NCBI RefSeq assembly: GCF_900105925.1 | Contig: NZ_LT629791.1 | Span: 5,860,001 to 5,924,000 of the forward strand | DNA from: Jiangella alkaliphila | GTDB lineage: Bacteria; Actinomycetota; Actinomycetes; Jiangellales; Jiangellaceae | Reading direction: 5' to 3' | DNA: 64,000 bases | Shown: positions 1-64,000 of the stretch, piece after piece | How positions within the stretch are numbered: the first letter of the stretch is position 1 | Layout: each line of letters starts with the position of its first letter | Made by a program: the position numbers and the translations under genes | Notes under the pieces: generated by a model | Told to the model about the DNA's origin: nothing | The model's database searches: none | What the model saw: the letters and a program-made list of their open reading frames with translations, nothing else

Positions 1-74
1 AGCCCGGGCTCCCGGCCGTGGGCGGCGGACTCGGACAGTCGGGTGGACAGGCGGAAGGCGGTCACGCCGGTCAT
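1..74 (-). CDS. N-terminus of an unidentified protein, cut by the window edge
   Basis: An ATG at 74 on the minus strand opens a frame of 24 full codons that runs off the left edge without a stop. It begins MTGVTAFRLSTRLSESAAHG. It lies 56 bp downstream of the ABC permease stop in the same direction, so it could be the next gene of that operon, but 24 residues are too few to assign a family. No clear Shine-Dalgarno is seen. Confidence 0.3.
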   Translation of the reverse strand, partial: MTGVTAFRLSTRLSESAAHGREPG

Positions 75-130
75 TGAAACCGACGCGACCGCCCGGCCGC
101 ACGCGAGTTTTTCCGGGCGCGAGAACCCGC

Positions 131-964
131 TCAGGCGTCGCGCCGCGAGAACAGCCACCCCGCGATCAGCAGCAGCAGCGCCGTCTCGCCGGCGAACACC
201 CCGAACCCGGTCCACGGCCCCAGCAGGTCGGGGTTGAAGGACTCGACGGTGGCCAGCGTCGTCCCGGCGTTGCCCGGCATCAGCTTCGTCAGCCACTCGC
301 CGGCCGCGCCGGGGATGAGGCCGACCAGGTTGCCGACGATGAAGATCAGCGCGATGCCGACGGTGACCGCGGCGGCGGTGTGCCGCATCAGCACGCCCAG
401 CCCCAGGCCGAACAGGCCCAGCACCGCGAGGTAGAGGCCGCCGCCGACCATCGTCCGCAGCACGTCGGAGTCGGTGAGCGAGAACCCGATGCCCTCGCGG
501 TCGAGGAAGAAGTTGCCGGCCACGATCGCGGCGGTCGACGTGATCGTGCCGAGGATCAGCAGCACCGTCGTCAGCACGCTCGCCTTGGCGGCCAGCACCG
601 ACCATCGGCGTGGCGCCGCGGCGAGGGTCGTGCGGATCATGCCGCTGGAGTACTCGGCGGTCGCCACCAGGATGCCCAGGACGAGGGCGGCGATCTGGCC
701 GAACATCAGGCCCCAGGTGACGAACGCGCCGACCGGCTCGCTCCCGGGGTCGTCGGCCAGCTCACCGGCGGCGGCGAAGCAGATCAGCGCCGTCAGGCCG
801 ACGCTGAGGACGAACAGCGAGGCGAGCGTCCAGACCGTGGAGCGGACGGTGCGCAGCTTCGTCCACTCGGCGTCGAGGATGCGGCCGAACGTGAGCCGGG
901 GCCCGCCGACGTCGGCGCGGTGGGCCGGCGCCGCGGGCGGGCTGAGGGTCGAGGTCGTGGTCAT
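131..964 (-). CDS. ABC-2 type transporter permease
   Basis: 277-residue membrane subunit of an ABC exporter, partner of the ATPase gene just upstream. After a short Pro/Ala-rich N-terminus comes the motif LDAEWTKLRTVRSTVWTLAS, typical of ABC-2 permeases of actinobacteria, followed by about six hydrophobic segments, the last ending at SRRDA at the C-terminus. ATG 964 is chosen because GGAG lies 10 nt upstream; a GTG at 973 overlaps the ATPase stop but has no properly spaced ribosome site. The gene is 5 bp from the ATPase stop, so translation is probably coupled. Substrate unknown; drug, peptide or lipid export are all possible for this family. Confidence 0.85.
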   Translation of the reverse strand: MTTTSTLSPPAAPAHRADVGGPRLTFGRILDAEWTKLRTVRSTVWTLASLFVLSVGLTALICFAAAGELADDPGSEPVGAFVTWGLMFGQIAALVLGILVATAEYSSGMIRTTLAAAPRRWSVLAAKASVLTTVLLILGTITSTAAIVAGNFFLDREGIGFSLTDSDVLRTMVGGGLYLAVLGLFGLGLGVLMRHTAAAVTVGIALIFIVGNLVGLIPGAAGEWLTKLMPGNAGTTLATVESFNPDLLGPWTGFGVFAGETALLLLIAGWLFSRRDA

Positions 965-969
965 GGTGG

Positions 970-1899
970 TCACACTCCGGCGGGAACGGGCTGGTCGGTG
1001 CGGGCGTGGTACTCGACGCTGTCGGCGGTGAGGCCCATGAACGCCTCCTCGAGCGAGGCGTTGACGACGCTCAGCTCGTGCAGGTAGAGGTTGCGGGACC
1101 CGGCGACGTCGCCGACCTGCTCGGGCGTCGCGCCCTCGACCTTCAGCGCGCCGTCGTCGTCGCGGCCGATGCGCCAGCCGCGCTCGCGCAGCGCCTCGGC
1201 CAAGACGCCGCCCTGCGGCGAGCGGACCCGGACGTAGGAGGCGGAGTTGCGGGCGATGAAGTCGGCCATGCCGGTGTCGGCGAGGATCTTGCCGCGCCCG
1301 ATCACCAGCAGGTGGTCGGCGGTGAGCGCCATCTCCGACATCAGGTGGCTGGACACGAACACCGTCCGGCCCTCGGCGGCCAGCGACCGGATGAGGTTCC
1401 GGATCCACCGGATGCCCTCCGGGTCCAGGCCGTTGACCGGCTCGTCGAACAGCAGCACCTCGGGGTCGCCGAGCAGCGCGGCCGCGATGCCGAGCCGCTG
1501 GCCCATGCCGAGCGAGAACCCGCCGGACCGCTTGCGCGCGACGGCGTCCAGCCCGACCATGCCGATGACCTCGTCGACGCGGCGGCGCGGGATGCCGTTG
1601 GTCTTCGCCAGCCACAGCAGGTGGTTGTAGGCGGTCCGGCCGCCGTGGATCGCCTTGGCCTCCAGCAGCGCGCCGACCTCGTGCAGCGGCGCCGGCAGGT
1701 CGCGGTACGAGCGGCCGTTCACGGTGACGCGGCCGCCGGACGGGTGGTCGAGGCCCATCACCATGCGCATGGTCGTGGACTTCCCGGCGCCGTTCGGGCC
1801 GAGGAACCCGGTGACCGCGCCGGGCCGGACCGTGAAGTCGATCGCGTCGACCGCGGTCTTGTCTCCGTAACGTTTCGTCAGCCGTTCCGCTGTGATCAT
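970..1899 (-). CDS. ABC transporter ATP-binding protein
   Basis: 309-residue cytoplasmic ATPase driving the adjacent permease. Visible motifs: Walker A GPNGAGKSTT near residue 39, a Q-loop region, signature SLGMGQR, Walker B VLLFDEP followed by VNGLDP, and a switch histidine in VFVSSHL. The signature lacks the usual LSGGQ form and reads FSLGMGQR, as in the DrrA/BcrA exporter ATPases. ATG 1899 is preferred over upstream starts because a TAGCGT box lies 7 nt before it (leaderless type). The last third is an accessory domain with no recognised fold. Substrate cannot be inferred. Confidence 0.9.
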   Translation of the reverse strand: MITAERLTKRYGDKTAVDAIDFTVRPGAVTGFLGPNGAGKSTTMRMVMGLDHPSGGRVTVNGRSYRDLPAPLHEVGALLEAKAIHGGRTAYNHLLWLAKTNGIPRRRVDEVIGMVGLDAVARKRSGGFSLGMGQRLGIAAALLGDPEVLLFDEPVNGLDPEGIRWIRNLIRSLAAEGRTVFVSSHLMSEMALTADHLLVIGRGKILADTGMADFIARNSASYVRVRSPQGGVLAEALRERGWRIGRDDDGALKVEGATPEQVGDVAGSRNLYLHELSVVNASLEEAFMGLTADSVEYHARTDQPVPAGV

Positions 1900-1906
1900 G
1901 GCGGCC

Positions 1907-1912
1907 ACGCTA
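1907..1912 (-). promoter_or_regulatory. -10 box of a leaderless promoter for the ABC exporter
   Basis: TAGCGT on the minus strand ends 7 nt before ATG 1899 and there is no Shine-Dalgarno, which fits transcription starting at or next to the ATG. Confidence 0.45.
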
Positions 1913-2010
1913 CGGCCGTCGGCACCGATGAAACAGCAGTTCAAGGGTGGTTTCAGGGCCGACTCAGGGACATCTCGGGGTCGCCCCTGAGCCGGCCGTC
2001 GGGGACGTTC

Positions 2011-2856
2011 TCAGCCGCGCAGCGTCAGCGACTGCGGGAAGTCGGTGATGATCCCGTCGACGCCGAGGTCGCGCATCCGCCGCATGGCGCCGGGCTCGTC
2101 GACCGTCCACACGTTGATCTCCATGCCCAGCTCGTGGACGCGGTCGACCAGCGCCTGGTCGGTGACGGTGAACTGCGGGTTGACCTGGTCGGCCCAGGTC
2201 GACAGCTCCAGCAGCTCGGCCTCGGTGGGCCGCTCGGCGTCGAGCAGGCCGATCGGCACGTCCGGCATGGCCGCCTGGAAGGCCTGGGCATCGGCGACGA
2301 CGAACGACTGCACGCCGAGGCGGCCGTCCTCCAGGGCGTCGTCGACGTCGCCGGGGATCGAGCGCAGCTCCGCGGCCAGCTGCTCGGGCAGGCCGGTGCC
2401 GGCGTAGTGCCCGCACGGGCTGATCTCGGCGAGCAGGCCGGTCGTGCGGCCGAGCTGGCGGATCACGTCCCGGAGGGTGATGATCGGCTCGCCCGCGAAG
2501 CGCTCGTCGAACCAGGAGCCGGCGTCGAGCGTGCGCAGCTCGGCCCAGGTGAAGTCGGACACCCGGTAGGACGCCCGGCCCGGGAACCGCTCCTCGACGT
2601 CGGTGGTGCGCTCCAGCGTGCAGTCGTGGAAGTTCACCAGCCGTCCGTCGCTGGTCCGCTGGACGTCGATCTCGACGACGTCCGCGCGCTGGCGGACGGC
2701 CGCCCGCACGGCCGCGGTGGTGTTCTCCGGCGCGATGCCGGACGAGCCGCGATGGGCGATGACGGCCGGCCCGTCGTCGCTCGCCGGCGAGGCGGCTGCC
2801 GGCGAGACGATCAACAACGAGGTCACGACGAGTCCGGCGATCCTGGCGATGCGCAC
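2011..2856 (-). CDS. Secreted glycerophosphodiester phosphodiesterase
   Basis: 281-residue GDPD-family enzyme expected to hydrolyse glycerophosphodiesters to sn-glycerol 3-phosphate and an alcohol outside the membrane. A GTG start at 2856 is chosen because GGAGG sits 6 nt upstream; it gives a signal peptide (VRIARIAG then LVVTSLLIVSPAAAS). Catalytic pattern visible: VIAHRGSSGIAPENT (His-Arg and Asn), then EIDVQRTSDG (Glu and Asp metal ligands) and FHDCTLERTTD (second His). The C-terminal GIITDFPQ matches the family's final strand. A -10-like TAACGT lies about 44 bp upstream. It is unrelated in position to the tandem GDPD gene at 26-28 kb but may share the substrate class. Confidence 0.92.
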   Translation of the reverse strand: MRIARIAGLVVTSLLIVSPAAASPASDDGPAVIAHRGSSGIAPENTTAAVRAAVRQRADVVEIDVQRTSDGRLVNFHDCTLERTTDVEERFPGRASYRVSDFTWAELRTLDAGSWFDERFAGEPIITLRDVIRQLGRTTGLLAEISPCGHYAGTGLPEQLAAELRSIPGDVDDALEDGRLGVQSFVVADAQAFQAAMPDVPIGLLDAERPTEAELLELSTWADQVNPQFTVTDQALVDRVHELGMEINVWTVDEPGAMRRMRDLGVDGIITDFPQSLTLRG

Positions 2857-2977
2857 GACGATCCTCCGATACGAGTGGGTGTGCCAGGTTGACCGAGCGA
2901 CGTTACGGGGAGTCGGACCTGGGTTGACACCTCGGTGAAGACCACCGCGGCCACCCCGCGAGGGGACGGATGCTTGG

Positions 2978-3247
2978 ATGTGCGCCATGGACAGCGACCC
3001 CGATTCGATCGGCGACGAGCGCGTGCCGGTCGCTCAGGTGCTCACCGGCCTCGAGGTGCACCCGCTCGCGCAGGGCGAGACGGCCATCGAGGCGTTCGTG
3101 CTGATCAAGGTCCTCGACGCCGACGGCCGGCCCGCGTGGTCGTACCGCACCACCAACCGGCTGAACCGCGAGGAGCTGCTCGGCGCGTTGATGGTGCAGG
3201 TCGACGTGTTGCGCAAGGAGCTGCGCGACGAGTGGGACGACTCCTGA
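2978..3247 (+). CDS. Small acidic protein of unknown function
   Basis: 89 residues, not recognised. Starts MCAMDSDPDSIGD; an internal ATG at 2987 is an alternative start. The composition is acidic and soluble, with a predicted strand-rich centre (EAFVLIKVLD, AWSYRTTNRLNREEL) and a C-terminal helix (LMVQVDVLRKELRDEW). GAGGGGAC lies about 10 nt before ATG 2978. It is divergent from the glycerophosphodiesterase and ends 34 bp before the convergent protease stop. Coding-like third-position GC supports a real gene. Similar short proteins are common in actinobacteria without assigned function. Confidence 0.65.
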   Translation: MCAMDSDPDSIGDERVPVAQVLTGLEVHPLAQGETAIEAFVLIKVLDADGRPAWSYRTTNRLNREELLGALMVQVDVLRKELRDEWDDS

Positions 3248-3280
3248 AGGCACGCCGTCCCACCCGCCACGAGCGGTGAT

Positions 3281-6200
3281 CTATCGCGTCCGGACGCGGT
3301 GCACGCCGCCCAACTGGGTGCCGGCGTAGAGCCAGCGCCCGTCCGGGCTGATCTCCAGCGACACCACGGACAGGTTCTGCAGGCCGCTGGACACGTTCAC
3401 CCAGGTGCGCCCGCCGTCGGTGCTGCGCAGCACCCCGCGGCCGCCCTTGACCAGGCCGTTCGCGGTGAACGAGCTGGTCGCGGCGTACCAGGTGTCGGGG
3501 TCGGACGGCGACACGATCAGGTCGCCGACGACCATCGGCAGCCCGCCGGTGTCCGCGTCGTGCCAGGTCGCGCCGGAGTCGTCGCTGACGCGGATCGTGC
3601 TGCCCGCGGCGATGACCCGGTCGCCGTCGACCGCCACCGTGACGACCTCGCCGTCGATGACCTTCTCCGTGGTGAGGCCGAAGTCATCACTGCGGTAGAG
3701 GCCGTCGGCGCTGGCCAGCCAGAGCCGGTCCGGGTGCGCCGGGTCGGTGGCGACGGACGTGAACAGCTGGTCGTGAAAGTGCTTGCGCCAGACCGTCCCG
3801 GCGTCGTCGGTGACGTAGAGGCCGGCGCCGACGACGCTCCAGAACGCGACGGCCACCCGGCCGGAGTCCGCCGGCCCGACGACCAGGTCCAGCGGGACCT
3901 CGTAGGTGCGGCCGCGCAGCTCCCACTCCTGGCCGCCGTCGGTGCTGCGGTACACCCAGAACTGCGACAGCGCGTCCTTGCGGATCTTCCACACCGTCTG
4001 CGGGTCCTGCGGGTCGACGGCGAGCTGGCCGATGCGGGTGCCGATGTAGGCCTCGTATCCCGACAGGCCCCACTCGGCACCGCCGTCGGGCAGCTTCGGT
4101 CGGGTCGGCAGCGCGGTCGCGTAGACGTCGGTGTCGGTGCCGGCCAGCAGCTGCGGCGCGCCGCTCGCGTCGTCGGCGATCGCCAGGTCGTAGACGGTGC
4201 CGCCCTGGACGCCGATGCGCCGCGGGTCGGAGCCGTCGGACTCGGCCTGGAACAGCCCGGCGCCCGGCGACGACCACAGCAGGCCGCCGGCCCACGGCAC
4301 GGCGTCGTCCTCGACGGCGCCGGCCACCGGCTGCGGCAGCTGCGACCAGGTGGCGCCGCCGTCACGACTGACGTGCTGGACGGTGCGGTACGTCGTCACC
4401 ATCATGACGTCGCCGTTGACGACGATGTCGAGCGCGCCGCCGTTCGGGACGGCGTACAGCTCGGCCCAGCTGCCGCCCGCGTCGTGCGAGCCGATGACGA
4501 CGTCGTCGACCAGCGCCGCGACGGTCTCACCGTCAGGCGTGGCGGCCAGGCCCTCGACGTAGCCGTCCGTCACCTCGTACACGACGTCGGTGCCGGTCGG
4601 CTCCCCGGTCATGATGCCGCGGACGGCCCAGATCGCGTCGTAGCCGGACAGGTACAGGTCGTCGCCACTGACGGCCGCGCCGGTCAGCTGCGCGCCGGCC
4701 TGGTTCGGGAAGCTGTTCCAGCTGTCGCCGCCGTCGCGGCTGACCAGCAGCGCGTCCGGCCGCACCGCCACCAGCACCTGCGTCTGCGGGTCGCTGAGCA
4801 GCGCGATCGTGTGCGCGTCGGGCACGTCCAGCTGCTGCCACGTCTCGCCGCCGTCGTGCGTGCGCAGGATGCGGCCGAGGTAGGTGTTGTCGAGGACGAT
4901 GCCGAAGTCCAGCCCGGTGGCGGAGTTGACGGCGTACCACATGGTGTCCGGGTCGTCGGCGGCCACGACGACGTTGTCGTTGCCGCTGCCGGCCGGCACC
5001 GGCAGCCGGTTGTGCTGCCGCCACGTCTCCCCGCCGTCGTCGGTGGTCCAAGGGCCGGCTTTGGCGTACTGGGTGACCACGGCTGTGTCCGGGTCGGCGC
5101 CGGTCGTGGTGATCGGGCCGCCGGACGTGTTCGGGCCGATCGGCTGCCAGGCGGCCGGGTTGTTCGAGTTGCCCACCGGCGCGGCGACCTCGAACGTCCC
5201 GCTGCCGATCAACTGGGCGCCCAGCGTGGTGTCAGCGGCGACGGCGAGGCCGTACACCCCGACCCGCGATCCGGTGAGGTCGGCTCGGTACCAGCTGTCG
5301 TACTCGTGCTCCGCGGTGACGGTGACCGGGCGGCCCCGCGGCGGCGTCACCGTCACGGTCGGCGGCGCGGACAGCGGCGCCGGGGACCAGATGAACGCCT
5401 CCGAGGCGCCGTCGCTGGGGTCGGGCGAGGTCTGCACGACGAGGTGCCGGGCGGCCAGCAGGTACGGGACGCGCACGGTGGCGCCGTCACTCGTGGTGGC
5501 GACGATCCAGCCGGCGAGGTCGGCGTCCTGCTCGGGCCGGTCCGCGGCGACGGTGACCGTCACCTCCAGCTCGCCGCCGGCCGGGATGGTGCCCTGGGCC
5601 GGGGTGACCGTGACGGTGCCCGCACTGCCGGGCGCCGCTTCTGCCGCGACGGTGACGGCGACGTCGGTGTCGCCGGGGTTGCGCAGCGTCGTCGTACCGG
5701 TGCCGCCGATCGTCGTCCCGGACATATCGGCCAGCCCGAGCGACACCGACGTCGGCGCCGCGACCAGCGGGCTCGCCGCGGCGGCCGCGACGTCCACCCG
5801 GCCGGCGCCTGACGTCGTCGGGCCGGTGCCCTCGACGGCGACCGCCGAGCCGGTCAGTCGCCCGTTGACGTCGGCTACAGGCTCGTCCGGCCGCAGCTGG
5901 CGCAGCAGCGCCGCCGCGCCGGCCACGTGCGGCGCGGCCATGCTGGTGCCGGAGATGCGGTAGACGCCGATCGCCCAGTTCTCCAGCGCCCACGTCGAGC
6001 GGATCTCCACGCCGGGCGCGACGACGTCCGGCTCGAGGTCGAAGTCGGGCGCCGGGCCGCGCGAGCTGAACGACGCGATCTGGTCGGTGACGTCCTCGCC
6101 GGAGATCTCGATCTGGACGGGGCCGTTCGCGAGGTCGCGGCGCAGCGGCTCCCACTGCATCTCCAGCAGCCCCATGACGACGATCCGCTCCATCCGGAAG

Positions 6201-7606
6201 CTGTCGCCGGAGACGACGTCCTGGGGGGTCAGCGGGACGTCGACGACACCGGACTCGCCCGCGTTCTCCGACACTGCGGGATCGGAGAACAGCACCGGGC
6301 CGGAGCCGCCGTCGGTGTAGGCGAGCATCGCCAGCGCGCCGCGGTCCTCGGCCAGCCGGGCCTGCTCGATCAGGTACGGCGCGACGTCGGCGAGGCTGCG
6401 TGGCAGGCTCTGCCGGTAGGCGACGACCTTGCCGGTGACGTCGCCGACGCGGTCGTAGTCCTCCTCGGTGCCCTCGCCGACGTCGACCAACTCGCCGCTG
6501 ACCGGCGTCGTCGGGGCGGGCGCGGAGAACGGGGCGCGGAAGGCGTCCAGCGCCTCGTCGCGCGGCGACGTCACGCGTGCCGACGGGAGGACGAGGCCGC
6601 TGGCGGACGCGCCGACCGACAGGACGCCGTCGGCCAGTGCCGGGCTGCCCATGGTCTGCTCGCCGGGGCCCGCGTTGCCGGCCGCCGCGATGACGACGAC
6701 GCCGGCCTCGGTGACGGCCGTGGCGGCCAGGCCGAGCGGGTCGGTGCCGTCGCCGGGGCCGCCGAGGCTGAGGTTGACGACGTCGGCGCGGTACGGGTTC
6801 GCGGGGTCGACCGCGGCTTCCAGGCCGGCGATGATGTCGGACTCGTAGCCGGCGCCGCCCTCGTCGAGCACCTTGTACGCGGTGATCTGCGCGCCCGGCG
6901 CGACGCCGGTGACCTCGGGCCGGCCGGCGCCGATCCCCGCGATGATGCCGGCGACGTGGGTGCCGTGACCGTTGTCGTCGATCGGGTCGGCGTCGCCGTT
7001 GACGAAGTCGTGCCCGGCAACGACCTTGTGGCCCTCGCCGAACCCGCCGCCCAGCGACGCGTTCGTGTAGTCGACGCCGGTGTCGACGACCGCGACGATC
7101 GTGCCGGTGCCGTCGGCGGGGCCGCCGCCCGGGGCGTCCTGCTCCCAGACCTCCGGCGCGCCGATCAGCGGCACGCTGACGTCGGTGGAGGCGCGGAACC
7201 GCTCGTCCGGGACGACCTCGGCCACGCCGGGCAGTGTCCGCAGCGCGTCGACGTCGCCCGCGGGGACGGTGAGCGCGACGGCGTGCAGCAGGCCGGTGAA
7301 CTCGTGCTCGACCTCGGCGTCGATGCCGCGGGCGCCGGCGGCGGCGAGCATGGTGTCCTGCGCACGGGCGGCTGCGGTCTCCGCCTGCGGGCTGGCCTGC
7401 TGGGCGGCGAGCTCGGCGGGCGCGGCCGGCTCGCCGTCCGGGCCGGCCATGACGACGATGACGCGGGTGTCCTGCTCCGCCGACAGGTCGGTCTCGGCGG
7501 CCGCGCCTGCGGCGAACGGGGTGAGGCCCGCGGCGGCGAGGGCGACGGCCAGTGAGGTGACCAGTGCGGCGCCGGATCCGGCGCGGAGTCGTCGAGCAAT
7601 CATCAT
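3281..7606 (-). CDS. Very large secreted subtilisin-like (S8) protease with Asp-box propeller
   Basis: 1441-residue secreted serine protease. Order of parts: signal peptide with hydrophobic core SLAVALAAAGLTPFA (residues ~1-38); an inhibitor-I9-like propeptide (DTRVIVVMAG to about 150); S8 catalytic domain with Asp175 (VAVVDTGVD), His217 (NGHGTHVAG), oxyanion Asn311 (AAAGNAGPG) and Ser555 (SGTSMAAPHVAG). A protease-associated-like insertion fills the long gap between Asn311 and Ser555. Beta-sandwich-like modules follow (~600-830). The C-terminal ~600 residues hold nine Asp-box motifs of the form S/T-x-D-x-G-x-x-W (TTDDGGETW, RTHDGGETW, VSRDGGDSW, RSTDGGRTW and others), as in sialidase or sortilin-type propellers. 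GGGAG precedes tandem ATGs at 7606/7603. It is divergent from a DNA-binding regulator. Likely an extracellular protein-degrading enzyme with a substrate- or wall-binding propeller (inference). Confidence 0.9.
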   Translation of the reverse strand: MMIARRLRAGSGAALVTSLAVALAAAGLTPFAAGAAAETDLSAEQDTRVIVVMAGPDGEPAAPAELAAQQASPQAETAAARAQDTMLAAAGARGIDAEVEHEFTGLLHAVALTVPAGDVDALRTLPGVAEVVPDERFRASTDVSVPLIGAPEVWEQDAPGGGPADGTGTIVAVVDTGVDYTNASLGGGFGEGHKVVAGHDFVNGDADPIDDNGHGTHVAGIIAGIGAGRPEVTGVAPGAQITAYKVLDEGGAGYESDIIAGLEAAVDPANPYRADVVNLSLGGPGDGTDPLGLAATAVTEAGVVVIAAAGNAGPGEQTMGSPALADGVLSVGASASGLVLPSARVTSPRDEALDAFRAPFSAPAPTTPVSGELVDVGEGTEEDYDRVGDVTGKVVAYRQSLPRSLADVAPYLIEQARLAEDRGALAMLAYTDGGSGPVLFSDPAVSENAGESGVVDVPLTPQDVVSGDSFRMERIVVMGLLEMQWEPLRRDLANGPVQIEISGEDVTDQIASFSSRGPAPDFDLEPDVVAPGVEIRSTWALENWAIGVYRISGTSMAAPHVAGAAALLRQLRPDEPVADVNGRLTGSAVAVEGTGPTTSGAGRVDVAAAAASPLVAAPTSVSLGLADMSGTTIGGTGTTTLRNPGDTDVAVTVAAEAAPGSAGTVTVTPAQGTIPAGGELEVTVTVAADRPEQDADLAGWIVATTSDGATVRVPYLLAARHLVVQTSPDPSDGASEAFIWSPAPLSAPPTVTVTPPRGRPVTVTAEHEYDSWYRADLTGSRVGVYGLAVAADTTLGAQLIGSGTFEVAAPVGNSNNPAAWQPIGPNTSGGPITTTGADPDTAVVTQYAKAGPWTTDDGGETWRQHNRLPVPAGSGNDNVVVAADDPDTMWYAVNSATGLDFGIVLDNTYLGRILRTHDGGETWQQLDVPDAHTIALLSDPQTQVLVAVRPDALLVSRDGGDSWNSFPNQAGAQLTGAAVSGDDLYLSGYDAIWAVRGIMTGEPTGTDVVYEVTDGYVEGLAATPDGETVAALVDDVVIGSHDAGGSWAELYAVPNGGALDIVVNGDVMMVTTYRTVQHVSRDGGATWSQLPQPVAGAVEDDAVPWAGGLLWSSPGAGLFQAESDGSDPRRIGVQGGTVYDLAIADDASGAPQLLAGTDTDVYATALPTRPKLPDGGAEWGLSGYEAYIGTRIGQLAVDPQDPQTVWKIRKDALSQFWVYRSTDGGQEWELRGRTYEVPLDLVVGPADSGRVAVAFWSVVGAGLYVTDDAGTVWRKHFHDQLFTSVATDPAHPDRLWLASADGLYRSDDFGLTTEKVIDGEVVTVAVDGDRVIAAGSTIRVSDDSGATWHDADTGGLPMVVGDLIVSPSDPDTWYAATSSFTANGLVKGGRGVLRSTDGGRTWVNVSSGLQNLSVVSLEISPDGRWLYAGTQLGGVHRVRTR

Positions 7607-7700
7607 GCTCCCGGGGTAGACCGCGGCCGGGGGGTTTGCCGCGGGTTGTCGACATTCGTAGTGGCTGTGACTCCGTGTATCAATGGCTGCAGCTGGCCGG

Positions 7701-7730
7701 TTGCGGCCGATGGCACAATGCGGCCATATT
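7701..7730 (+). promoter_or_regulatory. Candidate leaderless promoter of the protease-linked regulator
   Basis: TTGCGG (7701-7706), 18-bp spacer, CATATT (7725-7730), then 6 nt to ATG 7737 with no Shine-Dalgarno. The 130-bp divergent region also has to hold the protease promoter. Confidence 0.45.
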
Positions 7731-7736
7731 CTGACC

Positions 7737-8711
7737 ATGACGACGGATGACGCACCCTCGCTCGCGCCGGTGGGCCTCGGCCCGTTCGACGAGGAGGTCT
7801 ACCGCGCACTGCTGACCTGCGTCGACGCAACACCAGCGGCGCTCGCGGAGCGGCTCGGCCAGCCCGAGGGCCGGGTCGACAGCGCGTGCGGGCGGCTGCG
7901 CTCGCTCGGCCTGGTGATCCGGATGTCCGGCCGGCGCCGCCGCTACACCGCCGTCGACCCCGAGGCGGCGCTCGAGGCGCTGGTCCGCGAGCGCGCCGGC
8001 GAGCTGGACCACGTGCGCGGCTCCGCCCTCGCGCTCTCCTCGATCTTCCACGCCGCCCGCCGCCAGGCCGGCGACGGCAGCACGATCGAGCTGCTCAACG
8101 GGCCAGAAGAGCAGGGCCGCTGGTTCGTCCGGCTGCAGCACCAGGTCCGCTCGGAGATGATGGTGCTGGACCGCCCGCCGTACGTCCTGGCCGCCGTCAA
8201 CCCGGTCGAGCCGGTGCGCCTCGACAGCGGCGTGCACTGGCGGGCGATCTACGCGCCCGAGGCGCTGGAGATCCCCGGCGCGATGGACGAGATCGACGAC
8301 CTCACCCGCCGCGGCGAGCAGGGCCGCGTCCTGCCCGGACTGCCGCTGAAGCTGGCCATCGCCGACCGCCGGATCGCGCTGCTGCCGTTGTCGATGGAGC
8401 TGGGGCACGCCCAGGGGCTGGTGATCCGCGAGTCCACCCTGCTCGACGCGCTGGTCGAGCTGTTCGAGGTGTACTGGGCGCGGGCGACGCCGCTCGGCTC
8501 GTCGTCCGGCGGCGCGGCCGACGAGGCGCCGGACCACGACCGCGAGCTGGTGCGGCTGCTCGCGGCCGGGCTGACGGACAACGCCATCGCGCGCCAGCTC
8601 GGCCTGTCGACGCGGACGATGCGGCGGCGGACGCGGCAGCTGTTCGACCAGCTGGAGGCGGCGAACCGGTTCCAGGCCGGCATCCAGGCGGCCCGCCGCG
8701 GCTGGCTATGA
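7737..8711 (+). CDS. Transcriptional regulator with N-terminal winged helix and C-terminal LuxR-type helix-turn-helix
   Basis: 324 residues. The N-terminus (DEEVYRALLTCVDATPAALA to IRMSGRRRRYTA) looks like a TrmB/MarR-type winged helix. The middle, about 150 residues, is a sensor region of the kind found in actinobacterial TrmB-LuxR regulators (VLDRPPYV, GVHWRAIYAPEALE). The C-terminus is a LuxR helix-turn-helix: LVRLLAAGLTDNAIARQLGL then STRTMRRRTRQLFDQL. ATG 7737 is chosen because a -10 box lies exactly 6 nt upstream. Being divergent from the giant protease, it probably controls it; such regulator/protease pairs are frequent in Streptomyces relatives (family knowledge), but no operator could be picked out. 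Confidence 0.82.
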   Translation: MTTDDAPSLAPVGLGPFDEEVYRALLTCVDATPAALAERLGQPEGRVDSACGRLRSLGLVIRMSGRRRRYTAVDPEAALEALVRERAGELDHVRGSALALSSIFHAARRQAGDGSTIELLNGPEEQGRWFVRLQHQVRSEMMVLDRPPYVLAAVNPVEPVRLDSGVHWRAIYAPEALEIPGAMDEIDDLTRRGEQGRVLPGLPLKLAIADRRIALLPLSMELGHAQGLVIRESTLLDALVELFEVYWARATPLGSSSGGAADEAPDHDRELVRLLAAGLTDNAIARQLGLSTRTMRRRTRQLFDQLEAANRFQAGIQAARRGWL

Positions 8712-8772
8712 CGCCGTGCGGCGATCCGGCTGGGGTGGCTGCAGGTGCGCCGGATGTTGCCGAGTGGGCCGT

Positions 8773-8875
8773 CCCCCTGCTGCCCATTTTCTTAGCCGCG
8801 AGGGTGCGCCTCAAGCGGACTATTGGGCGCTTCGCGCCGGCGATGACCGCTTGACCCGCACCCTCGCGGTCTAAG
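8773..8875. repeat. Palindromic unit a, left part (interrupted by the IS cassette)
   Basis: First 103 bp of a ~123-bp palindromic unit; the last 20 bp resume at 13182-13201 after the IS elements. It starts CCCCCTG, has outer arms CTTAGCCGCGAGGGTGCG / CGCACCCTCGCGGTCTAAG, a conserved inner arm TCAAGCGG / CCGCTTGA, and a central GGCGC-TTC-GCGCC hairpin. It matches unit b (13394-13514) and unit c (49005-49126), in inverted orientation at the core. Confidence 0.8.
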
Positions 8876-8926
8876 CCTCGATCCACCGACAGGTGGAGTG
8901 TCGTGGTAGGGCGTGGGAGCGTGAGA

Positions 8927-8991
8927 ATGCGCTTCTGAGCTGGGAGGATACGACTTGTCTAAGGCACGTATCGCCAGCTCAAGAAGGGCAT
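8927..8991 (+). promoter_or_regulatory. Leader hairpin that can mask the transposase ribosome site, copy 1
   Basis: Arms 8927-8943 and 8974-8991 pair (left ATGCGCTTCTGAGCTGG against right CCAGCTCAAGAAGGGCAT, one bulge, one mismatch at 8931), with an inner stem GATACG/CGTATC (8947-8952 / 8967-8972). The right arm contains AAGAAGGG, the only ribosome-site-like sequence before ATG 8999. Such structures are known in IS10 and others to block translation from read-through transcripts. Confidence 0.6.
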
Positions 8992-8998
8992 CTCGTAG

Positions 8999-10405
8999 AT
9001 GCAACTCTCTCACACCCGACCGGTCGTCTCGGCGGCCTTCGATGAGCCCAACCTCGTGTCGTCGGCGGGCCTGGTCCCGGCGATGGCCCTGGCCGGCGAG
9101 GCACGGCTGCGCGAGCTGGGCGATGAGCACCTGAGCGTGCCGACGGACAAGGGCGCCAACGCCGGGCTGAAGCTGTCGGGCCTGGTCGCCGGCATGACCG
9201 CCGGCGCGGACAGCATCGACGACATGGCCCTGCTACGCCACGGCGCGATGGGGAAGGTCTTCGCCGGCATCTACGCCCCCTCCACACTTGGCTCGTTCCT
9301 GCGCGCCTTCACCTTCGGCCATGTCCGCCAAGCCGACGCGATCGCCTCTCGGTTTCTGATCAACCTGACCCAGCGCACGGCCCTGCTGGGCGAGACCGCA
9401 GACACCGCGACGGTGATGGTCGACATCGACGACACCATCGTGGAGGTACACGGCTATCAGAAGCAGGGCGCGGGGTTCGGGTACTCCGGGGTGCGGGGCC
9501 TGAACGCCGTGCTGGCCACCGTTTCCAGCCAGACCTTCGCGCCGGTGATCGCCGCCCAGCGCCTGCGCAACGGCTCGGCCGGGTCCCCACGCGGGGCGAC
9601 GCGTCTGGCCACCGACGCCCTCGCCCTGATCCGCCGCACCCACCTGGCCGGCCGAGACGTGCTGGTCCGGGCGGACTCGGCGTTCTACTCCCACGCCCTG
9701 GTCACCGCAGCGTTGAAGGCCGGCGCGAACGTCTCGATCACCGTGCGGATGGACCCGGCGGTCAAACGCGCCATCGCCGGCATCGCCGAGACCGCCTGGA
9801 CCACGATCAAATACACCGACGCCGTCTACGACGAGACCACCAGAACATGGAACTCTCGTGCCGAGGTCGCCGAGGTTCCCTTCACCGCGTTCACCTCCAA
9901 GAACAAGACCGACCAGATCCCCGGCCGGCTCGTGGTCCGCCGTATCCCCGATCTCAACCCCCGCAACAGCGAAGGCCAGGACACGTTGTTCGATTCCTGG
10001 CGCTTCCACGCCTTCTTCACCACCACCGACACCACCGAGATGGACACCGTCGCCGCGGACCAGACCCACCGGGCCCACGCGGTCATCGAGAACGTCCACG
10101 CCGACCTCAAGGCCTCCGCGCTGGCCCACCTGCCCTCCGGGGTGTTCAACGCCAACGCGGCCTGGCTCGTCTGCGCGGTCATGGCGTTCAACCTCACCCG
10201 CGCCGCCGCGACCCTGACCAAGACCCCCACTCTGACCAGGGCGACCACCGCGACGATCCGCCGCAAACTCATCACCGTCCCCGCCCGGATCGCCACCTCC
10301 GCCCGGCGTCTGACCCTGCACCTGCCGACCAACTGGCCCTGGCAGACCGCGTGGTCCACGCTCTACAACGCCCTCTTCCCCCGGCCCGCCACGACACACA
10401 CCTGA
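8999..10405 (+). CDS. IS1380-family transposase, copy 1
   Basis: 468-residue DDE transposase. Candidate catalytic residues: Asp in VMVDIDDTIVEVHG (~residue 142), Asp in VLVRADSAFYSHAL (~224), Glu in HAVIENVHADLK (~364). The N-terminus (FDEPNLVSSAGLVPAMALA, LRELGDEHL) is the DNA-binding start typical of the family. Length and the single open frame are normal, so the gene looks intact. Its ribosome site AAGAAGGG sits 10 nt before ATG 8999 inside the 3' arm of the leader hairpin. Differs from copy 2 by Ile307 versus Val. Confidence 0.95.
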   Translation: MQLSHTRPVVSAAFDEPNLVSSAGLVPAMALAGEARLRELGDEHLSVPTDKGANAGLKLSGLVAGMTAGADSIDDMALLRHGAMGKVFAGIYAPSTLGSFLRAFTFGHVRQADAIASRFLINLTQRTALLGETADTATVMVDIDDTIVEVHGYQKQGAGFGYSGVRGLNAVLATVSSQTFAPVIAAQRLRNGSAGSPRGATRLATDALALIRRTHLAGRDVLVRADSAFYSHALVTAALKAGANVSITVRMDPAVKRAIAGIAETAWTTIKYTDAVYDETTRTWNSRAEVAEVPFTAFTSKNKTDQIPGRLVVRRIPDLNPRNSEGQDTLFDSWRFHAFFTTTDTTEMDTVAADQTHRAHAVIENVHADLKASALAHLPSGVFNANAAWLVCAVMAFNLTRAAATLTKTPTLTRATTATIRRKLITVPARIATSARRLTLHLPTNWPWQTAWSTLYNALFPRPATTHT

Positions 10406-10544
10406 CCACCAGCCCCCGCCGGCACGAGAAGGAACCCCAGTGGAAAGCCGGGCAGACCGGCAACTCACTCACACCCAACGTGATCACAACCACCTCGCCT
10501 GAAACCAGACGACGTCACCAAGCTGGTCGGTGGATCGAGGCTAA

Positions 10545-11507
10545 GAGGGCGTCTGATCCGTTGATGTTCTGGTTGTGAGGTTGGCTGGTGTTCGGGTCCT
10601 CGTTCTTGGGCGGGTGGTGTGGTAGGGCTCGTCGTTGTGATGTCCAGGGCGCCGTACCGTAGCGATCTGTCCGATGCCCGGTGGGCGCTGATCGAGCCGG
10701 TCATGTCCGGGTGGCGTGCGGCCCGGCGCGGGCTGGGGATCAGTGAGCCCGTCCATGACCTGCGAGAGATCGTCAACGCGATCTTGTACGTGAACCGGAC
10801 CGGCATCGCCTGGGAGTACTTGCCGCACGATTTCCCGCCGTTCAAGACCGTCTATGACTACTACGCCAAGTGGGAGAAGGACGGGACGACGGAGAAGATC
10901 CATGACCTGCTGCGCGGCACGGCGCGCGCAGCGGCCGGGCGGGCCAGTGAGCCCAGCGCGGCGATCCTGGACGCGCAGTCGGTGAAGACGTCGTCGAATG
11001 TGGCCGAGTCCGATCAGGGCATCGATGCGGGCAAGAAGATCAAGGGACGCAAGCGGCATATCGCCACCGACACGCTGGGGCTGCTGCTGGTGGTGTTGAT
11101 CACCGCGGCCAGCGTGCACGACACCGCAGGTGGGCGTGACCTGGTTGATCGCCTCGCCGATCGCCACGCGGGCGTGTCCAAGGCTTGGGTGGACCGCGGC
11201 TACCGCGCCAGCGTCGCCCAGCGTGGTGTCGATCGCGGTATCGACGTTCAGGTCGTCCAGAAAGACCCCGGGCTGAAGGGCTTCCACCCGACTCTGCGCT
11301 GGCCCGTGGAGCGCACCTTCGGCTGGCTGATGCTGCATCGTCGATTAGTCCGAGATTACGAGACGCTCCCAGAACGTTCCCGCACCATGATCCACTGGGC
11401 GATGATCGACAACATGAGCCGCCGGATCACCGGCGAAACCATCCAAACCTGGCGCGACGAACCAGCCAACTCAGGCGCACCCCCACAGATCTAGACCAGA
11501 CGCCCTC
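10545..11507 (+). mobile_element. IS5-family insertion sequence inserted in the IS1380 junction
   Basis: 963-bp element with ends GAGGGCGTCTGATC / GACCAGACGCCCTC (one mismatch). It is flanked by TAA at 10542-10544 and 11508-11510, a 3-bp target duplication usual for the IS427/IS1031 branch of IS5. Removing the element and one TAA restores a single CTAAG between the two IS1380 copies. Confidence 0.93.
10640..11494 (+). CDS. IS5-family transposase
   Basis: 284-residue DDE transposase starting MSRAPYRSDLSDARWALIEP, the common start of IS5-type DUF4096/DDE proteins. Catalytic Asp in AAILDAQSVKTSS, Asp in AWVDRGYR, Glu in WPVERTFGWLMLHRR (DDE with the Y-R-K-like signature replaced by R...H-R). 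The single open frame appears complete; no programmed frameshift is needed. ATG 10640 is the first start that keeps the conserved N-terminus. Confidence 0.93.
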   Translation: MSRAPYRSDLSDARWALIEPVMSGWRAARRGLGISEPVHDLREIVNAILYVNRTGIAWEYLPHDFPPFKTVYDYYAKWEKDGTTEKIHDLLRGTARAAAGRASEPSAAILDAQSVKTSSNVAESDQGIDAGKKIKGRKRHIATDTLGLLLVVLITAASVHDTAGGRDLVDRLADRHAGVSKAWVDRGYRASVAQRGVDRGIDVQVVQKDPGLKGFHPTLRWPVERTFGWLMLHRRLVRDYETLPERSRTMIHWAMIDNMSRRITGETIQTWRDEPANSGAPPQI

Positions 11508-11562
11508 TAAGCCTCGATCCACCGACAGGTGGAGTGTCGTGGTAGGGCGTGGGAGCGTGAGA

Positions 11563-11627
11563 ATGCCCTTCTGAGCTGGGAGGATACGACTTGTCTAAGG
11601 CACGTATCGCCAGCTCAAGAAGGGCAT
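11563..11627 (+). promoter_or_regulatory. Leader hairpin of the transposase, copy 2
   Basis: Same hairpin as in copy 1, but with C at 11567, which restores pairing to the GGG of the ribosome site. The left arm reads ATGCCCTTCT against AGAAGGGCAT. Confidence 0.6.
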
Positions 11628-11634
11628 CTCGTAG

Positions 11635-13041
11635 ATGCAACTCTCTCACACCCGACCGGTCGTCTCGGCGGCCTTCGATGAGCCCAACCTCGTGTCGTCG
11701 GCGGGCCTGGTCCCGGCGATGGCCCTGGCCGGCGAGGCACGGCTGCGCGAGCTGGGCGATGAGCACCTGAGCGTGCCGACGGACAAGGGCGCCAACGCCG
11801 GGCTGAAGCTGTCGGGCCTGGTCGCCGGCATGACCGCCGGCGCGGACAGCATCGACGACATGGCCCTGCTACGCCACGGCGCGATGGGGAAGGTCTTCGC
11901 CGGCATCTACGCCCCCTCCACACTTGGCTCGTTCCTGCGCGCCTTCACCTTCGGCCATGTCCGCCAAGCCGACGCGATCGCCTCTCGGTTTCTGATCAAC
12001 CTGACCCAGCGCACGGCCCTGCTGGGCGAGACCGCAGACACCGCGACGGTGATGGTCGACATCGACGACACCATCGTGGAGGTACACGGCTATCAGAAGC
12101 AGGGCGCGGGGTTCGGGTACTCCGGGGTGCGGGGCCTGAACGCCGTGCTGGCCACCGTTTCCAGCCAGACCTTCGCGCCGGTGATCGCCGCCCAGCGCCT
12201 GCGCAACGGCTCGGCCGGGTCCCCACGCGGGGCGACGCGTCTGGCCACCGACGCCCTCGCCCTGATCCGCCGCACCCACCTGGCCGGCCGAGACGTGCTG
12301 GTCCGGGCGGACTCGGCGTTCTACTCCCACGCCCTGGTCACCGCAGCGTTGAAGGCCGGCGCGAACGTCTCGATCACCGTGCGGATGGACCCGGCGGTCA
12401 AACGCGCCATCGCCGGCATCGCCGAGACCGCCTGGACCACGATCAAATACACCGACGCCGTCTACGACGAGACCACCAGAACATGGAACTCTCGTGCCGA
12501 GGTCGCCGAGGTTCCCTTCACCGCGTTCACCTCCAAGAACAAGACCGACCAGGTCCCCGGCCGGCTCGTGGTCCGCCGTATCCCCGATCTCAACCCCCGC
12601 AACAGCGAAGGCCAGGACACGTTGTTCGATTCCTGGCGCTTCCACGCCTTCTTCACCACCACCGACACCACCGAGATGGACACCGTCGCCGCGGACCAGA
12701 CCCACCGGGCCCACGCGGTCATCGAGAACGTCCACGCCGACCTCAAGGCCTCCGCGCTGGCCCACCTGCCCTCCGGGGTGTTCAACGCCAACGCGGCCTG
12801 GCTCGTCTGCGCGGTCATGGCGTTCAACCTCACCCGCGCCGCCGCGACCCTGACCAAGACCCCCACTCTGACCAGGGCGACCACCGCGACGATCCGCCGC
12901 AAACTCATCACCGTCCCCGCCCGGATCGCCACCTCCGCCCGGCGTCTGACCCTGCACCTGCCGACCAACTGGCCCTGGCAGACCGCGTGGTCCACGCTCT
13001 ACAACGCCCTCTTCCCCCGGCCCGCCACGACACACACCTGA
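11635..13041 (+). CDS. IS1380-family transposase, copy 2
   Basis: 468 residues, identical to copy 1 except Val307. Same candidate catalytic residues and start. Its leader hairpin is the fully paired version, so it may be translated less than copy 1 (inference). Confidence 0.95.
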   Translation: MQLSHTRPVVSAAFDEPNLVSSAGLVPAMALAGEARLRELGDEHLSVPTDKGANAGLKLSGLVAGMTAGADSIDDMALLRHGAMGKVFAGIYAPSTLGSFLRAFTFGHVRQADAIASRFLINLTQRTALLGETADTATVMVDIDDTIVEVHGYQKQGAGFGYSGVRGLNAVLATVSSQTFAPVIAAQRLRNGSAGSPRGATRLATDALALIRRTHLAGRDVLVRADSAFYSHALVTAALKAGANVSITVRMDPAVKRAIAGIAETAWTTIKYTDAVYDETTRTWNSRAEVAEVPFTAFTSKNKTDQVPGRLVVRRIPDLNPRNSEGQDTLFDSWRFHAFFTTTDTTEMDTVAADQTHRAHAVIENVHADLKASALAHLPSGVFNANAAWLVCAVMAFNLTRAAATLTKTPTLTRATTATIRRKLITVPARIATSARRLTLHLPTNWPWQTAWSTLYNALFPRPATTHT

Positions 13042-13181
13042 CCACCAGCCCCCGCCGGCACGAGAAGGAACCCCAGTGGAAAGCCGGGCAGACCGGCAAC
13101 TCACTCACACCCAACGTGATCACAACCACCTCGCCTGAAACCAGACGACGTCACCAAGCTGGTCGGTGGATCGAGGCTAAG

Positions 13182-13201
13182 TGCGGGCAGCTATCAGGGG
13201 G
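13182..13201. repeat. Palindromic unit a, right end
   Basis: Continuation of unit a after the IS cassette: GGGCAGCTATCAGGGGG, the inverted partner of the CCCCCTG-CTGCCC start at 8773. Confidence 0.7.
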
Positions 13202-13409
13202 ACGGGGGAAGTGCGGGCACAGCCGGCGTCCTGGGTCCACACGGCTGGCGTGCTGGTCTCAGGTCACGTCCTGGTCCTGTGTCACGCGGGGATGCCTGGT
13301 AAGCGTTTGCTGGCGTAACGGTGGACCAGGACGTGACCTGAGACCAGGACGCCGACGGCGCAGATCTGGCGGGCGTGCCCGGTTCTTCCCCGTCCCCCTG
13401 ATAGCTGCC
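13185..13409. repeat. Large nested inverted repeat between palindromic units a and b
   Basis: Outer arms 13185-13207 and 13388-13409 (GGCAGCTATCAGGGGGACGG and its complement, 22 bp perfect). Inner arms 13255-13277 and 13323-13345 (CTCAGGTCACGTCCTGGTCC core, 23 bp perfect) around a 45-bp loop. No gene is seen here. Units a and b and this stem together make a ~464-bp near-palindrome before IS insertion, with outer ends 8759-8795 and 13492-13528 also inverted copies of each other. Confidence 0.85.
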
Positions 13410-13514
13410 AGTTCTTAGGCCGCGGGCCTGCGGGTCAAGCGGTCATCGTCGCGCGAAGCGCCGATAGTCCGCTTGAGGCGCGGGTGCGCGGCTAAGAGAA
13501 TGGGCAGCAGGGGG
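13394..13514. repeat. Palindromic unit b
   Basis: 121-bp unit: CCCCCTGATAGCTG start, arms CTTAG...TCAAGCGG (13414-13442) and CCGCTTGA...CTAAG (13469-13496), core TCATCG-n-GCGCGAAGCGC, end CAGCAGGGGG. Same family as units a and c. Confidence 0.8.
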
Positions 13515-13549
13515 ACGGCCAACTCGGCAAACCCCGACGCACGGCAGGC

Positions 13550-14182
13550 CTAACGCACGCCGGTGGGCCGGAACTGGACGCTGATGCGCGGCCCCACGGG
13601 CTTCGCCGTCTTCGGGACCGCGTGCTCCCAGGTGCGCTGACACGACCCGCCCATGACCAGCAGGTCACCGTGGCCCACGGCGAACCGCAGCGTCGCGCTG
13701 CCCCCACCCCGCTGGCGCAGCAGCAGCGAGCGCGGCGCGCCCAGCGAGACGATGGCGACCATGGTGTCCTCGGTGCGGCTGCGCCCGATGGTGTCGCCGT
13801 GCCAGGCGACGCTGTCGCGGCCGTCGCGGTAGAAGCACATGCCGGCGGTGGTGAACGGCTCGCCCAGCTCGGCGGCGTAGTGGCGGGTCAGCGCCTCGCG
13901 CGCCTCGACGAGCAGGGGGTCGGGCAGCGGCTCGCCGTCGCCGTAGAAGCGGATCAGCCGCGGCACGTCGACCACGCGCTCGTACATGGTGCGCCGCTCG
14001 GCCCGCCACGGCACCGATTCGACCAGGCCGGTGAACAGCTGGTCGGACCCGCTCACCCACCCCCGCCGGACGTCGACCCAGGCGCCCTGGGTGAGCACAG
14101 TGCGCTCGACGGCGCCGCCGAGCGGCCCGAGCGTGGCGCCGCTGACGTCGTCGAGCAGGGAGGCTTGGAAGGCAACGCTCAT
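13550..14182 (-). CDS. alkB: AlkB-family 2-oxoglutarate/Fe(II) dioxygenase
   Basis: 210-residue dioxygenase expected to demethylate alkylated bases in DNA or RNA by oxidation with 2-oxoglutarate and Fe(II). Metal ligands visible: His and Asp in VAWHGDTIG and the distal His in TWEHAVPK; the 2-oxoglutarate-binding Arg is in GPRISVQFR. FYRDGRDSVAWHGD is the typical AlkB core. TAGCGT lies 6 nt before ATG 14182, so the gene can have its own leaderless promoter although it is only 32 bp downstream of the repeat-protein gene. The 3' end lies 22 bp from the palindromic repeat region. Confidence 0.9.
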   Translation of the reverse strand: MSVAFQASLLDDVSGATLGPLGGAVERTVLTQGAWVDVRRGWVSGSDQLFTGLVESVPWRAERRTMYERVVDVPRLIRFYGDGEPLPDPLLVEAREALTRHYAAELGEPFTTAGMCFYRDGRDSVAWHGDTIGRSRTEDTMVAIVSLGAPRSLLLRQRGGGSATLRFAVGHGDLLVMGGSCQRTWEHAVPKTAKPVGPRISVQFRPTGVR

Positions 14183-14188
14183 GCCGCC

Positions 14189-14194
14189 ACGCTA
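14189..14194 (-). promoter_or_regulatory. -10 box of a leaderless promoter for alkB
   Basis: TAGCGT on the minus strand, 6 nt before ATG 14182, no Shine-Dalgarno. It lies in the 32-bp gap between two same-strand genes, suggesting an internal promoter. Confidence 0.45.
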
Positions 14195-14214
14195 CCCGGA
14201 TTCGAACGGATGTT

Positions 14215-14994
14215 CTACCCCCGGCGGAACCAGCCCTTCTTGGGCGGCGCGGTGAGCCGCAGGTTCTGCGCCGCCTCGGGGCCGACCACCGGGTGCCGCG
14301 AGTCGACGACCCACTGCCAGACCCGGCGGGCGCTCTCGGTGTCGCCTCCGTCGTGCAGCAGCTTGCCCAGGTGGACGCCGGCCAGCGGGCCGTACTCGGG
14401 GTGCCCGGAGTCGACGGCGGACTTCCAGGCGGCGTAGGCGCCCTGCGGGTCGCGCGCGGTGTAGAGCAGCTCGAGCCCGAGGTCGTGCGCCGCTTGCGGC
14501 GCGTACAGCAGGTGCCCGGAGTCGATGACCTGCTGGAACGCCTCGCGCGCGGCGTCGACGTCGGCCCGGGCGAGCAGCAGCTCGGCCAGCAGCAGGCCGG
14601 CCTCCGGCGCCCGGTCCGGGTGCCCCGACGTCGCGGCCGCCCGCCACGCGGCCTCCGCGCCCGCGTCGTCGCCGAGGTGCTGCAGGACGCGTCCGAGCAC
14701 CGTCAGCGCCCGCCCGTTGCCTGGCGGCGACGCCGCCGCGACCGCCTCGCCGACCAGGGCCCGCCCGCCGTCGACGTCGCCCGATGACACCAGCATGGCG
14801 CCGAGCAGCGCCTTCGCCTCGGACACCGCCTCGGGCACGCCGGAGGCGATGGCCCGCTCGAACAGCGCTCGTGCCTCGTCCTCGCGGCCCTCCTCGGCCA
14901 GCCCGTCGGCGTGGCCGACCAGCGCCATTACATTTGGGACTGACGTCAGGCCCTGCGGCCGGCTGCCATCCCCCGTGCCCACATCGTCGGTCAT
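14215..14994 (-). CDS. Tetratricopeptide/Sel1-like repeat protein
   Basis: 259 residues built of about five 36-residue helical repeats, each ending in a pattern like A-x-W-x-x-A-x-x-S-G-H-P-x-x-x-P-x-A (AWRAAATSGHPDRAPEAG, AYAAWKSAVDSGHPEYGPLA, VWQWVVDSRHPVVGPEAA). Such scaffolds mediate protein contacts; the partner is unknown. The C-terminus is basic (APPKKGWFRRG). It is upstream of alkB on the same strand with a 32-bp gap and divergent from the cyclase operon. No signal peptide. Confidence 0.8.
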   Translation of the reverse strand: MTDDVGTGDGSRPQGLTSVPNVMALVGHADGLAEEGREDEARALFERAIASGVPEAVSEAKALLGAMLVSSGDVDGGRALVGEAVAAASPPGNGRALTVLGRVLQHLGDDAGAEAAWRAAATSGHPDRAPEAGLLLAELLLARADVDAAREAFQQVIDSGHLLYAPQAAHDLGLELLYTARDPQGAYAAWKSAVDSGHPEYGPLAGVHLGKLLHDGGDTESARRVWQWVVDSRHPVVGPEAAQNLRLTAPPKKGWFRRG

Positions 14995-15131
14995 CGGGCC
15001 GAGCCAACCCGACGAAGGCGAACGGCAGACGAACGCGCGGCGACGTCCATGGCTCGATCGACTCTGGACGGCGGCCCGGCGTAGCCAGGAGGATGTCTGC
15101 GCGATCGATCACTCCGCGCGAAGGAGCCGAC

Positions 15132-15905
15132 ATGACCGTTCTCGCCGACCTGCTCGCCGCCGTCGCCGGCGGCCGCGTCGAGGTGCTCGACCTCACCGCG
15201 CCGCTCAGTTCGCAGACGCCGATCCTGAGGCTGCCCGAGCCGTTCGGCCAGACGGTCCCGTTCCAGCTGCAGGAGATCAGCCGCTACGACGACCGCGGCC
15301 CGGCCTGGTACTGGAACAACATCACCACCGGCGAGCACACCGGCACGCACTTCGACGCGCCGGTGCACTGGGTCAGCGGCCGCGACCAAGAAGACGTCGC
15401 GCAGGTGCCGCTCCCCCGGCTGATCGCGCCGGCCGCCGTCGTCGATGTGACGGAGCGGGCGGCGGCCGACCCGGACTTCCTGCTGGAGATCGACGACGTC
15501 AAGGCGTGGGAGGCCGAGCACGGCCCGCTGCCCGACGGCGGCTGGCTACTGCTGCGCACGGGATGGGACGCGCGCTCCGACGACCAGGAGGCGTTCCTCA
15601 ACGCCAACGAGACCGGCCCGCACACGCCCGGCGTCAGCGTCGAGTGCGCCCGCTGGCTGGCCGACGAGGCGCCGGTCCTCGGCCTCGGCGTCGAGACCGT
15701 CGGCACCGACGCCGGCGCGGCGCACTCGTTCGACCCGGCGTTCCCGTGCCACTCCTTCCTGCTCGGCGCCGGCAAGTACGGGCTGACGCAGCTGCAGAGC
15801 CTCGCCCAGCTGCCGCCGACCGGCGCCGTGGTCGTCGCCGCGCCGCTGCCGATCGTCGGCGGGTCGGGCAGCCCGGCGCGCGTGCTGGCGCTGGTCGAGC
15901 GCTGA
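15132..15905 (+). CDS. Cyclase-family metal-dependent hydrolase (isatin hydrolase / kynurenine formamidase superfamily)
   Basis: 257-residue enzyme of the cyclase family (PF04199 type). The metal-binding signature is complete: HTGTHFDAPVHW with His69, His73, Asp75 and His79. Members open amide or ester rings: N-formylkynurenine, isatin and related substrates. The start is fixed by AAGGAG 6 nt before ATG 15132. The stop overlaps the start of the TPP enzyme (TGATG), so the two proteins are made together. Because isatin hydrolase yields a 2-aminophenylglyoxylate and the neighbour resembles alpha-keto acid decarboxylases, an isatin-type pathway is a reasonable guess; kynurenine formamidase is the alternative. 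Confidence 0.88.
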   Translation: MTVLADLLAAVAGGRVEVLDLTAPLSSQTPILRLPEPFGQTVPFQLQEISRYDDRGPAWYWNNITTGEHTGTHFDAPVHWVSGRDQEDVAQVPLPRLIAPAAVVDVTERAAADPDFLLEIDDVKAWEAEHGPLPDGGWLLLRTGWDARSDDQEAFLNANETGPHTPGVSVECARWLADEAPVLGLGVETVGTDAGAAHSFDPAFPCHSFLLGAGKYGLTQLQSLAQLPPTGAVVVAAPLPIVGGSGSPARVLALVER

Positions 15906-17533
15906 TGCTGGTCGCGCACGCCGCCGGCCTGGCGCTGGCCGGGCTCGGCGTCAGGCAGGCGTTCGGCGTGGTCGGCAGCGGCAACTTCCACGTCACGAAC
16001 GCACTGGTCGAGGGCGGTGCGCGGTTCGTCGCGGCCCGCCACGAGGGCGGCGCGGCGACGATGGCCGACGCCTATGCGCGGATGAGCGGCGAGGTCGCCG
16101 CGGTCACCGTCCACCAGGGCTGCGGGCTCACCAACGCGCTGACCGGCCTCACCGAGGCGGCGAAGAGCCGCACGCCGCTGCTGGTGCTGGCCGCCGAGGC
16201 GACCGTCCCTCGGTCCAACTTCCACGTCGACCAGCCGGCCCTCGCGGCCGCCGTCGGCGCGGCGTCGGTCCGGGTCGCGTCGGCCGAGACCGCCCTCGAC
16301 GACGTCGCGCGGGCGTACGCGCTGGCCCGGCACGAGCGCCGCACCGTCGTCGTCAACCTGCCGCTCGACGTGCAGGGGCTGCCGGTCGACGACGGCGCGC
16401 GCGTGCGGCCCGCGGCGGCGACCTCGACCCCGCCGCCGCCCGATGTGGCCGAGCTGGCCGCGCTGCTCACGGCGGCCCGGCGGCCGGTGCTGATCGCCGG
16501 ACGGGGCGCGCGGCACGCCCGCGCGGAGCTGCTCGCGCTGGCCGACGCGTGCGGCGCGCTGGTCGCCACGTCCGCCGTCGCGCGCGGGCTGTTCCACGGC
16601 AGCCCGTGGTCGCTGGACGTGTCCGGCGGGTTCGCCTCGCCGCTGGCCGCGTCGCTGATCACCGAGGCGGACGTCATCGTCGGGTTCGGCTGCGCGCTGA
16701 ACATGTGGACCATGCGGCACGGCCGGCTGATCGGCGCCGGCGCGCGGGTGGCGCAGGTGGACGTCGACGCCGACGCGATCGGCCGGCACCGCCCGGTCGA
16801 CGTCGGCGTGGCCGGCGACAGCGCCGCGGTGGCCTCGGCCCTGACGGTGGCGCTGGGCGGCCGGCGCGACGCCCCGGCCGGCTACCGCAGCGACGACGTA
16901 CGCACGCGGCTGGACGCCGGGTTGCGCTGGCGCGACGTCGCGTACGACGACTGGGGCGGCGGCGGGCGGATCGACCCGCGGACGCTGACCATCGCGCTGG
17001 ACGACCTGCTGCCGGCCGAGCGGGTCGTCGCCGTCGACTCCGGCAACTTCATGGGCTACCCGAGCATGTTCCTGTCCGTGCCGGACGAGTTCGGGTTCTG
17101 CTTCACGCAGGCCTACCAGTCGATCGGGCTCGGGCTGGCCACGGCGGTCGGCGCGGCACTGGCCCGGCCGGACCGGCTCCCGGTCGCCGCCCTGGGCGAC
17201 GGCGGCGCGCTGATGGCGGCCGCCGAGTTCGACACCGTCCGGCGGCTCGGCCTGCCCATGGTCGTCGTGGTCTACAACGACGACGCGTACGGCGCCGAGG
17301 TGCACCACTTCGCCGGCGGCGAGCCGCTGGACACCGTCACGTTCCCGGACACCGACATCGCCGCCGTCGGCACCGGCTACGGGTTCGACGCGGTCACGGT
17401 GCGCTCGGCGGCCGACCTCGGCGCCGTCCGGTCCTGGCTGGACGGCGACCGCGGCCGGCCGCTGCTCGTCGACGCGAAGGTCGCCGCGCCGCAGGGCTCG
17501 TGGTGGCTGGAGGAGGCGTTCCGCGGTCACTGA
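15905..17533 (+). CDS. Thiamine diphosphate-dependent enzyme (acetolactate synthase / benzoylformate decarboxylase-like)
   Basis: 542 residues in the usual three-domain layout. The N-terminal Pyr domain has the activating glutamate (RHEGGAATMADAYAR, Glu47). The central domain is around 190-330. The C-terminal PP domain has the ThDP/Mg motif GDGGALMAAAEF at 431 ending in YNDDAYG at ~458. The second Asp where most homologues have Asn is a minor departure. ATG 15905 overlaps the cyclase stop by 1 bp. Expected chemistry is decarboxylation or ligation of a 2-oxo acid. The last 7 bp overlap the convergent ABC permease gene. Confidence 0.87.
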   Translation: MLVAHAAGLALAGLGVRQAFGVVGSGNFHVTNALVEGGARFVAARHEGGAATMADAYARMSGEVAAVTVHQGCGLTNALTGLTEAAKSRTPLLVLAAEATVPRSNFHVDQPALAAAVGAASVRVASAETALDDVARAYALARHERRTVVVNLPLDVQGLPVDDGARVRPAAATSTPPPPDVAELAALLTAARRPVLIAGRGARHARAELLALADACGALVATSAVARGLFHGSPWSLDVSGGFASPLAASLITEADVIVGFGCALNMWTMRHGRLIGAGARVAQVDVDADAIGRHRPVDVGVAGDSAAVASALTVALGGRRDAPAGYRSDDVRTRLDAGLRWRDVAYDDWGGGGRIDPRTLTIALDDLLPAERVVAVDSGNFMGYPSMFLSVPDEFGFCFTQAYQSIGLGLATAVGAALARPDRLPVAALGDGGALMAAAEFDTVRRLGLPMVVVVYNDDAYGAEVHHFAGGEPLDTVTFPDTDIAAVGTGYGFDAVTVRSAADLGAVRSWLDGDRGRPLLVDAKVAAPQGSWWLEEAFRGH

Positions 17534-18990
17534 CCGCCGAACGTCACCCGTGAGGCGGCGGCCGCGGCGGACCCGACGGCGACCGCGATCACCGCGGCCA
17601 CCAGGGCCGGGGCCAGCCAGAGCCCGCCGTCGGGGACCAGGCCCTCGCCGCGCGCCCACGAGAACGGCACGACGGTGACCGCCGCGGCCGCGAGCCCGAG
17701 CCCGGCCCCCAGGACACCCGTCACCAGACCCTCCACCACGACCGACTGGCGGACGGTCCTGGGCGCGGCGCCGACCAGCCACAGCCGCCGCAGCTCGCCC
17801 CGGCGGTGCGCCACCGCCGCCGCCCAGGCGTTGATCACCATGATGGTGGCGAACAGCGAGATCATCACTACGACCACGATGTTGAGCAGCTTCGTCACCT
17901 CGTCCGCCCCGCCGGCGCCGGCCATGGACCGCGCGTCGACGTCGACCAGCATCAGGGTGCCGATCGAGCTGCCGGCCAGCACGATCACCGGCGCCAGCGT
18001 CGAGCTGAGCAGGTGGGCGCGGCGGGCCGCGTTCGACAGCGCCAGCTCGCTCGCGGCGCCGCGGGCGAACCGGGCCCGCAGTGCACCGGCGAACCGCTGC
18101 AGCAGCCGCGGCGCCGCCACCGCCAGCCCGATGCTAACCAGCAGGCTGGCGTTGCCGGCGGTCATCATGGCGTCGTAGGGGTCGTCGGAGTGGGCGGTGA
18201 CGGCCATCGTCACGACGGCGAACCCCAGGCCGTACAGCACCAGCGCCGCGGCGACCAGCAGCCGCCAGCGCGGCAGCCGCGACGGGCCGACCTGCTGGGC
18301 CCGCGCCTCGCGTACCGGCGCCCGGCTGGCCCGGGAGACGGCGAGGGCGGCGGCCAGGCGCGTCACCAGGATGATCGCGACGACCGTGGCGAGCAGGGCG
18401 AGTCCGCCGCCGCGGAACCGGACGTCGTCGCTCACCAGTCCGCCCGATCGCAGCGCGTCGAGCAGAGCGCGGGCGCCGAACCACGCCGGCACGGCGCCGA
18501 GCGCGGTCGCGACCGTCGCCATGACCAGCGTCTCGCGGCGCACCAGCGCGCGGACCTGCGTGCCCGCCGCGCCGATGGTCCGCAGCAGCACGATCTCGTC
18601 GGTGCGCTGGCGGACGGTGATGCCGATGGTCGACGCCAGCGAGTAGAGGACGATGATCAGGCCCCAGCCGCCGACCACCCCGCCCATGATGAGCAGGGCC
18701 AGCCGGTCCTCGCCGCTGCTGTGCAGGGCGGTCTCGATCAGCGTCGCGAACGGGCCGACGACGGCGGTGCTGAGCAGCACCGTCAGCGCGGCGGCCAGGA
18801 ATGCCGCCGGCCGGTGCCGCAGCGACGGCCGGGCCAGCCAGCCCACGCTGCCCAGCCGCGCCGGGCGCCGCTTCGTGGAAGCCGGCGGCGTCAGTCCCGC
18901 GGCCGCGCGCCGGGCCCGCTTGCTCGGCCGGTCCGGCCGGTCCGGCCGAACCGGCCGAACCGGCCGCGACGCCGTGCGTGCCGCGCTCAT
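17527..18990 (-). CDS. FtsX-like ABC transporter permease
   Basis: 487-residue membrane protein of the MacB/LolCE type, partner of the ATPase upstream (ATGA overlap). After an unusual basic Pro-Arg repeat (RPVRPVRPDRPDRPSKRARR, residues ~9-28) come about seven to eight membrane segments, with the FtsX-like segments VVVVMISLFATIMVINAW and a C-terminal pair VLGAGLGLAAAAVTVV / LVAAVIAVAVGSAAAAAS. REETLVMATVATALGAVPAW is another. It probably works in envelope lipid or antibiotic handling, as in related actinobacterial modules next to two-component systems (inference). Its 3' end overlaps the TPP-enzyme gene by 7 bp. Confidence 0.88.
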   Translation of the reverse strand: MSAARTASRPVRPVRPDRPDRPSKRARRAAAGLTPPASTKRRPARLGSVGWLARPSLRHRPAAFLAAALTVLLSTAVVGPFATLIETALHSSGEDRLALLIMGGVVGGWGLIIVLYSLASTIGITVRQRTDEIVLLRTIGAAGTQVRALVRRETLVMATVATALGAVPAWFGARALLDALRSGGLVSDDVRFRGGGLALLATVVAIILVTRLAAALAVSRASRAPVREARAQQVGPSRLPRWRLLVAAALVLYGLGFAVVTMAVTAHSDDPYDAMMTAGNASLLVSIGLAVAAPRLLQRFAGALRARFARGAASELALSNAARRAHLLSSTLAPVIVLAGSSIGTLMLVDVDARSMAGAGGADEVTKLLNIVVVVMISLFATIMVINAWAAAVAHRRGELRRLWLVGAAPRTVRQSVVVEGLVTGVLGAGLGLAAAAVTVVPFSWARGEGLVPDGGLWLAPALVAAVIAVAVGSAAAAASRVTFGGQ

Positions 18991-19754
18991 CGGGCCACCG
19001 CCGGGGCGGCCGGCGCGGCCGCGACGAGCTGGTCGAGCTGGGCCAGCTGGCCCGCGACGGCGTCGACGGTGGGGTGCTCCATGTGGCCGGCGACCCGGCC
19101 GTCGACGAGGAAGACGACGCGGTCGGCGTACGAGGCGGCGACCGGGTCGTGCGTCACCATGACGATCGTCTGCCGCAGGTCGGTGACGGCCGTGCGCAGC
19201 AGCCGGAGGATGTCCTTGGCGGTCGCCGTGTCCAGCGCGCCGGTGGGCTCGTCGGCCAGCACGACGGCCGGCGACGTGGCGAACGCCCGGGCGATCGCGA
19301 CCCGCTGCTGCTGGCCGCCGGACAGCTCGGCGGGCAGGTGACCGGCCCGCCCGGCCAGGCCGACCTGCTCCAGCAGGGTCCGGACCAGCTTCGGATCGGC
19401 CTTGCGCCCGGCCAGCCGCAGCGGCAGCGCGACGTTCTGCGCGGCCGTGAGGTACGGCATCAGGTGGAAGCTCTGGAACACGAAGCCGATCCGCTCGCGG
19501 CGGAGCTGGGTGCGGGCGTCCTCGGCCCAGAACGTGACGTTGTCGCCGTCGACCAGGACGTCGCCCTCGGTGGGCCGGTCCAGTCCCGCGATGCACGACA
19601 GCAGCGTCGACTTGCCGGACCCGGACGGGCCCATCACCGCGGTGAAGGACCCGCGGGCGAAGTCGAGGTCGACGCCGTCGAGGGCGCGCACACCCCGCTG
19701 GTGGTCTCCGTAGACGCGGACCAGCCGGCGCACCTGCACGGCAGTGGTGTCCAT
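18987..19754 (-). CDS. LolD/MacB-type ABC transporter ATP-binding protein
   Basis: 255-residue ATPase: Walker A GPSGSGKSTLLS, Q-loop FVFQSFHLMPYLT, signature LSGGQQQRVAIARAF, Walker B VVLADEPTGALD, H-loop MVTHDP. It forms a complex with the FtsX-like permease. ATG 19754 has GGAG 7 nt upstream. An alternative in-frame ATG at 19787 lies 7 nt after a TAGCGT box and would give an 11-residue N-terminal extension from a leaderless mRNA; both could be used. Confidence 0.9.
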   Translation of the reverse strand: MDTTAVQVRRLVRVYGDHQRGVRALDGVDLDFARGSFTAVMGPSGSGKSTLLSCIAGLDRPTEGDVLVDGDNVTFWAEDARTQLRRERIGFVFQSFHLMPYLTAAQNVALPLRLAGRKADPKLVRTLLEQVGLAGRAGHLPAELSGGQQQRVAIARAFATSPAVVLADEPTGALDTATAKDILRLLRTAVTDLRQTIVMVTHDPVAASYADRVVFLVDGRVAGHMEHPTVDAVAGQLAQLDQLVAAAPAAPAVAR

Positions 19755-19794
19755 CGTGTTCTCCTCGTTCGCTCGATTGGTTTCCATGCCGACG

Positions 19795-19800
19795 ACGCTA
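19795..19800 (-). promoter_or_regulatory. -10 box upstream of the LolD/FtsX-type operon
   Basis: TAGCGT, 7 nt before the in-frame ATG 19787 and 40 nt before the SD-led ATG 19754. It faces a second TAGCGT (19908-19913, plus strand) that can serve the divergent DUF1707-like gene. Confidence 0.4.
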
Positions 19801-19907
19801 CGGATCACCGCAGGTCAGGGGCGATACGGCTGACTCCCGACCTGGGGTGGAGGAAAGTCCACCCGGATCGGGGACACAACCGGATCGAGCCCGCGACCGT
19901 GCCTCCG

Positions 19908-19913
19908 TAGCGT
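19908..19913 (+). promoter_or_regulatory. -10 box upstream of the DUF1707-like / two-component operon
   Basis: TAGCGT on the plus strand. A transcript starting near 19920 would carry a ~26-nt leader with the GAAGGAG ribosome site of the gene at 19946. Confidence 0.35.
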
Positions 19914-19945
19914 CGGAGACACCGAAACGAGCGAAGGAGAAGACG

Positions 19946-20386
19946 ATGGAACTCAACGGTCTGACGCGGCGCCTGCTCTGGCCCGACACCGTGCCCGCCG
20001 GCGCCGAGGACAAGGCCCGGGCACTGGCCGTCCTGGCCGCCCGGCGCGACGAAGGACTGCCGGACGCCGAGGCGCGATCGCGGACCGAGGCGGTGGCCGC
20101 GGCCACGACGCGCAACGACCTCTACCTCGCGCTGGAGGGACTCGGCGGCGGCGTCCCGCCGTGGGGCGTCACGATGGCGCTGCGGGTCGCGACCGGTGTC
20201 TGGATCGCGATGACGGCCGTGCAGATCGTGGTCTGGCTGGCGATCGGCATCGGCACCGGCGGGCTGGACGTGCCGTGGTGGCTGTACTCGACGGCAGGCG
20301 GCGCGGGCATCGTTGCCGCACTGTGGTGGGCGAACGAGTCCTACCATCGTGTTCCGGGTCGCGCCCGTTCCCGCGCGATCGCATGA
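19946..20386 (+). CDS. Small membrane protein with DUF1707-like N-terminus
   Basis: 146 residues. The N-terminal ~60 residues (DKARALAVLAARRDEGLPDAEARSRTEAVAAATTRNDLYLAL) resemble the DUF1707/SHOCT-like helical module that often precedes membrane segments in actinobacteria. Two hydrophobic segments follow (ALRVATGVWIAMTAVQIVVW and LYSTAGGAGIVAALWW). GAAGGAG lies 8 nt before ATG 19946. It precedes the sensor kinase by 36 bp, so it may be an accessory part of that signalling unit (inference). Confidence 0.7.
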   Translation: MELNGLTRRLLWPDTVPAGAEDKARALAVLAARRDEGLPDAEARSRTEAVAAATTRNDLYLALEGLGGGVPPWGVTMALRVATGVWIAMTAVQIVVWLAIGIGTGGLDVPWWLYSTAGGAGIVAALWWANESYHRVPGRARSRAIA

Positions 20387-20422
20387 ACCGTGTCGACGGC
20401 GAGGGTGGGAGGTGAGCGGCGG

Positions 20423-21676
20423 GTGGACCGCACGGACGACGGCCGGTCGTCGGGCCGGCCGGCTCCGGCCGTGTCGCTGCCACCGTTCCCGGTCGACACT
20501 CCGGGGATCCTCGAGCGGCTCCGGCTGACCGCCGTCGCCACCGGGACCGCCGCCCTCGCCGTCCCCGCCTGGATCCTGCTGATCCTGGCGATCATGGCGG
20601 TCCCGCTCAGCGTCATCGGCATCGGTCTGTGGATCGCCCTGATCGTGGTGTACGGCACGGCGGCGCTGGTGAACGTCCTGCGCACCCTCGCCGAAGGGCT
20701 GCTCGACGCCGACCTGCCCGAGCATCCCGTCGACGGCCCGCGGCGCTCGCCACTGCGGTTGATCGCCGGTTGGGTGCGCGATCCGCTGCGCTGGCGCGAG
20801 CTGGCGCTGGTGGGATTCACCGCGACCGGCGGGCTGGTGCTGTCGATGCTGCCGATCGGGCTGCTGACGTCGCTGCCGGTCTACGGGGTGTTCCTGCTCA
20901 TCGACGGCGGGCCGGTGTGGTCGGCGCTGACGGTGCTCGCCGTGCCGCTGACCGTGCTGTGGTGGGTGGGCACGCCGTGGCTGGTGCGGACGCGGGCGCT
21001 GGCCGACGCGGCGATCCTCGGCCACTCGCTGACCCGCCGGCTGGCCGAACGCGTCGCCGAGGTCGAGAAGACCCGCGCCGAGCTGATCGACCACTCCGCC
21101 GCCGAGGTGCGGCGCATCGAGCGCGACCTGCACGACGGCCCCCAGGCCCGCATCGCCGCCGTCGGCATGAACGTCGGCCTGGCCGAGCGGCTCATGAAGA
21201 CCGACCCCGAGGCCGCCTTCGAGCTGCTGCGCGAGGCGCGCGAGGGCACCGTCTCGGCGCTGGAGGACCTGCGCTCCGTGGTCCGCGGCATCCACCCGCC
21301 CGCGCTCGCCGACAGGGGTCTGACCGGCGCCGTCGAGGCGCTCGCGCTCGCGCTGCCGGGCCCGGTGACGGTGACTCTGCGGCTGCCCGAGCGGCTCCCG
21401 GCCCCGGTCGAGTCGGCCCTCTACTTCGCCGTCGCCGAGGCCCTGGCGAACGCCGTCAAGCACGCCGGTGCCACCCGCATCTGGGTGACCGGCAGCACCG
21501 AGCCCGGCCGGGTGCGCCTCGTCGTCGGCGACGACGGCCGCGGCGGCGCCGACCCCCGGGGCTCCGGGCTGGCCGGCATCACCCGCAGGCTGGCCGCGTT
21601 CGACGGGACGGTCGCGGTGGCCAGCCCGGCCGGCGGCCCGACCACCGTGACCCTGGAGGTGCCGTGGCACAGCTGA
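20423..21676 (+). CDS. NarL-type sensor histidine kinase
   Basis: 417 residues. The N-terminal half has four to five membrane segments (AVPAWILLILAIMAVPLSVI, LVLSMLPIGLLTSLPVYGVF, ALTVLAVPLTVLWWV) without a large extracellular loop. Then comes the HisKA_3 dimer domain with the phospho-acceptor His in ERDLHDGPQARIAAVGM and a HATPase domain (AEALANAVKHAG, DDGRGG, GSGLAGI). A GTG at 20423 is chosen because GGAGG lies 10 nt upstream; GTG 20390 in frame has no ribosome site. It overlaps the response regulator by 13 bp, giving a matched pair. Confidence 0.9.
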   Translation: MDRTDDGRSSGRPAPAVSLPPFPVDTPGILERLRLTAVATGTAALAVPAWILLILAIMAVPLSVIGIGLWIALIVVYGTAALVNVLRTLAEGLLDADLPEHPVDGPRRSPLRLIAGWVRDPLRWRELALVGFTATGGLVLSMLPIGLLTSLPVYGVFLLIDGGPVWSALTVLAVPLTVLWWVGTPWLVRTRALADAAILGHSLTRRLAERVAEVEKTRAELIDHSAAEVRRIERDLHDGPQARIAAVGMNVGLAERLMKTDPEAAFELLREAREGTVSALEDLRSVVRGIHPPALADRGLTGAVEALALALPGPVTVTLRLPERLPAPVESALYFAVAEALANAVKHAGATRIWVTGSTEPGRVRLVVGDDGRGGADPRGSGLAGITRRLAAFDGTVAVASPAGGPTTVTLEVPWHS

Positions 21677-22320
21677 GAGCGTTGATCGCCGAGGACCAGG
21701 CGCTGCTGCGCGTGGGACTCACCCGCATCCTCGAGTCCGACGGCATCGAGGTCGTCGACGCGGTGCAGGACGCCGCCACGCTGGCCGCGGCGCTGGCCAA
21801 GGACGACTTCGACGTCGCGATCCTCGACGTCCGGCTGCCACCCACGTTCACCACCGAGGGCCTCACGGCCGCGACCATGGCGCGCGCCGCCCGCCCGGCG
21901 CTGCCCGTGCTGGTGCTCAGCCAGCACGTCGAGCCGCTCTACGCCCGCGACCTGCTCGCCGACGGCCAGGGCAGCGTCGGCTACCTGCTCAAGGACCGCG
22001 TCGCCGACGTCGACGGCTTCCTCGCCGCCGTCCGGCAGGTCTCGGCCGGCGGCACGGTGCTCGACCCCGAGGTCGTGGCCGGCCTGCTGACCAGCCGCCC
22101 CGACCCGGTCGACCGGCTCACCGACCGCGAACGCGAGGTGCTGACGCTCATGGCGCAGGGCCGGTCCAACGCCGCCATCAGCGCTCGCCTGCACGTCTCG
22201 GAGGGCGCGGTCACCAAGCACATCGCCAGCATCTTCACCAAGCTCGACCTGCCGCAGGCCCCCGACGACAACCGCCGCGTCCTGGCCGTCCTCGCCTGGC
22301 TCGACGGCGCCGGCGGCTGA
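21664..22320 (+). CDS. NarL/LuxR-family response regulator
   Basis: 218 residues. Receiver domain with acidic pocket EDQ, phospho-acceptor Asp in VAILDVRLPP, and Lys in YLLKDRVAD. The C-terminal helix-turn-helix is LTDREREVLTLMAQGRSNAA then VSEGAVTKHIASIFTKL. GTG 21664 has GGAGGT just upstream, inside the kinase gene. Its target may be its own operon or the divergent ABC genes (inference from position). Confidence 0.92.
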   Translation: MAQLRALIAEDQALLRVGLTRILESDGIEVVDAVQDAATLAAALAKDDFDVAILDVRLPPTFTTEGLTAATMARAARPALPVLVLSQHVEPLYARDLLADGQGSVGYLLKDRVADVDGFLAAVRQVSAGGTVLDPEVVAGLLTSRPDPVDRLTDREREVLTLMAQGRSNAAISARLHVSEGAVTKHIASIFTKLDLPQAPDDNRRVLAVLAWLDGAGG

Positions 22321-22363
22321 CCCCGTCCCTCCACACCGTGACGGAGCACACGGCGACTCCGGG

Positions 22364-22419
22364 TTCAATTACGAGACTGGCGGGTCTAGTATTTAGTTCC
22401 GGAACTCATCAGTCTCGTA
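22364..22419 (+). promoter_or_regulatory. Promoter and TetR-type operator of the DHA2 exporter
   Basis: TTCAAT (22364-22369), 17-bp spacer, TAGTAT (22387-22392). A perfect 10-bp inverted repeat TACGAGACTG / CAGTCTCGTA lies at 22370-22379 and 22410-22419: one arm fills the promoter spacer and the other the transcription start region. GTTCCGGAAC at 22396-22405 is a second palindrome in the middle. Occupation by a repressor would block polymerase. Confidence 0.6.
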
Positions 22420-22439
22420 AAGCCTTCACCGGAGTGGTC

Positions 22440-23996
22440 ATGACCCTCGCACCGCCCGACACCGAGTCCGCCACGCTGCCCGAGCGCGCCCACCGGCGCC
22501 GCTGGGCGACGCTCGCCGTGCTGTCGCTGAGCCTCGTCCTCATCGGCATGGACACGACCGTCCTCAACACCGCGATCCCGACGATGCAGCGCGAGCTCGG
22601 CGCGACCTCCAGCGAGCTGCAGTGGATCATCGACGCCTACACGCTGGCCTTCGCCGGGCTGCTGCTAACCGCCGGCGCGTGGGGCGACAAGTACGGCCGC
22701 AAGCTCGCGCTGGCCGCCGGGCTCGTCGTGTTCGGCGCCGCCTCAGTCTGGGGCGCCACGGCGGGCGACGCGGGCACCGTCATCGCCGCCCGGACGGTCA
22801 TGGGCCTGGGCGGCGCGCTGATCATGCCGAGCACGCTGTCGATCCTCATCGACGTCTTCCGCGACCCGAAGGAGCGCAAGCGGGCCATCGGCGTCTGGGC
22901 CGCGATGGCCGGCATCGGCATCGCCGGCGGCCCGGCCGTCGGCGGCTGGCTGCTGGAGCACTTCTGGTGGGGGTCGGCGCTGATGATCAACGTGCCGGTC
23001 GCCGGCGCCGCCCTGCTGCTCGGTTTCTGGCTGGTGCCCGAGTCGCGGGACCGGCGGGCGCCGCGGCTGGACCTCGTCGGCGCGGCGCTGTCGTGCGCCG
23101 GGCTGGTCGCGCTGGTGTGGGCGCTGATCGAGGCGCCGGAGCGCGGCTGGACCGACGCCGTCACGCTGGGCGCCGTCGTAGCGTCGCTGGCGATCCTGGC
23201 CGGGTTCGTGCTGTGGGAGCGCCGGCACCCGCACCCGATGCTGCCGGTCGAGTTCTTCCTCAACCGCCGGTTCAGCGTGCCCGCGATCTCGATCACGCTG
23301 GTGTTCTTCGCGATGATGGGCGCCGCGTTCTTCCTGTCCGTCTACCTGCAGACGGTGCTCGGCTACACACCGCTCGAGGCCGGCCTGCGCATCCTGCCGC
23401 TGGCGATCGGGCTGGTCATCGGCGGTCCGGCGGCGATGGCTGTGGCGCAGCGGGTCGGCGAGAAGTGGCCGACGGTGTTCGGGCTGGCGCTGCTCGCGGT
23501 GTCGTTCTGGATCTTCACCGGGACGACGGTCGAGAGCGGCTACGCGCCGCGCGGCCTCACCGCGACGATCGTCATGGGGTTCGGCATGGCGTTCGCGATG
23601 GGGCCGGCGACGGAGTCGGTGATGGGCGCCGTGCCACGGGCCAAGGCCGGCGTCGGCTCGGCCGTCAACGACACCGTCCGCCAGGTCGGCGGCGCGCTGG
23701 GCGTGGCCGTCCTGATCTCCATCCTGAACTCCGTCTACTCTGCGCAGGTGGACGACGCCCTGACCCAGCTGCCGGCCGACGCGGCGCACGCCGCCGAGGA
23801 CAGCGTCCAGGGGGCGTACGCCGTCGCCGGAGAGCTGCCCGCCGAGCACGGGACGGCACTCGTCCACGCCGCCGACGCCGCGTTCGTCGACGCCATGACC
23901 ACGACGACCGCCGTCGCCGGCATCGTCATCCTGGTCGGCGCGCTGGTCGCGCTGATCTGGCTGCCCAGCCACGCCCGCGATGAACAGCCGAGCTGA
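22440..23996 (+). CDS. DHA2-family drug/proton antiporter (MFS)
   Basis: 518-residue, 14-segment major facilitator. Motif A-like sequence GDKYGRKLAL after the second segment, motif C-like GIAGGPAVGGWLLE, and N-terminal LIGMDTTVLNTAIPTM (motif D1, with the membrane Asp typical of the EmrB/QacA group). ATG 22440 has GGAG 5 nt upstream. Expected to expel cationic or lipophilic toxic compounds in exchange for protons. The tetR gene overlaps its 3' end by 17 bp, so the repressor is co-transcribed. Confidence 0.92.
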   Translation: MTLAPPDTESATLPERAHRRRWATLAVLSLSLVLIGMDTTVLNTAIPTMQRELGATSSELQWIIDAYTLAFAGLLLTAGAWGDKYGRKLALAAGLVVFGAASVWGATAGDAGTVIAARTVMGLGGALIMPSTLSILIDVFRDPKERKRAIGVWAAMAGIGIAGGPAVGGWLLEHFWWGSALMINVPVAGAALLLGFWLVPESRDRRAPRLDLVGAALSCAGLVALVWALIEAPERGWTDAVTLGAVVASLAILAGFVLWERRHPHPMLPVEFFLNRRFSVPAISITLVFFAMMGAAFFLSVYLQTVLGYTPLEAGLRILPLAIGLVIGGPAAMAVAQRVGEKWPTVFGLALLAVSFWIFTGTTVESGYAPRGLTATIVMGFGMAFAMGPATESVMGAVPRAKAGVGSAVNDTVRQVGGALGVAVLISILNSVYSAQVDDALTQLPADAAHAAEDSVQGAYAVAGELPAEHGTALVHAADAAFVDAMTTTTAVAGIVILVGALVALIWLPSHARDEQPS

Positions 23997-24573
23997 GCCG
24001 CGTCGCGGCCGGCCGCGCGACCCGGAGGCGGACCGGCGCATCCGCGAGGCCGCGGCCGGCCTGCTGCTGGAGCACGGCATCGACGGCATGACGGTCGACG
24101 CGGTCGCGGAGCGGGCCGGGGTCGGCAAGGCGACGCTGTACCGGCGCTGGGCCAGCAAGGACGAGCTGGCCCTGGCCGCCGCCGAGGCGCTGTTCGGGCT
24201 GGAGGTGCGGGTCCCCGACACCGGCACGCTGCTCGGCGACCTCACCGAGGTCTACACCGACCTGCTCCGGCTGGCCGGCGGCGCCGAGGGCCGGGCGTTC
24301 TTCCGGCTGGCCGCGACGGAGGCCGGGCGCGACCCGCGGGTCGGCGAGCTGTACCGGATCTCCCTGGGCAACCGGCTGGCCGAGGCCGGCGTCATCTTCG
24401 ACCGCGCGATCGCCCGCGGCGAGCTGCCCCCCGACGTCGACCGCCAGCTGATGTTCGACTGGCCGGCCGGCGTGATCCTCATGCGCGTCCTCACCGGCAT
24501 CCGCCTCCCCAGTGTCGACGAGGCGGCGGCGCTGGCCCGCGCGACGGTCTACGGGTTCGGCGCCCGCAGCTGA
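23980..24573 (+). CDS. TetR-family transcriptional repressor of the exporter
   Basis: 197 residues. N-terminal helix-turn-helix (IREAAAGLLLEHGIDGMTVD, VAERAGVGKATLYRRWASKDEL) and a C-terminal ligand domain of the TetR_C type (FFRLAATEAGRDPRVGELYR). Its start lies inside the exporter gene (17-bp overlap), a typical self-regulated exporter/repressor unit. The likely operator is the inverted repeat at 22370-22419. Its 3' end overlaps the convergent argP by 25 bp. Confidence 0.92.
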   Translation: MNSRAEPRRGRPRDPEADRRIREAAAGLLLEHGIDGMTVDAVAERAGVGKATLYRRWASKDELALAAAEALFGLEVRVPDTGTLLGDLTEVYTDLLRLAGGAEGRAFFRLAATEAGRDPRVGELYRISLGNRLAEAGVIFDRAIARGELPPDVDRQLMFDWPAGVILMRVLTGIRLPSVDEAAALARATVYGFGARS

Positions 24574-25466
24574 CCCGCGGCCGCGGCGGCGACGCCGTCG
24601 GTCAACTGGTCCAGCAGCGGCGACGCGAGCTTCCAGCGCTGCCAGTACAGCGGCACGTCGAGGTGCCGGCCGGGCGCGAACTCGACCAGCCGGCCGTCGT
24701 CCAGCGCGGGGCGGGCCATCGACTCCGGCAGCATCGCCCACGCCAGCCCGAGGATGGTCGCGTCGGCGAAGCCCACGGACGAGGGCAGGACGGTGACCGG
24801 CGGGTCGACCCGGCGGCCGGCGACCTCGCGGGCAAACCGCAGTTGCAGGGCGTCCTTGCGGTTGAAGACCAGCGTCGTCGCCGCGTCGAGCGCCGCCGCC
24901 GTCGGGCCGTCCGGGAACCAGCGGCGGACGAAGGCCGGCGTCGCGACGCCGAGGTAGCGCATGCGGCCGAGCGGGCGGACGACGCAGCCCTGGACGGCGC
25001 GCGGGTCGGCGGTGACGGCGGCCATGACGGCGCCCTCGCGCAGCAGCGTCGCCGAGTGGTCCTGGTCCTCCTGGTGGATCTCGAACCGGGCGCCGCGTCC
25101 TTCCGCCAGCCCGGCCAGCGCCGGCAGGAACCACGTCGCCAGCGAGTCGGCGTTGACCGCGACGGCCAGCCGCACCTCGACGCCGTCGGCGTCTTCGTCG
25201 TTCTCGTCGTCGGTCAGGCCGGCCAGCGCCTCGGTCTCCAGCAGTCGCACCTGGCGGGCGTAGCGGGCCAGCACCTGCCCGGCCGCCGTGGCGCCGGCCG
25301 GGCGCGTGCGGCTGACCAGGACCCGGCCCAGGCGCGACTCCAGCGCCTTCACCCGCTGGCTCACCGCCGACGGCGTCACGTGCAGCCGGCGGGCGGCGGC
25401 CTCGAAGCTGCCCTCGTCGACGACGGCGGCGAACGCGCTGAGCTGGGCGAGGTCGATGCGCATCAT
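24549..25466 (-). CDS. argP: LysR-family regulator ArgP (IciA)
   Basis: 305 residues, LysR type. N-terminal helix-turn-helix LSAFAAVVDEGSFEAAARRL then VTPSAVSQRVKALESRLGRV. The effector domain has the ArgP-like features VAVNADSLATWFLPAL and WAMLPESMARPAL. In E. coli and corynebacteria ArgP/LysG senses lysine or arginine and activates the divergent exporter gene. Here it is divergent from argO/lysE with 70 bp between, so the same control is expected. TAGAAT 6 nt before ATG 25466 fixes the start. Confidence 0.9.
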   Translation of the reverse strand: MMRIDLAQLSAFAAVVDEGSFEAAARRLHVTPSAVSQRVKALESRLGRVLVSRTRPAGATAAGQVLARYARQVRLLETEALAGLTDDENDEDADGVEVRLAVAVNADSLATWFLPALAGLAEGRGARFEIHQEDQDHSATLLREGAVMAAVTADPRAVQGCVVRPLGRMRYLGVATPAFVRRWFPDGPTAAALDAATTLVFNRKDALQLRFAREVAGRRVDPPVTVLPSSVGFADATILGLAWAMLPESMARPALDDGRLVEFAPGRHLDVPLYWQRWKLASPLLDQLTDGVAAAAAGQLRAPNP

Positions 25467-25472
25467 GAAGCC

Positions 25473-25478
25473 ATTCTA
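25473..25478 (-). promoter_or_regulatory. -10 box of a leaderless promoter for argP
   Basis: TAGAAT on the minus strand, 6 nt before ATG 25466; no ribosome site. Confidence 0.5.
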
Positions 25479-25523
25479 AGGAAGGCGTAGAAACTTTAGC
25501 TGGCCTTCGGGGCGCGGGCACCC

Positions 25524-25529
25524 TAGCGT
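25524..25529 (+). promoter_or_regulatory. -10 box of a leaderless promoter for argO
   Basis: TAGCGT on the plus strand, 7 nt before ATG 25537; no ribosome site. It is 45 bp from the argP -10 box, so an ArgP site between them could act on both. Confidence 0.5.
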
Positions 25530-25536
25530 CGGCAGC

Positions 25537-26136
25537 ATGTCCAGTGCCGCCGTCGGGTTCGCCACGTCGCTCTCGCTGATCGTCGCGATCGGCGCCCAGA
25601 ACGCCTTCGTCCTGCGCCAGGGCGTCGCCCGCCGCCACGTCGTCCCCGTCGTCGTGGTGTGCGCGGTGGCGGACGCGCTGCTGATCGGCGCCGGCATCGC
25701 CGGCCTCGGCGCCGCGCTGACGGCGCACCCGTGGGCGCTGGACGTCGCGCGGTACGGCGGCGCGGCGTTCGTGCTCGGCTACGGCGCGCTGGCGGCCCGG
25801 CGCGCGCTGCGGCCGTCGTCGCTGGTGGCCGGCTCCGGTGCGGCGACGACGGCGCGGGCGGCGGTGCTCGCCTGCCTGGGCTTCACCTTCCTCAACCCGC
25901 ACGTGTACCTGGACACCGTCGTGCTGCTCGGCGCCCTGGCCAACCAGCACGGCGACGACGGCCGCTGGCTGTATGGCCTCGGCGCGATGGCGGCGTCGAT
26001 CACCTGGTTCACCGCGCTCGGCTTCGGCGCCCGATCGCTCAGCTCGGTGTTCGAGCGGCCGCGCGCCTGGCAGGTCCTGGACGGCCTGATCGCCCTGGTC
26101 ATGGCCGCCATCGGCGTCGGCCTCCTGCTCGGCTGA
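25537..26136 (+). CDS. argO: LysE/ArgO-family basic amino acid exporter
   Basis: 199 residues, six membrane segments. Family signature [12 protein letters not shown] near residue 21 and [15 protein letters not shown] in the middle. It exports arginine and/or lysine (known for ArgO and LysE). It is divergent from argP, the usual regulator. A perfect 18-bp stem follows as a terminator. Confidence 0.93.
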
Positions 26137-26140
26137 CCGC

Positions 26141-26186
26141 TGAGGGGCGGTTTACTGGTGCCAGAGCGCCAGTAAACCGCCCCTCA
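26141..26186. terminator. Bidirectional terminator between argO and the tandem-GDPD gene
   Basis: Perfect 18-bp arms TGAGGGGCGGTTTACTGG (26141-26158) and its complement (26169-26186) around a 10-nt loop, between two convergent genes. No U-run, as often in actinobacteria. Confidence 0.8.
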
Positions 26187-26201
26187 CGGGCGTACGAGAC
26201 C

Positions 26202-28267
26202 TCAGGCGAGGCCGTTGAGCGTCGCCACCTCGATCAGCAGGCTCGGGTCGTCGCTGATGATGCCGTCGACGCCGAGGTCGATGAGGCGCTGCATGATCGA
26301 CGCGTCGTTGACGGTGTACGGGACCACCTTGACGCCGAGGCGGTGCAGCTCGGCGATCTCCGGGCCGTGGAAGTACGCCGGGTCCTCGCGCAGGTACCAG
26401 TCGCTGTTGGCGACGGTGCCCTGCGACGGGTCGTGGACCTGCCAGTTCGCCGACACCGTCGAGGCGCCCGCCCGGCGGGTCACCAGGCCGAGGTTCTCCG
26501 AGCGCCACCAGTCGACCCCGTCGGTCCAGGGGCTTTTGACGGACGGGTCGCCGTAGACGGCCTGCAGGGAGCACTCGTCGGCCAGCGAGGCGCACTCGGC
26601 CGGGCCGTACTGCCAGACCAGGGCGACGGTCTCGATGTCGCCGTCGAGCCGGTGGGCGTAGCGGATGGTGCGCCAGTCGAACGACTGGATCGTCGCGCGG
26701 TCCTCGAGGTCGGCGTCCTGGATCGCGGTGACCAGCTTGCGAGTGAACTCGCGGTACGGCGCCGTGTCGTTCACCAGCGGGCTGATCTTCGTCTCGATGT
26801 TGAACCGGATGTCGTCGCGACCGCTCGCCTCGACGAGGTCGAATACCTCGTCCAGGGTGGGGATGCGCGCGCCCGGCGCCGGCACCTGCTCGGGCAGCTC
26901 CGGCAAGGTCTTCGTCCCGCAGTCGATCGTCTTGACCTGCGCCAGTGTGAGGTCGCGGACGAGGTCCCCGACGTACGGGAACTCCGGGTCGCCGGGGGTG
27001 GCCGGGGCGGTGTCGATGCAGTGCGAGCCGTTGACGGCGCGGTCGTGCGTGACCACCAGGACGCCGTCGGCCGTCACGCCGGTGTCCAGCTCGAGCGTCG
27101 AGATGTCCTCGTCGGCCAGCGCGTGCTCGAACGCCGGCAGCGTGTTCTCCGGCCGGTCCCAGCGGCCGCCGCGGTGCGCCTGGACGTCGAACGGCGACGC
27201 GATCGGCTCGGGCAGCCGGAACCCGCGCCCGGCCATGACGGTGCGCAGCCGGTCCGGGTAGTCGGTGATGATGCCGTCGACGCCGTCGTCGATGAGCTTC
27301 TCCATCGTCGCGGGGTCGTCGATGGTCCACGGGATGACGTCGATGCCGTTGCGGTGCGCGTGCCGCACCATCGCGCTCGTGACGTACGGGACGTAGCCCG
27401 GGTCGTTGACGGAGCCGCCCTGCGGGAAGCCGTGCACCGGCGAGAACGCGTCGGCGCCGAAGGACTTGATCGCCGCGATCGGGTCGTCGCCGAAGTCGTC
27501 GATGTCGATGCCGCCCAGCCACGGCGAGGCGCCCGGCCGGTCGACCTGCAGGAAGTCGTAATTGGTGAGCGCGACCAGCGGCAGCCGCGGCGCGACCTCG
27601 CCCATGCGCATCAGTGCGCCCCAGTCGAAGGACTGGATGGTGACCTGCTTGTCCATCTTCGCGTCGCGAATCTCCCGGGCGACGACCTGGACGAACTGCT
27701 CGCGCGGCGCCGTCTCGTGCGGCGCGCCGGCCTCGACCTTGGTCTCGATGTTCAGCGTGACGTCGTCGGCGTCGTACCGCTCGACCAGGTCGAACACCTC
27801 GCTCAGCAGCGGCATGCCGGCGCCGGGCACGACCTGCTGCTCGGGGTAGCCGGCCAGCTGGCGGCTGCCGCAGCCAGCGTGCGCACCTGGGCCAGCGTGA
27901 GGTCCTTGATGTAGCGGCCCTGCGCGTACGGGAACTGCGGGTCGCCCGGTGTGACTGGCGCGGTGTCCTGGCACTTGGCCGGGTTGATCCGCCGGTCGTG
28001 CGTCACGACGGCGTAGCCGTCCTTGGTGATCTGGATGTCCAGCTCCAGCGTCGTCACGCCCAGCTGCAGGGCGTTGCCGAACGACGCGAGCGTGCTCTCG
28101 GACCGCAGCCCGAGCCCGCCGCGGTGGGCCTGCAGATCGAACGAGCGGCTCTGCCCCGGCCGGGTCTCGGCCGGCTTCGCTTCCGCCGGCGCGGCGAGCA
28201 GGCCCGCGCCCAGCACGGCGGCGGCCAGGGCCGCGACCGGCCGCCAGGTGGTCATCGTCTTCGACAT
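26202..28267 (-). pseudogene. Secreted tandem-domain glycerophosphodiester phosphodiesterase, frameshifted
   Basis: About 688 codons if intact: signal peptide (RPVAALAAAVLGAGLLAAPAEA), GDPD domain 1 (LQAHRGGLGLRSESTLASF, TTLELDIQIT, VVTHDRRINP) and domain 2 (VQAHRGGRWDRPENTLPAF, STLELDTGVT, VVTHDRAVNG), each with the catalytic His-Arg, Glu-x-Asp and second His. The frame breaks between 27873 and 27874: reading LAQVRTL, the sequence GGCTGCGGC lacks one base compared with GGACTGCGGC, which would continue DCGSRQLAG; domain 2 has the matching LAQVKTIDCG. With the break only a ~154-residue fragment of domain 1 is secreted. ATG 28267 or 28255 are the possible starts. It is a real inactivation or a sequencing error; the rest is well conserved. 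Confidence 0.85.
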
Positions 28268-28350
28268 GGCACGATCGTGTTGACGCCGGTTGAACACCGC
28301 GGGGTGGTCAGGTGACGGGCAGCCGACCGGCAGCCATATTCAGGAGTCGC

Positions 28351-28449
28351 GTTATGCAAAGATCACGAACTCTCTCCAGTCAGCATTCGCCCTGGACCGA
28401 TGGCTCAGGGAGACCTTCGGCCCCCCATCGCCATCGGTTTTTGCATAAC
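28351..28449. repeat. Inverted repeat in the 191-bp gap between the GDPD gene and the response regulator
   Basis: Outer arms GTTATGCAAA (28351-28360) / TTTGCATAAC (28440-28449), inner arms ACCGATGGC (28396-28404) / GCCATCGGT (28430-28438). It is AT-richer than its surroundings. It may be a terminator for the response regulator gene. Nothing else is seen in this gap. Confidence 0.5.
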
Positions 28450-28458
28450 CCTCCGGCA

Positions 28459-29136
28459 TCAGGTCAGCGGGCGGGCACTGACCAGGCCGGTCTGGTAGGC
28501 GATGACGACGAGCTGGGCGCGGTCGCGGGCGCCGAGCTTGATCATCGCGCGGCTGACGTGGGTCTTGGCGGTGGCCGGGCTGAGCGAGAGGGCGGCGCCG
28601 ATCTCGGCGTTGGACAGGCCGGTGCCGACGAGCGCCAGTACCTCGCGCTCGCGCTGGGTGAGCACGCCGAGGCGGTCCTCGGCCACCAGGTGAGCCGCCC
28701 GGACCGCGGTGAACTGGGCGATCAGCCGCCGGGTGATCTTCGGGGCGAGCAGGGCCTCGCCGGCGGCGACGACGCGGATAGCGTGCAGCAGCTCCTGCGG
28801 GCCGGCGTCCTTGAGCAGAAACCCGCTGGCGCCGGCCTCGAGCGCGTCGAACACGTACTCCTCGGTGTCGTAAGTGGTGAGGATCAGTACCTTCACCCGC
28901 TCCAGGCCGGGGATCGCGGCGATGCGGCGGGTCGCCTCGATGCCGTCGAGGCCGGGCATCCGGATGTCCATCAGCACGACGTCGGGACGCGACTCGCGGC
29001 AGCGTTCGATCGCCTCGGCCCCGGTGGCCGCCTCGCCGACCACGTCGATGTCGTCCTCGACGTCAAGCAGGACGCGGAAGCCGGCGCGCACCAGCACCTG
29101 GTCGTCGGCGAGCAGGACCCTGACGAGATCGGTCAT
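28459..29136 (-). CDS. NarL/LuxR-family response regulator
   Basis: 225 residues. Receiver with acidic pair in LLADDQ, phospho-acceptor Asp in VVLMDIRMPGLDG, Thr in LILTTYDTEEY, Lys in FLLKDAGP. LuxR helix-turn-helix LTQREREVLALVGTGLSNAE then LSPATAKTHVSRAMIKLGA. It overlaps the sensor kinase stop (ATGA), so it is its cognate partner. Together they are divergent from the MMPL transporter, a likely target (inference). Confidence 0.93.
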   Translation of the reverse strand: MTDLVRVLLADDQVLVRAGFRVLLDVEDDIDVVGEAATGAEAIERCRESRPDVVLMDIRMPGLDGIEATRRIAAIPGLERVKVLILTTYDTEEYVFDALEAGASGFLLKDAGPQELLHAIRVVAAGEALLAPKITRRLIAQFTAVRAAHLVAEDRLGVLTQREREVLALVGTGLSNAEIGAALSLSPATAKTHVSRAMIKLGARDRAQLVVIAYQTGLVSARPLT

Positions 29137-30332
29137 CGGGCGGCGGCCTCGACGCGGTTGAGCGGCAGCCGGGCGCAGACCCGGAAGCCGTCGCCGTCGG
29201 GACCGGCCTCGAACGCGCCGCCGAGCAGCTCGCAGCGCTCGCGCATGCCGGCCAGGCCACGGCCGGGCTCGACCGGCGGGCCGGCCGGGCCGCTCAGGTC
29301 GCCGCCGTCGTCGGCCACCTCGACCCGCAGCTCACCGTCGCGCAGCTCGAGGCCGACGGTGACGCGGGCCGGCCCGGCGTGCCGGATGACGTTGGTGATG
29401 CCCTCCTGGACGATGCGGTAGGCCGCGCGGTCGACGTCGTCGGGCAGCACCCCGGACGGCACCGAGCCAGCCACCGTCACGTCCAAGCCGGCCCGCCGCG
29501 CCACCGCGAGCAGCTCGTCCAGCGCGCCGAGGCTCGGCCCGGGCGAGCCGTCGTCGTCGCCGCGCAGCACGCCGAGGACGGCGCGCATCTCACGCAGCGC
29601 TCGCGCACTGGTCTGCTCGATCGTCAGCAGCGTCTCGCGGGCCCGCTCCGGCCGCTTGTCCAGCACGTGCGCCGTCACCCCGGCCTGCACGTTGATGATC
29701 GCGATGGCGTGCGCGACGGTGTCGTGCACCTCGCGGGCGATGCGCAGCCGCTCGGCGTCGACGCGGCGGCGGGCCTCCTCGTCGCGGGTTCGCTCGGCCA
29801 CCTCGGCCCGCTGGACGGCGTCGGCGGCGATGACCCGGCGCGAGCGGATCGACTCCCCCAGCGCGGCGGCCATGATGGTCGCGCCGATGCGGAACGCCAG
29901 CCAGCCGATCCGCTCGCCCTCGCCGACGTCGGTCGTGGCGATCCAGACGATGGCCAGCACGCCCAGCGAGTTCGCGAGGACGACCAGCGAGCGGCGGCCG
30001 TCGCCGTGCGCCGCCACCGTGTAGATGCTCACGAACAGCGCCAGCCAGCCGGGGCCGTCCGGATATCCGCCCGCGAAGTAGACCACGCTGATGGCGGCGT
30101 TCGCCATGAACACCGGGATCGGCCAGCGCCGCCGCACCAGCAGGATCAGGCCGCTGAGGATCAGCAGCCCGTGACCCGCCCAGCCGAGGACGTCGACCGG
30201 CCCAGCCAACTCGGGGTCGGCCAGGATGGCCGAATGCGTGCCCTGCACCTGCAGCAGCGTGACGAATCCGGCGATCAGCACGTCCTGCGTCGGCGCCGAC
30301 AGCGTCGGGAGGCGCCGTACCAACCGCTCCAT
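29133..30332 (-). CDS. NarL-type sensor histidine kinase
   Basis: 399 residues. Four to five N-terminal membrane segments (DVLIAGFVTLLQVQG, HGLLILSGLILLVRRRWPIP, IGATIMAAALGE), then HisKA_3 with the His in IAREVHDTVAHAIAIINVQA and a HATPase domain (IVQEGITNVIRHAG, DDGGDL, GRGLAGMRER). ATG 30332 is chosen because TACCAT lies 7 nt upstream (leaderless). Architecture is that of DesK/LiaS-like kinases, which often sense membrane or cell-wall stress. Confidence 0.92.
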   Translation of the reverse strand: MERLVRRLPTLSAPTQDVLIAGFVTLLQVQGTHSAILADPELAGPVDVLGWAGHGLLILSGLILLVRRRWPIPVFMANAAISVVYFAGGYPDGPGWLALFVSIYTVAAHGDGRRSLVVLANSLGVLAIVWIATTDVGEGERIGWLAFRIGATIMAAALGESIRSRRVIAADAVQRAEVAERTRDEEARRRVDAERLRIAREVHDTVAHAIAIINVQAGVTAHVLDKRPERARETLLTIEQTSARALREMRAVLGVLRGDDDGSPGPSLGALDELLAVARRAGLDVTVAGSVPSGVLPDDVDRAAYRIVQEGITNVIRHAGPARVTVGLELRDGELRVEVADDGGDLSGPAGPPVEPGRGLAGMRERCELLGGAFEAGPDGDGFRVCARLPLNRVEAAAR

Positions 30333-30339
30333 GGCAAGG

Positions 30340-30345
30340 ATGGTA
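30340..30345 (-). promoter_or_regulatory. -10 box of a leaderless promoter for the sensor kinase operon
   Basis: TACCAT on the minus strand, 7 nt before ATG 30332. Confidence 0.4.
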
Positions 30346-30462
30346 GCCAGGTGCACCACCGCCCCGCGTCGTCCGTGCGGCGCACCGGCCTACTCCCGCT
30401 GGCGTAGCGGCCCGCGCTCGGTGGCCGACGACGGGGACGGGGCTGCGTTCCAGGATCGCCCT

Positions 30463-32694
30463 ATGAGGACTACACCGACAGACAGGCCGGGGCCGCTGGG
30501 GCGGCTGGCCGGCGTGGCGTTCCGGCACCGCTGGCGGGTGCTGATCGGCTGGGCGGCGGCGCTGGCCGTCGCCGTGGGCCTGGCCGCGGCGTTCGGCGGC
30601 GAGTACGACGTGGACTACTCCAGCCCCGGCAGCGACTCGCAGCAGGCGCAGCGGCTGCTCACCGACCGGTTCCCGGCCCAGTCCGGCGAGCCGGTGGACG
30701 TGGTGGTGCGCTCCGACGGGCCGGTGACCGACCCGTCCGTTCAGGCCGAGGTCAGCGCGCTGCTCGACGAGCTGCGCACGCTGCCGCACGTCACCGCCGT
30801 CGACGACCCGTACACGGCGCCCGGAGGTTTGGCGCCGGACGGTCAGACGCTGGTGGCGCGGCTCAACCTCGGCGTCGACGCGCCGGAGGACATGCCGGTC
30901 GAGGACACCGAGCGGCTGCTGACGGCCGCTGAGTCGGCGTCACGGCCGGGGCTCGACGTCGCGCTGGGCGGCGACACGATCCGGATCGCCGAGTCCGGCG
31001 AGTTCGGCGGTGAGATGGTCGGGCTGGTGGCCGCGGCCGTCATCCTGCTGGTGACGTTCGGGACGGTGGTCGCGGCCGGGCTGCCGATCGGCGTCGCCAT
31101 CGCCGGGCTGGCGGTCAGCTCGATGCTGGCCGGGCTGGTCGCGGCGGTCCTGGACGTGCCCGACTGGGCGCCGATCCTGGCGTCGCTGATCGGGATCGCG
31201 CTGGGCATCGACTACGTGCTGCTCATGGTGACGCGGTTCCGCGAGTGGCGGGCCGCCGGGCTGGAACCGGAGCGGGCCGCCGTCGCGACGCTGGACACCG
31301 CCGGGCGCGCCGTCATGGTCGCCGGCAGCACGGTGATGGTCAGCATGTTCGGGCTGTTCGCGATGGGGCTGTCGTTCATGCGCGGCGCGGCCGTGGTGAC
31401 GATGGTCGCCGTCGTGGTCGTCATGGCGGCCGCGGCGACGCTGTTCCCGGCGCTGCTGGGGTTCTTCGGGCACCGGATCGAGCGGTGGCGGCTGCCGATC
31501 GGGCGGCGGCGGCGCGGCGCGGTGGCGGTCGCCGAGGGTGGTCACCTGGCGCCGTCGCGGGGCTGGCTGCGGTGGAGCCGGCTGATCGAGCGCCGCAGCG
31601 TCCTCGCCGTCGTGCTGGGCGGCGGGCTGATGCTGGCGCTGGCGGCGCCGTTCCTGGACGCGCGGTTCGGCTTCCCCGACGCCGGGAACGACCCGGACAG
31701 CCACTCCAGCCGGCAGGCGTACGACCGGCTCGCCGACGGGTTCGGCGCCGGCGCGAACGGGCCGCTGCTGCTGGTCGCGGACCTGCCCGATGCGGGTGAC
31801 GCGGACGCGCTGCCGACGCTGGGCGAGGCGGTCGCCGCGACGCCGGGGGTCGCCGCCGTCCTGCCGCCGTCCGTCACCGAGGCCGGCGACGCCGCGCTGC
31901 TCACCGTCATCCCGGCGACCGGTCCACAGGACGCCGCGACGGAGGACCTTGTCCACACCCTGCGCGACGACGTGATCCCGGGCGCTCCCGTCGAGGTGCA
32001 CGTGGGCGGGGTGACGGCGGCCGCGATCGACGTCAACGAGTCGATGGCCGACGGTCTGCCGCTGCTGATCGGCGGCGTGGTGACGGTGTCGATGGTGCTG
32101 CTGCTGGTGTCCTTCCGCAGCGTCGTCGTCATGGTGACCGCCGCGGTGATGAACCTGCTCTCCGTCGCCGCCGCCTATGGGGTGGTGGCGCTGGTGCTGG
32201 AGGGCGGCACGGTCGGCCAGCTGGTCGGCGTCGAGACCGAGACGCCGATGCCCGCGTACGTGCCGGTGGTGATGTTCGCCGTGCTCTTCGGGCTGTCGAT
32301 GGACTACGAGGTGTTCCTGATCAGCCGCATGCGCGAGTCGTGGCTGCGGACGGGCAGCAACGCCCGCGCGATCGTCGACGGGCTGGCCGGCACCGGGCGG
32401 GTCATCACGGCGGCCGCGGCGATCATGGTGACGGTGTTCGCCGCCCTGGTCCCGAGCCCGGACGTCGTCCTGAAGTCACTCGGCGTCGGCATGGCGGCGG
32501 CGATCCTCATCGACGCGACCATCGTGCGCATGCTGCTGGTCCCGGCCGTGATGCACGTGCTCGGCAAGGCGAACTGGTGGTCGCCGCGCTGGCTGGAACG
32601 CCGGATGCCGCAGCTCTACGTCGAGGGCCGGCCGGAGCTGTTCCTGCCCGCGGCCACGGAGCAGCCCGAGCCGGAACCGGTGGGCAGCGCCTAA
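30463..32694 (+). CDS. MMPL/RND-family membrane transporter
   Basis: 743 residues, about 12 membrane segments in two repeated halves, each with an extracellular loop domain. The proton-relay type motifs are GIDYVLLMVTRFREW in the first half (segment 4-5) and LSMDYEVFLISRMRESW in the second. MMPL proteins move lipids, siderophores or drugs using the proton gradient. ATG 30463 has CAGGAT 6 nt upstream but no ribosome site. It is divergent from a sensor kinase/response regulator pair, 130 bp apart, typical of stress-induced exporters. Confidence 0.92.
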   Translation: MRTTPTDRPGPLGRLAGVAFRHRWRVLIGWAAALAVAVGLAAAFGGEYDVDYSSPGSDSQQAQRLLTDRFPAQSGEPVDVVVRSDGPVTDPSVQAEVSALLDELRTLPHVTAVDDPYTAPGGLAPDGQTLVARLNLGVDAPEDMPVEDTERLLTAAESASRPGLDVALGGDTIRIAESGEFGGEMVGLVAAAVILLVTFGTVVAAGLPIGVAIAGLAVSSMLAGLVAAVLDVPDWAPILASLIGIALGIDYVLLMVTRFREWRAAGLEPERAAVATLDTAGRAVMVAGSTVMVSMFGLFAMGLSFMRGAAVVTMVAVVVVMAAAATLFPALLGFFGHRIERWRLPIGRRRRGAVAVAEGGHLAPSRGWLRWSRLIERRSVLAVVLGGGLMLALAAPFLDARFGFPDAGNDPDSHSSRQAYDRLADGFGAGANGPLLLVADLPDAGDADALPTLGEAVAATPGVAAVLPPSVTEAGDAALLTVIPATGPQDAATEDLVHTLRDDVIPGAPVEVHVGGVTAAAIDVNESMADGLPLLIGGVVTVSMVLLLVSFRSVVVMVTAAVMNLLSVAAAYGVVALVLEGGTVGQLVGVETETPMPAYVPVVMFAVLFGLSMDYEVFLISRMRESWLRTGSNARAIVDGLAGTGRVITAAAAIMVTVFAALVPSPDVVLKSLGVGMAAAILIDATIVRMLLVPAVMHVLGKANWWSPRWLERRMPQLYVEGRPELFLPAATEQPEPEPVGSA

Positions 32695-32716
32695 CGCACC
32701 ACGCAGGCCGCAAGAA

Positions 32717-32752
32717 GCCCCGGTGCGGAGCCGTAGTAGCACGCACCGGGGC
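32717..32752 (+). terminator. Terminator of the MMPL gene
   Basis: Perfect 10-bp arms GCCCCGGTGC / GCACCGGGGC at 32717-32726 and 32743-32752, 22 bp after the stop. Confidence 0.7.
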
Positions 32753-32809
32753 CTGGCTGGGATCACTGGTGTTCACAGCACCTCCCCCTGCCGTGACCAA
32801 GGCTACCTG

Positions 32810-32839
32810 TTGACGGAGTGCATGTCTAAGTGTCATCCT
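32810..32839 (+). promoter_or_regulatory. Candidate promoter for the microprotein leader
   Basis: TTGACG (32810-32815), 18-bp spacer, CATCCT (32834-32839). A transcript from here would have a leader of about 100 nt that holds the two overlapping hairpins. Confidence 0.35.
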
Positions 32840-32848
32840 GATCGGCTA

Positions 32849-32899
32849 ACTACATCGGGAATCCGCCCGAAGTAGTCCAGAGATGGGCTACCGGGCGGA
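32849..32899 (+). promoter_or_regulatory. Leader with two mutually exclusive hairpins
   Basis: Hairpin A pairs ACTAC-A-TCGGG with CCCGA-A-GTAGT (32849-32876). Hairpin B pairs TCCGCCCG (32862-32869) with CGGGCGGA (32892-32899). Both use the central CCCG, so only one can form. This is the layout of an attenuator or switch, about 50 nt before a short gene. Confidence 0.4.
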
Positions 32900-32949
32900 C
32901 TGTTCACAGCGGTTCACCTGGCGCCCTCAGCACTTGGGAGGAACACCCA

Positions 32950-33084
32950 GTGAGCCGTAGTGACAGGCGAGGACGCACGACGCTGGAGCGCTTGGAGAGG
33001 CTCCGTCGTCACACCAAGGTCATGGGCCAGATCCTTCGGGATCTCTGGCCGTTGTTCGTGGTGGCGTTCTTGATTCGGATGTGA
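32950..33084 (+). CDS. 44-residue basic/membrane microprotein
   Basis: GTG start at 32950 with GGGAGG 9 nt upstream, TGA at 33082-33084. The sequence starts MSRSDRRGRTTLERLERLRR, a highly basic helix, and ends with a hydrophobic stretch DLWPLFVVAFLIRM. It is thus probably a membrane-associated microprotein with a cytoplasmic basic tail. It is followed by a terminator and preceded by a promoter-like site and a structured leader, so it looks like an independent transcription unit. Not recognised; function unknown. Codon use is less GC3-biased than in neighbouring genes. Confidence 0.55.
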   Translation: MSRSDRRGRTTLERLERLRRHTKVMGQILRDLWPLFVVAFLIRM

Positions 33085-33128
33085 CCTTGGACCGGAGCGG
33101 CTGACCACCGAACCACCAGGGAGCGAAC

Positions 33129-33152
33129 GGGGACTGGCGAGAGCCGGTCCCC
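33129..33152. terminator. Terminator downstream of the microprotein, facing ftsY
   Basis: GGGGACTGGC / GCCGGTCCCC with a GAGA tetraloop and a following TTC (33129-33152; one G-T pair). It lies between convergent genes and could serve both. Confidence 0.65.
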
Positions 33153-33183
33153 TTCGTGCGTCAGGTCTCAACCCTGCGCGGAC

Positions 33184-34365
33184 CTAGCCGAGGATGCCGT
33201 CGACGAAGGCCTCGGGGTCGAAGGGTGCGAGATCGTCGGGCCCTTCCCCGAGGCCGACCAGCTTGACGGGGACGCCGAGTTCGCGCTGGACGGCGACGAC
33301 GATGCCGCCCTTGGCGGTGCCGTCGAGCTTGGTGAGGACGATGCCGGTGACGTCGACGACCTCGCCGAACACACGGGCCTGCACGAGGCCGTTCTGGCCG
33401 GTGGTGGCGTCGAGGACGAGCAGGACCTCGTCGACCGGGCCGTGCTTCTCGATGACCCGCTTGACCTTGCCCAGCTCGTCCATGAGGCCGACCTTGGTCT
33501 GCAGCCGGCCGGCGGTGTCGACGAGGACGGTGTCGGCCTCCTGCTCGATGCCGGCCTTGACGGCGTCGAACGCGACGCTGGCCGGGTCGCCGCCCTCGGG
33601 GCCGCGGACGGTGACGACGCCGACGCGGTCGCCCCAGGTGGTGAGCTGGTCGGCGGCCGCGGCCCGGAACGTGTCGGCGGCGCCGAGGAGGACGTCGCGG
33701 TCCTCGGCGACCAGCATGCGGGCCAGCTTGCCGACCGTCGTCGTCTTGCCGGTGCCGTTGACGCCGACCACCAGGACGACGGCGGGCCGGCCGTCCTCGA
33801 CGTGACGCTCGGTGCGCAGCGCGCGGTCCAGCGCGGGGTCGACCAGGGCGAGCAACTCGTCGCGGAGCAGGGCACGGGCGGCCTCGGGGCTCTGCACGCC
33901 CTCGACGCGGGCGCGGGTGCGCAGCCGCTCGACCAGTTCCTGCGCGGGCGCGACGCCGAGGTCGGCGGTGAGGAGGGTGTCCTCGATCTCCTCCCACGTC
34001 TCGTCGTCGAGCCGCTCCCGCGACAGCAGGCTGAGCAGGCCCTTGCCGAGGCTGGACTGCGACCGGGCCAGCCGGGAGCGCAGCCGGGTCAGCCGGCCGG
34101 CGGCGGACTCGGGCCGCTCGAGCGCGGGCTCCTCGACGACGGGCTCGGCCGGCGCCTCGGGCAGCGTGACGTCGCTGATCGGCGTGCGCTGCGCCTCGGC
34201 CGGCGCCGTGGCGTCGTCGCCCACACCGGGCTGGTAGTCGCCCCCCGGCCGCGGCGGCGCCTCGACCCCACCCCGGCGGCGACGGGGAACCAGGTAGGCC
34301 GCCAGGGCGATGCCCAGGACGACCACGACGGCTGCGACGATGACGATGTACTCCACGGCGGTCAT
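33184..34365 (-). CDS. ftsY: Signal recognition particle receptor FtsY
   Basis: 393-residue SRP receptor GTPase that docks SRP-ribosome complexes at the membrane. It has an N-terminal membrane anchor (VEYIVIVAAVVVVLGIALAA), as in other actinobacterial FtsY, an acidic linker, then the N domain (TADLGVAPAQELVERLR) and the G domain with G1 GVNGTGKTTT, G3 DTAGRLQTK and G4 TKLDGTAKGG; the end is GLGEGPDDLAPFD. ATG 34365 gives the membrane anchor at the very start. It lies downstream of smc as in Mycobacterium and Streptomyces. Confidence 0.96.
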   Translation of the reverse strand: MTAVEYIVIVAAVVVVLGIALAAYLVPRRRRGGVEAPPRPGGDYQPGVGDDATAPAEAQRTPISDVTLPEAPAEPVVEEPALERPESAAGRLTRLRSRLARSQSSLGKGLLSLLSRERLDDETWEEIEDTLLTADLGVAPAQELVERLRTRARVEGVQSPEAARALLRDELLALVDPALDRALRTERHVEDGRPAVVLVVGVNGTGKTTTVGKLARMLVAEDRDVLLGAADTFRAAAADQLTTWGDRVGVVTVRGPEGGDPASVAFDAVKAGIEQEADTVLVDTAGRLQTKVGLMDELGKVKRVIEKHGPVDEVLLVLDATTGQNGLVQARVFGEVVDVTGIVLTKLDGTAKGGIVVAVQRELGVPVKLVGLGEGPDDLAPFDPEAFVDGILG

Positions 34366-34427
34366 CCTCGCACGTTCGCGGCCGTGCACCGGACGCCCGT
34401 CAGACGTCCTGACCGCTCGTCAGCCAG

Positions 34428-34488
34428 GTTGATCATGGAGAAGGTCGGCTTCCGCGGCGCTCCGGAGCCGACCTTCTCCATGATCAAC
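34428..34488. terminator. Perfect 23-bp stem between the small membrane gene and ftsY
   Basis: Arms 34428-34450 (GTTGATCATGGAGAAGGTCG...) and 34466-34488, perfectly complementary, 15-nt loop. The right arm overlaps the stop codon of the small gene (34484-34486). Likely a terminator, separating ftsY from the upstream gene. Confidence 0.65.
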
Positions 34489-34720
34489 GCGACAGGGCCG
34501 GGCGGACCAGCCGCCGGGCGATGCCGCGCCTGACGACGCGCAGGCCGTGGAACAGCACCTCGCGCCAGTCGTCCATGCGAGCTACCGCAAGAAATCGCCA
34601 GCGGCGCAGCCTGCGCCGCACCGCCGCCGACCCCGCCAGGTGGTAGTAGGCCCCGACGGCGGCCAGCACGGCCGTCGCCACCATCACGATCACCAGCATC
34701 GCCACCACTACTGCCGTCAT
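34484..34720 (-). CDS. Small membrane protein between smc and ftsY
   Basis: 78 residues: one N-terminal membrane segment (AVVVAMLVIVMVATAVLAAV) followed by a strongly basic tail (AAVRRRLRRWRFLAVARMDD, RRGIARRLVRP). GGGGGTG lies 6 nt before ATG 34720. Not recognised; it sits in the SRP receptor/chromosome-segregation neighbourhood, which alone does not give a function. The stop codon lies inside the stem of the terminator-like hairpin. Confidence 0.65.
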   Translation of the reverse strand: MTAVVVAMLVIVMVATAVLAAVGAYYHLAGSAAVRRRLRRWRFLAVARMDDWREVLFHGLRVVRRGIARRLVRPALSR

Positions 34721-34891
34721 GTGACACCCCCGTTGGTCACAGCAGTAACATCCTTCACTCTCGCACCACGACCGTAGCGCAGGAGCAACCCCGTCACCCG
34801 AATGACGCGCGGCGTGTCCGCAGGGTTGCCTCCGCGCCACAGGGACCGCTCCAGTACTCACAACCGGAGGACGCACTCCCCGGCAGTGGGC

Positions 34892-37800
34892 TCAGACCGG
34901 CTCGGACTCCCGGATGCGCTGCGAGATGACCGCCGTAACGCCGTCGCCGCGCATGGAGACGCCGTAGAGGGCGTCGGCGATCTCCATCGTGCGCTTCTGG
35001 TGGGTGATGACGATGAGCTGGCTGCGTTGGCGCAGCTCCTCGTAGATGTTCAGCAGCCGGCCGAGGTTGGTGTCGTCGAGCGCGGCCTCGACCTCGTCGA
35101 GGATGTAGAACGGGCTCGGCCGGGCCTTGAACAGCGCCACCAGGAACGCGACCGCGACCAGCGACCGCTCGCCGCCGGACAGCAGCGACAGCCGCTTGAC
35201 CTTCTTGCCGGGCGGCCGGGCCTCGACCTCGATGCCGCTGGTGAGCAGGTCGTCGGGCTCGGTGAGCACCAGCCGGCCCTCGCCGCCGGGGAACAGCCGG
35301 GAGAACACGTCGGCGAACTCGCGGGCGGTGTCCTCGAACGCCGCCGCGAACACCTGCTGGACGCGGTCGTCGACCTCCTTGACGATGTCGAGGAGGTCGG
35401 CGCGGGTCTTCTTGAGGTCCTCGAGCTGCTCGGTGAGGAACGCGTGCCGCTCTTCCAGGGCGGCGAACTCCTCCAGCGCCAGCGGGTTGACCTTGCCCAG
35501 CGCGTTCAGCCCGCGCTCGGCCGTCTTGAGCCGCTTGAGCTGCTGCTCGCGTACGTACGGGATCGGCTCGCGCGGCTCGCCGTCGTCGCCGGGCGGGACG
35601 GGGACGAGCAGGTGCGGCCCGTATTCCTCCACCAGCGTCGTGGGATCGACGCCCAACTCCTCCAGCGCCTTGGTCTCCAGTGCCTCGACCCGCATGCGGT
35701 GCTCGGCGCGGGCCAGCTCGTCGCGGTGGACGCTGGACGTGATGTCGTCCAGCTCGGCGGCCAGCTCGCGGACCCGCACCCGCTCGCCCGACAGCGCCTG
35801 CTCGCGCGCGGCGCGCAGCTCCTGCACCTCGTCGCGCTCGGCGGCGGCCTGCTCCAGCGACCGCTCCAGGCGCCGCAGCACGACGGCGGCGCCACGGCCG
35901 ACCGCCTCGGCGACCCGGGCCTCGGCGATGCGGCGGCGGGCGGCGGCGACGGCGGCCTCGCGGGCGGCCCGCTCCTGCCGGGCGGTGCGCTCGAGGCTCT
36001 CGGCCCGGCCGGTCAGCGCGCGGGCCCGCTCCTCGCCCGTGCGCAGCGCCAGCCGCGCCTCGGTCTCGGCCTGCCGGGCGGTGCGGACCTGCGCGGCCAG
36101 CCGGTCGCGTTCGTCGGTGGACGGCTCGACGTCGTCGTCGCCGGACTCCTCGGCGGCGACGAGCCGCTCCTCCATCTCCTCCAGCGCGCCGAGGTCGCGG
36201 TCGCGCGTCTCCTCGGCCCGGGCGACGGACTCGGCCAGCCGCTCGGCCTCCTCGGTGGCGGCGCGGGCGGTGCCGCTGAGCCGGCCCAGCTGCTCGGCGA
36301 CGGAGGACAGCTCGGCGTCGGACTCGCGCAGCTTCGTCAGCGCGGCCGACTCGGCGGCGGCCGCCTCGGCCCGGGCGCGCTCGGCGGCGGCCAGCTTGCG
36401 GGCGAGGTCCTCGGCCTTGCCGGTGGCGATGGCCAGGCGGTCGGCGGCTTCGTCGACGGCGGCCTGCACCTCGAGCAGGCTGGGCGCGCTGCTGGACCCG
36501 CCGTAGGCGCGGTCGCGGCCGAGCAGGTCGCCGTCGCGGGTGACGGCGATGAGGTCGGGCAGCTCGGCGACCAGCGCGCGGGCGGCGGCGAGGTCGTCGA
36601 CGGCGGCGACGCCGCGCAGCAGGTTCGTCAGCGCGGGGCGCAGCTCGGCCGGCGCGGTGACGAGGTCGACGACGTAGCGCAGCCCGCCCGGCAGCGGCTG
36701 CCACGAGCCCGGGTCGTCGTACGGCGAACCGCCGACCAGCAGGCCGGCCCGGCCGAGGTCCTCGTCGCGCAGCAGCCGCAGCGCCGAGACGGCGTCGTCG
36801 ACGGACCCGACGGCGACGGCGTCGGACGCCGCGCCCAGCGCGGTGGCGACCGCGGCCTCCCAGCCGGGCTCGACGGTGAGCAGCGCGGCCACCGACCCGA
36901 GCACGCCGGACAGCCGGTCGGACGCCGCCAGCAGCGCCTCGGAGCCGTCGCGCCGGGCGAGGCCCATCTGCAGCGCCTCGTGCCGGGCCACCAGCGCGGC
37001 CCGCTCGCCCTCGGCGGACCGCTCCTGCTCGCGCAGCTTCGTCAGGACGTCGTCGGCAGCGGCCAGCGCGGCGGCGGCCCGCTCGTGCTCGCTGTCGAGG
37101 CCGTCCTCGCCGACGGACAGCCCGGCGATGGTGGTCTCGATGGCCGTGTACTCGTGCTCGGCCGCGGTGGCGCGGCGCTGCGCCTCCTCGCGGGCGGCGG
37201 TCAGCCGATTCAGCTCGGCCTCGGCCGTGGCGACCCGGCGGCGAGCGCCTTCCAGCTGGCCGGAGAGGCGGGCCATGCCCTCGCGGCGGTCGGCGCTGGC
37301 CCGGACGGCGGCGGCCAGCCGGCGCTCCTCGGCCTCGGCGGCCTCCTCGGCGACGCGGCGGGTCTCCAGCGCCTCGTCGAGCCCTTCGCGGGCGGCGGCG
37401 ATCTGCTCCTCGAGCTCGGCCTCCTGCTCGCGGACGGCGGCGGCCTCGTGCTCCAGCTCGTCGGGGTCGCGGCCGGACCGCGGCGCCTCGCCCTCGGCGG
37501 ACAGGTGCCGGGACCGCTCGGTGGCCAGCGATGCCGTGCCGCGGACCCGCTCGCGCAGCCCGGACAGCCGGTACCAGGCGTCGGAGGCCTGGGCCAGCCG
37601 GGGCGCGACCTGCGCGACCTCGGCCTCCAGCCGCGCCTCGGCGGCGCGCGCCTGCTCCAGCCCCTGGGCCAGCTCGGTCTGCCGGACCTTCAGCGCGGTC
37701 TCGTCGGCGACCTCCTGCTCGAGGCTCGCCTTGGCCTGCACCAGCTCGTCGGCGAGCACCCGCAGCCGGGAGTCGCGCAAGTCGGCCTGGATGGTGGCGG

Positions 37801-38443
37801 CCCTGCGGGCCAGCTCGGCCTGACGGCCCAGCGGCCCGAGCTGGCGGCGCAGCTCCGCGGTGAGGTCCTGCACGCGGGTGAGGTTGGCCGCCATCGCCTC
37901 GAGCTTGCGCAGCGCCTTCTCTTTGCGCTTGCGGTGCTTGAGGACGCCGGCCGCCTCTTCGACGAAGCCGCGGCGGTCCTCGGGCGTGGCGGACAGGACG
38001 GCGTCGAGCTGGCCCTGCCCGACGATGACGTGCATCTCGCGGCCGATGCCGGAGTCGGACAGCAGCTCCTGGACGTCGAGCAGGCGGCAGGCCTGGCCGT
38101 TGATGGCGTACTCGGAGCCGCCGTTGCGGAACATCGTCCGCGAGATGGTGACCTCGGAGTACTCGATCGGCAGCGCGCCGTCGGTGTTGTCGATGGTGAG
38201 GACGACCTCGGCGCGGCCGAGGGCGGGGCGGCCGGCGGTGCCGGCGAAGATGACGTCCTCCATCTTGCCGCCGCGCAGGCTCTTGGCGCCCTGCTCGCCC
38301 ATGACCCAGGCCAGGGCGTCGACGACGTTCGACTTACCCGAGCCGTTGGGGCCCACCACACAGGTGATGCCCGGTTCCAGGCGCAGCGTCGTGGACGACG
38401 CGAAAGACTTGAATCCCCGTAGTGTCAAGCTTTTCAGGTGCAA
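34892..38443 (-). CDS. smc: Chromosome segregation protein SMC
   Basis: 1183-residue condensin ATPase. N-terminal Walker A GPNGSGKSNVVDAL (residues 31-38 and on), long coiled coils (~165-500 and ~660-1000), a hinge region about 510-640 (VAALLTVEPGWEAAVATALG), and a C-terminal signature LSGGERSLVAVAFLVALF with Walker B FYILDEVEAALDD. Length is normal for the family. It starts at TTG 38443: GGGGAG lies 8 nt upstream and the product begins MHLKSLTLRGFKSFA, as in homologues. ScpA and ScpB are not in the window. Confidence 0.97.
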   Translation of the reverse strand: MHLKSLTLRGFKSFASSTTLRLEPGITCVVGPNGSGKSNVVDALAWVMGEQGAKSLRGGKMEDVIFAGTAGRPALGRAEVVLTIDNTDGALPIEYSEVTISRTMFRNGGSEYAINGQACRLLDVQELLSDSGIGREMHVIVGQGQLDAVLSATPEDRRGFVEEAAGVLKHRKRKEKALRKLEAMAANLTRVQDLTAELRRQLGPLGRQAELARRAATIQADLRDSRLRVLADELVQAKASLEQEVADETALKVRQTELAQGLEQARAAEARLEAEVAQVAPRLAQASDAWYRLSGLRERVRGTASLATERSRHLSAEGEAPRSGRDPDELEHEAAAVREQEAELEEQIAAAREGLDEALETRRVAEEAAEAEERRLAAAVRASADRREGMARLSGQLEGARRRVATAEAELNRLTAAREEAQRRATAAEHEYTAIETTIAGLSVGEDGLDSEHERAAAALAAADDVLTKLREQERSAEGERAALVARHEALQMGLARRDGSEALLAASDRLSGVLGSVAALLTVEPGWEAAVATALGAASDAVAVGSVDDAVSALRLLRDEDLGRAGLLVGGSPYDDPGSWQPLPGGLRYVVDLVTAPAELRPALTNLLRGVAAVDDLAAARALVAELPDLIAVTRDGDLLGRDRAYGGSSSAPSLLEVQAAVDEAADRLAIATGKAEDLARKLAAAERARAEAAAAESAALTKLRESDAELSSVAEQLGRLSGTARAATEEAERLAESVARAEETRDRDLGALEEMEERLVAAEESGDDDVEPSTDERDRLAAQVRTARQAETEARLALRTGEERARALTGRAESLERTARQERAAREAAVAAARRRIAEARVAEAVGRGAAVVLRRLERSLEQAAAERDEVQELRAAREQALSGERVRVRELAAELDDITSSVHRDELARAEHRMRVEALETKALEELGVDPTTLVEEYGPHLLVPVPPGDDGEPREPIPYVREQQLKRLKTAERGLNALGKVNPLALEEFAALEERHAFLTEQLEDLKKTRADLLDIVKEVDDRVQQVFAAAFEDTAREFADVFSRLFPGGEGRLVLTEPDDLLTSGIEVEARPPGKKVKRLSLLSGGERSLVAVAFLVALFKARPSPFYILDEVEAALDDTNLGRLLNIYEELRQRSQLIVITHQKRTMEIADALYGVSMRGDGVTAVISQRIRESEPV

Positions 38444-38488
38444 CAGACCGACTCCCCTGCTGAAGGGGCCAGCCTACAACCGCGACCG

Positions 38489-38692
38489 TCAGGTCAAGGC
38501 CGGTTGCGGAACCTGAGTGTCGTCGAGGGTCAGCCGGCTGTGCTCGACCGCGGCCTCGGCGAGGTGGTCGTTCTCCACCTGCAGCCGCGACACCTGCGCC
38601 TCGAGATCGGTCACCCGCCGGCGCAAGCGCTGCACCTCGGTAGCGAGCCTTGGATCTGTACCCCCGACATAACCCAACAGCGCCTTCGCCAT
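38489..38692 (-). CDS. Small coiled-coil protein between mutM and smc
   Basis: 67 residues beginning MAKALLGYVGGTDPRLATEV followed by a heptad-rich helix (QRLRRRVTDLEAQVSRLQVE). This short leucine-zipper-like protein is found in several actinobacteria without an assigned role. GGAGGG lies 8 nt before ATG 38692. It replaces the acylphosphatase that is found at this place in Mycobacterium. It is 45 bp upstream of smc and probably co-transcribed with it. Confidence 0.75.
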   Translation of the reverse strand: MAKALLGYVGGTDPRLATEVQRLRRRVTDLEAQVSRLQVENDHLAEAAVEHSRLTLDDTQVPQPALT

Positions 38693-38846
38693 TGTCGAAG
38701 CCCTCCAGAAGGCCTGAGAAATTTCTATGATCACTCTTCGTCAGCGCGGCACCCGTCTGACCGTAGACGCACAGGCCGCAACGCATACCAGCATCTCACC
38801 GGACATGCCTCTCGGTCAACTCGTTCGGCGATACTGTCATCGCGTC

Positions 38847-39707
38847 TCACCAGCGCGCATGCCGTGGTCGGGGCTGACAGTGAGGGCAGGTGTACGACGA
38901 TCGATTCATGAACGGGTCACGTCTGATCGGCGTGCCGCAACGACGGCACGGACGCCCCTCCTGACCGTAGGCGTCCAGCGACCGGTCGAAGTACCCGCTC
39001 TCGCCGTTGACGTTGACGTAGAGGCTGTCGAACGACGTGCCGCCCTGGTGCAACGCGGCCGCCATGACGTCGCGGACCGCCTGCAGCAAGCGGGCGACGT
39101 CGGGCCGGCGCAGCGTCTCGGTGGCCCGCGCGAAGTGCAGCTTCGCCCGCCACAGCGCCTCGTCGGCGTAGATGTTGCCGACGCCGGAGATCAGCGACTG
39201 GTCCAGCAGCGCCCGTTTGACGCCCGTGCGACGGCGCACCAGCGCCTGCCGGAACGTCTCGTCGTCGAACGCGGGGTCCAGCGGGTCGGGCGCGATGTGC
39301 GCGATCGGGACCGGCACGCCGCCGGGGCCGAGCCCCGCGACGGCGAGGCCGCCGAACGTGCGCTGGTCGACGAAGCGCAGCTCGGGGTCGCCGTCGGCGA
39401 AGACGAAGCGCACCCGCAGGTGGGCCTCCTCGGGCACGGACGCCGGCTGCACCAGCAGCTGGCCGCTCATGCCGAGGTGCCCGACGACCGCGCGGACGCC
39501 GTCGTCGAGCGGCAGCCAGAGGTACTTGCCGCGCCGGCGCGCGTCGGTGAAGGCGGCCTTGACCAGCGATCCGGCGAAATCTGCGGGGCCGGCGACGTGC
39601 CGGCGGACGGCGCGGCCGTGCGTGACGTCGACATGGTCGATGACGCGGCCGACGACGTGCGCGGCCAGGCCGCGACGGACGACCTCGACCTCAGGTAGTT
39701 CGGGCAC
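38847..39707 (-). CDS. mutM: Formamidopyrimidine-DNA glycosylase (Fpg/MutM)
   Basis: 286-residue base-excision repair enzyme removing 8-oxoguanine and formamidopyrimidines. The catalytic Pro1-Glu2 after removal of Met ([10 protein letters not shown]) is present, the helix-two-turn-helix [18 protein letters not shown] too, and a C-terminal zinc finger CRRCGTPI...CPHC. It starts at GTG 39707, overlapping the end of rnc by 17 bp, the usual actinobacterial arrangement. Confidence 0.96.
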
Positions 39708-40434
39708 CGGAGTCGCCGGCCGCGGCGGCCTTCTCGGCCTCGGCGGCCTCGCTGAGCGCCTTCCAGGCCAGTTCGGCGGCGCGCGCCTCGGCCTCCTTCT
39801 TGCTGCGGCCGGTGCCGGAGCCGCGCACCTCGCCGCTGACCACGACGTCGGCGGTGAACGTCTTCGCGTGGTCGGGGCCGTCCTCGGTGATGCGGTACTC
39901 GGGGACGCCGAGCGCGTGCCGGGAGGTGAGCTCCTGCAGCGACGTCTTCCAGTCCAGCCCGGCGCCGAGCAGCGCGGACGCCTCGATGAGGTCGTCGACC
40001 AGGCGATGCACCAGCGCGGAGGTCTCGACCAGCCCGCGGTCGAGGTAGACGGCGCCGATCAGCGCCTCGACGGTGTCGGCGAGGATGGACGACTTGTCGC
40101 GCCCGCCGGTGGTCTCCTCGCCGCGGCCGAGCTTGACGAACCCGCCCAGCTCCAGCTCACGGGCGACGGAGGCGAGCGCGCGCATGTTGACGACCGCGGC
40201 CCGCAGCTTGGCCAGCTGCCCCTCCGAGAGGTCAGGGTGCAGCCGGTACAGCGCGTCGGTGACGACCAGGCCGAGCACGGCGTCGCCGAGGAACTCGAGC
40301 CGCTCGTTGGTGGGCAGCCCGCCGTTCTCGTACGCGTACGAGCGGTGGGTCAGCGCCAGCTGCAGCAGCGCGGGCTCGATGGGCACGCCGAGACGCCCCT
40401 CCAACACGGTCAGGGGTGGGGTCTCGGCCGTCAC
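39691..40434 (-). CDS. rnc: Ribonuclease III
   Basis: 247-residue double-strand RNA endonuclease for rRNA and mRNA processing. Signature [16 protein letters not shown] with catalytic acidic residues, a second metal site in [16 protein letters not shown], and a C-terminal dsRNA-binding domain ([20 protein letters not shown] to AAELAWKAL). GTG 40434 has AGGAG 7 nt upstream. It lies 22 bp downstream of rpmF. Confidence 0.96.
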
Positions 40435-40456
40435 CTGGGAGCTCCTACAGAGCCCT

Positions 40457-40660
40457 TTAGACGTCGCCGACCTGGCGACCGTTGTACTCCAGGAACAGCG
40501 GCGTGCCCTGGGAGTCCTCGACCACGGTGGCGCGGTGCGCGACGACCCAGGTGGTGCGGCCGTTGACGGTGCGCTTCTGGACCTGCGGCAGCTTCGCCTT
40601 CCACTGCGAACGGCGGTGGCGGGTGTTGCTGCGCGACATCTTCCGCTTCGGGACGGCCAC
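40457..40660 (-). CDS. rpmF: 50S ribosomal protein L32, zinc-free form
   Basis: 67 residues beginning [20 protein letters not shown], diagnostic for L32. The four zinc-binding cysteines of the other L32 type are absent: it has no cysteine at all, so it is the C-minus paralogue type. GTG start at 40660. It follows yceD with a 2-bp gap, as in most bacteria. Confidence 0.95.
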
Positions 40661-40662
40661 AG

Positions 40663-41286
40663 CTAGCTCTCTTCCATCGGGCCGGCCCTGTGCGAGCCGG
40701 TCTCATTCGTGTCGTCGGTGACCAGCCCGGCCAGGGCCGCCCACCGTGGATCGGTGTTCTCGTGCGCGTGGTCCGGATCGTCGGCCAGCCGGGCACCGCA
40801 GTCCGGGCACAGGCCCGGGCAGTCGTCCCGGCAGACCGGCGACTGCGGCAGTGCGAGCACCACCGCGTCCCGGACCGGTTGTTCGAGGTCGACGAGGTCG
40901 TCCTCGACGCGCAGTTCTTCGTCGTCGGCCTCGGTGTCGGGGTCGTCGGCCCGTTCCGGGTAGACGTACAGTTCCTGGACCTCGGCGACGACTTCGCCGT
41001 CGACGGGCTCCAGGCAGCGCACGCACTCGCCCGAGTACGGAGCCCGGACGGTGCCGGACACCAACACGCCCTCCATGACCGACTCGAGCCGCAGGTCCAG
41101 CTCGACGTCAGCCCCTTCGGGCACCCTGACCACACCGCCCAGTCCGAGATCGGCAGGCGCCGGAACCGTGAGAGAGACCCGCTGGGTCGACCCTGGCCGA
41201 CGTCCGAGCTCGTGAGTGGCGAGAACGAACGGGGCGCGCGGATCGAGCGTGCTCAGCGTAGTCAACTCTCGTACTGGTAAGGGCAT
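40663..41286 (-). CDS. yceD: YceD/DUF177-family protein
   Basis: 207-residue member of the DUF177 family, usually encoded just before rpmF and thought to act in 23S rRNA or large-subunit metabolism. It has the conserved [10 protein letters not shown] motif and a C-terminal zinc-like cluster [16 protein letters not shown], with acidic stretches between. Length is typical for actinobacteria. It is expected to be co-transcribed with rpmF and rnc. Confidence 0.92.
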
Positions 41287-41340
41287 GCCAATCTCGGCCT
41301 CGACGTGAGGCCGACGTCGAATACTACCGGACGCCGGCTG

Positions 41341-41991
41341 TCAGCCCAAACCCGATGTCAGCTTGTCCGGCTGGGAGTCATGGTCGCCGCGACGGGGCTC
41401 GTCGGCCGAGTCGTCGGGGTCGGGCCCGAACCGCTCGGCCTTGCCGTCTGACCCGGCGCTGAAGTCGTCCGCCGGATCAGGCGCGCCGTCGAGCTGCGGC
41501 ACCACGACCGGGTGGCCGTTGCGGCGCTGCGACAGCTCCTCGTAGGCCGTGGGGTGGCGCAGCTGCTCGCGGCCGTCGCGGACGGTCTCGACGATGCGCG
41601 CCGCGGAGATCTCCAGCCTGGCCAGCTTGGCGTCGACGTAGTCGTCGGCGTCGCTGCGGATGTTCTCCGCCTGCTCGCGGGCCTGCCGCAGGATCTCCTC
41701 GGCCTCGAGCCGGGCGGCCTGCGTGACGGTGTGGTCGGCCACCAGCCGGGCCTGCTCGGCCTTGGCGGTGGCGACGATGCGCTCGGCGTTGCCGCGCGCC
41801 TCGATCAGCAGCGCCTCGCGCTGCCCCAGGACGGCCTCGGCCGCCTGCAGGTTGGCCGGCAGCCCCTCGCGGACCTCGTCGAGCAGGCCGAGCAACTGCT
41901 GTTTGTTGACCATCGCGGTGGACGACATAGGCATCGTCCGCGCCGAGTCGACCAGTGCGACGATCTCGGCGATCTTGTCATGAACTTCCAT
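41341..41991 (-). CDS. sepIVA: DivIVA-like coiled-coil cell division protein (SepIVA-like)
   Basis: 216 residues. A long charged coiled coil (LLDEVREGLPANLQAAEAVL, EEILRQAREQAENIRSDADD) and an acidic disordered tail. Position upstream of yceD-rpmF-rnc and the sequence pattern match mycobacterial Rv2927c (SepIVA), a septation/polar growth protein. ATG 41991 is chosen because GGGGG lies 6 nt upstream; ATG 41997 directly abuts it. Symbol assigned by synteny and similarity of pattern. Confidence 0.8.
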   Translation of the reverse strand: MEVHDKIAEIVALVDSARTMPMSSTAMVNKQQLLGLLDEVREGLPANLQAAEAVLGQREALLIEARGNAERIVATAKAEQARLVADHTVTQAARLEAEEILRQAREQAENIRSDADDYVDAKLARLEISAARIVETVRDGREQLRHPTAYEELSQRRNGHPVVVPQLDGAPDPADDFSAGSDGKAERFGPDPDDSADEPRRGDHDSQPDKLTSGLG

Positions 41992-42021
41992 GACCATCCC
42001 CCTAGGTGTGCCGGAGCGGTA

Positions 42022-42501
42022 TCACCGGCGTCCCAATCTCTCATGCAACCGCTGGAGCACCCCGTCGGGCACCAGTCCAGCGACGTCACCGCCGTAGGAC
42101 GCTACCTCTTTCACCAAAGAGGACGAAAGGAACGAGTAGTCGGGATTGGTCGCCACGAACAGCGTCTCCAATCCCGTCAGGCGGTGGTTCATCTGCGCCA
42201 TCTGTAGTTCATAGTCGAAATCGGTGACCGCGCGCAGCCCCTTTACGACAGCCGGGATATCGCGCTCGCGGGCGAAATCGACCAAGAGCCCCTCGAAGCT
42301 CTCGACTCGGACGGACGGCAGGTGCGCGCACGTCTTCTCGAGCATGTCGATGCGCTCGTCGAGGGAGAACAGCCCCTTCTTCGACACGTTCACCAGGACC
42401 GCGACGACCACCTCGTCGAACAGGCTCGCGGCCCGCTCGATGACGTCGAGATGACCGTTCGTGACCGGGTCGAACGAGCCTGGGCACAGACAACGGCGCA
42501 C
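42022..42501 (-). CDS. coaD: Phosphopantetheine adenylyltransferase
   Basis: 159-residue enzyme of coenzyme A synthesis (4'-phosphopantetheine + ATP to dephospho-CoA). Nucleotidyltransferase motif [16 protein letters not shown] and the second ATP motif [25 protein letters not shown] lies 5 nt before GTG 42501. It follows rsmD by 18 bp, a very common pair. Confidence 0.97.
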
Positions 42502-42519
42502 GTGTCCTCCTGTGTCACT

Positions 42520-43080
42520 TCACCGGGCGCGACCGTACCAGAGCACGGTCTCGCCGTACCGCCGTTCCCGGCCGCCAGTGATGTCGTCGGGCCAGGTCAC
42601 CGGCGCGCCGCGACGGTCCCGCTCGACGACCACCAGCGCGTCAGGGGCGAGCCAGCCGGCCGTCAGAGAGACGAGTACCCCGCTCAGCTCGGCGTCAACC
42701 ATCGCGTACGGCGGATCGGCCAGCACGACGTCGTACGGGGCGTCCGGCGGTGTGGCCAGCACCCGCTCGACCGGCGACGCCACGACGACGGCGCCCGGCA
42801 GCCCGACGGATTTGACGTTCTCCCTGATCACGGCTACTGCGCGACGGTCGGACTCGACCAGCAGGCAGTGCTCCGCGCCGCGCGACAGCGCCTCCAGGCC
42901 GAGCGCGCCGCTGCCGGCGTAGAGGTCGAGCACCCGCAGGCCGCCGAGCCCGCCGCCGAAGGCGACCTCCAGCGACGAGAACAGCGCCTCGCGGACGCGG
43001 TCGGACGTCGGCCGGGTGCGGTTCCCGGGCGGGACCGCGAGCCGCCGGCCGCCGGCCACGCCGGCCACGATCCGCGTCAT
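42520..43080 (-). CDS. rsmD: 16S rRNA (guanine(966)-N2)-methyltransferase RsmD
   Basis: 186 residues. SAM-binding motif VLDLYAGSGALGLEALSRGA and catalytic DPPY in VVLADPPYAM. N-terminal VAGVAGGRRLAVPPGNRTRP is characteristic of RsmD. It modifies 16S rRNA on the assembled 30S subunit. Next to coaD as in most bacteria. Confidence 0.95.
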   Translation of the reverse strand: MTRIVAGVAGGRRLAVPPGNRTRPTSDRVREALFSSLEVAFGGGLGGLRVLDLYAGSGALGLEALSRGAEHCLLVESDRRAVAVIRENVKSVGLPGAVVVASPVERVLATPPDAPYDVVLADPPYAMVDAELSGVLVSLTAGWLAPDALVVVERDRRGAPVTWPDDITGGRERRYGETVLWYGRAR

Positions 43081-43108
43081 CGGCGGACCGGACCAGGTGG
43101 TACGGACC

Positions 43109-44010
43109 TCACAGCCAGCCGCTGCGCCGGAGCTTGCGATAGAGCAACAGACACGCGCCTATCATGACGCCCACGGCCAGTGGGTAGCCGAACGACCAGT
43201 CCAGCTCCGGCATGTGGTCGAAGTTCATGCCGTAGATCCCGGCGATCATCGTCGGCACGGCGACGATCGCGGCCCACGCGGAGATCTTGCGCAGGATCTA
43301 CTCGCAGCAGGTGGTCGAGGATGTCGCGGAATTACTCGCTCAGCAATGCCCCCTGGGCTGGCGCACAGCGCGATGCGGCCCTGGGTGAGGTCCTCCATGA
43401 CGGGGACCAGCGGATCGACGGCGATGCGGAACTGCAGCACCTGCCGCTTCAGCGAGTAGATCGCCTCGGTGGCGTCGGCGACACCCGGCTGGAACACCAG
43501 CCGCTCGGTCTCGATCACGTCCGCCTCGACGTGCCGGGCCAGCCGCGTGTAGCTGTCGGCGACGAGGTCGCAGACGGCGTACAGGACCCCGGCCGGACCC
43601 GCGTCCAGCAGCCACTTCTCCGACTCGACGCGGTCGCGGACGCCGTCGAGCGCGTTGATCGCCCCGTGCCGGACGGTGATGACGAAGTCGTCGCCGATGA
43701 ACAGCATGATCTCGCCGACCTCGAGCGTGGTGGCGTCCTCGCGGTGCTTGAGCGTCTTGAGCACGGCGAAGACGGTGTCGCCGTACAGCTCCAGCTTGGG
43801 CCGCTGGTGCGCGTTGACGGCGTCGTCGACGGCGAGCGGGTGCAGCCTCAGCTCGTCGACGATGAGGTCGAACTCCTCGTGCGTGGGCTCGAACAGGCCG
43901 ATCCACAGGAAGCTGTCGCCGCGCGCCTTGGCCCGCTCGAACGCCTCACTGATGTCGCCGTCGATCTCCTCGCGCTCGCCGTCTCGGTAGATGGCCTTGT
44001 CCACGATCAC
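43109..44010 (-). pseudogene. corA: Decayed CorA-type Mg2+/Co2+ transporter
   Basis: The N-terminal ~215 codons read well as CorA (MIVDKAIYRDGEREEIDGD, LWIGLFEPTHEEFDLIVDEL, GEIMLFIGDDFVITVRHG). The end, in another frame, has the second half of the pore helix and the signature GIYGMNFDHMPELDW plus the last membrane segment (YPLAVGVMIGACLLLY) to TGA 43109. Between them three lesions appear: a frame change between ~43380 and 43340, a TAA at 43332-43334 where Tyr of EYFRDILDHLLRVD is expected, and a second frame change with loss of about 40 codons around 43298-43305. It sits between rsmD and recG. Confidence 0.85.
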
Positions 44011-44103
44011 GCTGACGATTCCAACACGGCTTCGTGGGCCGGATCGACCGCCAGGCGTCAAGAAACCGCTGAGATTCGCCGTTGTGCCTGCCTGCGGGCG
44101 GAC

Positions 44104-46284
44104 TCAGGCCTTGTCGAGGTAGTCCGCCTCCTGCTCGGCGAGCACCGCCTCGACGGCGCCCAGCAGCGCCGGGTGGTGCGAGAGGTCGGGGTCGGCCTCG
44201 ACGACGGCGGAGGCGTCCTCGCGCGCCTCGGCGATGGTGTCGGCGTGGCGGATGACCCTGAGCAGCTTGAGGCTGGACCGGTGGCCGGACTGCGAGGCGC
44301 CGAGCACGTCGCCCTCGCGGCGGTGCTCGAGGTCGACCTGCGAGAGCTCGAACCCGTCGCGGGTCCTGGCGACGGCGTCCAGCCGTTCGCGCGCGGGTGT
44401 GCCCGGCGGCGCCTCGGTGACCAGCAGGCACACGCCCGGGATGGCGCCACGGCCGATGCGGCCGCGCAACTGGTGCAGCTGCGACACGCCGAACCGGTCG
44501 GCGTCCATGATCACCGTCATCGCCGCCGTCGCCACGTCGATGCCGACCTCGATGACGGTGGTCGCGACGACCACCGGTATCGTCCCGGCGGCGAACGCGG
44601 CCATGACCGCGTCCTTCGTCTCCGCCGGCAGCCGGCCGTGCAGCACGTCGAGGCCGACGCCCTGGAGCGGGCCGGTGCGCAGGTACTCGGCCAGCTCGAG
44701 GACGGCGACCGGGCGGCGCTTTGTGTCATCGCCGGCCGGTTCCTCCTCGACGTCGACCGCGCTGTCGTCGCCGATGCGCGGGCAGACGATGTAGACGCGG
44801 TGGCCGGCCTCGGCCTCCTCGCGCACGCGCTGCCAGGCGCGGTCGAGGAAGTGCGGCTTCTCGTCGACCGGGACGACGTGCGTGGCGACGTCGGCGCGGC
44901 CGCGCGGGACGTCGGTGAGCGTGGAGATCTCGAGGTCGCCGAAGACCGTCATCGCGACCGTCCGCGGGATCGGCGTCGCCGTCATGACCAGCACGTGCGG
45001 CCGGGTGTCGTCGCGGCTCTTGGCGGCCAGCGCGGCCCGCTGCTCGACGCCGAAGCGGTGCTGCTCGTCGACGACGACCAGGCCGAGGTCGAAGAACTGG
45101 ACGTTCTCCTCGAGCAGCGCGTGCGTGCCGACGACGATGCCGGCGTCGCCGGTGACGATCTCGTTCAGCGCCGTCCTGCGCTGCGCCGTCGACATCGAAC
45201 CGGTGAGCAGCGCGACCCGGGTGCCCTGCTCCGCACCGCCGAGCATGCCGCCCTGCGCGAGCGGGCCGAGCATCGCCGTCAGCGACCGGTGGTGCTGCTG
45301 GGCCAGCACCTCGGTGGGCGCCAGCAGGGCAGCCTGTCCCCCGGCGTCGACGACGGCCAGCATCGCCCGCAGCGCGACGACGGTCTTGCCCGCGCCGACC
45401 TCGCCCTGCAGCAGCCGGTGCATCGGGTGCGGGGTGGCCAGCTCGGCGGCGAGCCGCTCGCCGACCTCCCGCTGGCCCTCCGTCAGCTCGAACGGCAGCC
45501 GCTCGTCCAGCGCGTCGAGCAGCCCGCCCGGCGTCGCCCGCCGCGGCGTCGCCGGCAGCGCGGCCGTCGACAGCCGGCGCCGGGCCAGCTCCGTCTGCAG
45601 GACGAACGCCTCCTCGTACCGCAGCCGCCGCTGCGCCGCCCAGGCCTTCTCGATCGTCTTCGGCCGGTGGACGGCGTGCAGCGCCTCGGCCAGGCCGGGC
45701 AGGCGCCGCTTGCGCAGCACCTCGTCGGGCAGCGGGTCCGGCGGGTCGCCGAGTTGCTGGAGCACGACGTCGACCGACTTCGCGATCAGCCAGGACTGGA
45801 CCTTCACGCTGGCCGGGTAGACCGGGATGACCTCGTCGGCGTACTTCTCCGCCGCCTCGCGGATGTCGCCGGCGTCCTCGGGGAACATCTCGTACTCGGG
45901 GTTCGCGAGCTGGCGCTGGTGGCGGAACGCGCCGACCTTGCCGGCGAACAGGCCGATGCGCTCGGGACGCAGGTCGCGCTCGCGCCAGGCCTGGTTGAAG
46001 AACGTCAGGTTCAGCTCGCCGGTGCCGTCGGTGACGACCGCCTCCAGGATCGAGCCGCGCCGGTTCTTCATGCGCCGCTTCGAGACGCTCTTCACCATCG
46101 CGACGACGGTGACCAGCTCGTCCTCGCGCAGCGAGCTGAGCTCTGTCAGCTCGCCGCGCTGGATGTACCGGCGCGGGTAGTGGCGCATGAGGTCGCCGAC
46201 GGTGCGCAGGTCCAACGTGTTCGCCAGCGCCTTGGCGGTCTTGTCGCCGACCACGGTGGTCAGCTGCGTGTCGAATCCGACCAT
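44104..46284 (-). CDS. recG: ATP-dependent DNA helicase RecG
   Basis: 726-residue branch-migration helicase for stalled replication forks. N-terminal wedge/OB domain (VTVVAMVKSVSKRRMKNRRG), helicase motif I GEVGAGKTVVAL, motif II VVVDEQHRFGV, motif III MTATPIPRT, motif VI QLRGRIGRGAIPG; TRG-like region near the end. ATG 46284 overlaps the DAK2 stop (TGATG) and has GGAG 8 nt upstream. Full length. Confidence 0.96.
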   Translation of the reverse strand: MVGFDTQLTTVVGDKTAKALANTLDLRTVGDLMRHYPRRYIQRGELTELSSLREDELVTVVAMVKSVSKRRMKNRRGSILEAVVTDGTGELNLTFFNQAWRERDLRPERIGLFAGKVGAFRHQRQLANPEYEMFPEDAGDIREAAEKYADEVIPVYPASVKVQSWLIAKSVDVVLQQLGDPPDPLPDEVLRKRRLPGLAEALHAVHRPKTIEKAWAAQRRLRYEEAFVLQTELARRRLSTAALPATPRRATPGGLLDALDERLPFELTEGQREVGERLAAELATPHPMHRLLQGEVGAGKTVVALRAMLAVVDAGGQAALLAPTEVLAQQHHRSLTAMLGPLAQGGMLGGAEQGTRVALLTGSMSTAQRRTALNEIVTGDAGIVVGTHALLEENVQFFDLGLVVVDEQHRFGVEQRAALAAKSRDDTRPHVLVMTATPIPRTVAMTVFGDLEISTLTDVPRGRADVATHVVPVDEKPHFLDRAWQRVREEAEAGHRVYIVCPRIGDDSAVDVEEEPAGDDTKRRPVAVLELAEYLRTGPLQGVGLDVLHGRLPAETKDAVMAAFAAGTIPVVVATTVIEVGIDVATAAMTVIMDADRFGVSQLHQLRGRIGRGAIPGVCLLVTEAPPGTPARERLDAVARTRDGFELSQVDLEHRREGDVLGASQSGHRSSLKLLRVIRHADTIAEAREDASAVVEADPDLSHHPALLGAVEAVLAEQEADYLDKA

Positions 46285-47900
46285 CACTCGACTCCGAGCA
46301 GTAGCGGGTAGCGGGGTTGTCCGCCCCGGTAGACGACGGTGTCGGCCTCCGGGTGGCCGCGGCGGACCGCGCGGGCGACGCCGTCGGCGAGGCCCGGGCC
46401 GGCGCCGTCGCCCGTGACGACGGTGACCAGCTCGCCCCCCGCCGCGAGCATACGGGCGACCACCTCGATCGCGACGTCCAGCAGGTCCGCGCCGATGACC
46501 GCGAAGTCGCCGTCGACCACCCCGAGCACGTCGCCCGGCTTGCAGACGCCGGCCATCGTGACCGCCTCCTTCGCGGCGACCGTGACGGCGCCGTGCCGGG
46601 TCTGACCGGCGGCGGACGTCATCGCGACGACGTCGGCGTCGAAGGCGCGGTTGGGCTCGTGGACGGCGAGCGCGGCCAGGCCCTGCACCTGCGCGACCGT
46701 CGGGATGACGGCGGCTCGTCGGTGGTGAGTGCGCAGTTCGGCCGCCGCCGCCTCGGCGACCGGGACCGCGTCGCGCTCGTTCGGCAGGATGACGACGTCG
46801 CTGGTGCGGCCGGTGTCACCGCGGTCGACGGCGGCCAGCATCTCGCCGGTGGACGGCCGGTGCCCGGTCGCCGTCGCGACGACGACGGCGCCGGCCTCGG
46901 CGAACAGCTCGGCCAGCCCGTCGCCGGCGGCGAACGCGACGATGACGCGCTTGTGCGGGGTGTCGGGCCGGCTGCCGTGCTGGGCGGGCAGGTAGGTGAC
47001 GCTGATGCGGTGCGGCCGGCCGGCGGCGATGCCCGCCTCGATGGCCGCACCGGCGTCGTCGGTGTGGACGTGGACGTTCCACTCCTGGCCGGCGCCGCTG
47101 ACGACGAGCGAGTCGCCCAGGTTTGCCAGCGTCTCCTTGAGTTGCGCCGTGTTCCGCTGCGGGGCGTCGAGCAGGTACATGACCTCGTACGCGGGGCCCG
47201 GTTCTTCGCTGTCGCCGCTGGTCAGGGCCGGCGCAGGTACGGTGTGAGCGCCGACGGTGCGCGGCCTGGGCAGCGGGCGCCGTCCGGTCAGCACGGTGTC
47301 GAACGCGTCCAGCAGCACGGTCAGTCCCCGCCCGCCCGCGTCGACGACGCCCGCACGCCGCAAGACGTCCAGCTGCTCCGGCGTCCTGTCGAGTGCCTCG
47401 TGGGCGGCGGCGGCCGCGGCGAGAGCGACGGCGGGGAGGGTGCTGATGGTGTTGCGGGCCGCCTGCTGGGCGGCGTCGGCGGCCGCCTGGGCGACGGTGA
47501 GGATGGTGCCCTCGACGGGGTCGGCGACGGCTCGCTTCGCCTCGTCCGCGGCGTGACCCAGGGCAGCGGCGAGGGCTGTCCCGTCCGCGAGCGTCGTCCC
47601 CGGCCGGCTCAGGACGTCGGCGACGCCGCGCAGCATCTGCGCGACGATGATCCCGGAGTTGCCGCGCGCCCCGAGCAGCGCGCCCCGTGCGACCGCGTCG
47701 GCGGTGCTGCCGAGGTCCGGCGCCGCCGCCTCGGCGTGCTGGACGGCCGCCTCCATGGTGAGGTACAGGTTGGTCCCGGTGTCGCCGTCGGGCACCGGAT
47801 ACACGTTCAGCGCGTCGATCTCTTCCCTGGCCGCCGCGAGCGCGTCCAACCCGGCGCGACACCACCGCAGCACGATCTCAGCGTCGGGAACCGGTGGCAC
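46284..47900 (-). CDS. DAK2/DegV-domain kinase (FakA-like)
   Basis: 538 residues. The N-terminal DhaL-type kinase domain has [18 protein letters not shown] (metal/ATP site) and [18 protein letters not shown]. Then come a middle domain with [10 protein letters not shown] and [20 protein letters not shown], and a C-terminal DegV-like part. In Firmicutes the homologue phosphorylates fatty acids with FakB; in actinobacteria it is always near recG and rpmB. GTG 47900 is fixed by TAGTCT 6 nt upstream. It is divergent from rpmB and overlaps recG by one base. Confidence 0.9.
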
Positions 47901-47906
47901 CCGGCG

Positions 47907-47912
47907 AGACTA
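47907..47912 (-). promoter_or_regulatory. -10 box of a leaderless promoter for the DAK2-recG operon
   Basis: TAGTCT on the minus strand, 6 nt before GTG 47900; no ribosome site. Confidence 0.5.
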
Positions 47913-48031
47913 TCCCGCGCCGGTTTGTTATGTGGCGCGCCCGCCCGGTACCCTGGGGCGGTTGCTCGCGTGGGGGTGTTGGCGCGGGCACCAACACTGT
48001 CGTCTTCCAATCCGTCTCAGTAGGAGTCTCC

Positions 48032-48220
48032 GTGGCTGCCACCTGCGATGTCTGCGGCAAGGGCCCGGGCTTCGGCAACTCGATCTCGCACTCGCACCGC
48101 CGGACCCCGCGTCGCTGGAACCCGAACATCCAGACCGTGCGGACGGTCGTCGGGGGCACCCCCAAGCGGCTGAACGTCTGCACCTCGTGCCTCAAGGCCG
48201 GCAAGGTCGCCCGCCGCTGA
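48032..48220 (+). CDS. rpmB: 50S ribosomal protein L28, zinc-binding form
   Basis: 62 residues beginning (V)[20 protein letters not shown], with the two cysteine pairs CDVC and CTSC of the zinc form. TAGGAG lies 5 nt before GTG 48032. Contrast with the cysteine-free L32 in this window. It is a single-gene unit followed by a strong terminator. Confidence 0.96.
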
Positions 48221-48230
48221 CGCTTTCCTG

Positions 48231-48280
48231 AACGACCATGAGACGCTCCGCGTTGGGGCGTTTCATGGTCGTTTTGGTTT
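48231..48280 (+). terminator. Intrinsic terminator of rpmB
   Basis: Stem AACGACCATGAGACGCTCC (48231-48249) against GGGGCGTTTCATGGTCGTT (48255-48273), two mismatches, followed by TTGGTTT and further T. Confidence 0.85.
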
Positions 48281-48304
48281 TTCGGGGCTGACGTTGCCGA
48301 GTTG

Positions 48305-48332
48305 GCCTGCCCCCTGCTGCTTTCAATTGTCG
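48305..48332. repeat. Degenerate half of the palindromic repeat unit
   Basis: GCCTGCCCCCTGCTGCTTTC...TTGTCG resembles in inverted form the end of unit c (CGACAATCGAACAGCAGGGG, from 49106). It marks the left border of the second palindrome-rich region. Confidence 0.5.
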
Positions 48333-48616
48333 GGGCCGCTCCAAGAATGGCCCCCGGCCCTAGCCCGCTCTGAGGGCTAGCTCCGCTTGCCCCTCGCCCT
48401 TCCTAGATGGCGTTCTCGGCTACCGACTCCACTGTTCGTCACCCTCCGCTGGCCACCTGCGGGGATCCTCACCCGCCGTAAGTGCACCTCACCCGCCAGA
48501 AGTACCGCATCCAGCCCCGAACCGACCCCAATTCGACCCCCAGGCGAGTGCGGAGCACCCCAAGCGAGCGAGGTGCCCCACCAAACCCGCCGGAAAGCGC
48601 TCACCCACACCCCGTT
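48333..48616. other. Non-coding stretch, left part of the second palindromic region
   Basis: No frame with a plausible start, ribosome site and composition is seen. Base composition is lower in GC3-type periodicity than in genes. Confidence 0.4.
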
Positions 48617-48866
48617 CCATGATCATCGGCGATCGACCACGTCATGGAGCCTGTTGCTGAATGAGGCTCCGTCCAGGCGAGGTGGGGGGAACAACGCGAA
48701 AACGGGCTGAAAATAGGCCCAAGTGGAGGGCCCTTGATCAAATGGCGAAAGCCCACCTCGCTGACCAGCGCCTTTGCAGCGGCCAAGTTGCCCCGTGGAT
48801 GAACATCGTTCTCATCTTTCAAAAAGCAACAGGCTCCATGGTGTGGTCGATCGCCGATGATCATGG
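48617..48866. repeat. 42-bp inverted repeat around 166 bp of non-coding sequence
   Basis: Arms 48617-48658 (CCATGATCATCGGCGATCGA...) and 48825-48866 match at 40 of 42 positions in inverted orientation. Between them are a smaller pair GCGAGGTGGG / CCCACCTCGC and no convincing gene. Confidence 0.85.
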
Positions 48867-49004
48867 GCGCGGGCAGGGGCAGAGCCAGAGGAGGCCAGCG
48901 GCCCGCCACCCACAGCGGAGTCGATCGCCAGAAGGTGCGGCCGCAAGAGGCCAGCGGAGAGCGAACAGCCAGCGGACCCGAAAGCCCGGTCCACTTTCGG
49001 AAGG

Positions 49005-49126
49005 CCCCCTGATGCTGTTCGAACGAGGGCGCGGCGGCGCGGGTCAAGCGGTCATCGATGGCGCGAAGCGCCCAACAGTCCGCTTGAGGCGCGCCGCCGC
49101 GCCCTCGACAATCGAACAGCAGGGGG
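49005..49126. repeat. Palindromic unit c
   Basis: 122-bp unit: CCCCCTGATGCTGTTCGA start, arms 49025-49051 (GAGGGCGCGGCGGCGCGGGT...) and 49080-49106 complementary with two mismatches, core TCATCGATGGCGCGAAGCGC, end TCGAACAGCAGGGGG. Core and inner arms TCAAGCGG / CCGCTTGA are shared with units a and b 36 kb away. Confidence 0.85.
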
Positions 49127-49146
49127 CCGAGGAACCCGGCCAACGG

Positions 49147-50097
49147 TCAGGACCCGGCGAAGTGATCATGCCCGGCCGGCTGGTCATACTCCGCCCCACC
49201 AACGGTGACGCCAGAACCGGCGGAGACCGAGCCGATCACCGTCCACCGCTCAGGGAGCTCCACGTCCGCCGGGAACGTCGCCACCAGGGCGTTGTCGTCC
49301 CCGCCCGTCAGCACCCAAGCCAGCGGATCGGCCCCCAGCGCCGACGCGACCTCACGCAGGGGCTCCGCCACCACCAGCAGCGACGGCGAGACGTCGATCA
49401 GGACGCCGCTGGCGGTGGCGACGTGGCCGAGGTCGCCGAGCAGGCCGTCGCTGACGTCGCACATGGCGGTCGCGCCCAGCCCCGCGGCCTCCGCCCCCGC
49501 CCCATAGGGGACCGCGGGCCGCCGATGCGCCTCGACGACGGCGCGGGGGGTGCGGAAGCCGCGGCTGAGCACCTGGTAGCCGGCCTCCGCCCAGCCGAGC
49601 CGCCCGCACAGCGCGACCACGTCGCCCGCGCGCGCCCCCGACCGCAGAACCGGCGCGGCACCGGCCAGCGTCCCCAGCGCCGTCACCGACACCACCACGA
49701 GCGGCGAGCGCACGACGTCGCCGCCGACGACGGAGGCGCCGACGAGCGCGGCCTCCTCGCCCAGCCCGGCCGACAGCTCGACCGCCCACGACACGGGCAG
49801 GTCGGCCGGCACCCCCAGCCCCACCACCAGCGACGTCGGGCGGGCGCCCATGGCCTCGATGTCGGAGAGGTTCTGGGCGGCCGCCTTGTGGCCGACGTCG
49901 GCGGCGGCGGACCAGTCGCGGCGGAAGTGCCGGTTCTCGACCAGCAGGTCGGTCGTCACCACCACCCGGCCGTCGGGCGCGGCGACCACGGCGGAGTCGT
50001 CGCCGGGGCCGAGGAGGACGTCCGGGCCCTGCGGCAGGCGCGCCGTCACGGCACCGATGAGGCCGAACTCTCCGAGCTCGCCAACGCTGTCGGGCAT
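49147..50097 (-). CDS. thiL: Thiamine-monophosphate kinase
   Basis: 316-residue kinase of the last step of thiamine diphosphate synthesis. N-terminal GDDSAVV motif (VLLGPGDDSAVVAAP), TTDLLVENRHFRRDW, KAAAQNLSDIEAMGARPTSL, and MCDVSDGLLGDLGHVA; late GGDDNALVATF. GGGAG lies 8 nt before ATG 50097. Its 3' end is 21 bp from palindromic unit c. It is divergent from the AsnC-like gene. The TPP-enzyme at 15.9 kb needs its product. Confidence 0.95.
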   Translation of the reverse strand: MPDSVGELGEFGLIGAVTARLPQGPDVLLGPGDDSAVVAAPDGRVVVTTDLLVENRHFRRDWSAAADVGHKAAAQNLSDIEAMGARPTSLVVGLGVPADLPVSWAVELSAGLGEEAALVGASVVGGDVVRSPLVVVSVTALGTLAGAAPVLRSGARAGDVVALCGRLGWAEAGYQVLSRGFRTPRAVVEAHRRPAVPYGAGAEAAGLGATAMCDVSDGLLGDLGHVATASGVLIDVSPSLLVVAEPLREVASALGADPLAWVLTGGDDNALVATFPADVELPERWTVIGSVSAGSGVTVGGAEYDQPAGHDHFAGS

Positions 50098-50186
50098 TCT
50101 GTGCACTCCCTCTTCTCCCGCACGATTACTCGACCAGGTAGGTTGACCGTTCGCACACTTCAATGCACGCGTGGGAGGGCAATCCC

Positions 50187-50423
50187 GTGGTCGTACAGGC
50201 TTACATCCTGATCCAGACCGAGGTGGGCAAGGCCGCCGAGGTCGCCAGGAAGATCTCCGAGATCGACGGCGTCACTCTCGCCGAGGACGTCACCGGGCCG
50301 TACGACGTCATCGTGCGGGCCGAGGCCGGCAACGTCGACGACCTGGGGAAGCTCGTGGTCGCCAAGGTGCAGACGGTCGACGGCATCACCCGCACGCTCA
50401 CGTGCCCCGTCGTCCACATCTGA
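50187..50423 (+). CDS. Stand-alone Lrp/AsnC ligand-binding domain protein
   Basis: 78 residues: an alpha/beta RAM domain (VQAYILIQTEVGKAAEVARK, GPYDVIVRAEAGNVDDLGKL) without any DNA-binding part. Such proteins are found next to thiL in many actinobacteria. GGGAGGG lies 7 nt before GTG 50187; the longer frame from 50163 is less likely. Likely a small-molecule sensing partner of another regulator (inference). Confidence 0.88.
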   Translation: MVVQAYILIQTEVGKAAEVARKISEIDGVTLAEDVTGPYDVIVRAEAGNVDDLGKLVVAKVQTVDGITRTLTCPVVHI

Positions 50424-50863
50424 CGCCGGTCGCCATCCTGCTTGCGACGGGGCTGGCCGGCTGCGGGTACGGCGCCGTCGAGGTCACGCCGCACGAACCC
50501 GAGCCCGGCAGCGCCGACGTCTGCGCCGCCCTGAGGGACGCCCTCCCCGACACGGTCGACGACGCGGTCCGGCGCGACGTCGACCCGTCCTCCGAGTACG
50601 TGGCCGCCTGGGGCCAGCCGCCGATCGTGCTGCGCTGCGGCGTCGCGATGCCCGCCTCGTACCGCCCCGACGCCCAGCTGTTCGAGGTCGACGGCGTCGG
50701 CTGGCTGGCCGACGAGGGCGAGGGCGGGCTGTTCTTCACCGCCGTCGACCGGGAGATCCTGGTCGAGGTCGCCATCCCGGAGGACTACGCGCCCGAGGCG
50801 AACGTGCTGGGCGACCTCGCGACGGCGATCCTCGACACCGTCCCGGAGCGGGCCCTGCAGTAG
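50402..50863 (+). CDS. DUF3515-family lipoprotein
   Basis: 153 residues. Signal peptide MPRRPHLTPVAILLATGLAGC with lipobox LAGC, so anchored at the outer face of the membrane after Cys21. The conserved part CAALRDALPDTVDD, YVAAWGQPPIVLRCGV and VDGVGWLADEGEGG fits DUF3515, common near thiL and ddl in actinobacteria. GTG 50402 lies inside the AsnC-like gene (22-bp overlap). Function unknown. Confidence 0.87.
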   Translation: MPRRPHLTPVAILLATGLAGCGYGAVEVTPHEPEPGSADVCAALRDALPDTVDDAVRRDVDPSSEYVAAWGQPPIVLRCGVAMPASYRPDAQLFEVDGVGWLADEGEGGLFFTAVDREILVEVAIPEDYAPEANVLGDLATAILDTVPERALQ

Positions 50864-50866
50864 CGT
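50861..50866 (+). promoter_or_regulatory. -10 box of a leaderless promoter for the GNAT gene
   Basis: TAGCGT, 6 nt before GTG 50873, overlapping the stop codon (TAG 50861-50863) of the DUF3515 gene. Confidence 0.4.
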
Positions 50867-50872
50867 CGGACG

Positions 50873-51388
50873 GTGCCGACGACGCAACCCACCACGCTGA
50901 CGACCGAACGTCTCACCCTGCGCCCGATGGAAGAGCGCGACGCCGACGCGTTCGCCGCCATGAACGCCGACCCCGCCGTGATGGAGCACTTCACCACCGG
51001 CCCGCTGGACCGCGAAGCGTCCGACCGCATGCTCGCGAAGATGCGCGAGCACCACCTGCGCGAGGGCCACAGCCTGGCCGCGGTCGAGCGGACCGCCGAC
51101 GGCGTGTTCCTCGGCTTCGCCGGCATCCACCGCCACCACTGGTACCCGGACGACGTCGAGATCGGCTGGCGCCTCGCGCCGCACGCGTGGGGGCACGGCT
51201 ACGCCACCGAGGCGGCGACCGCCTGGATGGAGTACGCGTTCGGCGAGCTGGGCCTGCCGCGGCTGATCTCCATCACGATCCCCGCGAACACGCGCTCGAT
51301 CGCCGTCATGCGCCGCCTGGGCTTCACCCTCTGGGAGGAGGCCACGCACGAGGGCCTGGACGTGGTCGTGTACGCGCGCCAGGGCTAG
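50873..51388 (+). CDS. GNAT-family N-acetyltransferase (RimJ/RimL-like)
   Basis: 171 residues. N-terminal TTERLTLRPMEERDADAFAA and acetyl-CoA pocket WRLAPHAWGHGYATEAATAW; C-terminal ITIPANTRSIAVMRRLGF. It resembles the branch acetylating ribosomal protein or other protein N-termini, though many members act on small molecules. GTG 50873 has a -10 box 6 nt upstream. Confidence 0.88.
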   Translation: MPTTQPTTLTTERLTLRPMEERDADAFAAMNADPAVMEHFTTGPLDREASDRMLAKMREHHLREGHSLAAVERTADGVFLGFAGIHRHHWYPDDVEIGWRLAPHAWGHGYATEAATAWMEYAFGELGLPRLISITIPANTRSIAVMRRLGFTLWEEATHEGLDVVVYARQG

Positions 51389-51444
51389 CCAATGGCCGAC
51401 CGCCAGGTCCAAGGCGGCGGCGAGTACGACGAGGTAATAGAGAA

Positions 51445-52560
51445 TCAGCGCAGCCCGGTCGGCCGGCGCAGCGCGGTGTCGACGAGACGGTCGACCAGCG
51501 ACGGGTAGTCGATGCCGGTCTTCGCCCACAGCTGCGGGAACATCGACGTGGGCGTGAAGCCCGGCATCGTGTTCAGCTCGTTGACCAGCAGCGACCCGTC
51601 GTCGCGGAGGAAGAAGTCGACCCGGGCGAGACTCTCGCACGACAGCGCCTGGAACGCCTCGATCGACATCAGCCGCACCCGCTCGGCGACGTCGGCCGGC
51701 AGGTCGGCGGGGATGTCGAGGGAGACGTCGTCGCCGGGCAGGTACTTGGCCTCGAAGTCGTACAGCTCGTGGCCGGGGCCGAGGCGGATCTCGCCGACGA
51801 CGCTGGCCTCCGGCTCGCCGCCGCCCTGGCCCTCGAGCACGCCGCACTCGACCTCGCGGCCGGCGACGGCCTCCTCGACCAGCACCTTCGGGTCGTGCTC
51901 GCGGGCGGCCAGGACGGCGGCCTCCAGCTCGGCGGCGTCGCGGGCCTTGCTGACGCCCATGCTCGACCCCGCGCGGGCCGGCTTGACGAAGACCGGCCAG
52001 CCCAGCGTCCGCTCGACCTCGGTGACGACGCGGTCGCGCTGCGGCTCCCAAGCGGACGGACGCACCAGCACGTGCCGGGCGACCGGCAGCCCGGCGCCGG
52101 CCAGCAGCAGCTTCATGACGTGCTTGTCCATGCCGACGGCCGAGGCCAGCACACCGGAGCCGACGTAGCGGACGTCGGCCAGCTCGAGCAGCCCCTGGAT
52201 GGTGCCGTCTTCGCCGTATGGGCCGTGCAGCAGCGGGAACACGACGTCGACGGCGCCCAGCATGCGCGGCACCTCGCCCGGCGACTGCACCGCCAGCTCG
52301 CCCCGCCCCGGCAGCACGACGGTGCCGCCTTCGTCGTCGACGTGCGGCATGCTGTGGCCCTTGATGGCCAGGCGGTCCGGGTCGGCGCTGGTCAGCACCC
52401 AGCGGCCGGTCGTCGTGATGCCGATCGGCAGCACCTCGTAGCGGCGCGGGTCCAGTGCGGCGAGCACTCCCCCAGCGGTGACGCACGAGATCTCGTGCTC
52501 GGAGCTGCGGCCGCCGTAGACGACGGCCACCCTGATGCGGCGGTCCTGCGTGTCGTTCAT
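51445..52560 (-). CDS. ddl: D-alanine--D-alanine ligase
   Basis: 371-residue ATP-grasp enzyme of peptidoglycan synthesis. N-terminal VVYGGRSSEHEISCVTAG (with the catalytic Glu), VFPLLHGPYGEDGTIQGLLE, GMDKHVMKLLL, and C-terminal ARVDFFLRDDGSLLVNELNTMPGFT with the metal ligands. Length is normal. Start ATG 52560. It is 20 bp downstream of gpsA, in the gpsA-ddl order typical for actinobacteria. Confidence 0.96.
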   Translation of the reverse strand: MNDTQDRRIRVAVVYGGRSSEHEISCVTAGGVLAALDPRRYEVLPIGITTTGRWVLTSADPDRLAIKGHSMPHVDDEGGTVVLPGRGELAVQSPGEVPRMLGAVDVVFPLLHGPYGEDGTIQGLLELADVRYVGSGVLASAVGMDKHVMKLLLAGAGLPVARHVLVRPSAWEPQRDRVVTEVERTLGWPVFVKPARAGSSMGVSKARDAAELEAAVLAAREHDPKVLVEEAVAGREVECGVLEGQGGGEPEASVVGEIRLGPGHELYDFEAKYLPGDDVSLDIPADLPADVAERVRLMSIEAFQALSCESLARVDFFLRDDGSLLVNELNTMPGFTPTSMFPQLWAKTGIDYPSLVDRLVDTALRRPTGLR

Positions 52561-52580
52561 CGCGCCGACCCTACCCGTCC

Positions 52581-53588
52581 TCAGTGTCCGTGACGCTCGG
52601 GCTTGGCGGATCGGGACAACAGCGACCCGACCATCTCCGCCGGCGTGAGCTCGCCGCGGACCACGCCGGTGACGTGCTGGACGATGGGCATGTCGACGCC
52701 GTGGCGGCCGGCGAGGTCGAGGATCGACTCGCACGACTTGACCCCTTCGGCGACCTGCCGGGTGCCGGCGACGATCTCGGCGACGGTCATGCCGCCGCCC
52801 AGCTTCTCGCCGAACGAGCGGTTCCGCGACAGCGGCGACATGCAGGTCGCGGCGAGGTCGCCGAGCCCGGCCAGGCCCGAGAACGTGTACGCGTCGGCAC
52901 CCAGCGCCGCGCCCAGCCGCGCGGTCTCGGCCAGCCCGCGGGTGATGACGCTGGCGCGGGCGTTGTCGCCGAACCCGAGCCCGGCGGCGATGCCGACGGC
53001 CAGCGCGATGACGTTCTTGACGGCGCCGCCGAGCTCCGCGCCGACGAGGTCGTGGTTGGTGTACGGGCGGAAGTGCGGCGAGTGGCAGGCCTGCTGGATG
53101 CGCTTGGCAAGGTCGTCGTCGGCGGCCGCGACGACGCTCGCGGCGGGCTGCCGCTGGGCGATCTCGCGGGCGAGGTTGGGCCCGGAGACGGCGGCGATGC
53201 GGGCCGGGCCGGCGCCGGTGACGTCGTCGATGACCTCGCTCATCCGCTTCGCCGTGCCGAGCTCGACCCCCTTCATCAGGCTGACCAGCGACGCCGACGA
53301 CGGCAGCTCCGGCGCCCACGCGGACAGGTTCTCCCGCAGCGACTGCGACGGCACCGCCAGCACGACGAGGTCGGCCTCGTGCGCGGCCTCACCGGGGTCG
53401 TGCGTGGCCCGGATGACCGGCGGCAGCGCGACGCCGGGCAGGTAGTCGGGGTTGGTGTGGGTGGCGTTGATGGCGTCGCACAGCTCCGGCCGTCGGCCCC
53501 AGATGGTGACGTCGGCGCCGGCGTCGGCGAGCACGAGCGCGAACGCCGTCCCCCACGAGCCGGCGCCGAAGACGGCGGCGCGGGTCAC
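52581..53588 (-). CDS. gpsA: Glycerol-3-phosphate dehydrogenase [NAD(P)+]
   Basis: 335 residues. Rossmann motif VFGAGSWGTAFALVLADAGA, NPDYLPGVALP, SLMKGVE, and catalytic Lys in ELGGAVKNVIALAVGIAAGL. It makes sn-glycerol 3-phosphate for phospholipids. GTG 53588 overlaps the plsC stop (GTGA), so the next enzyme of the pathway is translated together with it. Confidence 0.97.
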   Translation of the reverse strand: MTRAAVFGAGSWGTAFALVLADAGADVTIWGRRPELCDAINATHTNPDYLPGVALPPVIRATHDPGEAAHEADLVVLAVPSQSLRENLSAWAPELPSSASLVSLMKGVELGTAKRMSEVIDDVTGAGPARIAAVSGPNLAREIAQRQPAASVVAAADDDLAKRIQQACHSPHFRPYTNHDLVGAELGGAVKNVIALAVGIAAGLGFGDNARASVITRGLAETARLGAALGADAYTFSGLAGLGDLAATCMSPLSRNRSFGEKLGGGMTVAEIVAGTRQVAEGVKSCESILDLAGRHGVDMPIVQHVTGVVRGELTPAEMVGSLLSRSAKPERHGH

Positions 53589-54358
53589 GGCTGCTCCTCC
53601 GGCTGCTGCTTCGGGTCGCCGACCGGCGGCAGCCCGACCGCCTTCGGGTCAAACCGCTCGGCCGGCGCGATCTCGCCGCGGATCTGCGCCAGCTGCGCGG
53701 TGATGGCGGCCATGATGCGGTCGGTGGCGATGCGCAGGACGGTGGAGTCGACCGGCCGGCCGCGCAGGTCGTCGAGCGGGATCGGCGGGCCCGCGGTGAC
53801 GTACATGGTCTTGCGCGGCAGCAGCCGGATGCGCTTGGAGTACGGCGCCAGCACGTGGTTGGCGCCCCACTGCGCGACGGGGATGACGTCGCAGCCGGTC
53901 TCCAGCGCGACCCGGGCGGCGCCGGTCTTGCCGACCATCGGCCACAGCTCGGGGTCGCGCGAGATGGTGCCCTCGGGATAGATGGCGACGAGCTGACCGG
54001 CCGCGACGGCGGCGACGGCGGCGCGGTAGGCGTGCGTGGCGTCGCGCGACTCGCGGTAGACGGGGATCTGCCCGGCGGCCGTGATGAGCCGGCCGAAGAC
54101 CGGGACCCGGAACACGCCGGCCTTGGCGAGGTACCGGGTGGCGCGGCCGTTGTCGTACAGGAAGTGCGCGAACGTCAGCGGGTCGAAGTGCGAGATGTGG
54201 TTGCCCGCGACGATCACCCCGGTGCCGGCCGGTGGAATGTACTCGCCGCCGCGCCAGTTCTGCCGGGTGAACGCCATGAGGAACGGACGGACCAGGCCCG
54301 CGATGAACCTGAACGCGAACCCCATCGCGGCCCGCGCGTCCGCACTCGGTCCCGCCAC
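53585..54358 (-). CDS. plsC: 1-acyl-sn-glycerol-3-phosphate acyltransferase
   Basis: 257 residues. Catalytic NHISHFDPLTF (HX4D) and substrate motif AIYPEGTISRD; GQIPVYRESRD before them. N-terminal hydrophobic stretch suggests membrane association. It acylates lysophosphatidate to phosphatidate. GGAGGGAGA lies 5-6 nt before GTG 54358. Upstream of gpsA and divergent from cofC. Confidence 0.93.
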   Translation of the reverse strand: MAGPSADARAAMGFAFRFIAGLVRPFLMAFTRQNWRGGEYIPPAGTGVIVAGNHISHFDPLTFAHFLYDNGRATRYLAKAGVFRVPVFGRLITAAGQIPVYRESRDATHAYRAAVAAVAAGQLVAIYPEGTISRDPELWPMVGKTGAARVALETGCDVIPVAQWGANHVLAPYSKRIRLLPRKTMYVTAGPPIPLDDLRGRPVDSTVLRIATDRIMAAITAQLAQIRGEIAPAERFDPKAVGLPPVGDPKQQPEEQP

Positions 54359-54472
54359 CTATTTCTCCCTCCACCCACGTGAATGCCCGCAGACAGTGTC
54401 GCTCCCCCGGGCCACGCACGTCGAACCGGCCACCGGCGCGCCGCGCGTGCCGATGCGCCAGACTGGATCCCG

Positions 54473-55144
54473 ATGACGACACCGCAGCTCTGGACGGTCG
54501 TGATTCCCGTCAAGCGACCCGAGCACGCCAAGACCCGCCTGGCCGACGCCGTCGGCGACGCGCGCCCGCGGTTCGCGCGCGCGTTCGCCGCCGACACCGT
54601 CCAGGCCGCGCTGGAATGCTCGTCTGTCGAGCGGGTGATCGTCGTGACCGACGACGACGCCGCGGCCGACGAGGCGCGGTCGTTGGGCGCCGAGGTCGTG
54701 GCCGACACCCCCGACGCCGGGCTGAACGCGGCGCTGCGGCACGGCGCCGAGTCGGCGCGGGCCGAGGACGGCGGGGACGTCGGCGACGACGGGGGCGACG
54801 CCGTCGCCGTCGCCTCGCTCTCCGCCGACCTGCCCGCGCTGCGCCCGGCCGAGCTGGCCCGGGTGCTGGCCGCGGCCGCCGAGCACCCGCAGTCGTTCGT
54901 CGCCGACGCGGCCGGTATAGGGACGACCAGCTACGCCGCCGGCCCGGGCGCCCCGTTCGAGCCGGCCTTCGGCGGACGGTCGCGTGCGGCGCACCGGCTG
55001 GCCGGGGCCGTCGAGCTGGAGCTGGACGCCATCGCGTCGGTCCGCCGCGACGTCGACACCGCCGTCGACCTCTGGGACGCCCGCCGCCTCGGCGTCGGCC
55101 CCCGCACGGCCGCCCTGCTCGCCGAGCTGGACGTCGCCCTCTAG
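54473..55144 (+). CDS. cofC: 2-phospho-L-lactate (or phosphoenolpyruvate) guanylyltransferase
   Basis: 223-residue nucleotidyltransferase of coenzyme F420 synthesis. N-terminal WTVVIPVKRPEHAKTRLADA and ASLSADLPALRPAELARVLA fit CofC/FbiD. In actinobacteria the substrate is probably phosphoenolpyruvate. An acidic insertion RAEDGGDVGDDGGDAV before the active-site strand is longer than usual. Its position next to plsC-gpsA-ddl is typical. CAGACT 8 nt before ATG 54473 may be a -10 box. Confidence 0.9.
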   Translation: MTTPQLWTVVIPVKRPEHAKTRLADAVGDARPRFARAFAADTVQAALECSSVERVIVVTDDDAAADEARSLGAEVVADTPDAGLNAALRHGAESARAEDGGDVGDDGGDAVAVASLSADLPALRPAELARVLAAAAEHPQSFVADAAGIGTTSYAAGPGAPFEPAFGGRSRAAHRLAGAVELELDAIASVRRDVDTAVDLWDARRLGVGPRTAALLAELDVAL

Positions 55145-55154
55145 GTCTAGGGCC

Positions 55155-56162
55155 TCAGAAGCGGTCCAGGCGGCAGCCCGCCAGCAGCGGCTCGGCGGCG
55201 CCGTCGACCAGCTCGCGCGCGACCAGGCGGCCCACGGCCGCGGCGAGCGTGATCGCGGGGTGCATGACCGCCAGGTAGAGGCCGGGCACGTCGGCGACCG
55301 GGCCGACGATCGGCACGCTGTCGGCCGGCATCGGGCGGGCGCTGACCCGGCTGCTGAGCAGTTCGACGTCCGCGGCGCCGCGGAAGGTGGACCGGACGGC
55401 GGCCAGCGTCCGTTCGGGCGAGTCCGCGGCGGCGATCAGCTGGTCCGCGGCGATCTGCCGGAGATCGAAGTCCTGCGTGTTGACCAGGGTGCGGACCAGA
55501 CCTGCCGGTGCGCTGAACCGGAAGAGCGTCGCCGGCGACGGGCCGACCGGGACGCGTACGCCCGCCGACGCGCCTAGCGCGGCCGTCGCCACCCCGGCCG
55601 CGAGCACCACGGTCGCTGCGGAGAGCGGTCCCGCGGCCGTCTCGACCCCGTCGACCCGGCCCGCGGCGTCGCGGCGGACCGCGGTCACCGGGGTGTCCGG
55701 ACGGACCTGGGCGCCGTGGGCGCGGGCCCCCTCGACCAGCCGCTCGGTCACGCCCACCGGGTCGACGGCGCCGTCGCCGGGTGCCCAGACGGCCCACTCC
55801 GGGGGCTGCGCCACGTTGGGCTCGAGCGTCGCCACGGTGGCCGCGTCGACGATCTCCTGCCCAGGCCCCGCCGCCGGCGCGCCGTCCGTCGTGCCCCATG
55901 ACAGCGAGCCGGACCAGGTCACCGGGAGTCCCGGCAGCTCGGCCTCGAGCCGGTGGTACTCGTCGACCGCGCTCGCCCGCAGCGCGCCGGCCGGGCCGGT
56001 GCGGACGCCGGACGATCCGATCCAGGCGAACGAGCCCGCCGTCACACCAGCGCCCGGCCGCGCGGCGTCGACGAGCGTCACGACGGCACCGGCCCGGGCG
56101 GCGTGATAAGCCACCGATGCGCCGACGATGCCGGCGCCGACGACCACCAGGTCGCCGCTCAC
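55155..56162 (-). CDS. FAD-dependent amine/amino acid oxidoreductase (DAO family)
   Basis: 335 residues. N-terminal dinucleotide motif LVVVGAGIVGASVAYHAARA and the second FAD-contact TVVLAAGVATAALG; the C-terminus VPIVGPVADVPGLYLAVMHP is typical for D-amino acid oxidase/glycine oxidase-type proteins. GTG 56162 is the best start; no strong ribosome site is seen. Convergent with cofC (10-bp gap). Substrate unknown. Confidence 0.88.
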   Translation of the reverse strand: MSGDLVVVGAGIVGASVAYHAARAGAVVTLVDAARPGAGVTAGSFAWIGSSGVRTGPAGALRASAVDEYHRLEAELPGLPVTWSGSLSWGTTDGAPAAGPGQEIVDAATVATLEPNVAQPPEWAVWAPGDGAVDPVGVTERLVEGARAHGAQVRPDTPVTAVRRDAAGRVDGVETAAGPLSAATVVLAAGVATAALGASAGVRVPVGPSPATLFRFSAPAGLVRTLVNTQDFDLRQIAADQLIAAADSPERTLAAVRSTFRGAADVELLSSRVSARPMPADSVPIVGPVADVPGLYLAVMHPAITLAAAVGRLVARELVDGAAEPLLAGCRLDRF

Positions 56163-56303
56163 CACTGGCTCGCCGGGAGGGGCAGGTCGGTCCTGATGGG
56201 TCGCATGGTCACCCGCAGCACTGTGCCGTAGGGCCGGGCCCAGCGACAAGCCAGGCGGTGGCCTCGTGGCCGCCGCCCGGCTCGTGTCGTCCGGTGACCC
56301 GGG

Positions 56304-57275
56304 TCAGCCCTGGGTCGACGGCGGCGTGGTGGTGCCCGGCGCCGACGTCGTGGCCGGCCGCACCGGCGTGGCCGCGGCCCGCTTGGCCGGCGTGGCCGTC
56401 GTCTTCTTGGCGGCCGTCGCGGTGCCGGCGGCCGGTGCGGCGGTCTTCTTCGCCGCCGTGGCCGTGGTCTTCCGGGCGGTCGTGGTCTTCTTCGCCGCCG
56501 TGGCCGGCGCGGCGGTCTTCCGCGCGGCGGTCGTCGTCTTCTTCGCCGCCGCCGTCGACGAGGTCGTCTTCTTCGCGGCGGTGGTGGTCTTCTTGGCGGC
56601 CGGGGCGGCCGTCTTGCGGGCGGCGGTCGCCGTCTTCTTCGCGGCCGTGGCCGACGTCGCCGTCTTCTTCGCCGGCGTGGCGGTCTTCCGCGCCGCGGTC
56701 GTGGTCTTCTTGGCGGCCGGGGCGGCCGTCTTCCGGGCCGACGGCGCCGCCGTCTTCCGGGCCGACGGCGCGGCCGTCTTCTTGGCCGCGGCGGACGTCG
56801 TGGTCTTGCGGGCCGGACCGGCCGCCTTCTTCGGCGCCGCCGGGCGGCTGGCCGGAACCTTGCGCGCCGTCGAGGCCGTCTTCTTCGCGGGCGCGGCGTC
56901 GTCGCCGCGGACCGCGTCGGCCACCTGCTTGGCCGCGCTCGACACCGAGCGGCTCGCGGACTCGGCCACCGCGGCGGCCTGAGCCGGCACCAGCGACAGC
57001 GACTCCCGGACCCGGGTGCTCGCCTTCTTCACGCCGGCGACGACGTCCTTCAGCTCGTCGGCCGCGCTGAACGTCGGCACCTCGCGCTTGGACTTCTTCT
57101 TGGCGGTCTTGTCCTTGTCGCGGTCGAAGACGCCCAGCCCCTTCACCGCGACCTTCTCACCCGCGGCCAGCGATCGCTGGATGCCCTCGACGACGGAGTC
57201 GAGCGCGTGCTGCGCCACCTCGCGGTTGCCGTCGAAACCGTCGGCAATGCGGTCGATCAGTTTCTTCTTCCCCAC
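56304..57275 (-). CDS. HU-type nucleoid protein with long Lys/Ala/Pro tail and shortened DNA-binding arm
   Basis: 323 residues. The N-terminal ~85 residues have the HU fold pattern (LIDRIADGFDGNREVAQHAL, GEKVAVKGLGVFDRDKDK, KREVPTFSAADELKDVVAGV), but the usual arm with the intercalating Asn-Pro-x-Thr-Gly is replaced by the short KDKTAKKKSKREVP. A linker follows, then ~200 residues of repeats such as AAKKTTTAARKTA, resembling mycobacterial HupB or Streptomyces HupS and histone H1. GAGGAG lies 5-6 nt before GTG 57275. The gene is repeat-rich, so length may vary between strains. Confidence 0.88.
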   Translation of the reverse strand: MGKKKLIDRIADGFDGNREVAQHALDSVVEGIQRSLAAGEKVAVKGLGVFDRDKDKTAKKKSKREVPTFSAADELKDVVAGVKKASTRVRESLSLVPAQAAAVAESASRSVSSAAKQVADAVRGDDAAPAKKTASTARKVPASRPAAPKKAAGPARKTTTSAAAKKTAAPSARKTAAPSARKTAAPAAKKTTTAARKTATPAKKTATSATAAKKTATAARKTAAPAAKKTTTAAKKTTSSTAAAKKTTTAARKTAAPATAAKKTTTARKTTATAAKKTAAPAAGTATAAKKTTATPAKRAAATPVRPATTSAPGTTTPPSTQG

Positions 57276-57405
57276 CGTTGCTCCTCAGCCGTCTCGCCCG
57301 GCGGGCGAGTTCTCGTCACCCACCATAGACGGCGGACGGCGAGGAGTCCGGTAAGTGGCTGCTAGGACAACGCCGGATGAACGACGCAGGTCCGGACGAA
57401 CTCGA

Positions 57406-57996
57406 TCAGACCAGTGTCCTCGGCTTGTGTGACGGACGGCCCGCTTCGAAGTCGTCGACGGCGTCGGTGTGGCGCAGCGTGAGGCCGATGTCGTCGAGCC
57501 CCTCCATCAGCCGCCAGCGGGTGTAGTCGTCGACCTGCATGGGCGCGACGATCTCGCCGCACGTGACGACGCGCTGGTCCAGATCGACGGTCACCTCGGT
57601 GCCGGGCGCGTTCTCGAGCGTCTTCCAGATCAGCTCGATGTCGTCCTGGCTGAGCTCGCCGGTGAGCAGGCCCTGCTTGCCGGAGTTGCCACGGAAGATG
57701 TCGGCGAACCGCGACGACAGCACCGCCTTGAAGCCGTAGTCCTTGAGCGCCCAGACGGCGTGCTCGCGCGACGAGCCGGTGCCGAAGTCGGCGCCGGCGA
57801 CGAGCACCGAGCCCGCCGCGAACGCCGGGTTGTTCAGCACGAACGTCTCGTCGCCGCGCCACGCCGCGAACAGGCCGTCCTCGAAGCCGGTGCGGGTGAC
57901 CCGCTTGAGGTAGACCGCCGGGATGATCTGGTCGGTGTCGACGTTGCTGCGCCGCAGCGGGACACCGACGCCGGTGTGCCGGATGAACTTCTCCAT
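57406..57996 (-). CDS. leuD: 3-isopropylmalate dehydratase small subunit
   Basis: 196 residues. [20 protein letters not shown] and [20 protein letters not shown], the swivelling domain of the aconitase family. It forms the leucine-pathway isomerase with LeuC, which is encoded 9 bp upstream. C-terminus is normal. Confidence 0.97.
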
Positions 57997-58005
57997 GAAT
58001 GTCTC

Positions 58006-59415
58006 CTACGAAGCCGGCTCGAGGTCGGCGGGCGACGACAGCGTGCCGCGCACGCTCGTCGCCGCGGCCACGAGCGGGCTGACCAGGTGGGTGCGGCCGC
58101 CCTTGCCCTGACGGCCCTCGAAGTTGCGGTTCGACGTCGACGCGCTGCGCTCGCCCGGCGCCAGCTGGTCGGGGTTCATGCCCAGGCACATCGAACAGCC
58201 GGCGTGGCGCCACTCGGCGCCGAACTCGGTGAAGACCTGGTCCAGGCCCTCCTGCTCGGCCTGCAAGCGGACCCGCGCCGAACCGGGGACGACGAGCACG
58301 CGGACGGTGTCGGCCTTCTTCCGGCCCTTGACGACGGCGGCCGCGGCGCGCAGGTCCTCGATGCGGCCGTTGGTGCACGACCCGATGAAGACGGTGTCGA
58401 CGGCGATGTCGCGCAGCGGGGTGCCGGCCTCGAGCGCCATGTACTCCAGCGCCCGGCGCGCGGCCGCCTTGTCGGACTCGTCGGCGAAGCTGTCCGGGTC
58501 GGGGACAGACGCCGACAGCGGCAGCCCCTGCCCCGGGTTGGTGCCCCAGGTGACGAACGGCTCGAGCGCGTCGGCGTCGATGCTCACCTCGACGTCGAAC
58601 TCGGCGTCGTCGTCGGTGTAGAGCGTGCGCCAGTACTCCAGCGCGGCGTCCCACTCCTTGCCCTGCGGCGCGTGCGGGCGGCCGTCGATGTAGGCGAACG
58701 TCGTGTCGTCGGGCGCGATCATGCCGGCGCGCGCCCCGGCCTCGATGGACATGTTGCAGATCGTCATCCGCGCTTCCATCGACAGCGCGCGGATGGCCTC
58801 GCCGCGGTACTCCAGGACGTAGCCCTGACCGCCGCCGGTGCCGATCTTCGCGATGACCGCGAGGATGATGTCCTTCGCCGTCACGCCCGGCCTCAGCGTG
58901 CCCTCGACATTGATCGCCATCGTCTTGAACGGCCGCAGCGGCAGCGTCTGGGTGGCGAGCACGTGCTCGACCTCAGAGGTGCCGATGCCGAACGCCAGTG
59001 CGCCGAACGCCCCGTGCGTCGAGGTGTGCGAGTCGCCGCAGACCACCGTCAGGCCCGGCTGCGTCAGGCCCAGCTGCGGGCCGACGACGTGCACGATGCC
59101 CTGCTCGGCGTCGCCGAGCGAGTGCAGCCGCACCCCGAACTCCGCACAGTTGCGCCGCAGCGTCTCGATCTGCGTGCGGCTGGTGAGGTCGGCGATCGGC
59201 TTGTCGATGTCGACGGTCGGGGTGTTGTGGTCCTCGGTGGCGAGCGTGAGGTCCGGGCGGCGAACCGGGCGGCCGGCCAGTCTCAAGCCGTCGAAGGCTT
59301 GCGGACTGGTCACTTCGTGGACAAGATGAAGATCGATGTAGAGGAGGTCGGGCTCACCCTCGGCTCGACGCACGACATGTGCGTCCCACACCTTCTCCGC
59401 CAGGGTCTTGCCCAT
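58006..59415 (-). CDS. leuC: 3-isopropylmalate dehydratase large subunit
   Basis: 469 residues. The 4Fe-4S ligands are visible in [14 protein letters not shown] and [32 protein letters not shown] is the family signature. It interconverts 2- and 3-isopropylmalate. ATG 59415 has GGAG 6 nt upstream. It is divergent from an IclR-type regulator with 82 bp between. Confidence 0.97.
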
Positions 59416-59461
59416 CACCTGCTCCGTTCGTCAGTCGCATGATTCAGTGGATACACACCAC

Positions 59462-59491
59462 TTGCGATCTCGCATGTTGAGATGGCAATAT
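59462..59491 (+). promoter_or_regulatory. Leaderless promoter of the IclR gene with an inner palindrome
   Basis: TTGCGA (59462-59467), 18-bp spacer, CAATAT (59486-59491), 6 nt to ATG 59498. Within the spacer lies ATCTC-n7-GAGAT (59467-59483), a candidate regulator site in the 82-bp divergent region with leuC. Confidence 0.45.
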
Positions 59492-59497
59492 CGAGTC

Positions 59498-60220
59498 ATG
59501 GACAACTCTAGCGGAGTCGGCGTTCTAGACAAGGCCGCACTCGTCCTGTCCGCCCTCGAGGCCGGCCCGGCGACCCTGGCCAACCTCGTCGCGTCGACAG
59601 GACTGGCCCGCCCGACGGCCCACCGTCTCGCCGTCGCGCTGGAGCACCACCGGCTCGTCTCCCGCGATCTGCACGGCCGGTTCGTGCTCGGTCCACGGCT
59701 GGGCGAGTTGGCCACGGCGGCCGGCGAGGACCGCCTGCTGGCCGCCGCCGGCCCCGTCCTGGCCCGGCTCCGCGAGGCGACCGGCGAGAGCACGCAGTTG
59801 TTCCGCCGCCAGGGCGACCAGCGCATCTGCGTCGCCGCCGCCGAGCGGCCCAGCGGCCTGCGCGACACCATCCCCGTCGGCGCCACCGTCACCATGCTGG
59901 CCGGGTCCGCCGCCCAGGTGCTGCTGGCCTGGGAAGAGCCCGAACGCATGCACCGCGGCCTGCAGGGCGCCCGGTTCACCGCCACCATGCTGGCCGCCGT
60001 CCGCCGCCGCGGCTGGGCGCAGAGCGTCGGCGAGCGCGAGCCCGGCGTCGCCTCGGTGTCCGCACCCATCCGCTCGTCCAGCGGCCGCGTCGTCGCCGCC
60101 GTCTCCGTCTCCGGGCCGATCGAGCGGCTCACCCGGCAGCCCGGCCGGGTGCACGCGCCCGCCGTCCTGGCCGCCGCCGAGCACCTCACCGGCGTGCTGC
60201 GCAGCGCCGAGGACGGCTGA
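59498..60220 (+). CDS. ndgR: IclR-family regulator (NdgR/LtbR-like)
   Basis: 240 residues. Winged helix ATLANLVASTGLARPTAHRL then ALEHHRLVSRD, and an IclR effector domain (PVLARLREATGESTQLFRRQ, GASV-like SVSAPIRSSSGRVVAAVSVS). In Streptomyces NdgR and in Corynebacterium LtbR lie divergent from leuCD and control leucine (and further amino-acid) genes. The same arrangement here supports the call. ATG 59498 is chosen by the -10 box 6 nt upstream. Confidence 0.88.
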   Translation: MDNSSGVGVLDKAALVLSALEAGPATLANLVASTGLARPTAHRLAVALEHHRLVSRDLHGRFVLGPRLGELATAAGEDRLLAAAGPVLARLREATGESTQLFRRQGDQRICVAAAERPSGLRDTIPVGATVTMLAGSAAQVLLAWEEPERMHRGLQGARFTATMLAAVRRRGWAQSVGEREPGVASVSAPIRSSSGRVVAAVSVSGPIERLTRQPGRVHAPAVLAAAEHLTGVLRSAEDG

Positions 60221-60293
60221 ATCGTTTCTTCTCCGGCCCCCGTCGGCCAGGAGTTCCGAATCGGAGGGTTGACGCCAGAACGAGCCCCGACGC

Positions 60294-60911
60294 TCAGCCG
60301 GTTGCGGCGGGGTCCACGGGATGTCCGCGGTGCCGCCGGTAGTGGCTGCGCTGGCGCGACCGGTTGCCGCAGTCGGCCGGGTCGCACCAGCGGCGGCTGT
60401 GGTTGCGGGTGGTGTCGAGGAAGACCCACCGGCACTCGTCGCAGGCGGTGACGCGGCCGAGCGAGGGCGCCGAGGTGAGCAGGGCGGCCGCGTCCAGGGC
60501 CAGCGTGCCGAGCAACGACGGTGCGCGGCCGGCCCAGTGGGCGGCCGGCGCGCCCTCGGCGAAGACCAGGCGGCGGCCGGCCCGGGCGCCGGCGGCCAGC
60601 GTGCCGATCCGCTCGACGTCCGCGGCCCGCGGCGTGCCGCCGTCGGCGACCGCCAGGAACACCCGGGCGAGCAGTTCGCGCAGGTCGCGCAGGCTGGCGG
60701 CGTCGGCTGTGTCGGCGGCGACCTCGAGTCCGGCCGCCCGCGCCCAGGCCGCGACGTTCGAGGCCGGCCGCAGCCAGTCGTGCTCCCGGGCGGTGCCGCG
60801 ATAGCTGACCAGGTTGGCGAAGTCGAGCGCGGGCGAGCCGCCGATGAGCTTGTACGTCCCGGCGTACGGGCCCGGGTCGAGGGCGACCGCGTCGGCCACC
60901 GGCACCTCCAT
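60294..60911 (-). CDS. CGNR zinc-finger (ABATE-domain) regulator
   Basis: 205 residues. N-terminal ABATE domain (YKLIGGSPALDFANLVSYRG, DWLRPASNVAAWARAAGLEV) and C-terminal CGNR finger CDECRWVFLDTTRNHSRRWC followed by CGNRSRQRSHYRRH. Stress-type DNA-binding proteins of this kind often sit divergent from the gene they control, here the EamA exporter, 56 bp apart. The start is uncertain: ATG 60911, or further in-frame starts at 60932 and 60938. Confidence 0.88.
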   Translation of the reverse strand: MEVPVADAVALDPGPYAGTYKLIGGSPALDFANLVSYRGTAREHDWLRPASNVAAWARAAGLEVAADTADAASLRDLRELLARVFLAVADGGTPRAADVERIGTLAAGARAGRRLVFAEGAPAAHWAGRAPSLLGTLALDAAALLTSAPSLGRVTACDECRWVFLDTTRNHSRRWCDPADCGNRSRQRSHYRRHRGHPVDPAATG

Positions 60912-60967
60912 ACCTAACGGTCTATTTGACATTGACACGTTAGCAGGCGCGGTGGTTGGGTGACGGC

Positions 60968-61834
60968 ATGACGCGGGTGCGTCCGGAGCTGTACTTCGTC
61001 GGCTCGGCGGTCTTCCACTACCTCGGGCCGGCCTTCGCCGTGCTGCTGTTCGCCGTGGTCGAGCCGCTCGGCGTCGCCTGGCTGCGCATCCTCACGGCCG
61101 GCATCGTCTTCGCCCTGTGGCGACGGCCGTGGCGGGCCTGGGCGGCCGCGGGCGCCGCCGAGCGCTGGACCGTCGTCGTCTGGGGCGCGCTGCTGGCGCT
61201 GATGAACGCCTGCTTCTACCTGGCGATCGACCGGCTGGCGCTGGGCACCGTCGCCGCCATCGAGTTCGCCGGTCCGGTCGCGCTGGCGGCCGTGGCGGCG
61301 CGCAGCCGGCGCAACGTGGTCGCGCTGCTGCTGGCGGTGGCCGGCGTGGCGGCGCTGGCCGAGGTGAGCCTGGCCGGCTCCCCCGCGGGCTTCGCCTTCG
61401 CCGTCGCCAACATGGTGCTGTTCACCGGCTACATCGTGGTCGCGCACCGGGTGTCTCGGCAGGACCGCCTGGCCGGCATCGACGGGCTGGCGATGGCGAT
61501 GCTGGTCGCCGCGGTGCTGGCGCTGCCGATCGGCGTCGCCGACGCCGTGCCGGCGCTGACGGATCCGCTGACGCTGGCCGCCGCCGTCGGCGTGGGCGTG
61601 ACGTCGTCGGTGCTGCCGTACGTCTTCGACCAGCTGGCCATGCGCCGGCTCGCCCGCGGCACGTACGCCCTGATGGTCGCGCTGCTGCCGGCCACGGCCA
61701 CCGTCATCGGGGTGATCGTGCTGACCCAGATCCCCGGCGCGGCCGAGGTGCTCGGCGTCGTCCTGGTCGTCGCCGCCGTCGTCGTTCACCGCGAGCGCCC
61801 GCAGACCCGGCAGGCGCCTCGGGTGCGCAGGTAG
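60968..61834 (+). CDS. EamA/RhtA-family metabolite exporter
   Basis: 288 residues, ten membrane segments in two EamA halves. FHYLGPAFAVLLFAVVEPLG at the start and GVGVTSSVLPYVFDQLAMRR in the second half fit the RhtA branch (threonine/homoserine export). It is divergent from the CGNR regulator and overlaps the convergent membrane-protein gene by 49 bp. Confidence 0.9.
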   Translation: MTRVRPELYFVGSAVFHYLGPAFAVLLFAVVEPLGVAWLRILTAGIVFALWRRPWRAWAAAGAAERWTVVVWGALLALMNACFYLAIDRLALGTVAAIEFAGPVALAAVAARSRRNVVALLLAVAGVAALAEVSLAGSPAGFAFAVANMVLFTGYIVVAHRVSRQDRLAGIDGLAMAMLVAAVLALPIGVADAVPALTDPLTLAAAVGVGVTSSVLPYVFDQLAMRRLARGTYALMVALLPATATVIGVIVLTQIPGAAEVLGVVLVVAAVVVHRERPQTRQAPRVRR

Positions 61835-62892
61835 TAGCCGAACGTCGCGGCGCCGAGCACGACCGCCCACGGCGCGAACAGCGTCATCGGGCTGCCGGCC
61901 CACTCGGCCGGGTCGCTCCAGTCGGTCAGCCGCAGGATCACCGACCCGGCCGACGCGAGCGACAGCGCCACCACTGTCGCGAACACCAGCGGGAACGCCC
62001 GCGGCACCGGCTTGCCCGCGAGGCCGAGCACCCACCGGGGCCAGATGATGCCCCAGCGCTGGGTGAGCCCGAGTGTCAGCACACCGCCCGCCGCGGCGAA
62101 CGTCGCCAAGTAGGCGCCGGCCCACACCAGGCCGCTCTCGTGCAGCTCGTCGAGGAAGTCCTGGCTGATCGTCAGCGGGACGCCCAGCGCCCACGCCCAC
62201 CGCACCAGCGCATAGCCGAACGGCATGAGGAAGGCGGCGTACGCGGCCCACCGGCCCCAGCGCCCGGCGCCCGCCGGCGACGTCCAGCCGTGCGCGTGCC
62301 CGGCCCGTCGCCCGCAATGGACGCAGGCGCGCACCGTCCGCCGCTGGAACGCCAGCGCCGTCGCCGCCCACAGCAGCCCGCCGACGACGCACACGTAGTG
62401 GTTGACGTTCGGCCAGGGGAACATCTTCGCGGCGAACTCGGCGTAACTCATCGGCGGCCAGCCGAACGGGATGCCGACCAGCGCGAGCGGCGTGTACGCG
62501 ACCGTGGTGAGGATGCGCTGGTCCGGGACGAGCACGACGAGCAGGACGGCGTTCGCCCAGGCCCAGCCGGCCAGGGCAACCCGGACGACCCCGCGCGCGG
62601 ACATCCGGGCAAGCATCAGGGCAACCAGCGCGCCGGTGAGTCCGAGCCCGGCGATCCACGGCCCGGTGCCGGCCGCCGTCGTCGCACCGAGCAGCGACTC
62701 CTCGCGGGCGTCCTCGATGTCGCCCGGGCCGAACGGGTAGCCGCCGACGCCGAGCGCCCAGAGCAGGCCGAGCAGTCCGTACGCGGCCGACCAGGCGGCC
62801 GCGGCGTACGGGGTCCAGCGCGGCCAGGCGCGGATCGCCCGCCGCACGGGGCCCGGGCGGGCGGGTGTCGTGGTGAGGGTCGCTGTCGTCAT
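61786..62892 (-). CDS. Multi-pass membrane protein with two CxxC motifs, unknown function
   Basis: 368 residues with about eight hydrophobic segments (AAAAWSAAYGLLGLLWALGV, VALAGWAWANAVLLVVLVPD, LFAPWAVVLGAATFGYYLRT). Two cysteine pairs face the same side judging from charge: VRACVHCGRRAGHAHG in the middle and ACRVCGRSR at the very end, so a metal or redox site is possible. GAAGG lies 9-10 nt before ATG 62892. It is divergent from a sensor kinase, as seen in several actinobacteria. Not recognised beyond that. Confidence 0.75.
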   Translation of the reverse strand: MTTATLTTTPARPGPVRRAIRAWPRWTPYAAAAWSAAYGLLGLLWALGVGGYPFGPGDIEDAREESLLGATTAAGTGPWIAGLGLTGALVALMLARMSARGVVRVALAGWAWANAVLLVVLVPDQRILTTVAYTPLALVGIPFGWPPMSYAEFAAKMFPWPNVNHYVCVVGGLLWAATALAFQRRTVRACVHCGRRAGHAHGWTSPAGAGRWGRWAAYAAFLMPFGYALVRWAWALGVPLTISQDFLDELHESGLVWAGAYLATFAAAGGVLTLGLTQRWGIIWPRWVLGLAGKPVPRAFPLVFATVVALSLASAGSVILRLTDWSDPAEWAGSPMTLFAPWAVVLGAATFGYYLRTRGACRVCGRSR

Positions 62893-63030
62893 GGTCTCGC
62901 CTTCCGTCGGGAGCTGTCTCCAGCGTCCCGAGGTGGCCGGCCGTGGCCGAGATGCCGAACGGCGGGTTCGGCGGCGCGATGGCGGGCGTGGATGTGCCGT
63001 TCGGCACGGGTGCGGCCGGGTCCGGCTCCC

Positions 63031-63036
63031 TAGACT
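63031..63036 (+). promoter_or_regulatory. -10 box of a leaderless promoter for the terminal sensor kinase
   Basis: TAGACT, 7 nt before ATG 63044; no ribosome site. Confidence 0.45.
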
Positions 63037-63043
63037 CGACGGC

Positions 63044-64000
63044 ATGCCTGACCAGGTGTGGGTGGTGCCGCTGGGCGTCGCGACGGTCGTCGTCGCCGGC
63101 GTCGCGCTGTGGTGGCCGCGATCGCGCGCCTGGCTGCCGTGGGGGACGGCGGCGGCCGGCGTCGTCTCGCTGGCCACGACCGTCGCGCACCTGGCCGGGC
63201 CGTGGCCGGGCTCGCCGCCGTGGGGCATGGTCGAGTTGCTGCTGCTGTCCGTGCTGGTCGGCGCGTGCGCGCGGTGGGCGCCGGTGCGCGCGGCGGTGCC
63301 GGCCGCCGTCGTCGCCGGGCTGGGCGGTGCGACCAGTCTGCTGCGGGCGACCGACGACGGCGGGAGCGGCGACCTGACGACACTCGAGGCGGTCTACGCG
63401 GTGTCGTTCTGGGCGCTCGCGCCGATCGTGGCCGCGGGCGCCGGGCTGCTGCTGCGACACCAGCACGAGCGTCGGGTCCGCGCCGTCGCCGCCGGTCGCC
63501 GGGCGCAGCGGCTGGAGCTCGCCCGCGACCTGCACGACTACGTCGCCCATGACGTCAGCGAGATGATCGCCCAGGCGCAGGCCGCGGGGACGGTCGCGCC
63601 GCCCGGCACCCCGGCGGGCGACGCGCTGCGGCAGATCGAGGCGGCCGGACTGCGCGCGATGGCGTCGATGGACCGGACCGTGCAAGTCCTCAGCGGCGGC
63701 GACGACGGATCCGGCAGTAGCACCGGCGCCGACGACGCCGTCCGCCCACAGCCGGGGCTGGCCGACCTGCCGGCGCTGGTCGAGCGGTTCGCCGCCTCCG
63801 GGCCGGCCCCCGGGTGCGGCTCGACGCCGAGGGTGACCTGGCCGCGTCGGTGCCCCGCGAGGTCGGCGGCACGGCACACCGGGTGGTCGTCGAGGCGCTC
63901 ACCAACGTCCGCCGGCACGCCCCCGGCGCGACCGCCGTCGAGGTGCGGGTGCGCCGGCGCGATGGCGAACTGGAGGTCTCGGTGACCGACGACGGCGGCG
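63044..64000 (+). pseudogene. Sensor histidine kinase, frameshifted and cut by the window edge
   Basis: About 319 codons visible. N-terminal membrane segments (VWVVPLGVATVVVAGVALWW, WGMVELLLLSVLVGACARWA, AVSFWALAPIVAAGAGLLLR), then HisKA_3 with the His in LELARDLHDYVAHDVSEMIA. After ALVERFAASGPAP the frame changes in the C5-G3 run at 63807-63814: the next frame reads VRLDAEGDLAASVPREVGG, then HRVVVEALTNVRRHAPGATA and VSVTDDGG, the HATPase domain. One lost C in the run explains it. Real inactivation, phase variation or sequencing error cannot be told apart here. Confidence 0.75.

Follow-up and report, generated by a model that had tools for sequence, protein, structure and literature searches.

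A long DNA hairpin of Streptomyces and its relatives, often on transferable elements, has probably become a chromosome-wide repeat in Jiangella

A stretch of 64,000 nt from Jiangella alkaliphila (the window) contains three long palindromic units of about 122 nt, and the question they raise is what such units are and how they came to be there. The initial annotation described them as three copies of one palindrome at two loci (units a, b and c), whose arms change in sequence while keeping their pairing, and likened them to REP/BIME or transposase-mobilised hairpins. The units lie where it put them, within a few bases, though the picture of three copies has to be recast: units a and b together bound one composite element as its inverted ends, and unit c ends a second. 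The boundaries proposed for the units also proved too narrow, as the shared sequence continues for about 30 bp past the outer end CAGCAGGGGG and inward into the spacer as well. The features of the window, with scores for the covariance models R1 and R3 described below, are as follows.

8768-13519, no strand: composite element 1, made of unit a (-), a spacer and unit b (+), with three nested insertion sequences inside
8773-8875, - strand: unit a, a T1-type end hairpin, portion left of the insertions (R1, 110.5 bits)
8876-13176, + strand: insertions in the CTAAG of the unit a stem, IS1380-type, then IS5-type, then IS1380-type
13177-13201, - strand: remainder of unit a right of the insertions (CTAAGTGCGGGCAGCTATCAGGGGG), from reading the sequence
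13202-13391, no strand: spacer of composite element 1, with an internal inverted repeat (13247-13287 with 13313-13353, 88% complementary)
13394-13514, + strand: unit b, a T1-type end hairpin (R1, 143.8 bits; R3, E 9.4e-8)
48310-49126, no strand: composite element 2, unit c being its right end; boundaries read by eye
48617-48866, no strand: spacer module of composite element 2, with 42-bp arms (48617-48658 and 48825-48866) that are 95% complementary
49005-49126, + strand: unit c, a T1-type end hairpin of a second subfamily (R1, 128.9 bits; R3, E 3.9e-5)
49060-49072, + strand: tip mini-hairpin of unit c, GGCGC-GAA-GCGCC, from reading the sequence

Element 1 is matched by the covariance model at 8768-8899 (-) and 13391-13519 (+), with outer ends facing inward at 8770-8787 and 13500-13517. 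It carries the T1 type at both ends and is about 450 bp long once the insertions at 8876-13176 are removed. The tip of unit a is GGCGCTTCGCGCC, with a GAA triloop on the - strand, and its match to R3 is weak, at only 24.6 bits (E 0.0054). Copies of CTAAG at 8871, 10541, 11507 and 13177 bracket the three insertions (window 8871-13181), the products of which are of IS1380 type (468 aa, PF13701) and IS5 type (291 aa, DUF4096). The same CTTAG/CTAAG is the point of interruption in the copies L006, L012, L164 and L166, so the stem seems to be a hot spot for insertions. Element 2 lies between the gene for ribosomal protein L28 (47894-48220, +) and an AIR-synthase-like gene (49147-50163, -), and its left arm (48310-48319) appears by eye to be an eroded remnant without a tip. 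The core GGCGCGAAGCGCC is a mini-hairpin with a GAA triloop that tops the long stem. Folded as DNA, unit c reaches -58.8 kcal/mol (z -10.1) and unit b -46.4 kcal/mol (z -7.1), and in neither case were any of 200 shuffles as stable.

Allowing up to two mismatches, the outer end CGTCCCCCTGCTGCCCAT was found 80 times (37 forward, 43 reverse), and 60 of these ends form 30 inward-facing pairs within 6 kb; among the 80 there are no outward-facing pairs within that distance and one pair in the same direction. Fourteen inward pairs are 356-672 bp long and 16 span 1.4-4.7 kb, and those of the stretched pairs that were read contain insertion sequences. Two types of end occur: T1, with the tip GTCAAGCGG..GCGC-GAA-GCGC..CCGCTTGA, and T2, in which a C/A-rich open loop of about 35-45 nt lies between GTCAAGTCC and GGACTTGA. 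The spacers hold further inverted repeats (modules M1-M5), and all eight compact elements with detected M1, M2 and both tips keep the order T1-M1-M2-(M4)-T2, other orders being T1-M3-T2 (two elements) and T1-M5-T2 (one). The repeats thus have a paired, polar composite architecture, and we count the 30 inward pairs, the absence of outward ones and the fixed order of modules in favour of reading the units as ends of composite elements.

The initial annotation had let its case depend on further copies and on covariation among them, and copies are plentiful: the 7.7-Mb genome of the window contains the core pattern 24 times without mismatch and the reversed pattern not once. Model R1, built from 20 copies of this genome and hence from Jiangella only, lists 104 matches there at E<=0.01, counting both strands and the second hairpin type. 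By this model, ten of 12 Jiangella genomes, this one included, contain the family and none of 48 genomes of other relatives does; the two Jiangella genomes without T1/T2 repeats are G003 and G006. Four interrupted copies of the same genome (L006, L012, L015 and L018) were left out of one alignment (A2), and a further model (R2) was set aside, its automatic structure being poor. A scan of public genome contigs with the pattern returned 81 stretches, all in four named Jiangella species, and no match was found among viral contigs searched with the core pattern, nor among phages or plasmids searched with the Jiangella unit. The initial annotation knew of no named family of this kind, and indeed no Rfam family matches the unit at its gathering score; for unit c a permissive threshold gave 12 sub-threshold matches, the best of them to a plant-type microRNA model (42.4 bits, gathering 150). 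Among the matches listed from open-licence papers, there is no description of this hairpin or of any Jiangella repeat family.

An Rfam scan of the whole window gave a single match, which falls within an insertion sequence: positions 11513-11631 (-), at the upstream end of an IS1380-type copy, match the sRNA family Ms_IGR-7 (47.1 bits, gathering 45). Insertion sequences may carry this family.

From 112 distinct T1 copies in several Jiangella genomes, 60 were aligned (alignment A3, with 52 left out), and 97.0% of the cells pair. Twelve pairs are changed on both sides and 117 cells covary, compared to shuffle means of 6.0 and 39.0 that none of 500 shuffles raised to the observed values; control structures slid along the alignment gave 5-9 pairs and 20-31 cells. 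The compensatory change first seen in three units is that of a dispersed family, with stem covariation above all shuffles. The centre of the T1 stem is variable, the collar TCAAGCGG/CCGCTTGA and the CCCTG base pairs are invariant, and so is the A of an AT bulge in the inner arm (60 of 60 rows). Triloops are nearly uniform over 144 distinct tips (GAA in 140, GCA in 2, GGA in 1), one tip falling outside the pattern. Long quasi-palindromes are prone to template-switch correction, and covariation might then be a by-product of the repair of one arm from the other rather than of selection on the fold. We consider this very improbable, given that asymmetric unpaired bases such as the bulged A survive in every row and that similar unpaired motifs recur in other genera.

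The elements are apparently mobile, in agreement with that part of the initial annotation. Ten sites were queried for orthologous loci, and seven of them were read (L030, L037 and L043 being left out); a T1 or T2 tip is present in only 6 of the 47 loci read, the sites being empty or differently filled. For instance, at site L026 the tip is found in none of 11 loci, with both flanks aligned in four and 81 bp between them in genome G001, and at L045 in none of eight, with both flanks aligned in all and three of them leaving gaps of 25, 29 and 38 bp. Sites L029 (0 of 4), L040 (0 of 1) and L032 (0 of 1) likewise have no tip, and L038 and L028 have it in 3 of 11 each (G002, G008 and G011; G002, G005 and G008), the spacer module in G002 appearing different by eye. 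Some orthologous gaps contain other palindromic modules alone. A separate observation is that M2 stands by itself between two convergent genes of G001 (L223, 2400-2592 in reverse-complement coordinates), so the spacer modules are dispersed palindromes in their own right. For 53 of 55 composites, unevenly sampled from four genomes (33, 15, 4 and 3), the nearest relative lies within the set of the same genome, and the best full-length match between two composites has 92.5% identity.

No sign of target duplication was seen in 33 elements: the longest word shared by the flanks 20-70 bp outside is 5.79 for matched and 5.71 for mismatched pairs. Next to the ends, within the conserved zone, the values are 4.58 and 4.24, and we count this slight excess against the explanation favoured below, though the zone is conserved anyway. 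The 17 ORFs scanned within stretched pairs all match ordinary insertion-sequence transposase families (IS1380, IS5, IS3, IS256/Mutator, or a transposase-type helix-turn-helix only), one of them (L239:930-1574) below the curated cut-off, and among these ORFs, from a subset of pairs and genomes, no autonomous unit with the ends of the composites was seen. Insertion sequences use the composites as landing sites. Classical MITEs, whose outer ends are recognised by the DDE transposase that moves them, would also be non-coding, with inverted ends, many copies and empty sites, and a compact length of 0.36-0.67 kb suits them. We nevertheless think such an origin rather improbable: the ends in Jiangella, unlike those of MITEs, are structured hairpins with conserved unpaired bases, the 33 elements lack the duplication, and every one of the 17 inner ORFs scanned belongs to an ordinary insertion sequence.

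Dispersal by a RAYT (Y1) transposase, the REP/BIME comparison of the initial annotation, is the least credible of the alternatives. BIMEs are paired inverted palindromes with mosaic modules and species specificity, according to PMC2817692, and the Jiangella repeats share this and their place outside genes with REPINs. REP elements are defined there as short palindromes with a GT(A/G)G head, in contrast to a unit of about 122 nt, the aligned copies of which showed no such head on inspection by eye, and the parent we propose for the latter is a hairpin of integrative elements. The RAYT gene that the initial annotation suggested looking for did not turn up: the Y1 family PF01797 was not found in any of the 12 Jiangella genomes, while the same search was positive in 5 of 14 control genomes, and the REP/BIME reading is not supported. 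The IS91-type Y2 transposase (PF04986) also gave nothing in the 12 genomes, an uninformative result as the controls were silent too. Neither the Y1 search of the 12 genomes nor the 17 ORFs identified a mobilising enzyme, and we count this against the explanation favoured below.

The composites might instead be domesticated two-way terminators or insulators that act as RNA and were selected between convergent genes. Of 38 composites, 20 do sit in convergent gaps, 15 in tandem and 1 in divergent ones, with 2 unclassified, and a further sample gives 24 convergent cases among 62 gene gaps with a tip compared to 53 among 277 without (Fisher p 0.002), counts that come from a simple GC3-based gene caller and include some doubtful "tandem" cases at distance 0-1. 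We find this an unlikely reading all the same, since a tip occurs at only 6 of the 47 orthologous loci, tips retain GNA triloops, and an ordered hairpin chain of 500 bp is unnecessary for termination. At one of the orthologous convergent gaps, two other Jiangella genomes have unrelated tandem repeats (L197, 651-1462, and L200, 953-1462, in reverse-complement coordinates), so the repeats gathered there differ from species to species.

A wider search, in which 8 candidates were scored per genome, bears on the origin of the units. Across 393 genomes of the class Actinomycetes, R1 detects the ten Jiangella genomes and one other (G171, E 3e-5), the hairpin of which has a similar base and similar unpaired motifs but a three-pronged tip. 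Relatives of this hairpin, of about 137 nt, occur on 20 plasmid records (Streptomyces 16, Kocuria 2, and Pseudonocardia and Mycobacterium), 15 of which have no annotated feature beneath the match. Model R3 was built on 3 genomic and 11 plasmid hairpins of this kind, with none from Jiangella among the 14 (alignment A5), and its structure was specified by hand. In A5, 16 pairs are changed on both sides and 47 cells covary, compared to 9.6 and 17.4 in shuffles, while for further pair types 12 of 500 shuffles reach as high. A Pseudonocardia plasmid hairpin (L260), left out of A5 because its single-sequence fold went elsewhere, is found by R3 with 75.8 bits (E 6.6e-14). At E<=1e-4, again with 8 candidates scored per genome, R3 detects hairpins in 74 of the 393 genomes and 27 of 137 genera, 12 of the 74 being Jiangella.

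Each of the two separately trained models finds the family of the other. Of 28 Jiangella repeat loci, R3 matches 23 at E<=1e-4. Of 44 wide-family loci, R1 matches 19 at E<=0.01; in this set of 44, seven are the wide forms of Jiangella itself, L256 and L273 are one place, and L275 was omitted as the same place as L253. Unpaired motifs are common to T1/T2 and the Jiangella wide forms (CCATTCT in 6 of 9, GGCAGCTAT in 4 of 9), and asymmetric loops recur across the aligned genera. Pairing is conserved while sequence changes in both families, and the homology of the Jiangella repeats with the wide family, together with structural constraint, is well supported. We count the covariation in A3 and A5, the cross-detection and the common unpaired motifs in favour of descent from the wide hairpin. 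The three-pronged GNA tip of the wide family is absent from both Jiangella types, T1 having one GNA mini-hairpin and T2 a long open loop; we read these tips as a derived form, and count the difference against the favoured explanation.

RNA hairpins usually end in loops other than GNA, and the tips of the wide family are strongly enriched in GNA triloops, read on one strand. In 45 wide-family loci, 101 of 123 mini-hairpin triloops are GNA (GAA 35, GCA 30, GTA 29, GGA 7), read on the GNA-richer strand, which favours GNA, and with L253/L275 and L256/L273 counted twice; for comparison, 45 of 614 triloops in the window are GNA or TNC. We take this excess as selection on a folded DNA strand, and the loops suggest that the working form of the hairpin is folded single-stranded DNA. 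GNA and GNNA loops give very stable DNA mini-hairpins (PMC4686876), and the tip loops obey the same GNA rule as d(GCGAAGC)-type mini-hairpins, which are laboratory structures there and a genomic element here. A rule with G and A fixed, the middle base free and one strand preferred would be unusual genomic evidence for a single-stranded DNA rather than an RNA reading.

In Jiangella the wide form lies near genes for RepSA. Of the wide-form matches listed (34 of 50), 23 are within 15 kb of RepSA, at 2.4 to 12.2 kb from the nearest gene, and 23 of 34 Jiangella RepSA genes have a wide-form hairpin within 15 kb among the matches listed. At E<=0.01 the other 11 RepSA regions comprise one with a full-length hit, six with tip-only hits and four with none. 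The T1 repeats behave differently, none of the best 38 in the genome of the window being within 15 kb of RepSA. Eleven of the 34 listed hits have no RepSA gene within 15 kb, at least one of them being a T1 repeat (G011:C84). The genomes G003 and G006 also have RepSA and the wide form and yet lack the repeats, so RepSA does not explain the amplification and a further factor is needed.

A second setting of this kind is the family f18, where RepSA is found beside the hairpin at five loci (L293, L295, L296, L299 and L301), a tyrosine integrase at six (L281, L293, L295, L296, L298 and L301; L299 was outside the integrase scan) and an FtsK-type gene at L281, while the one ORF scanned at L292 gave nothing. 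The f18 hairpin has a small gene on one side and the integrase gene on the other, and no plasmid matched it. Next to hairpin and integrase are proteins of one family (99-128 aa) for which Pfam gave no match (L281, 1170-1469; L293, 1170-1469; L296, 1666-1965 (-); L301, 1082-1468). The pSAM2-type AICEs (RepSA, tyrosine integrase, TraB/FtsK) of Jiangella and f18 appear to bear the wide-form hairpin, whereas the words hairpin, sso and palindrom- are missing from the AICE survey (PMC3218068, main text).

The element pSAM2 replicates as a rolling circle through RepSA (PMC3218068, main text), and such an element must therefore make a second strand. The favoured candidate for the function of the wide hairpin is a single-strand origin (sso), like sti of pIJ101, the sso of pSN22 and sso1 of ICEBs1, all of them folded hairpins on rolling-circle elements expected to act as single-stranded DNA; sso1 of ICEBs1 is predicted to form three stem-loops (PMC4595007). 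A single-strand fold with asymmetric unpaired bases, as expected of an sso, is conserved here, and the Pseudonocardia plasmid hairpin starts upstream of a rep gene, at a distance of about 170 bp. We count the class-wide presence, the GNA triloops, the proximity to RepSA, this rep neighbour and the ICEBs1 precedent in favour of the sso reading. Two results count against it: hairpins lie within 1.5 kb of RepSA at none of 30 loci of other genera (E<=0.1), and pIJ101, which has a known sso, sti (PMC4170104), has no match to R3 (best 9.9 bits, E 1.3). Also unlike a known sso, the wide form has three GNA mini-hairpins at its tip. In 12 plasmid regions the neighbours are varied (rep, a TraM-domain gene, a MobF relaxase, terminal protein, metabolic and regulatory genes), and several of the hairpin-bearing plasmids are linear; we count the varied neighbours and the 11 of 34 hits with no RepSA within 15 kb against the favoured explanation. 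The same holds for the scope of the Jiangella figures (34 listed hits out of 50, 8 candidates scored per genome) and for the presence of RepSA and the wide form in the repeat-free G003 and G006.

The wide form could also be another single-stranded site of elements and plasmids, such as a transfer or termination signal, an attC-like recombination substrate, or a single-stranded promoter for an integrase. The position of the f18 hairpin next to an integrase gene would suit this, as would the recurrence of asymmetric loops in the aligned genera, which a protein-recognised fold would need. Distances of 2.4-12.2 kb to RepSA in Jiangella suit a position-independent origin better, and no cassette array was noticed on incidental reading of the loci, leaving this a possibility to which we attach a minor weight.

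The explanation we favour, with about even chances of being right, is that the Jiangella units are end hairpins of composites that descend from a hairpin of RepSA elements and plasmids acting on single-stranded DNA, most likely an sso. The parent would be the hairpin, about 137 nt long, found widely across the Actinomycetes, carried on pSAM2-type (RepSA) elements in Jiangella and f18 and also on plasmids, and it would act as folded single-stranded DNA, most likely priming the second strand after rolling-circle replication. We infer that descent ran from the element hairpin to the chromosomal repeat and not the reverse. The non-coding composites in Jiangella chromosomes would then be non-autonomous passengers whose spread went through a single-stranded (rolling-circle or HUH-type) intermediate. 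Copies may often have settled between convergent genes, where they would do least harm, and may double there as two-way terminators. If this is right, Jiangella shows a mobile-element replication signal turning into a genome-wide repeat without a dedicated transposase. A bolder statement, which we put forward tentatively and at less than even chances, is that the Actinomycetes share an undescribed single-stranded DNA element with a three-pronged GNA tip that serves rolling-circle elements and plasmids, and that it escaped in Jiangella as a new polar hairpin-chain repeat with single-stranded spread, no transposase of its own and no target duplication. As the hairpin is found by structure in 74 of 393 genomes, it offers a direct and inexpensive handle for testing the proposed role in second-strand synthesis.

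An Rfam search of eight wide-family loci gave only a group II intron. It is found at locus L253 (318-790), where the wide-family hairpin lies a few hundred bases from the intron end. Inspection by eye also places a tRNA-like 3' end nearby, as would be the case for an integrated element.
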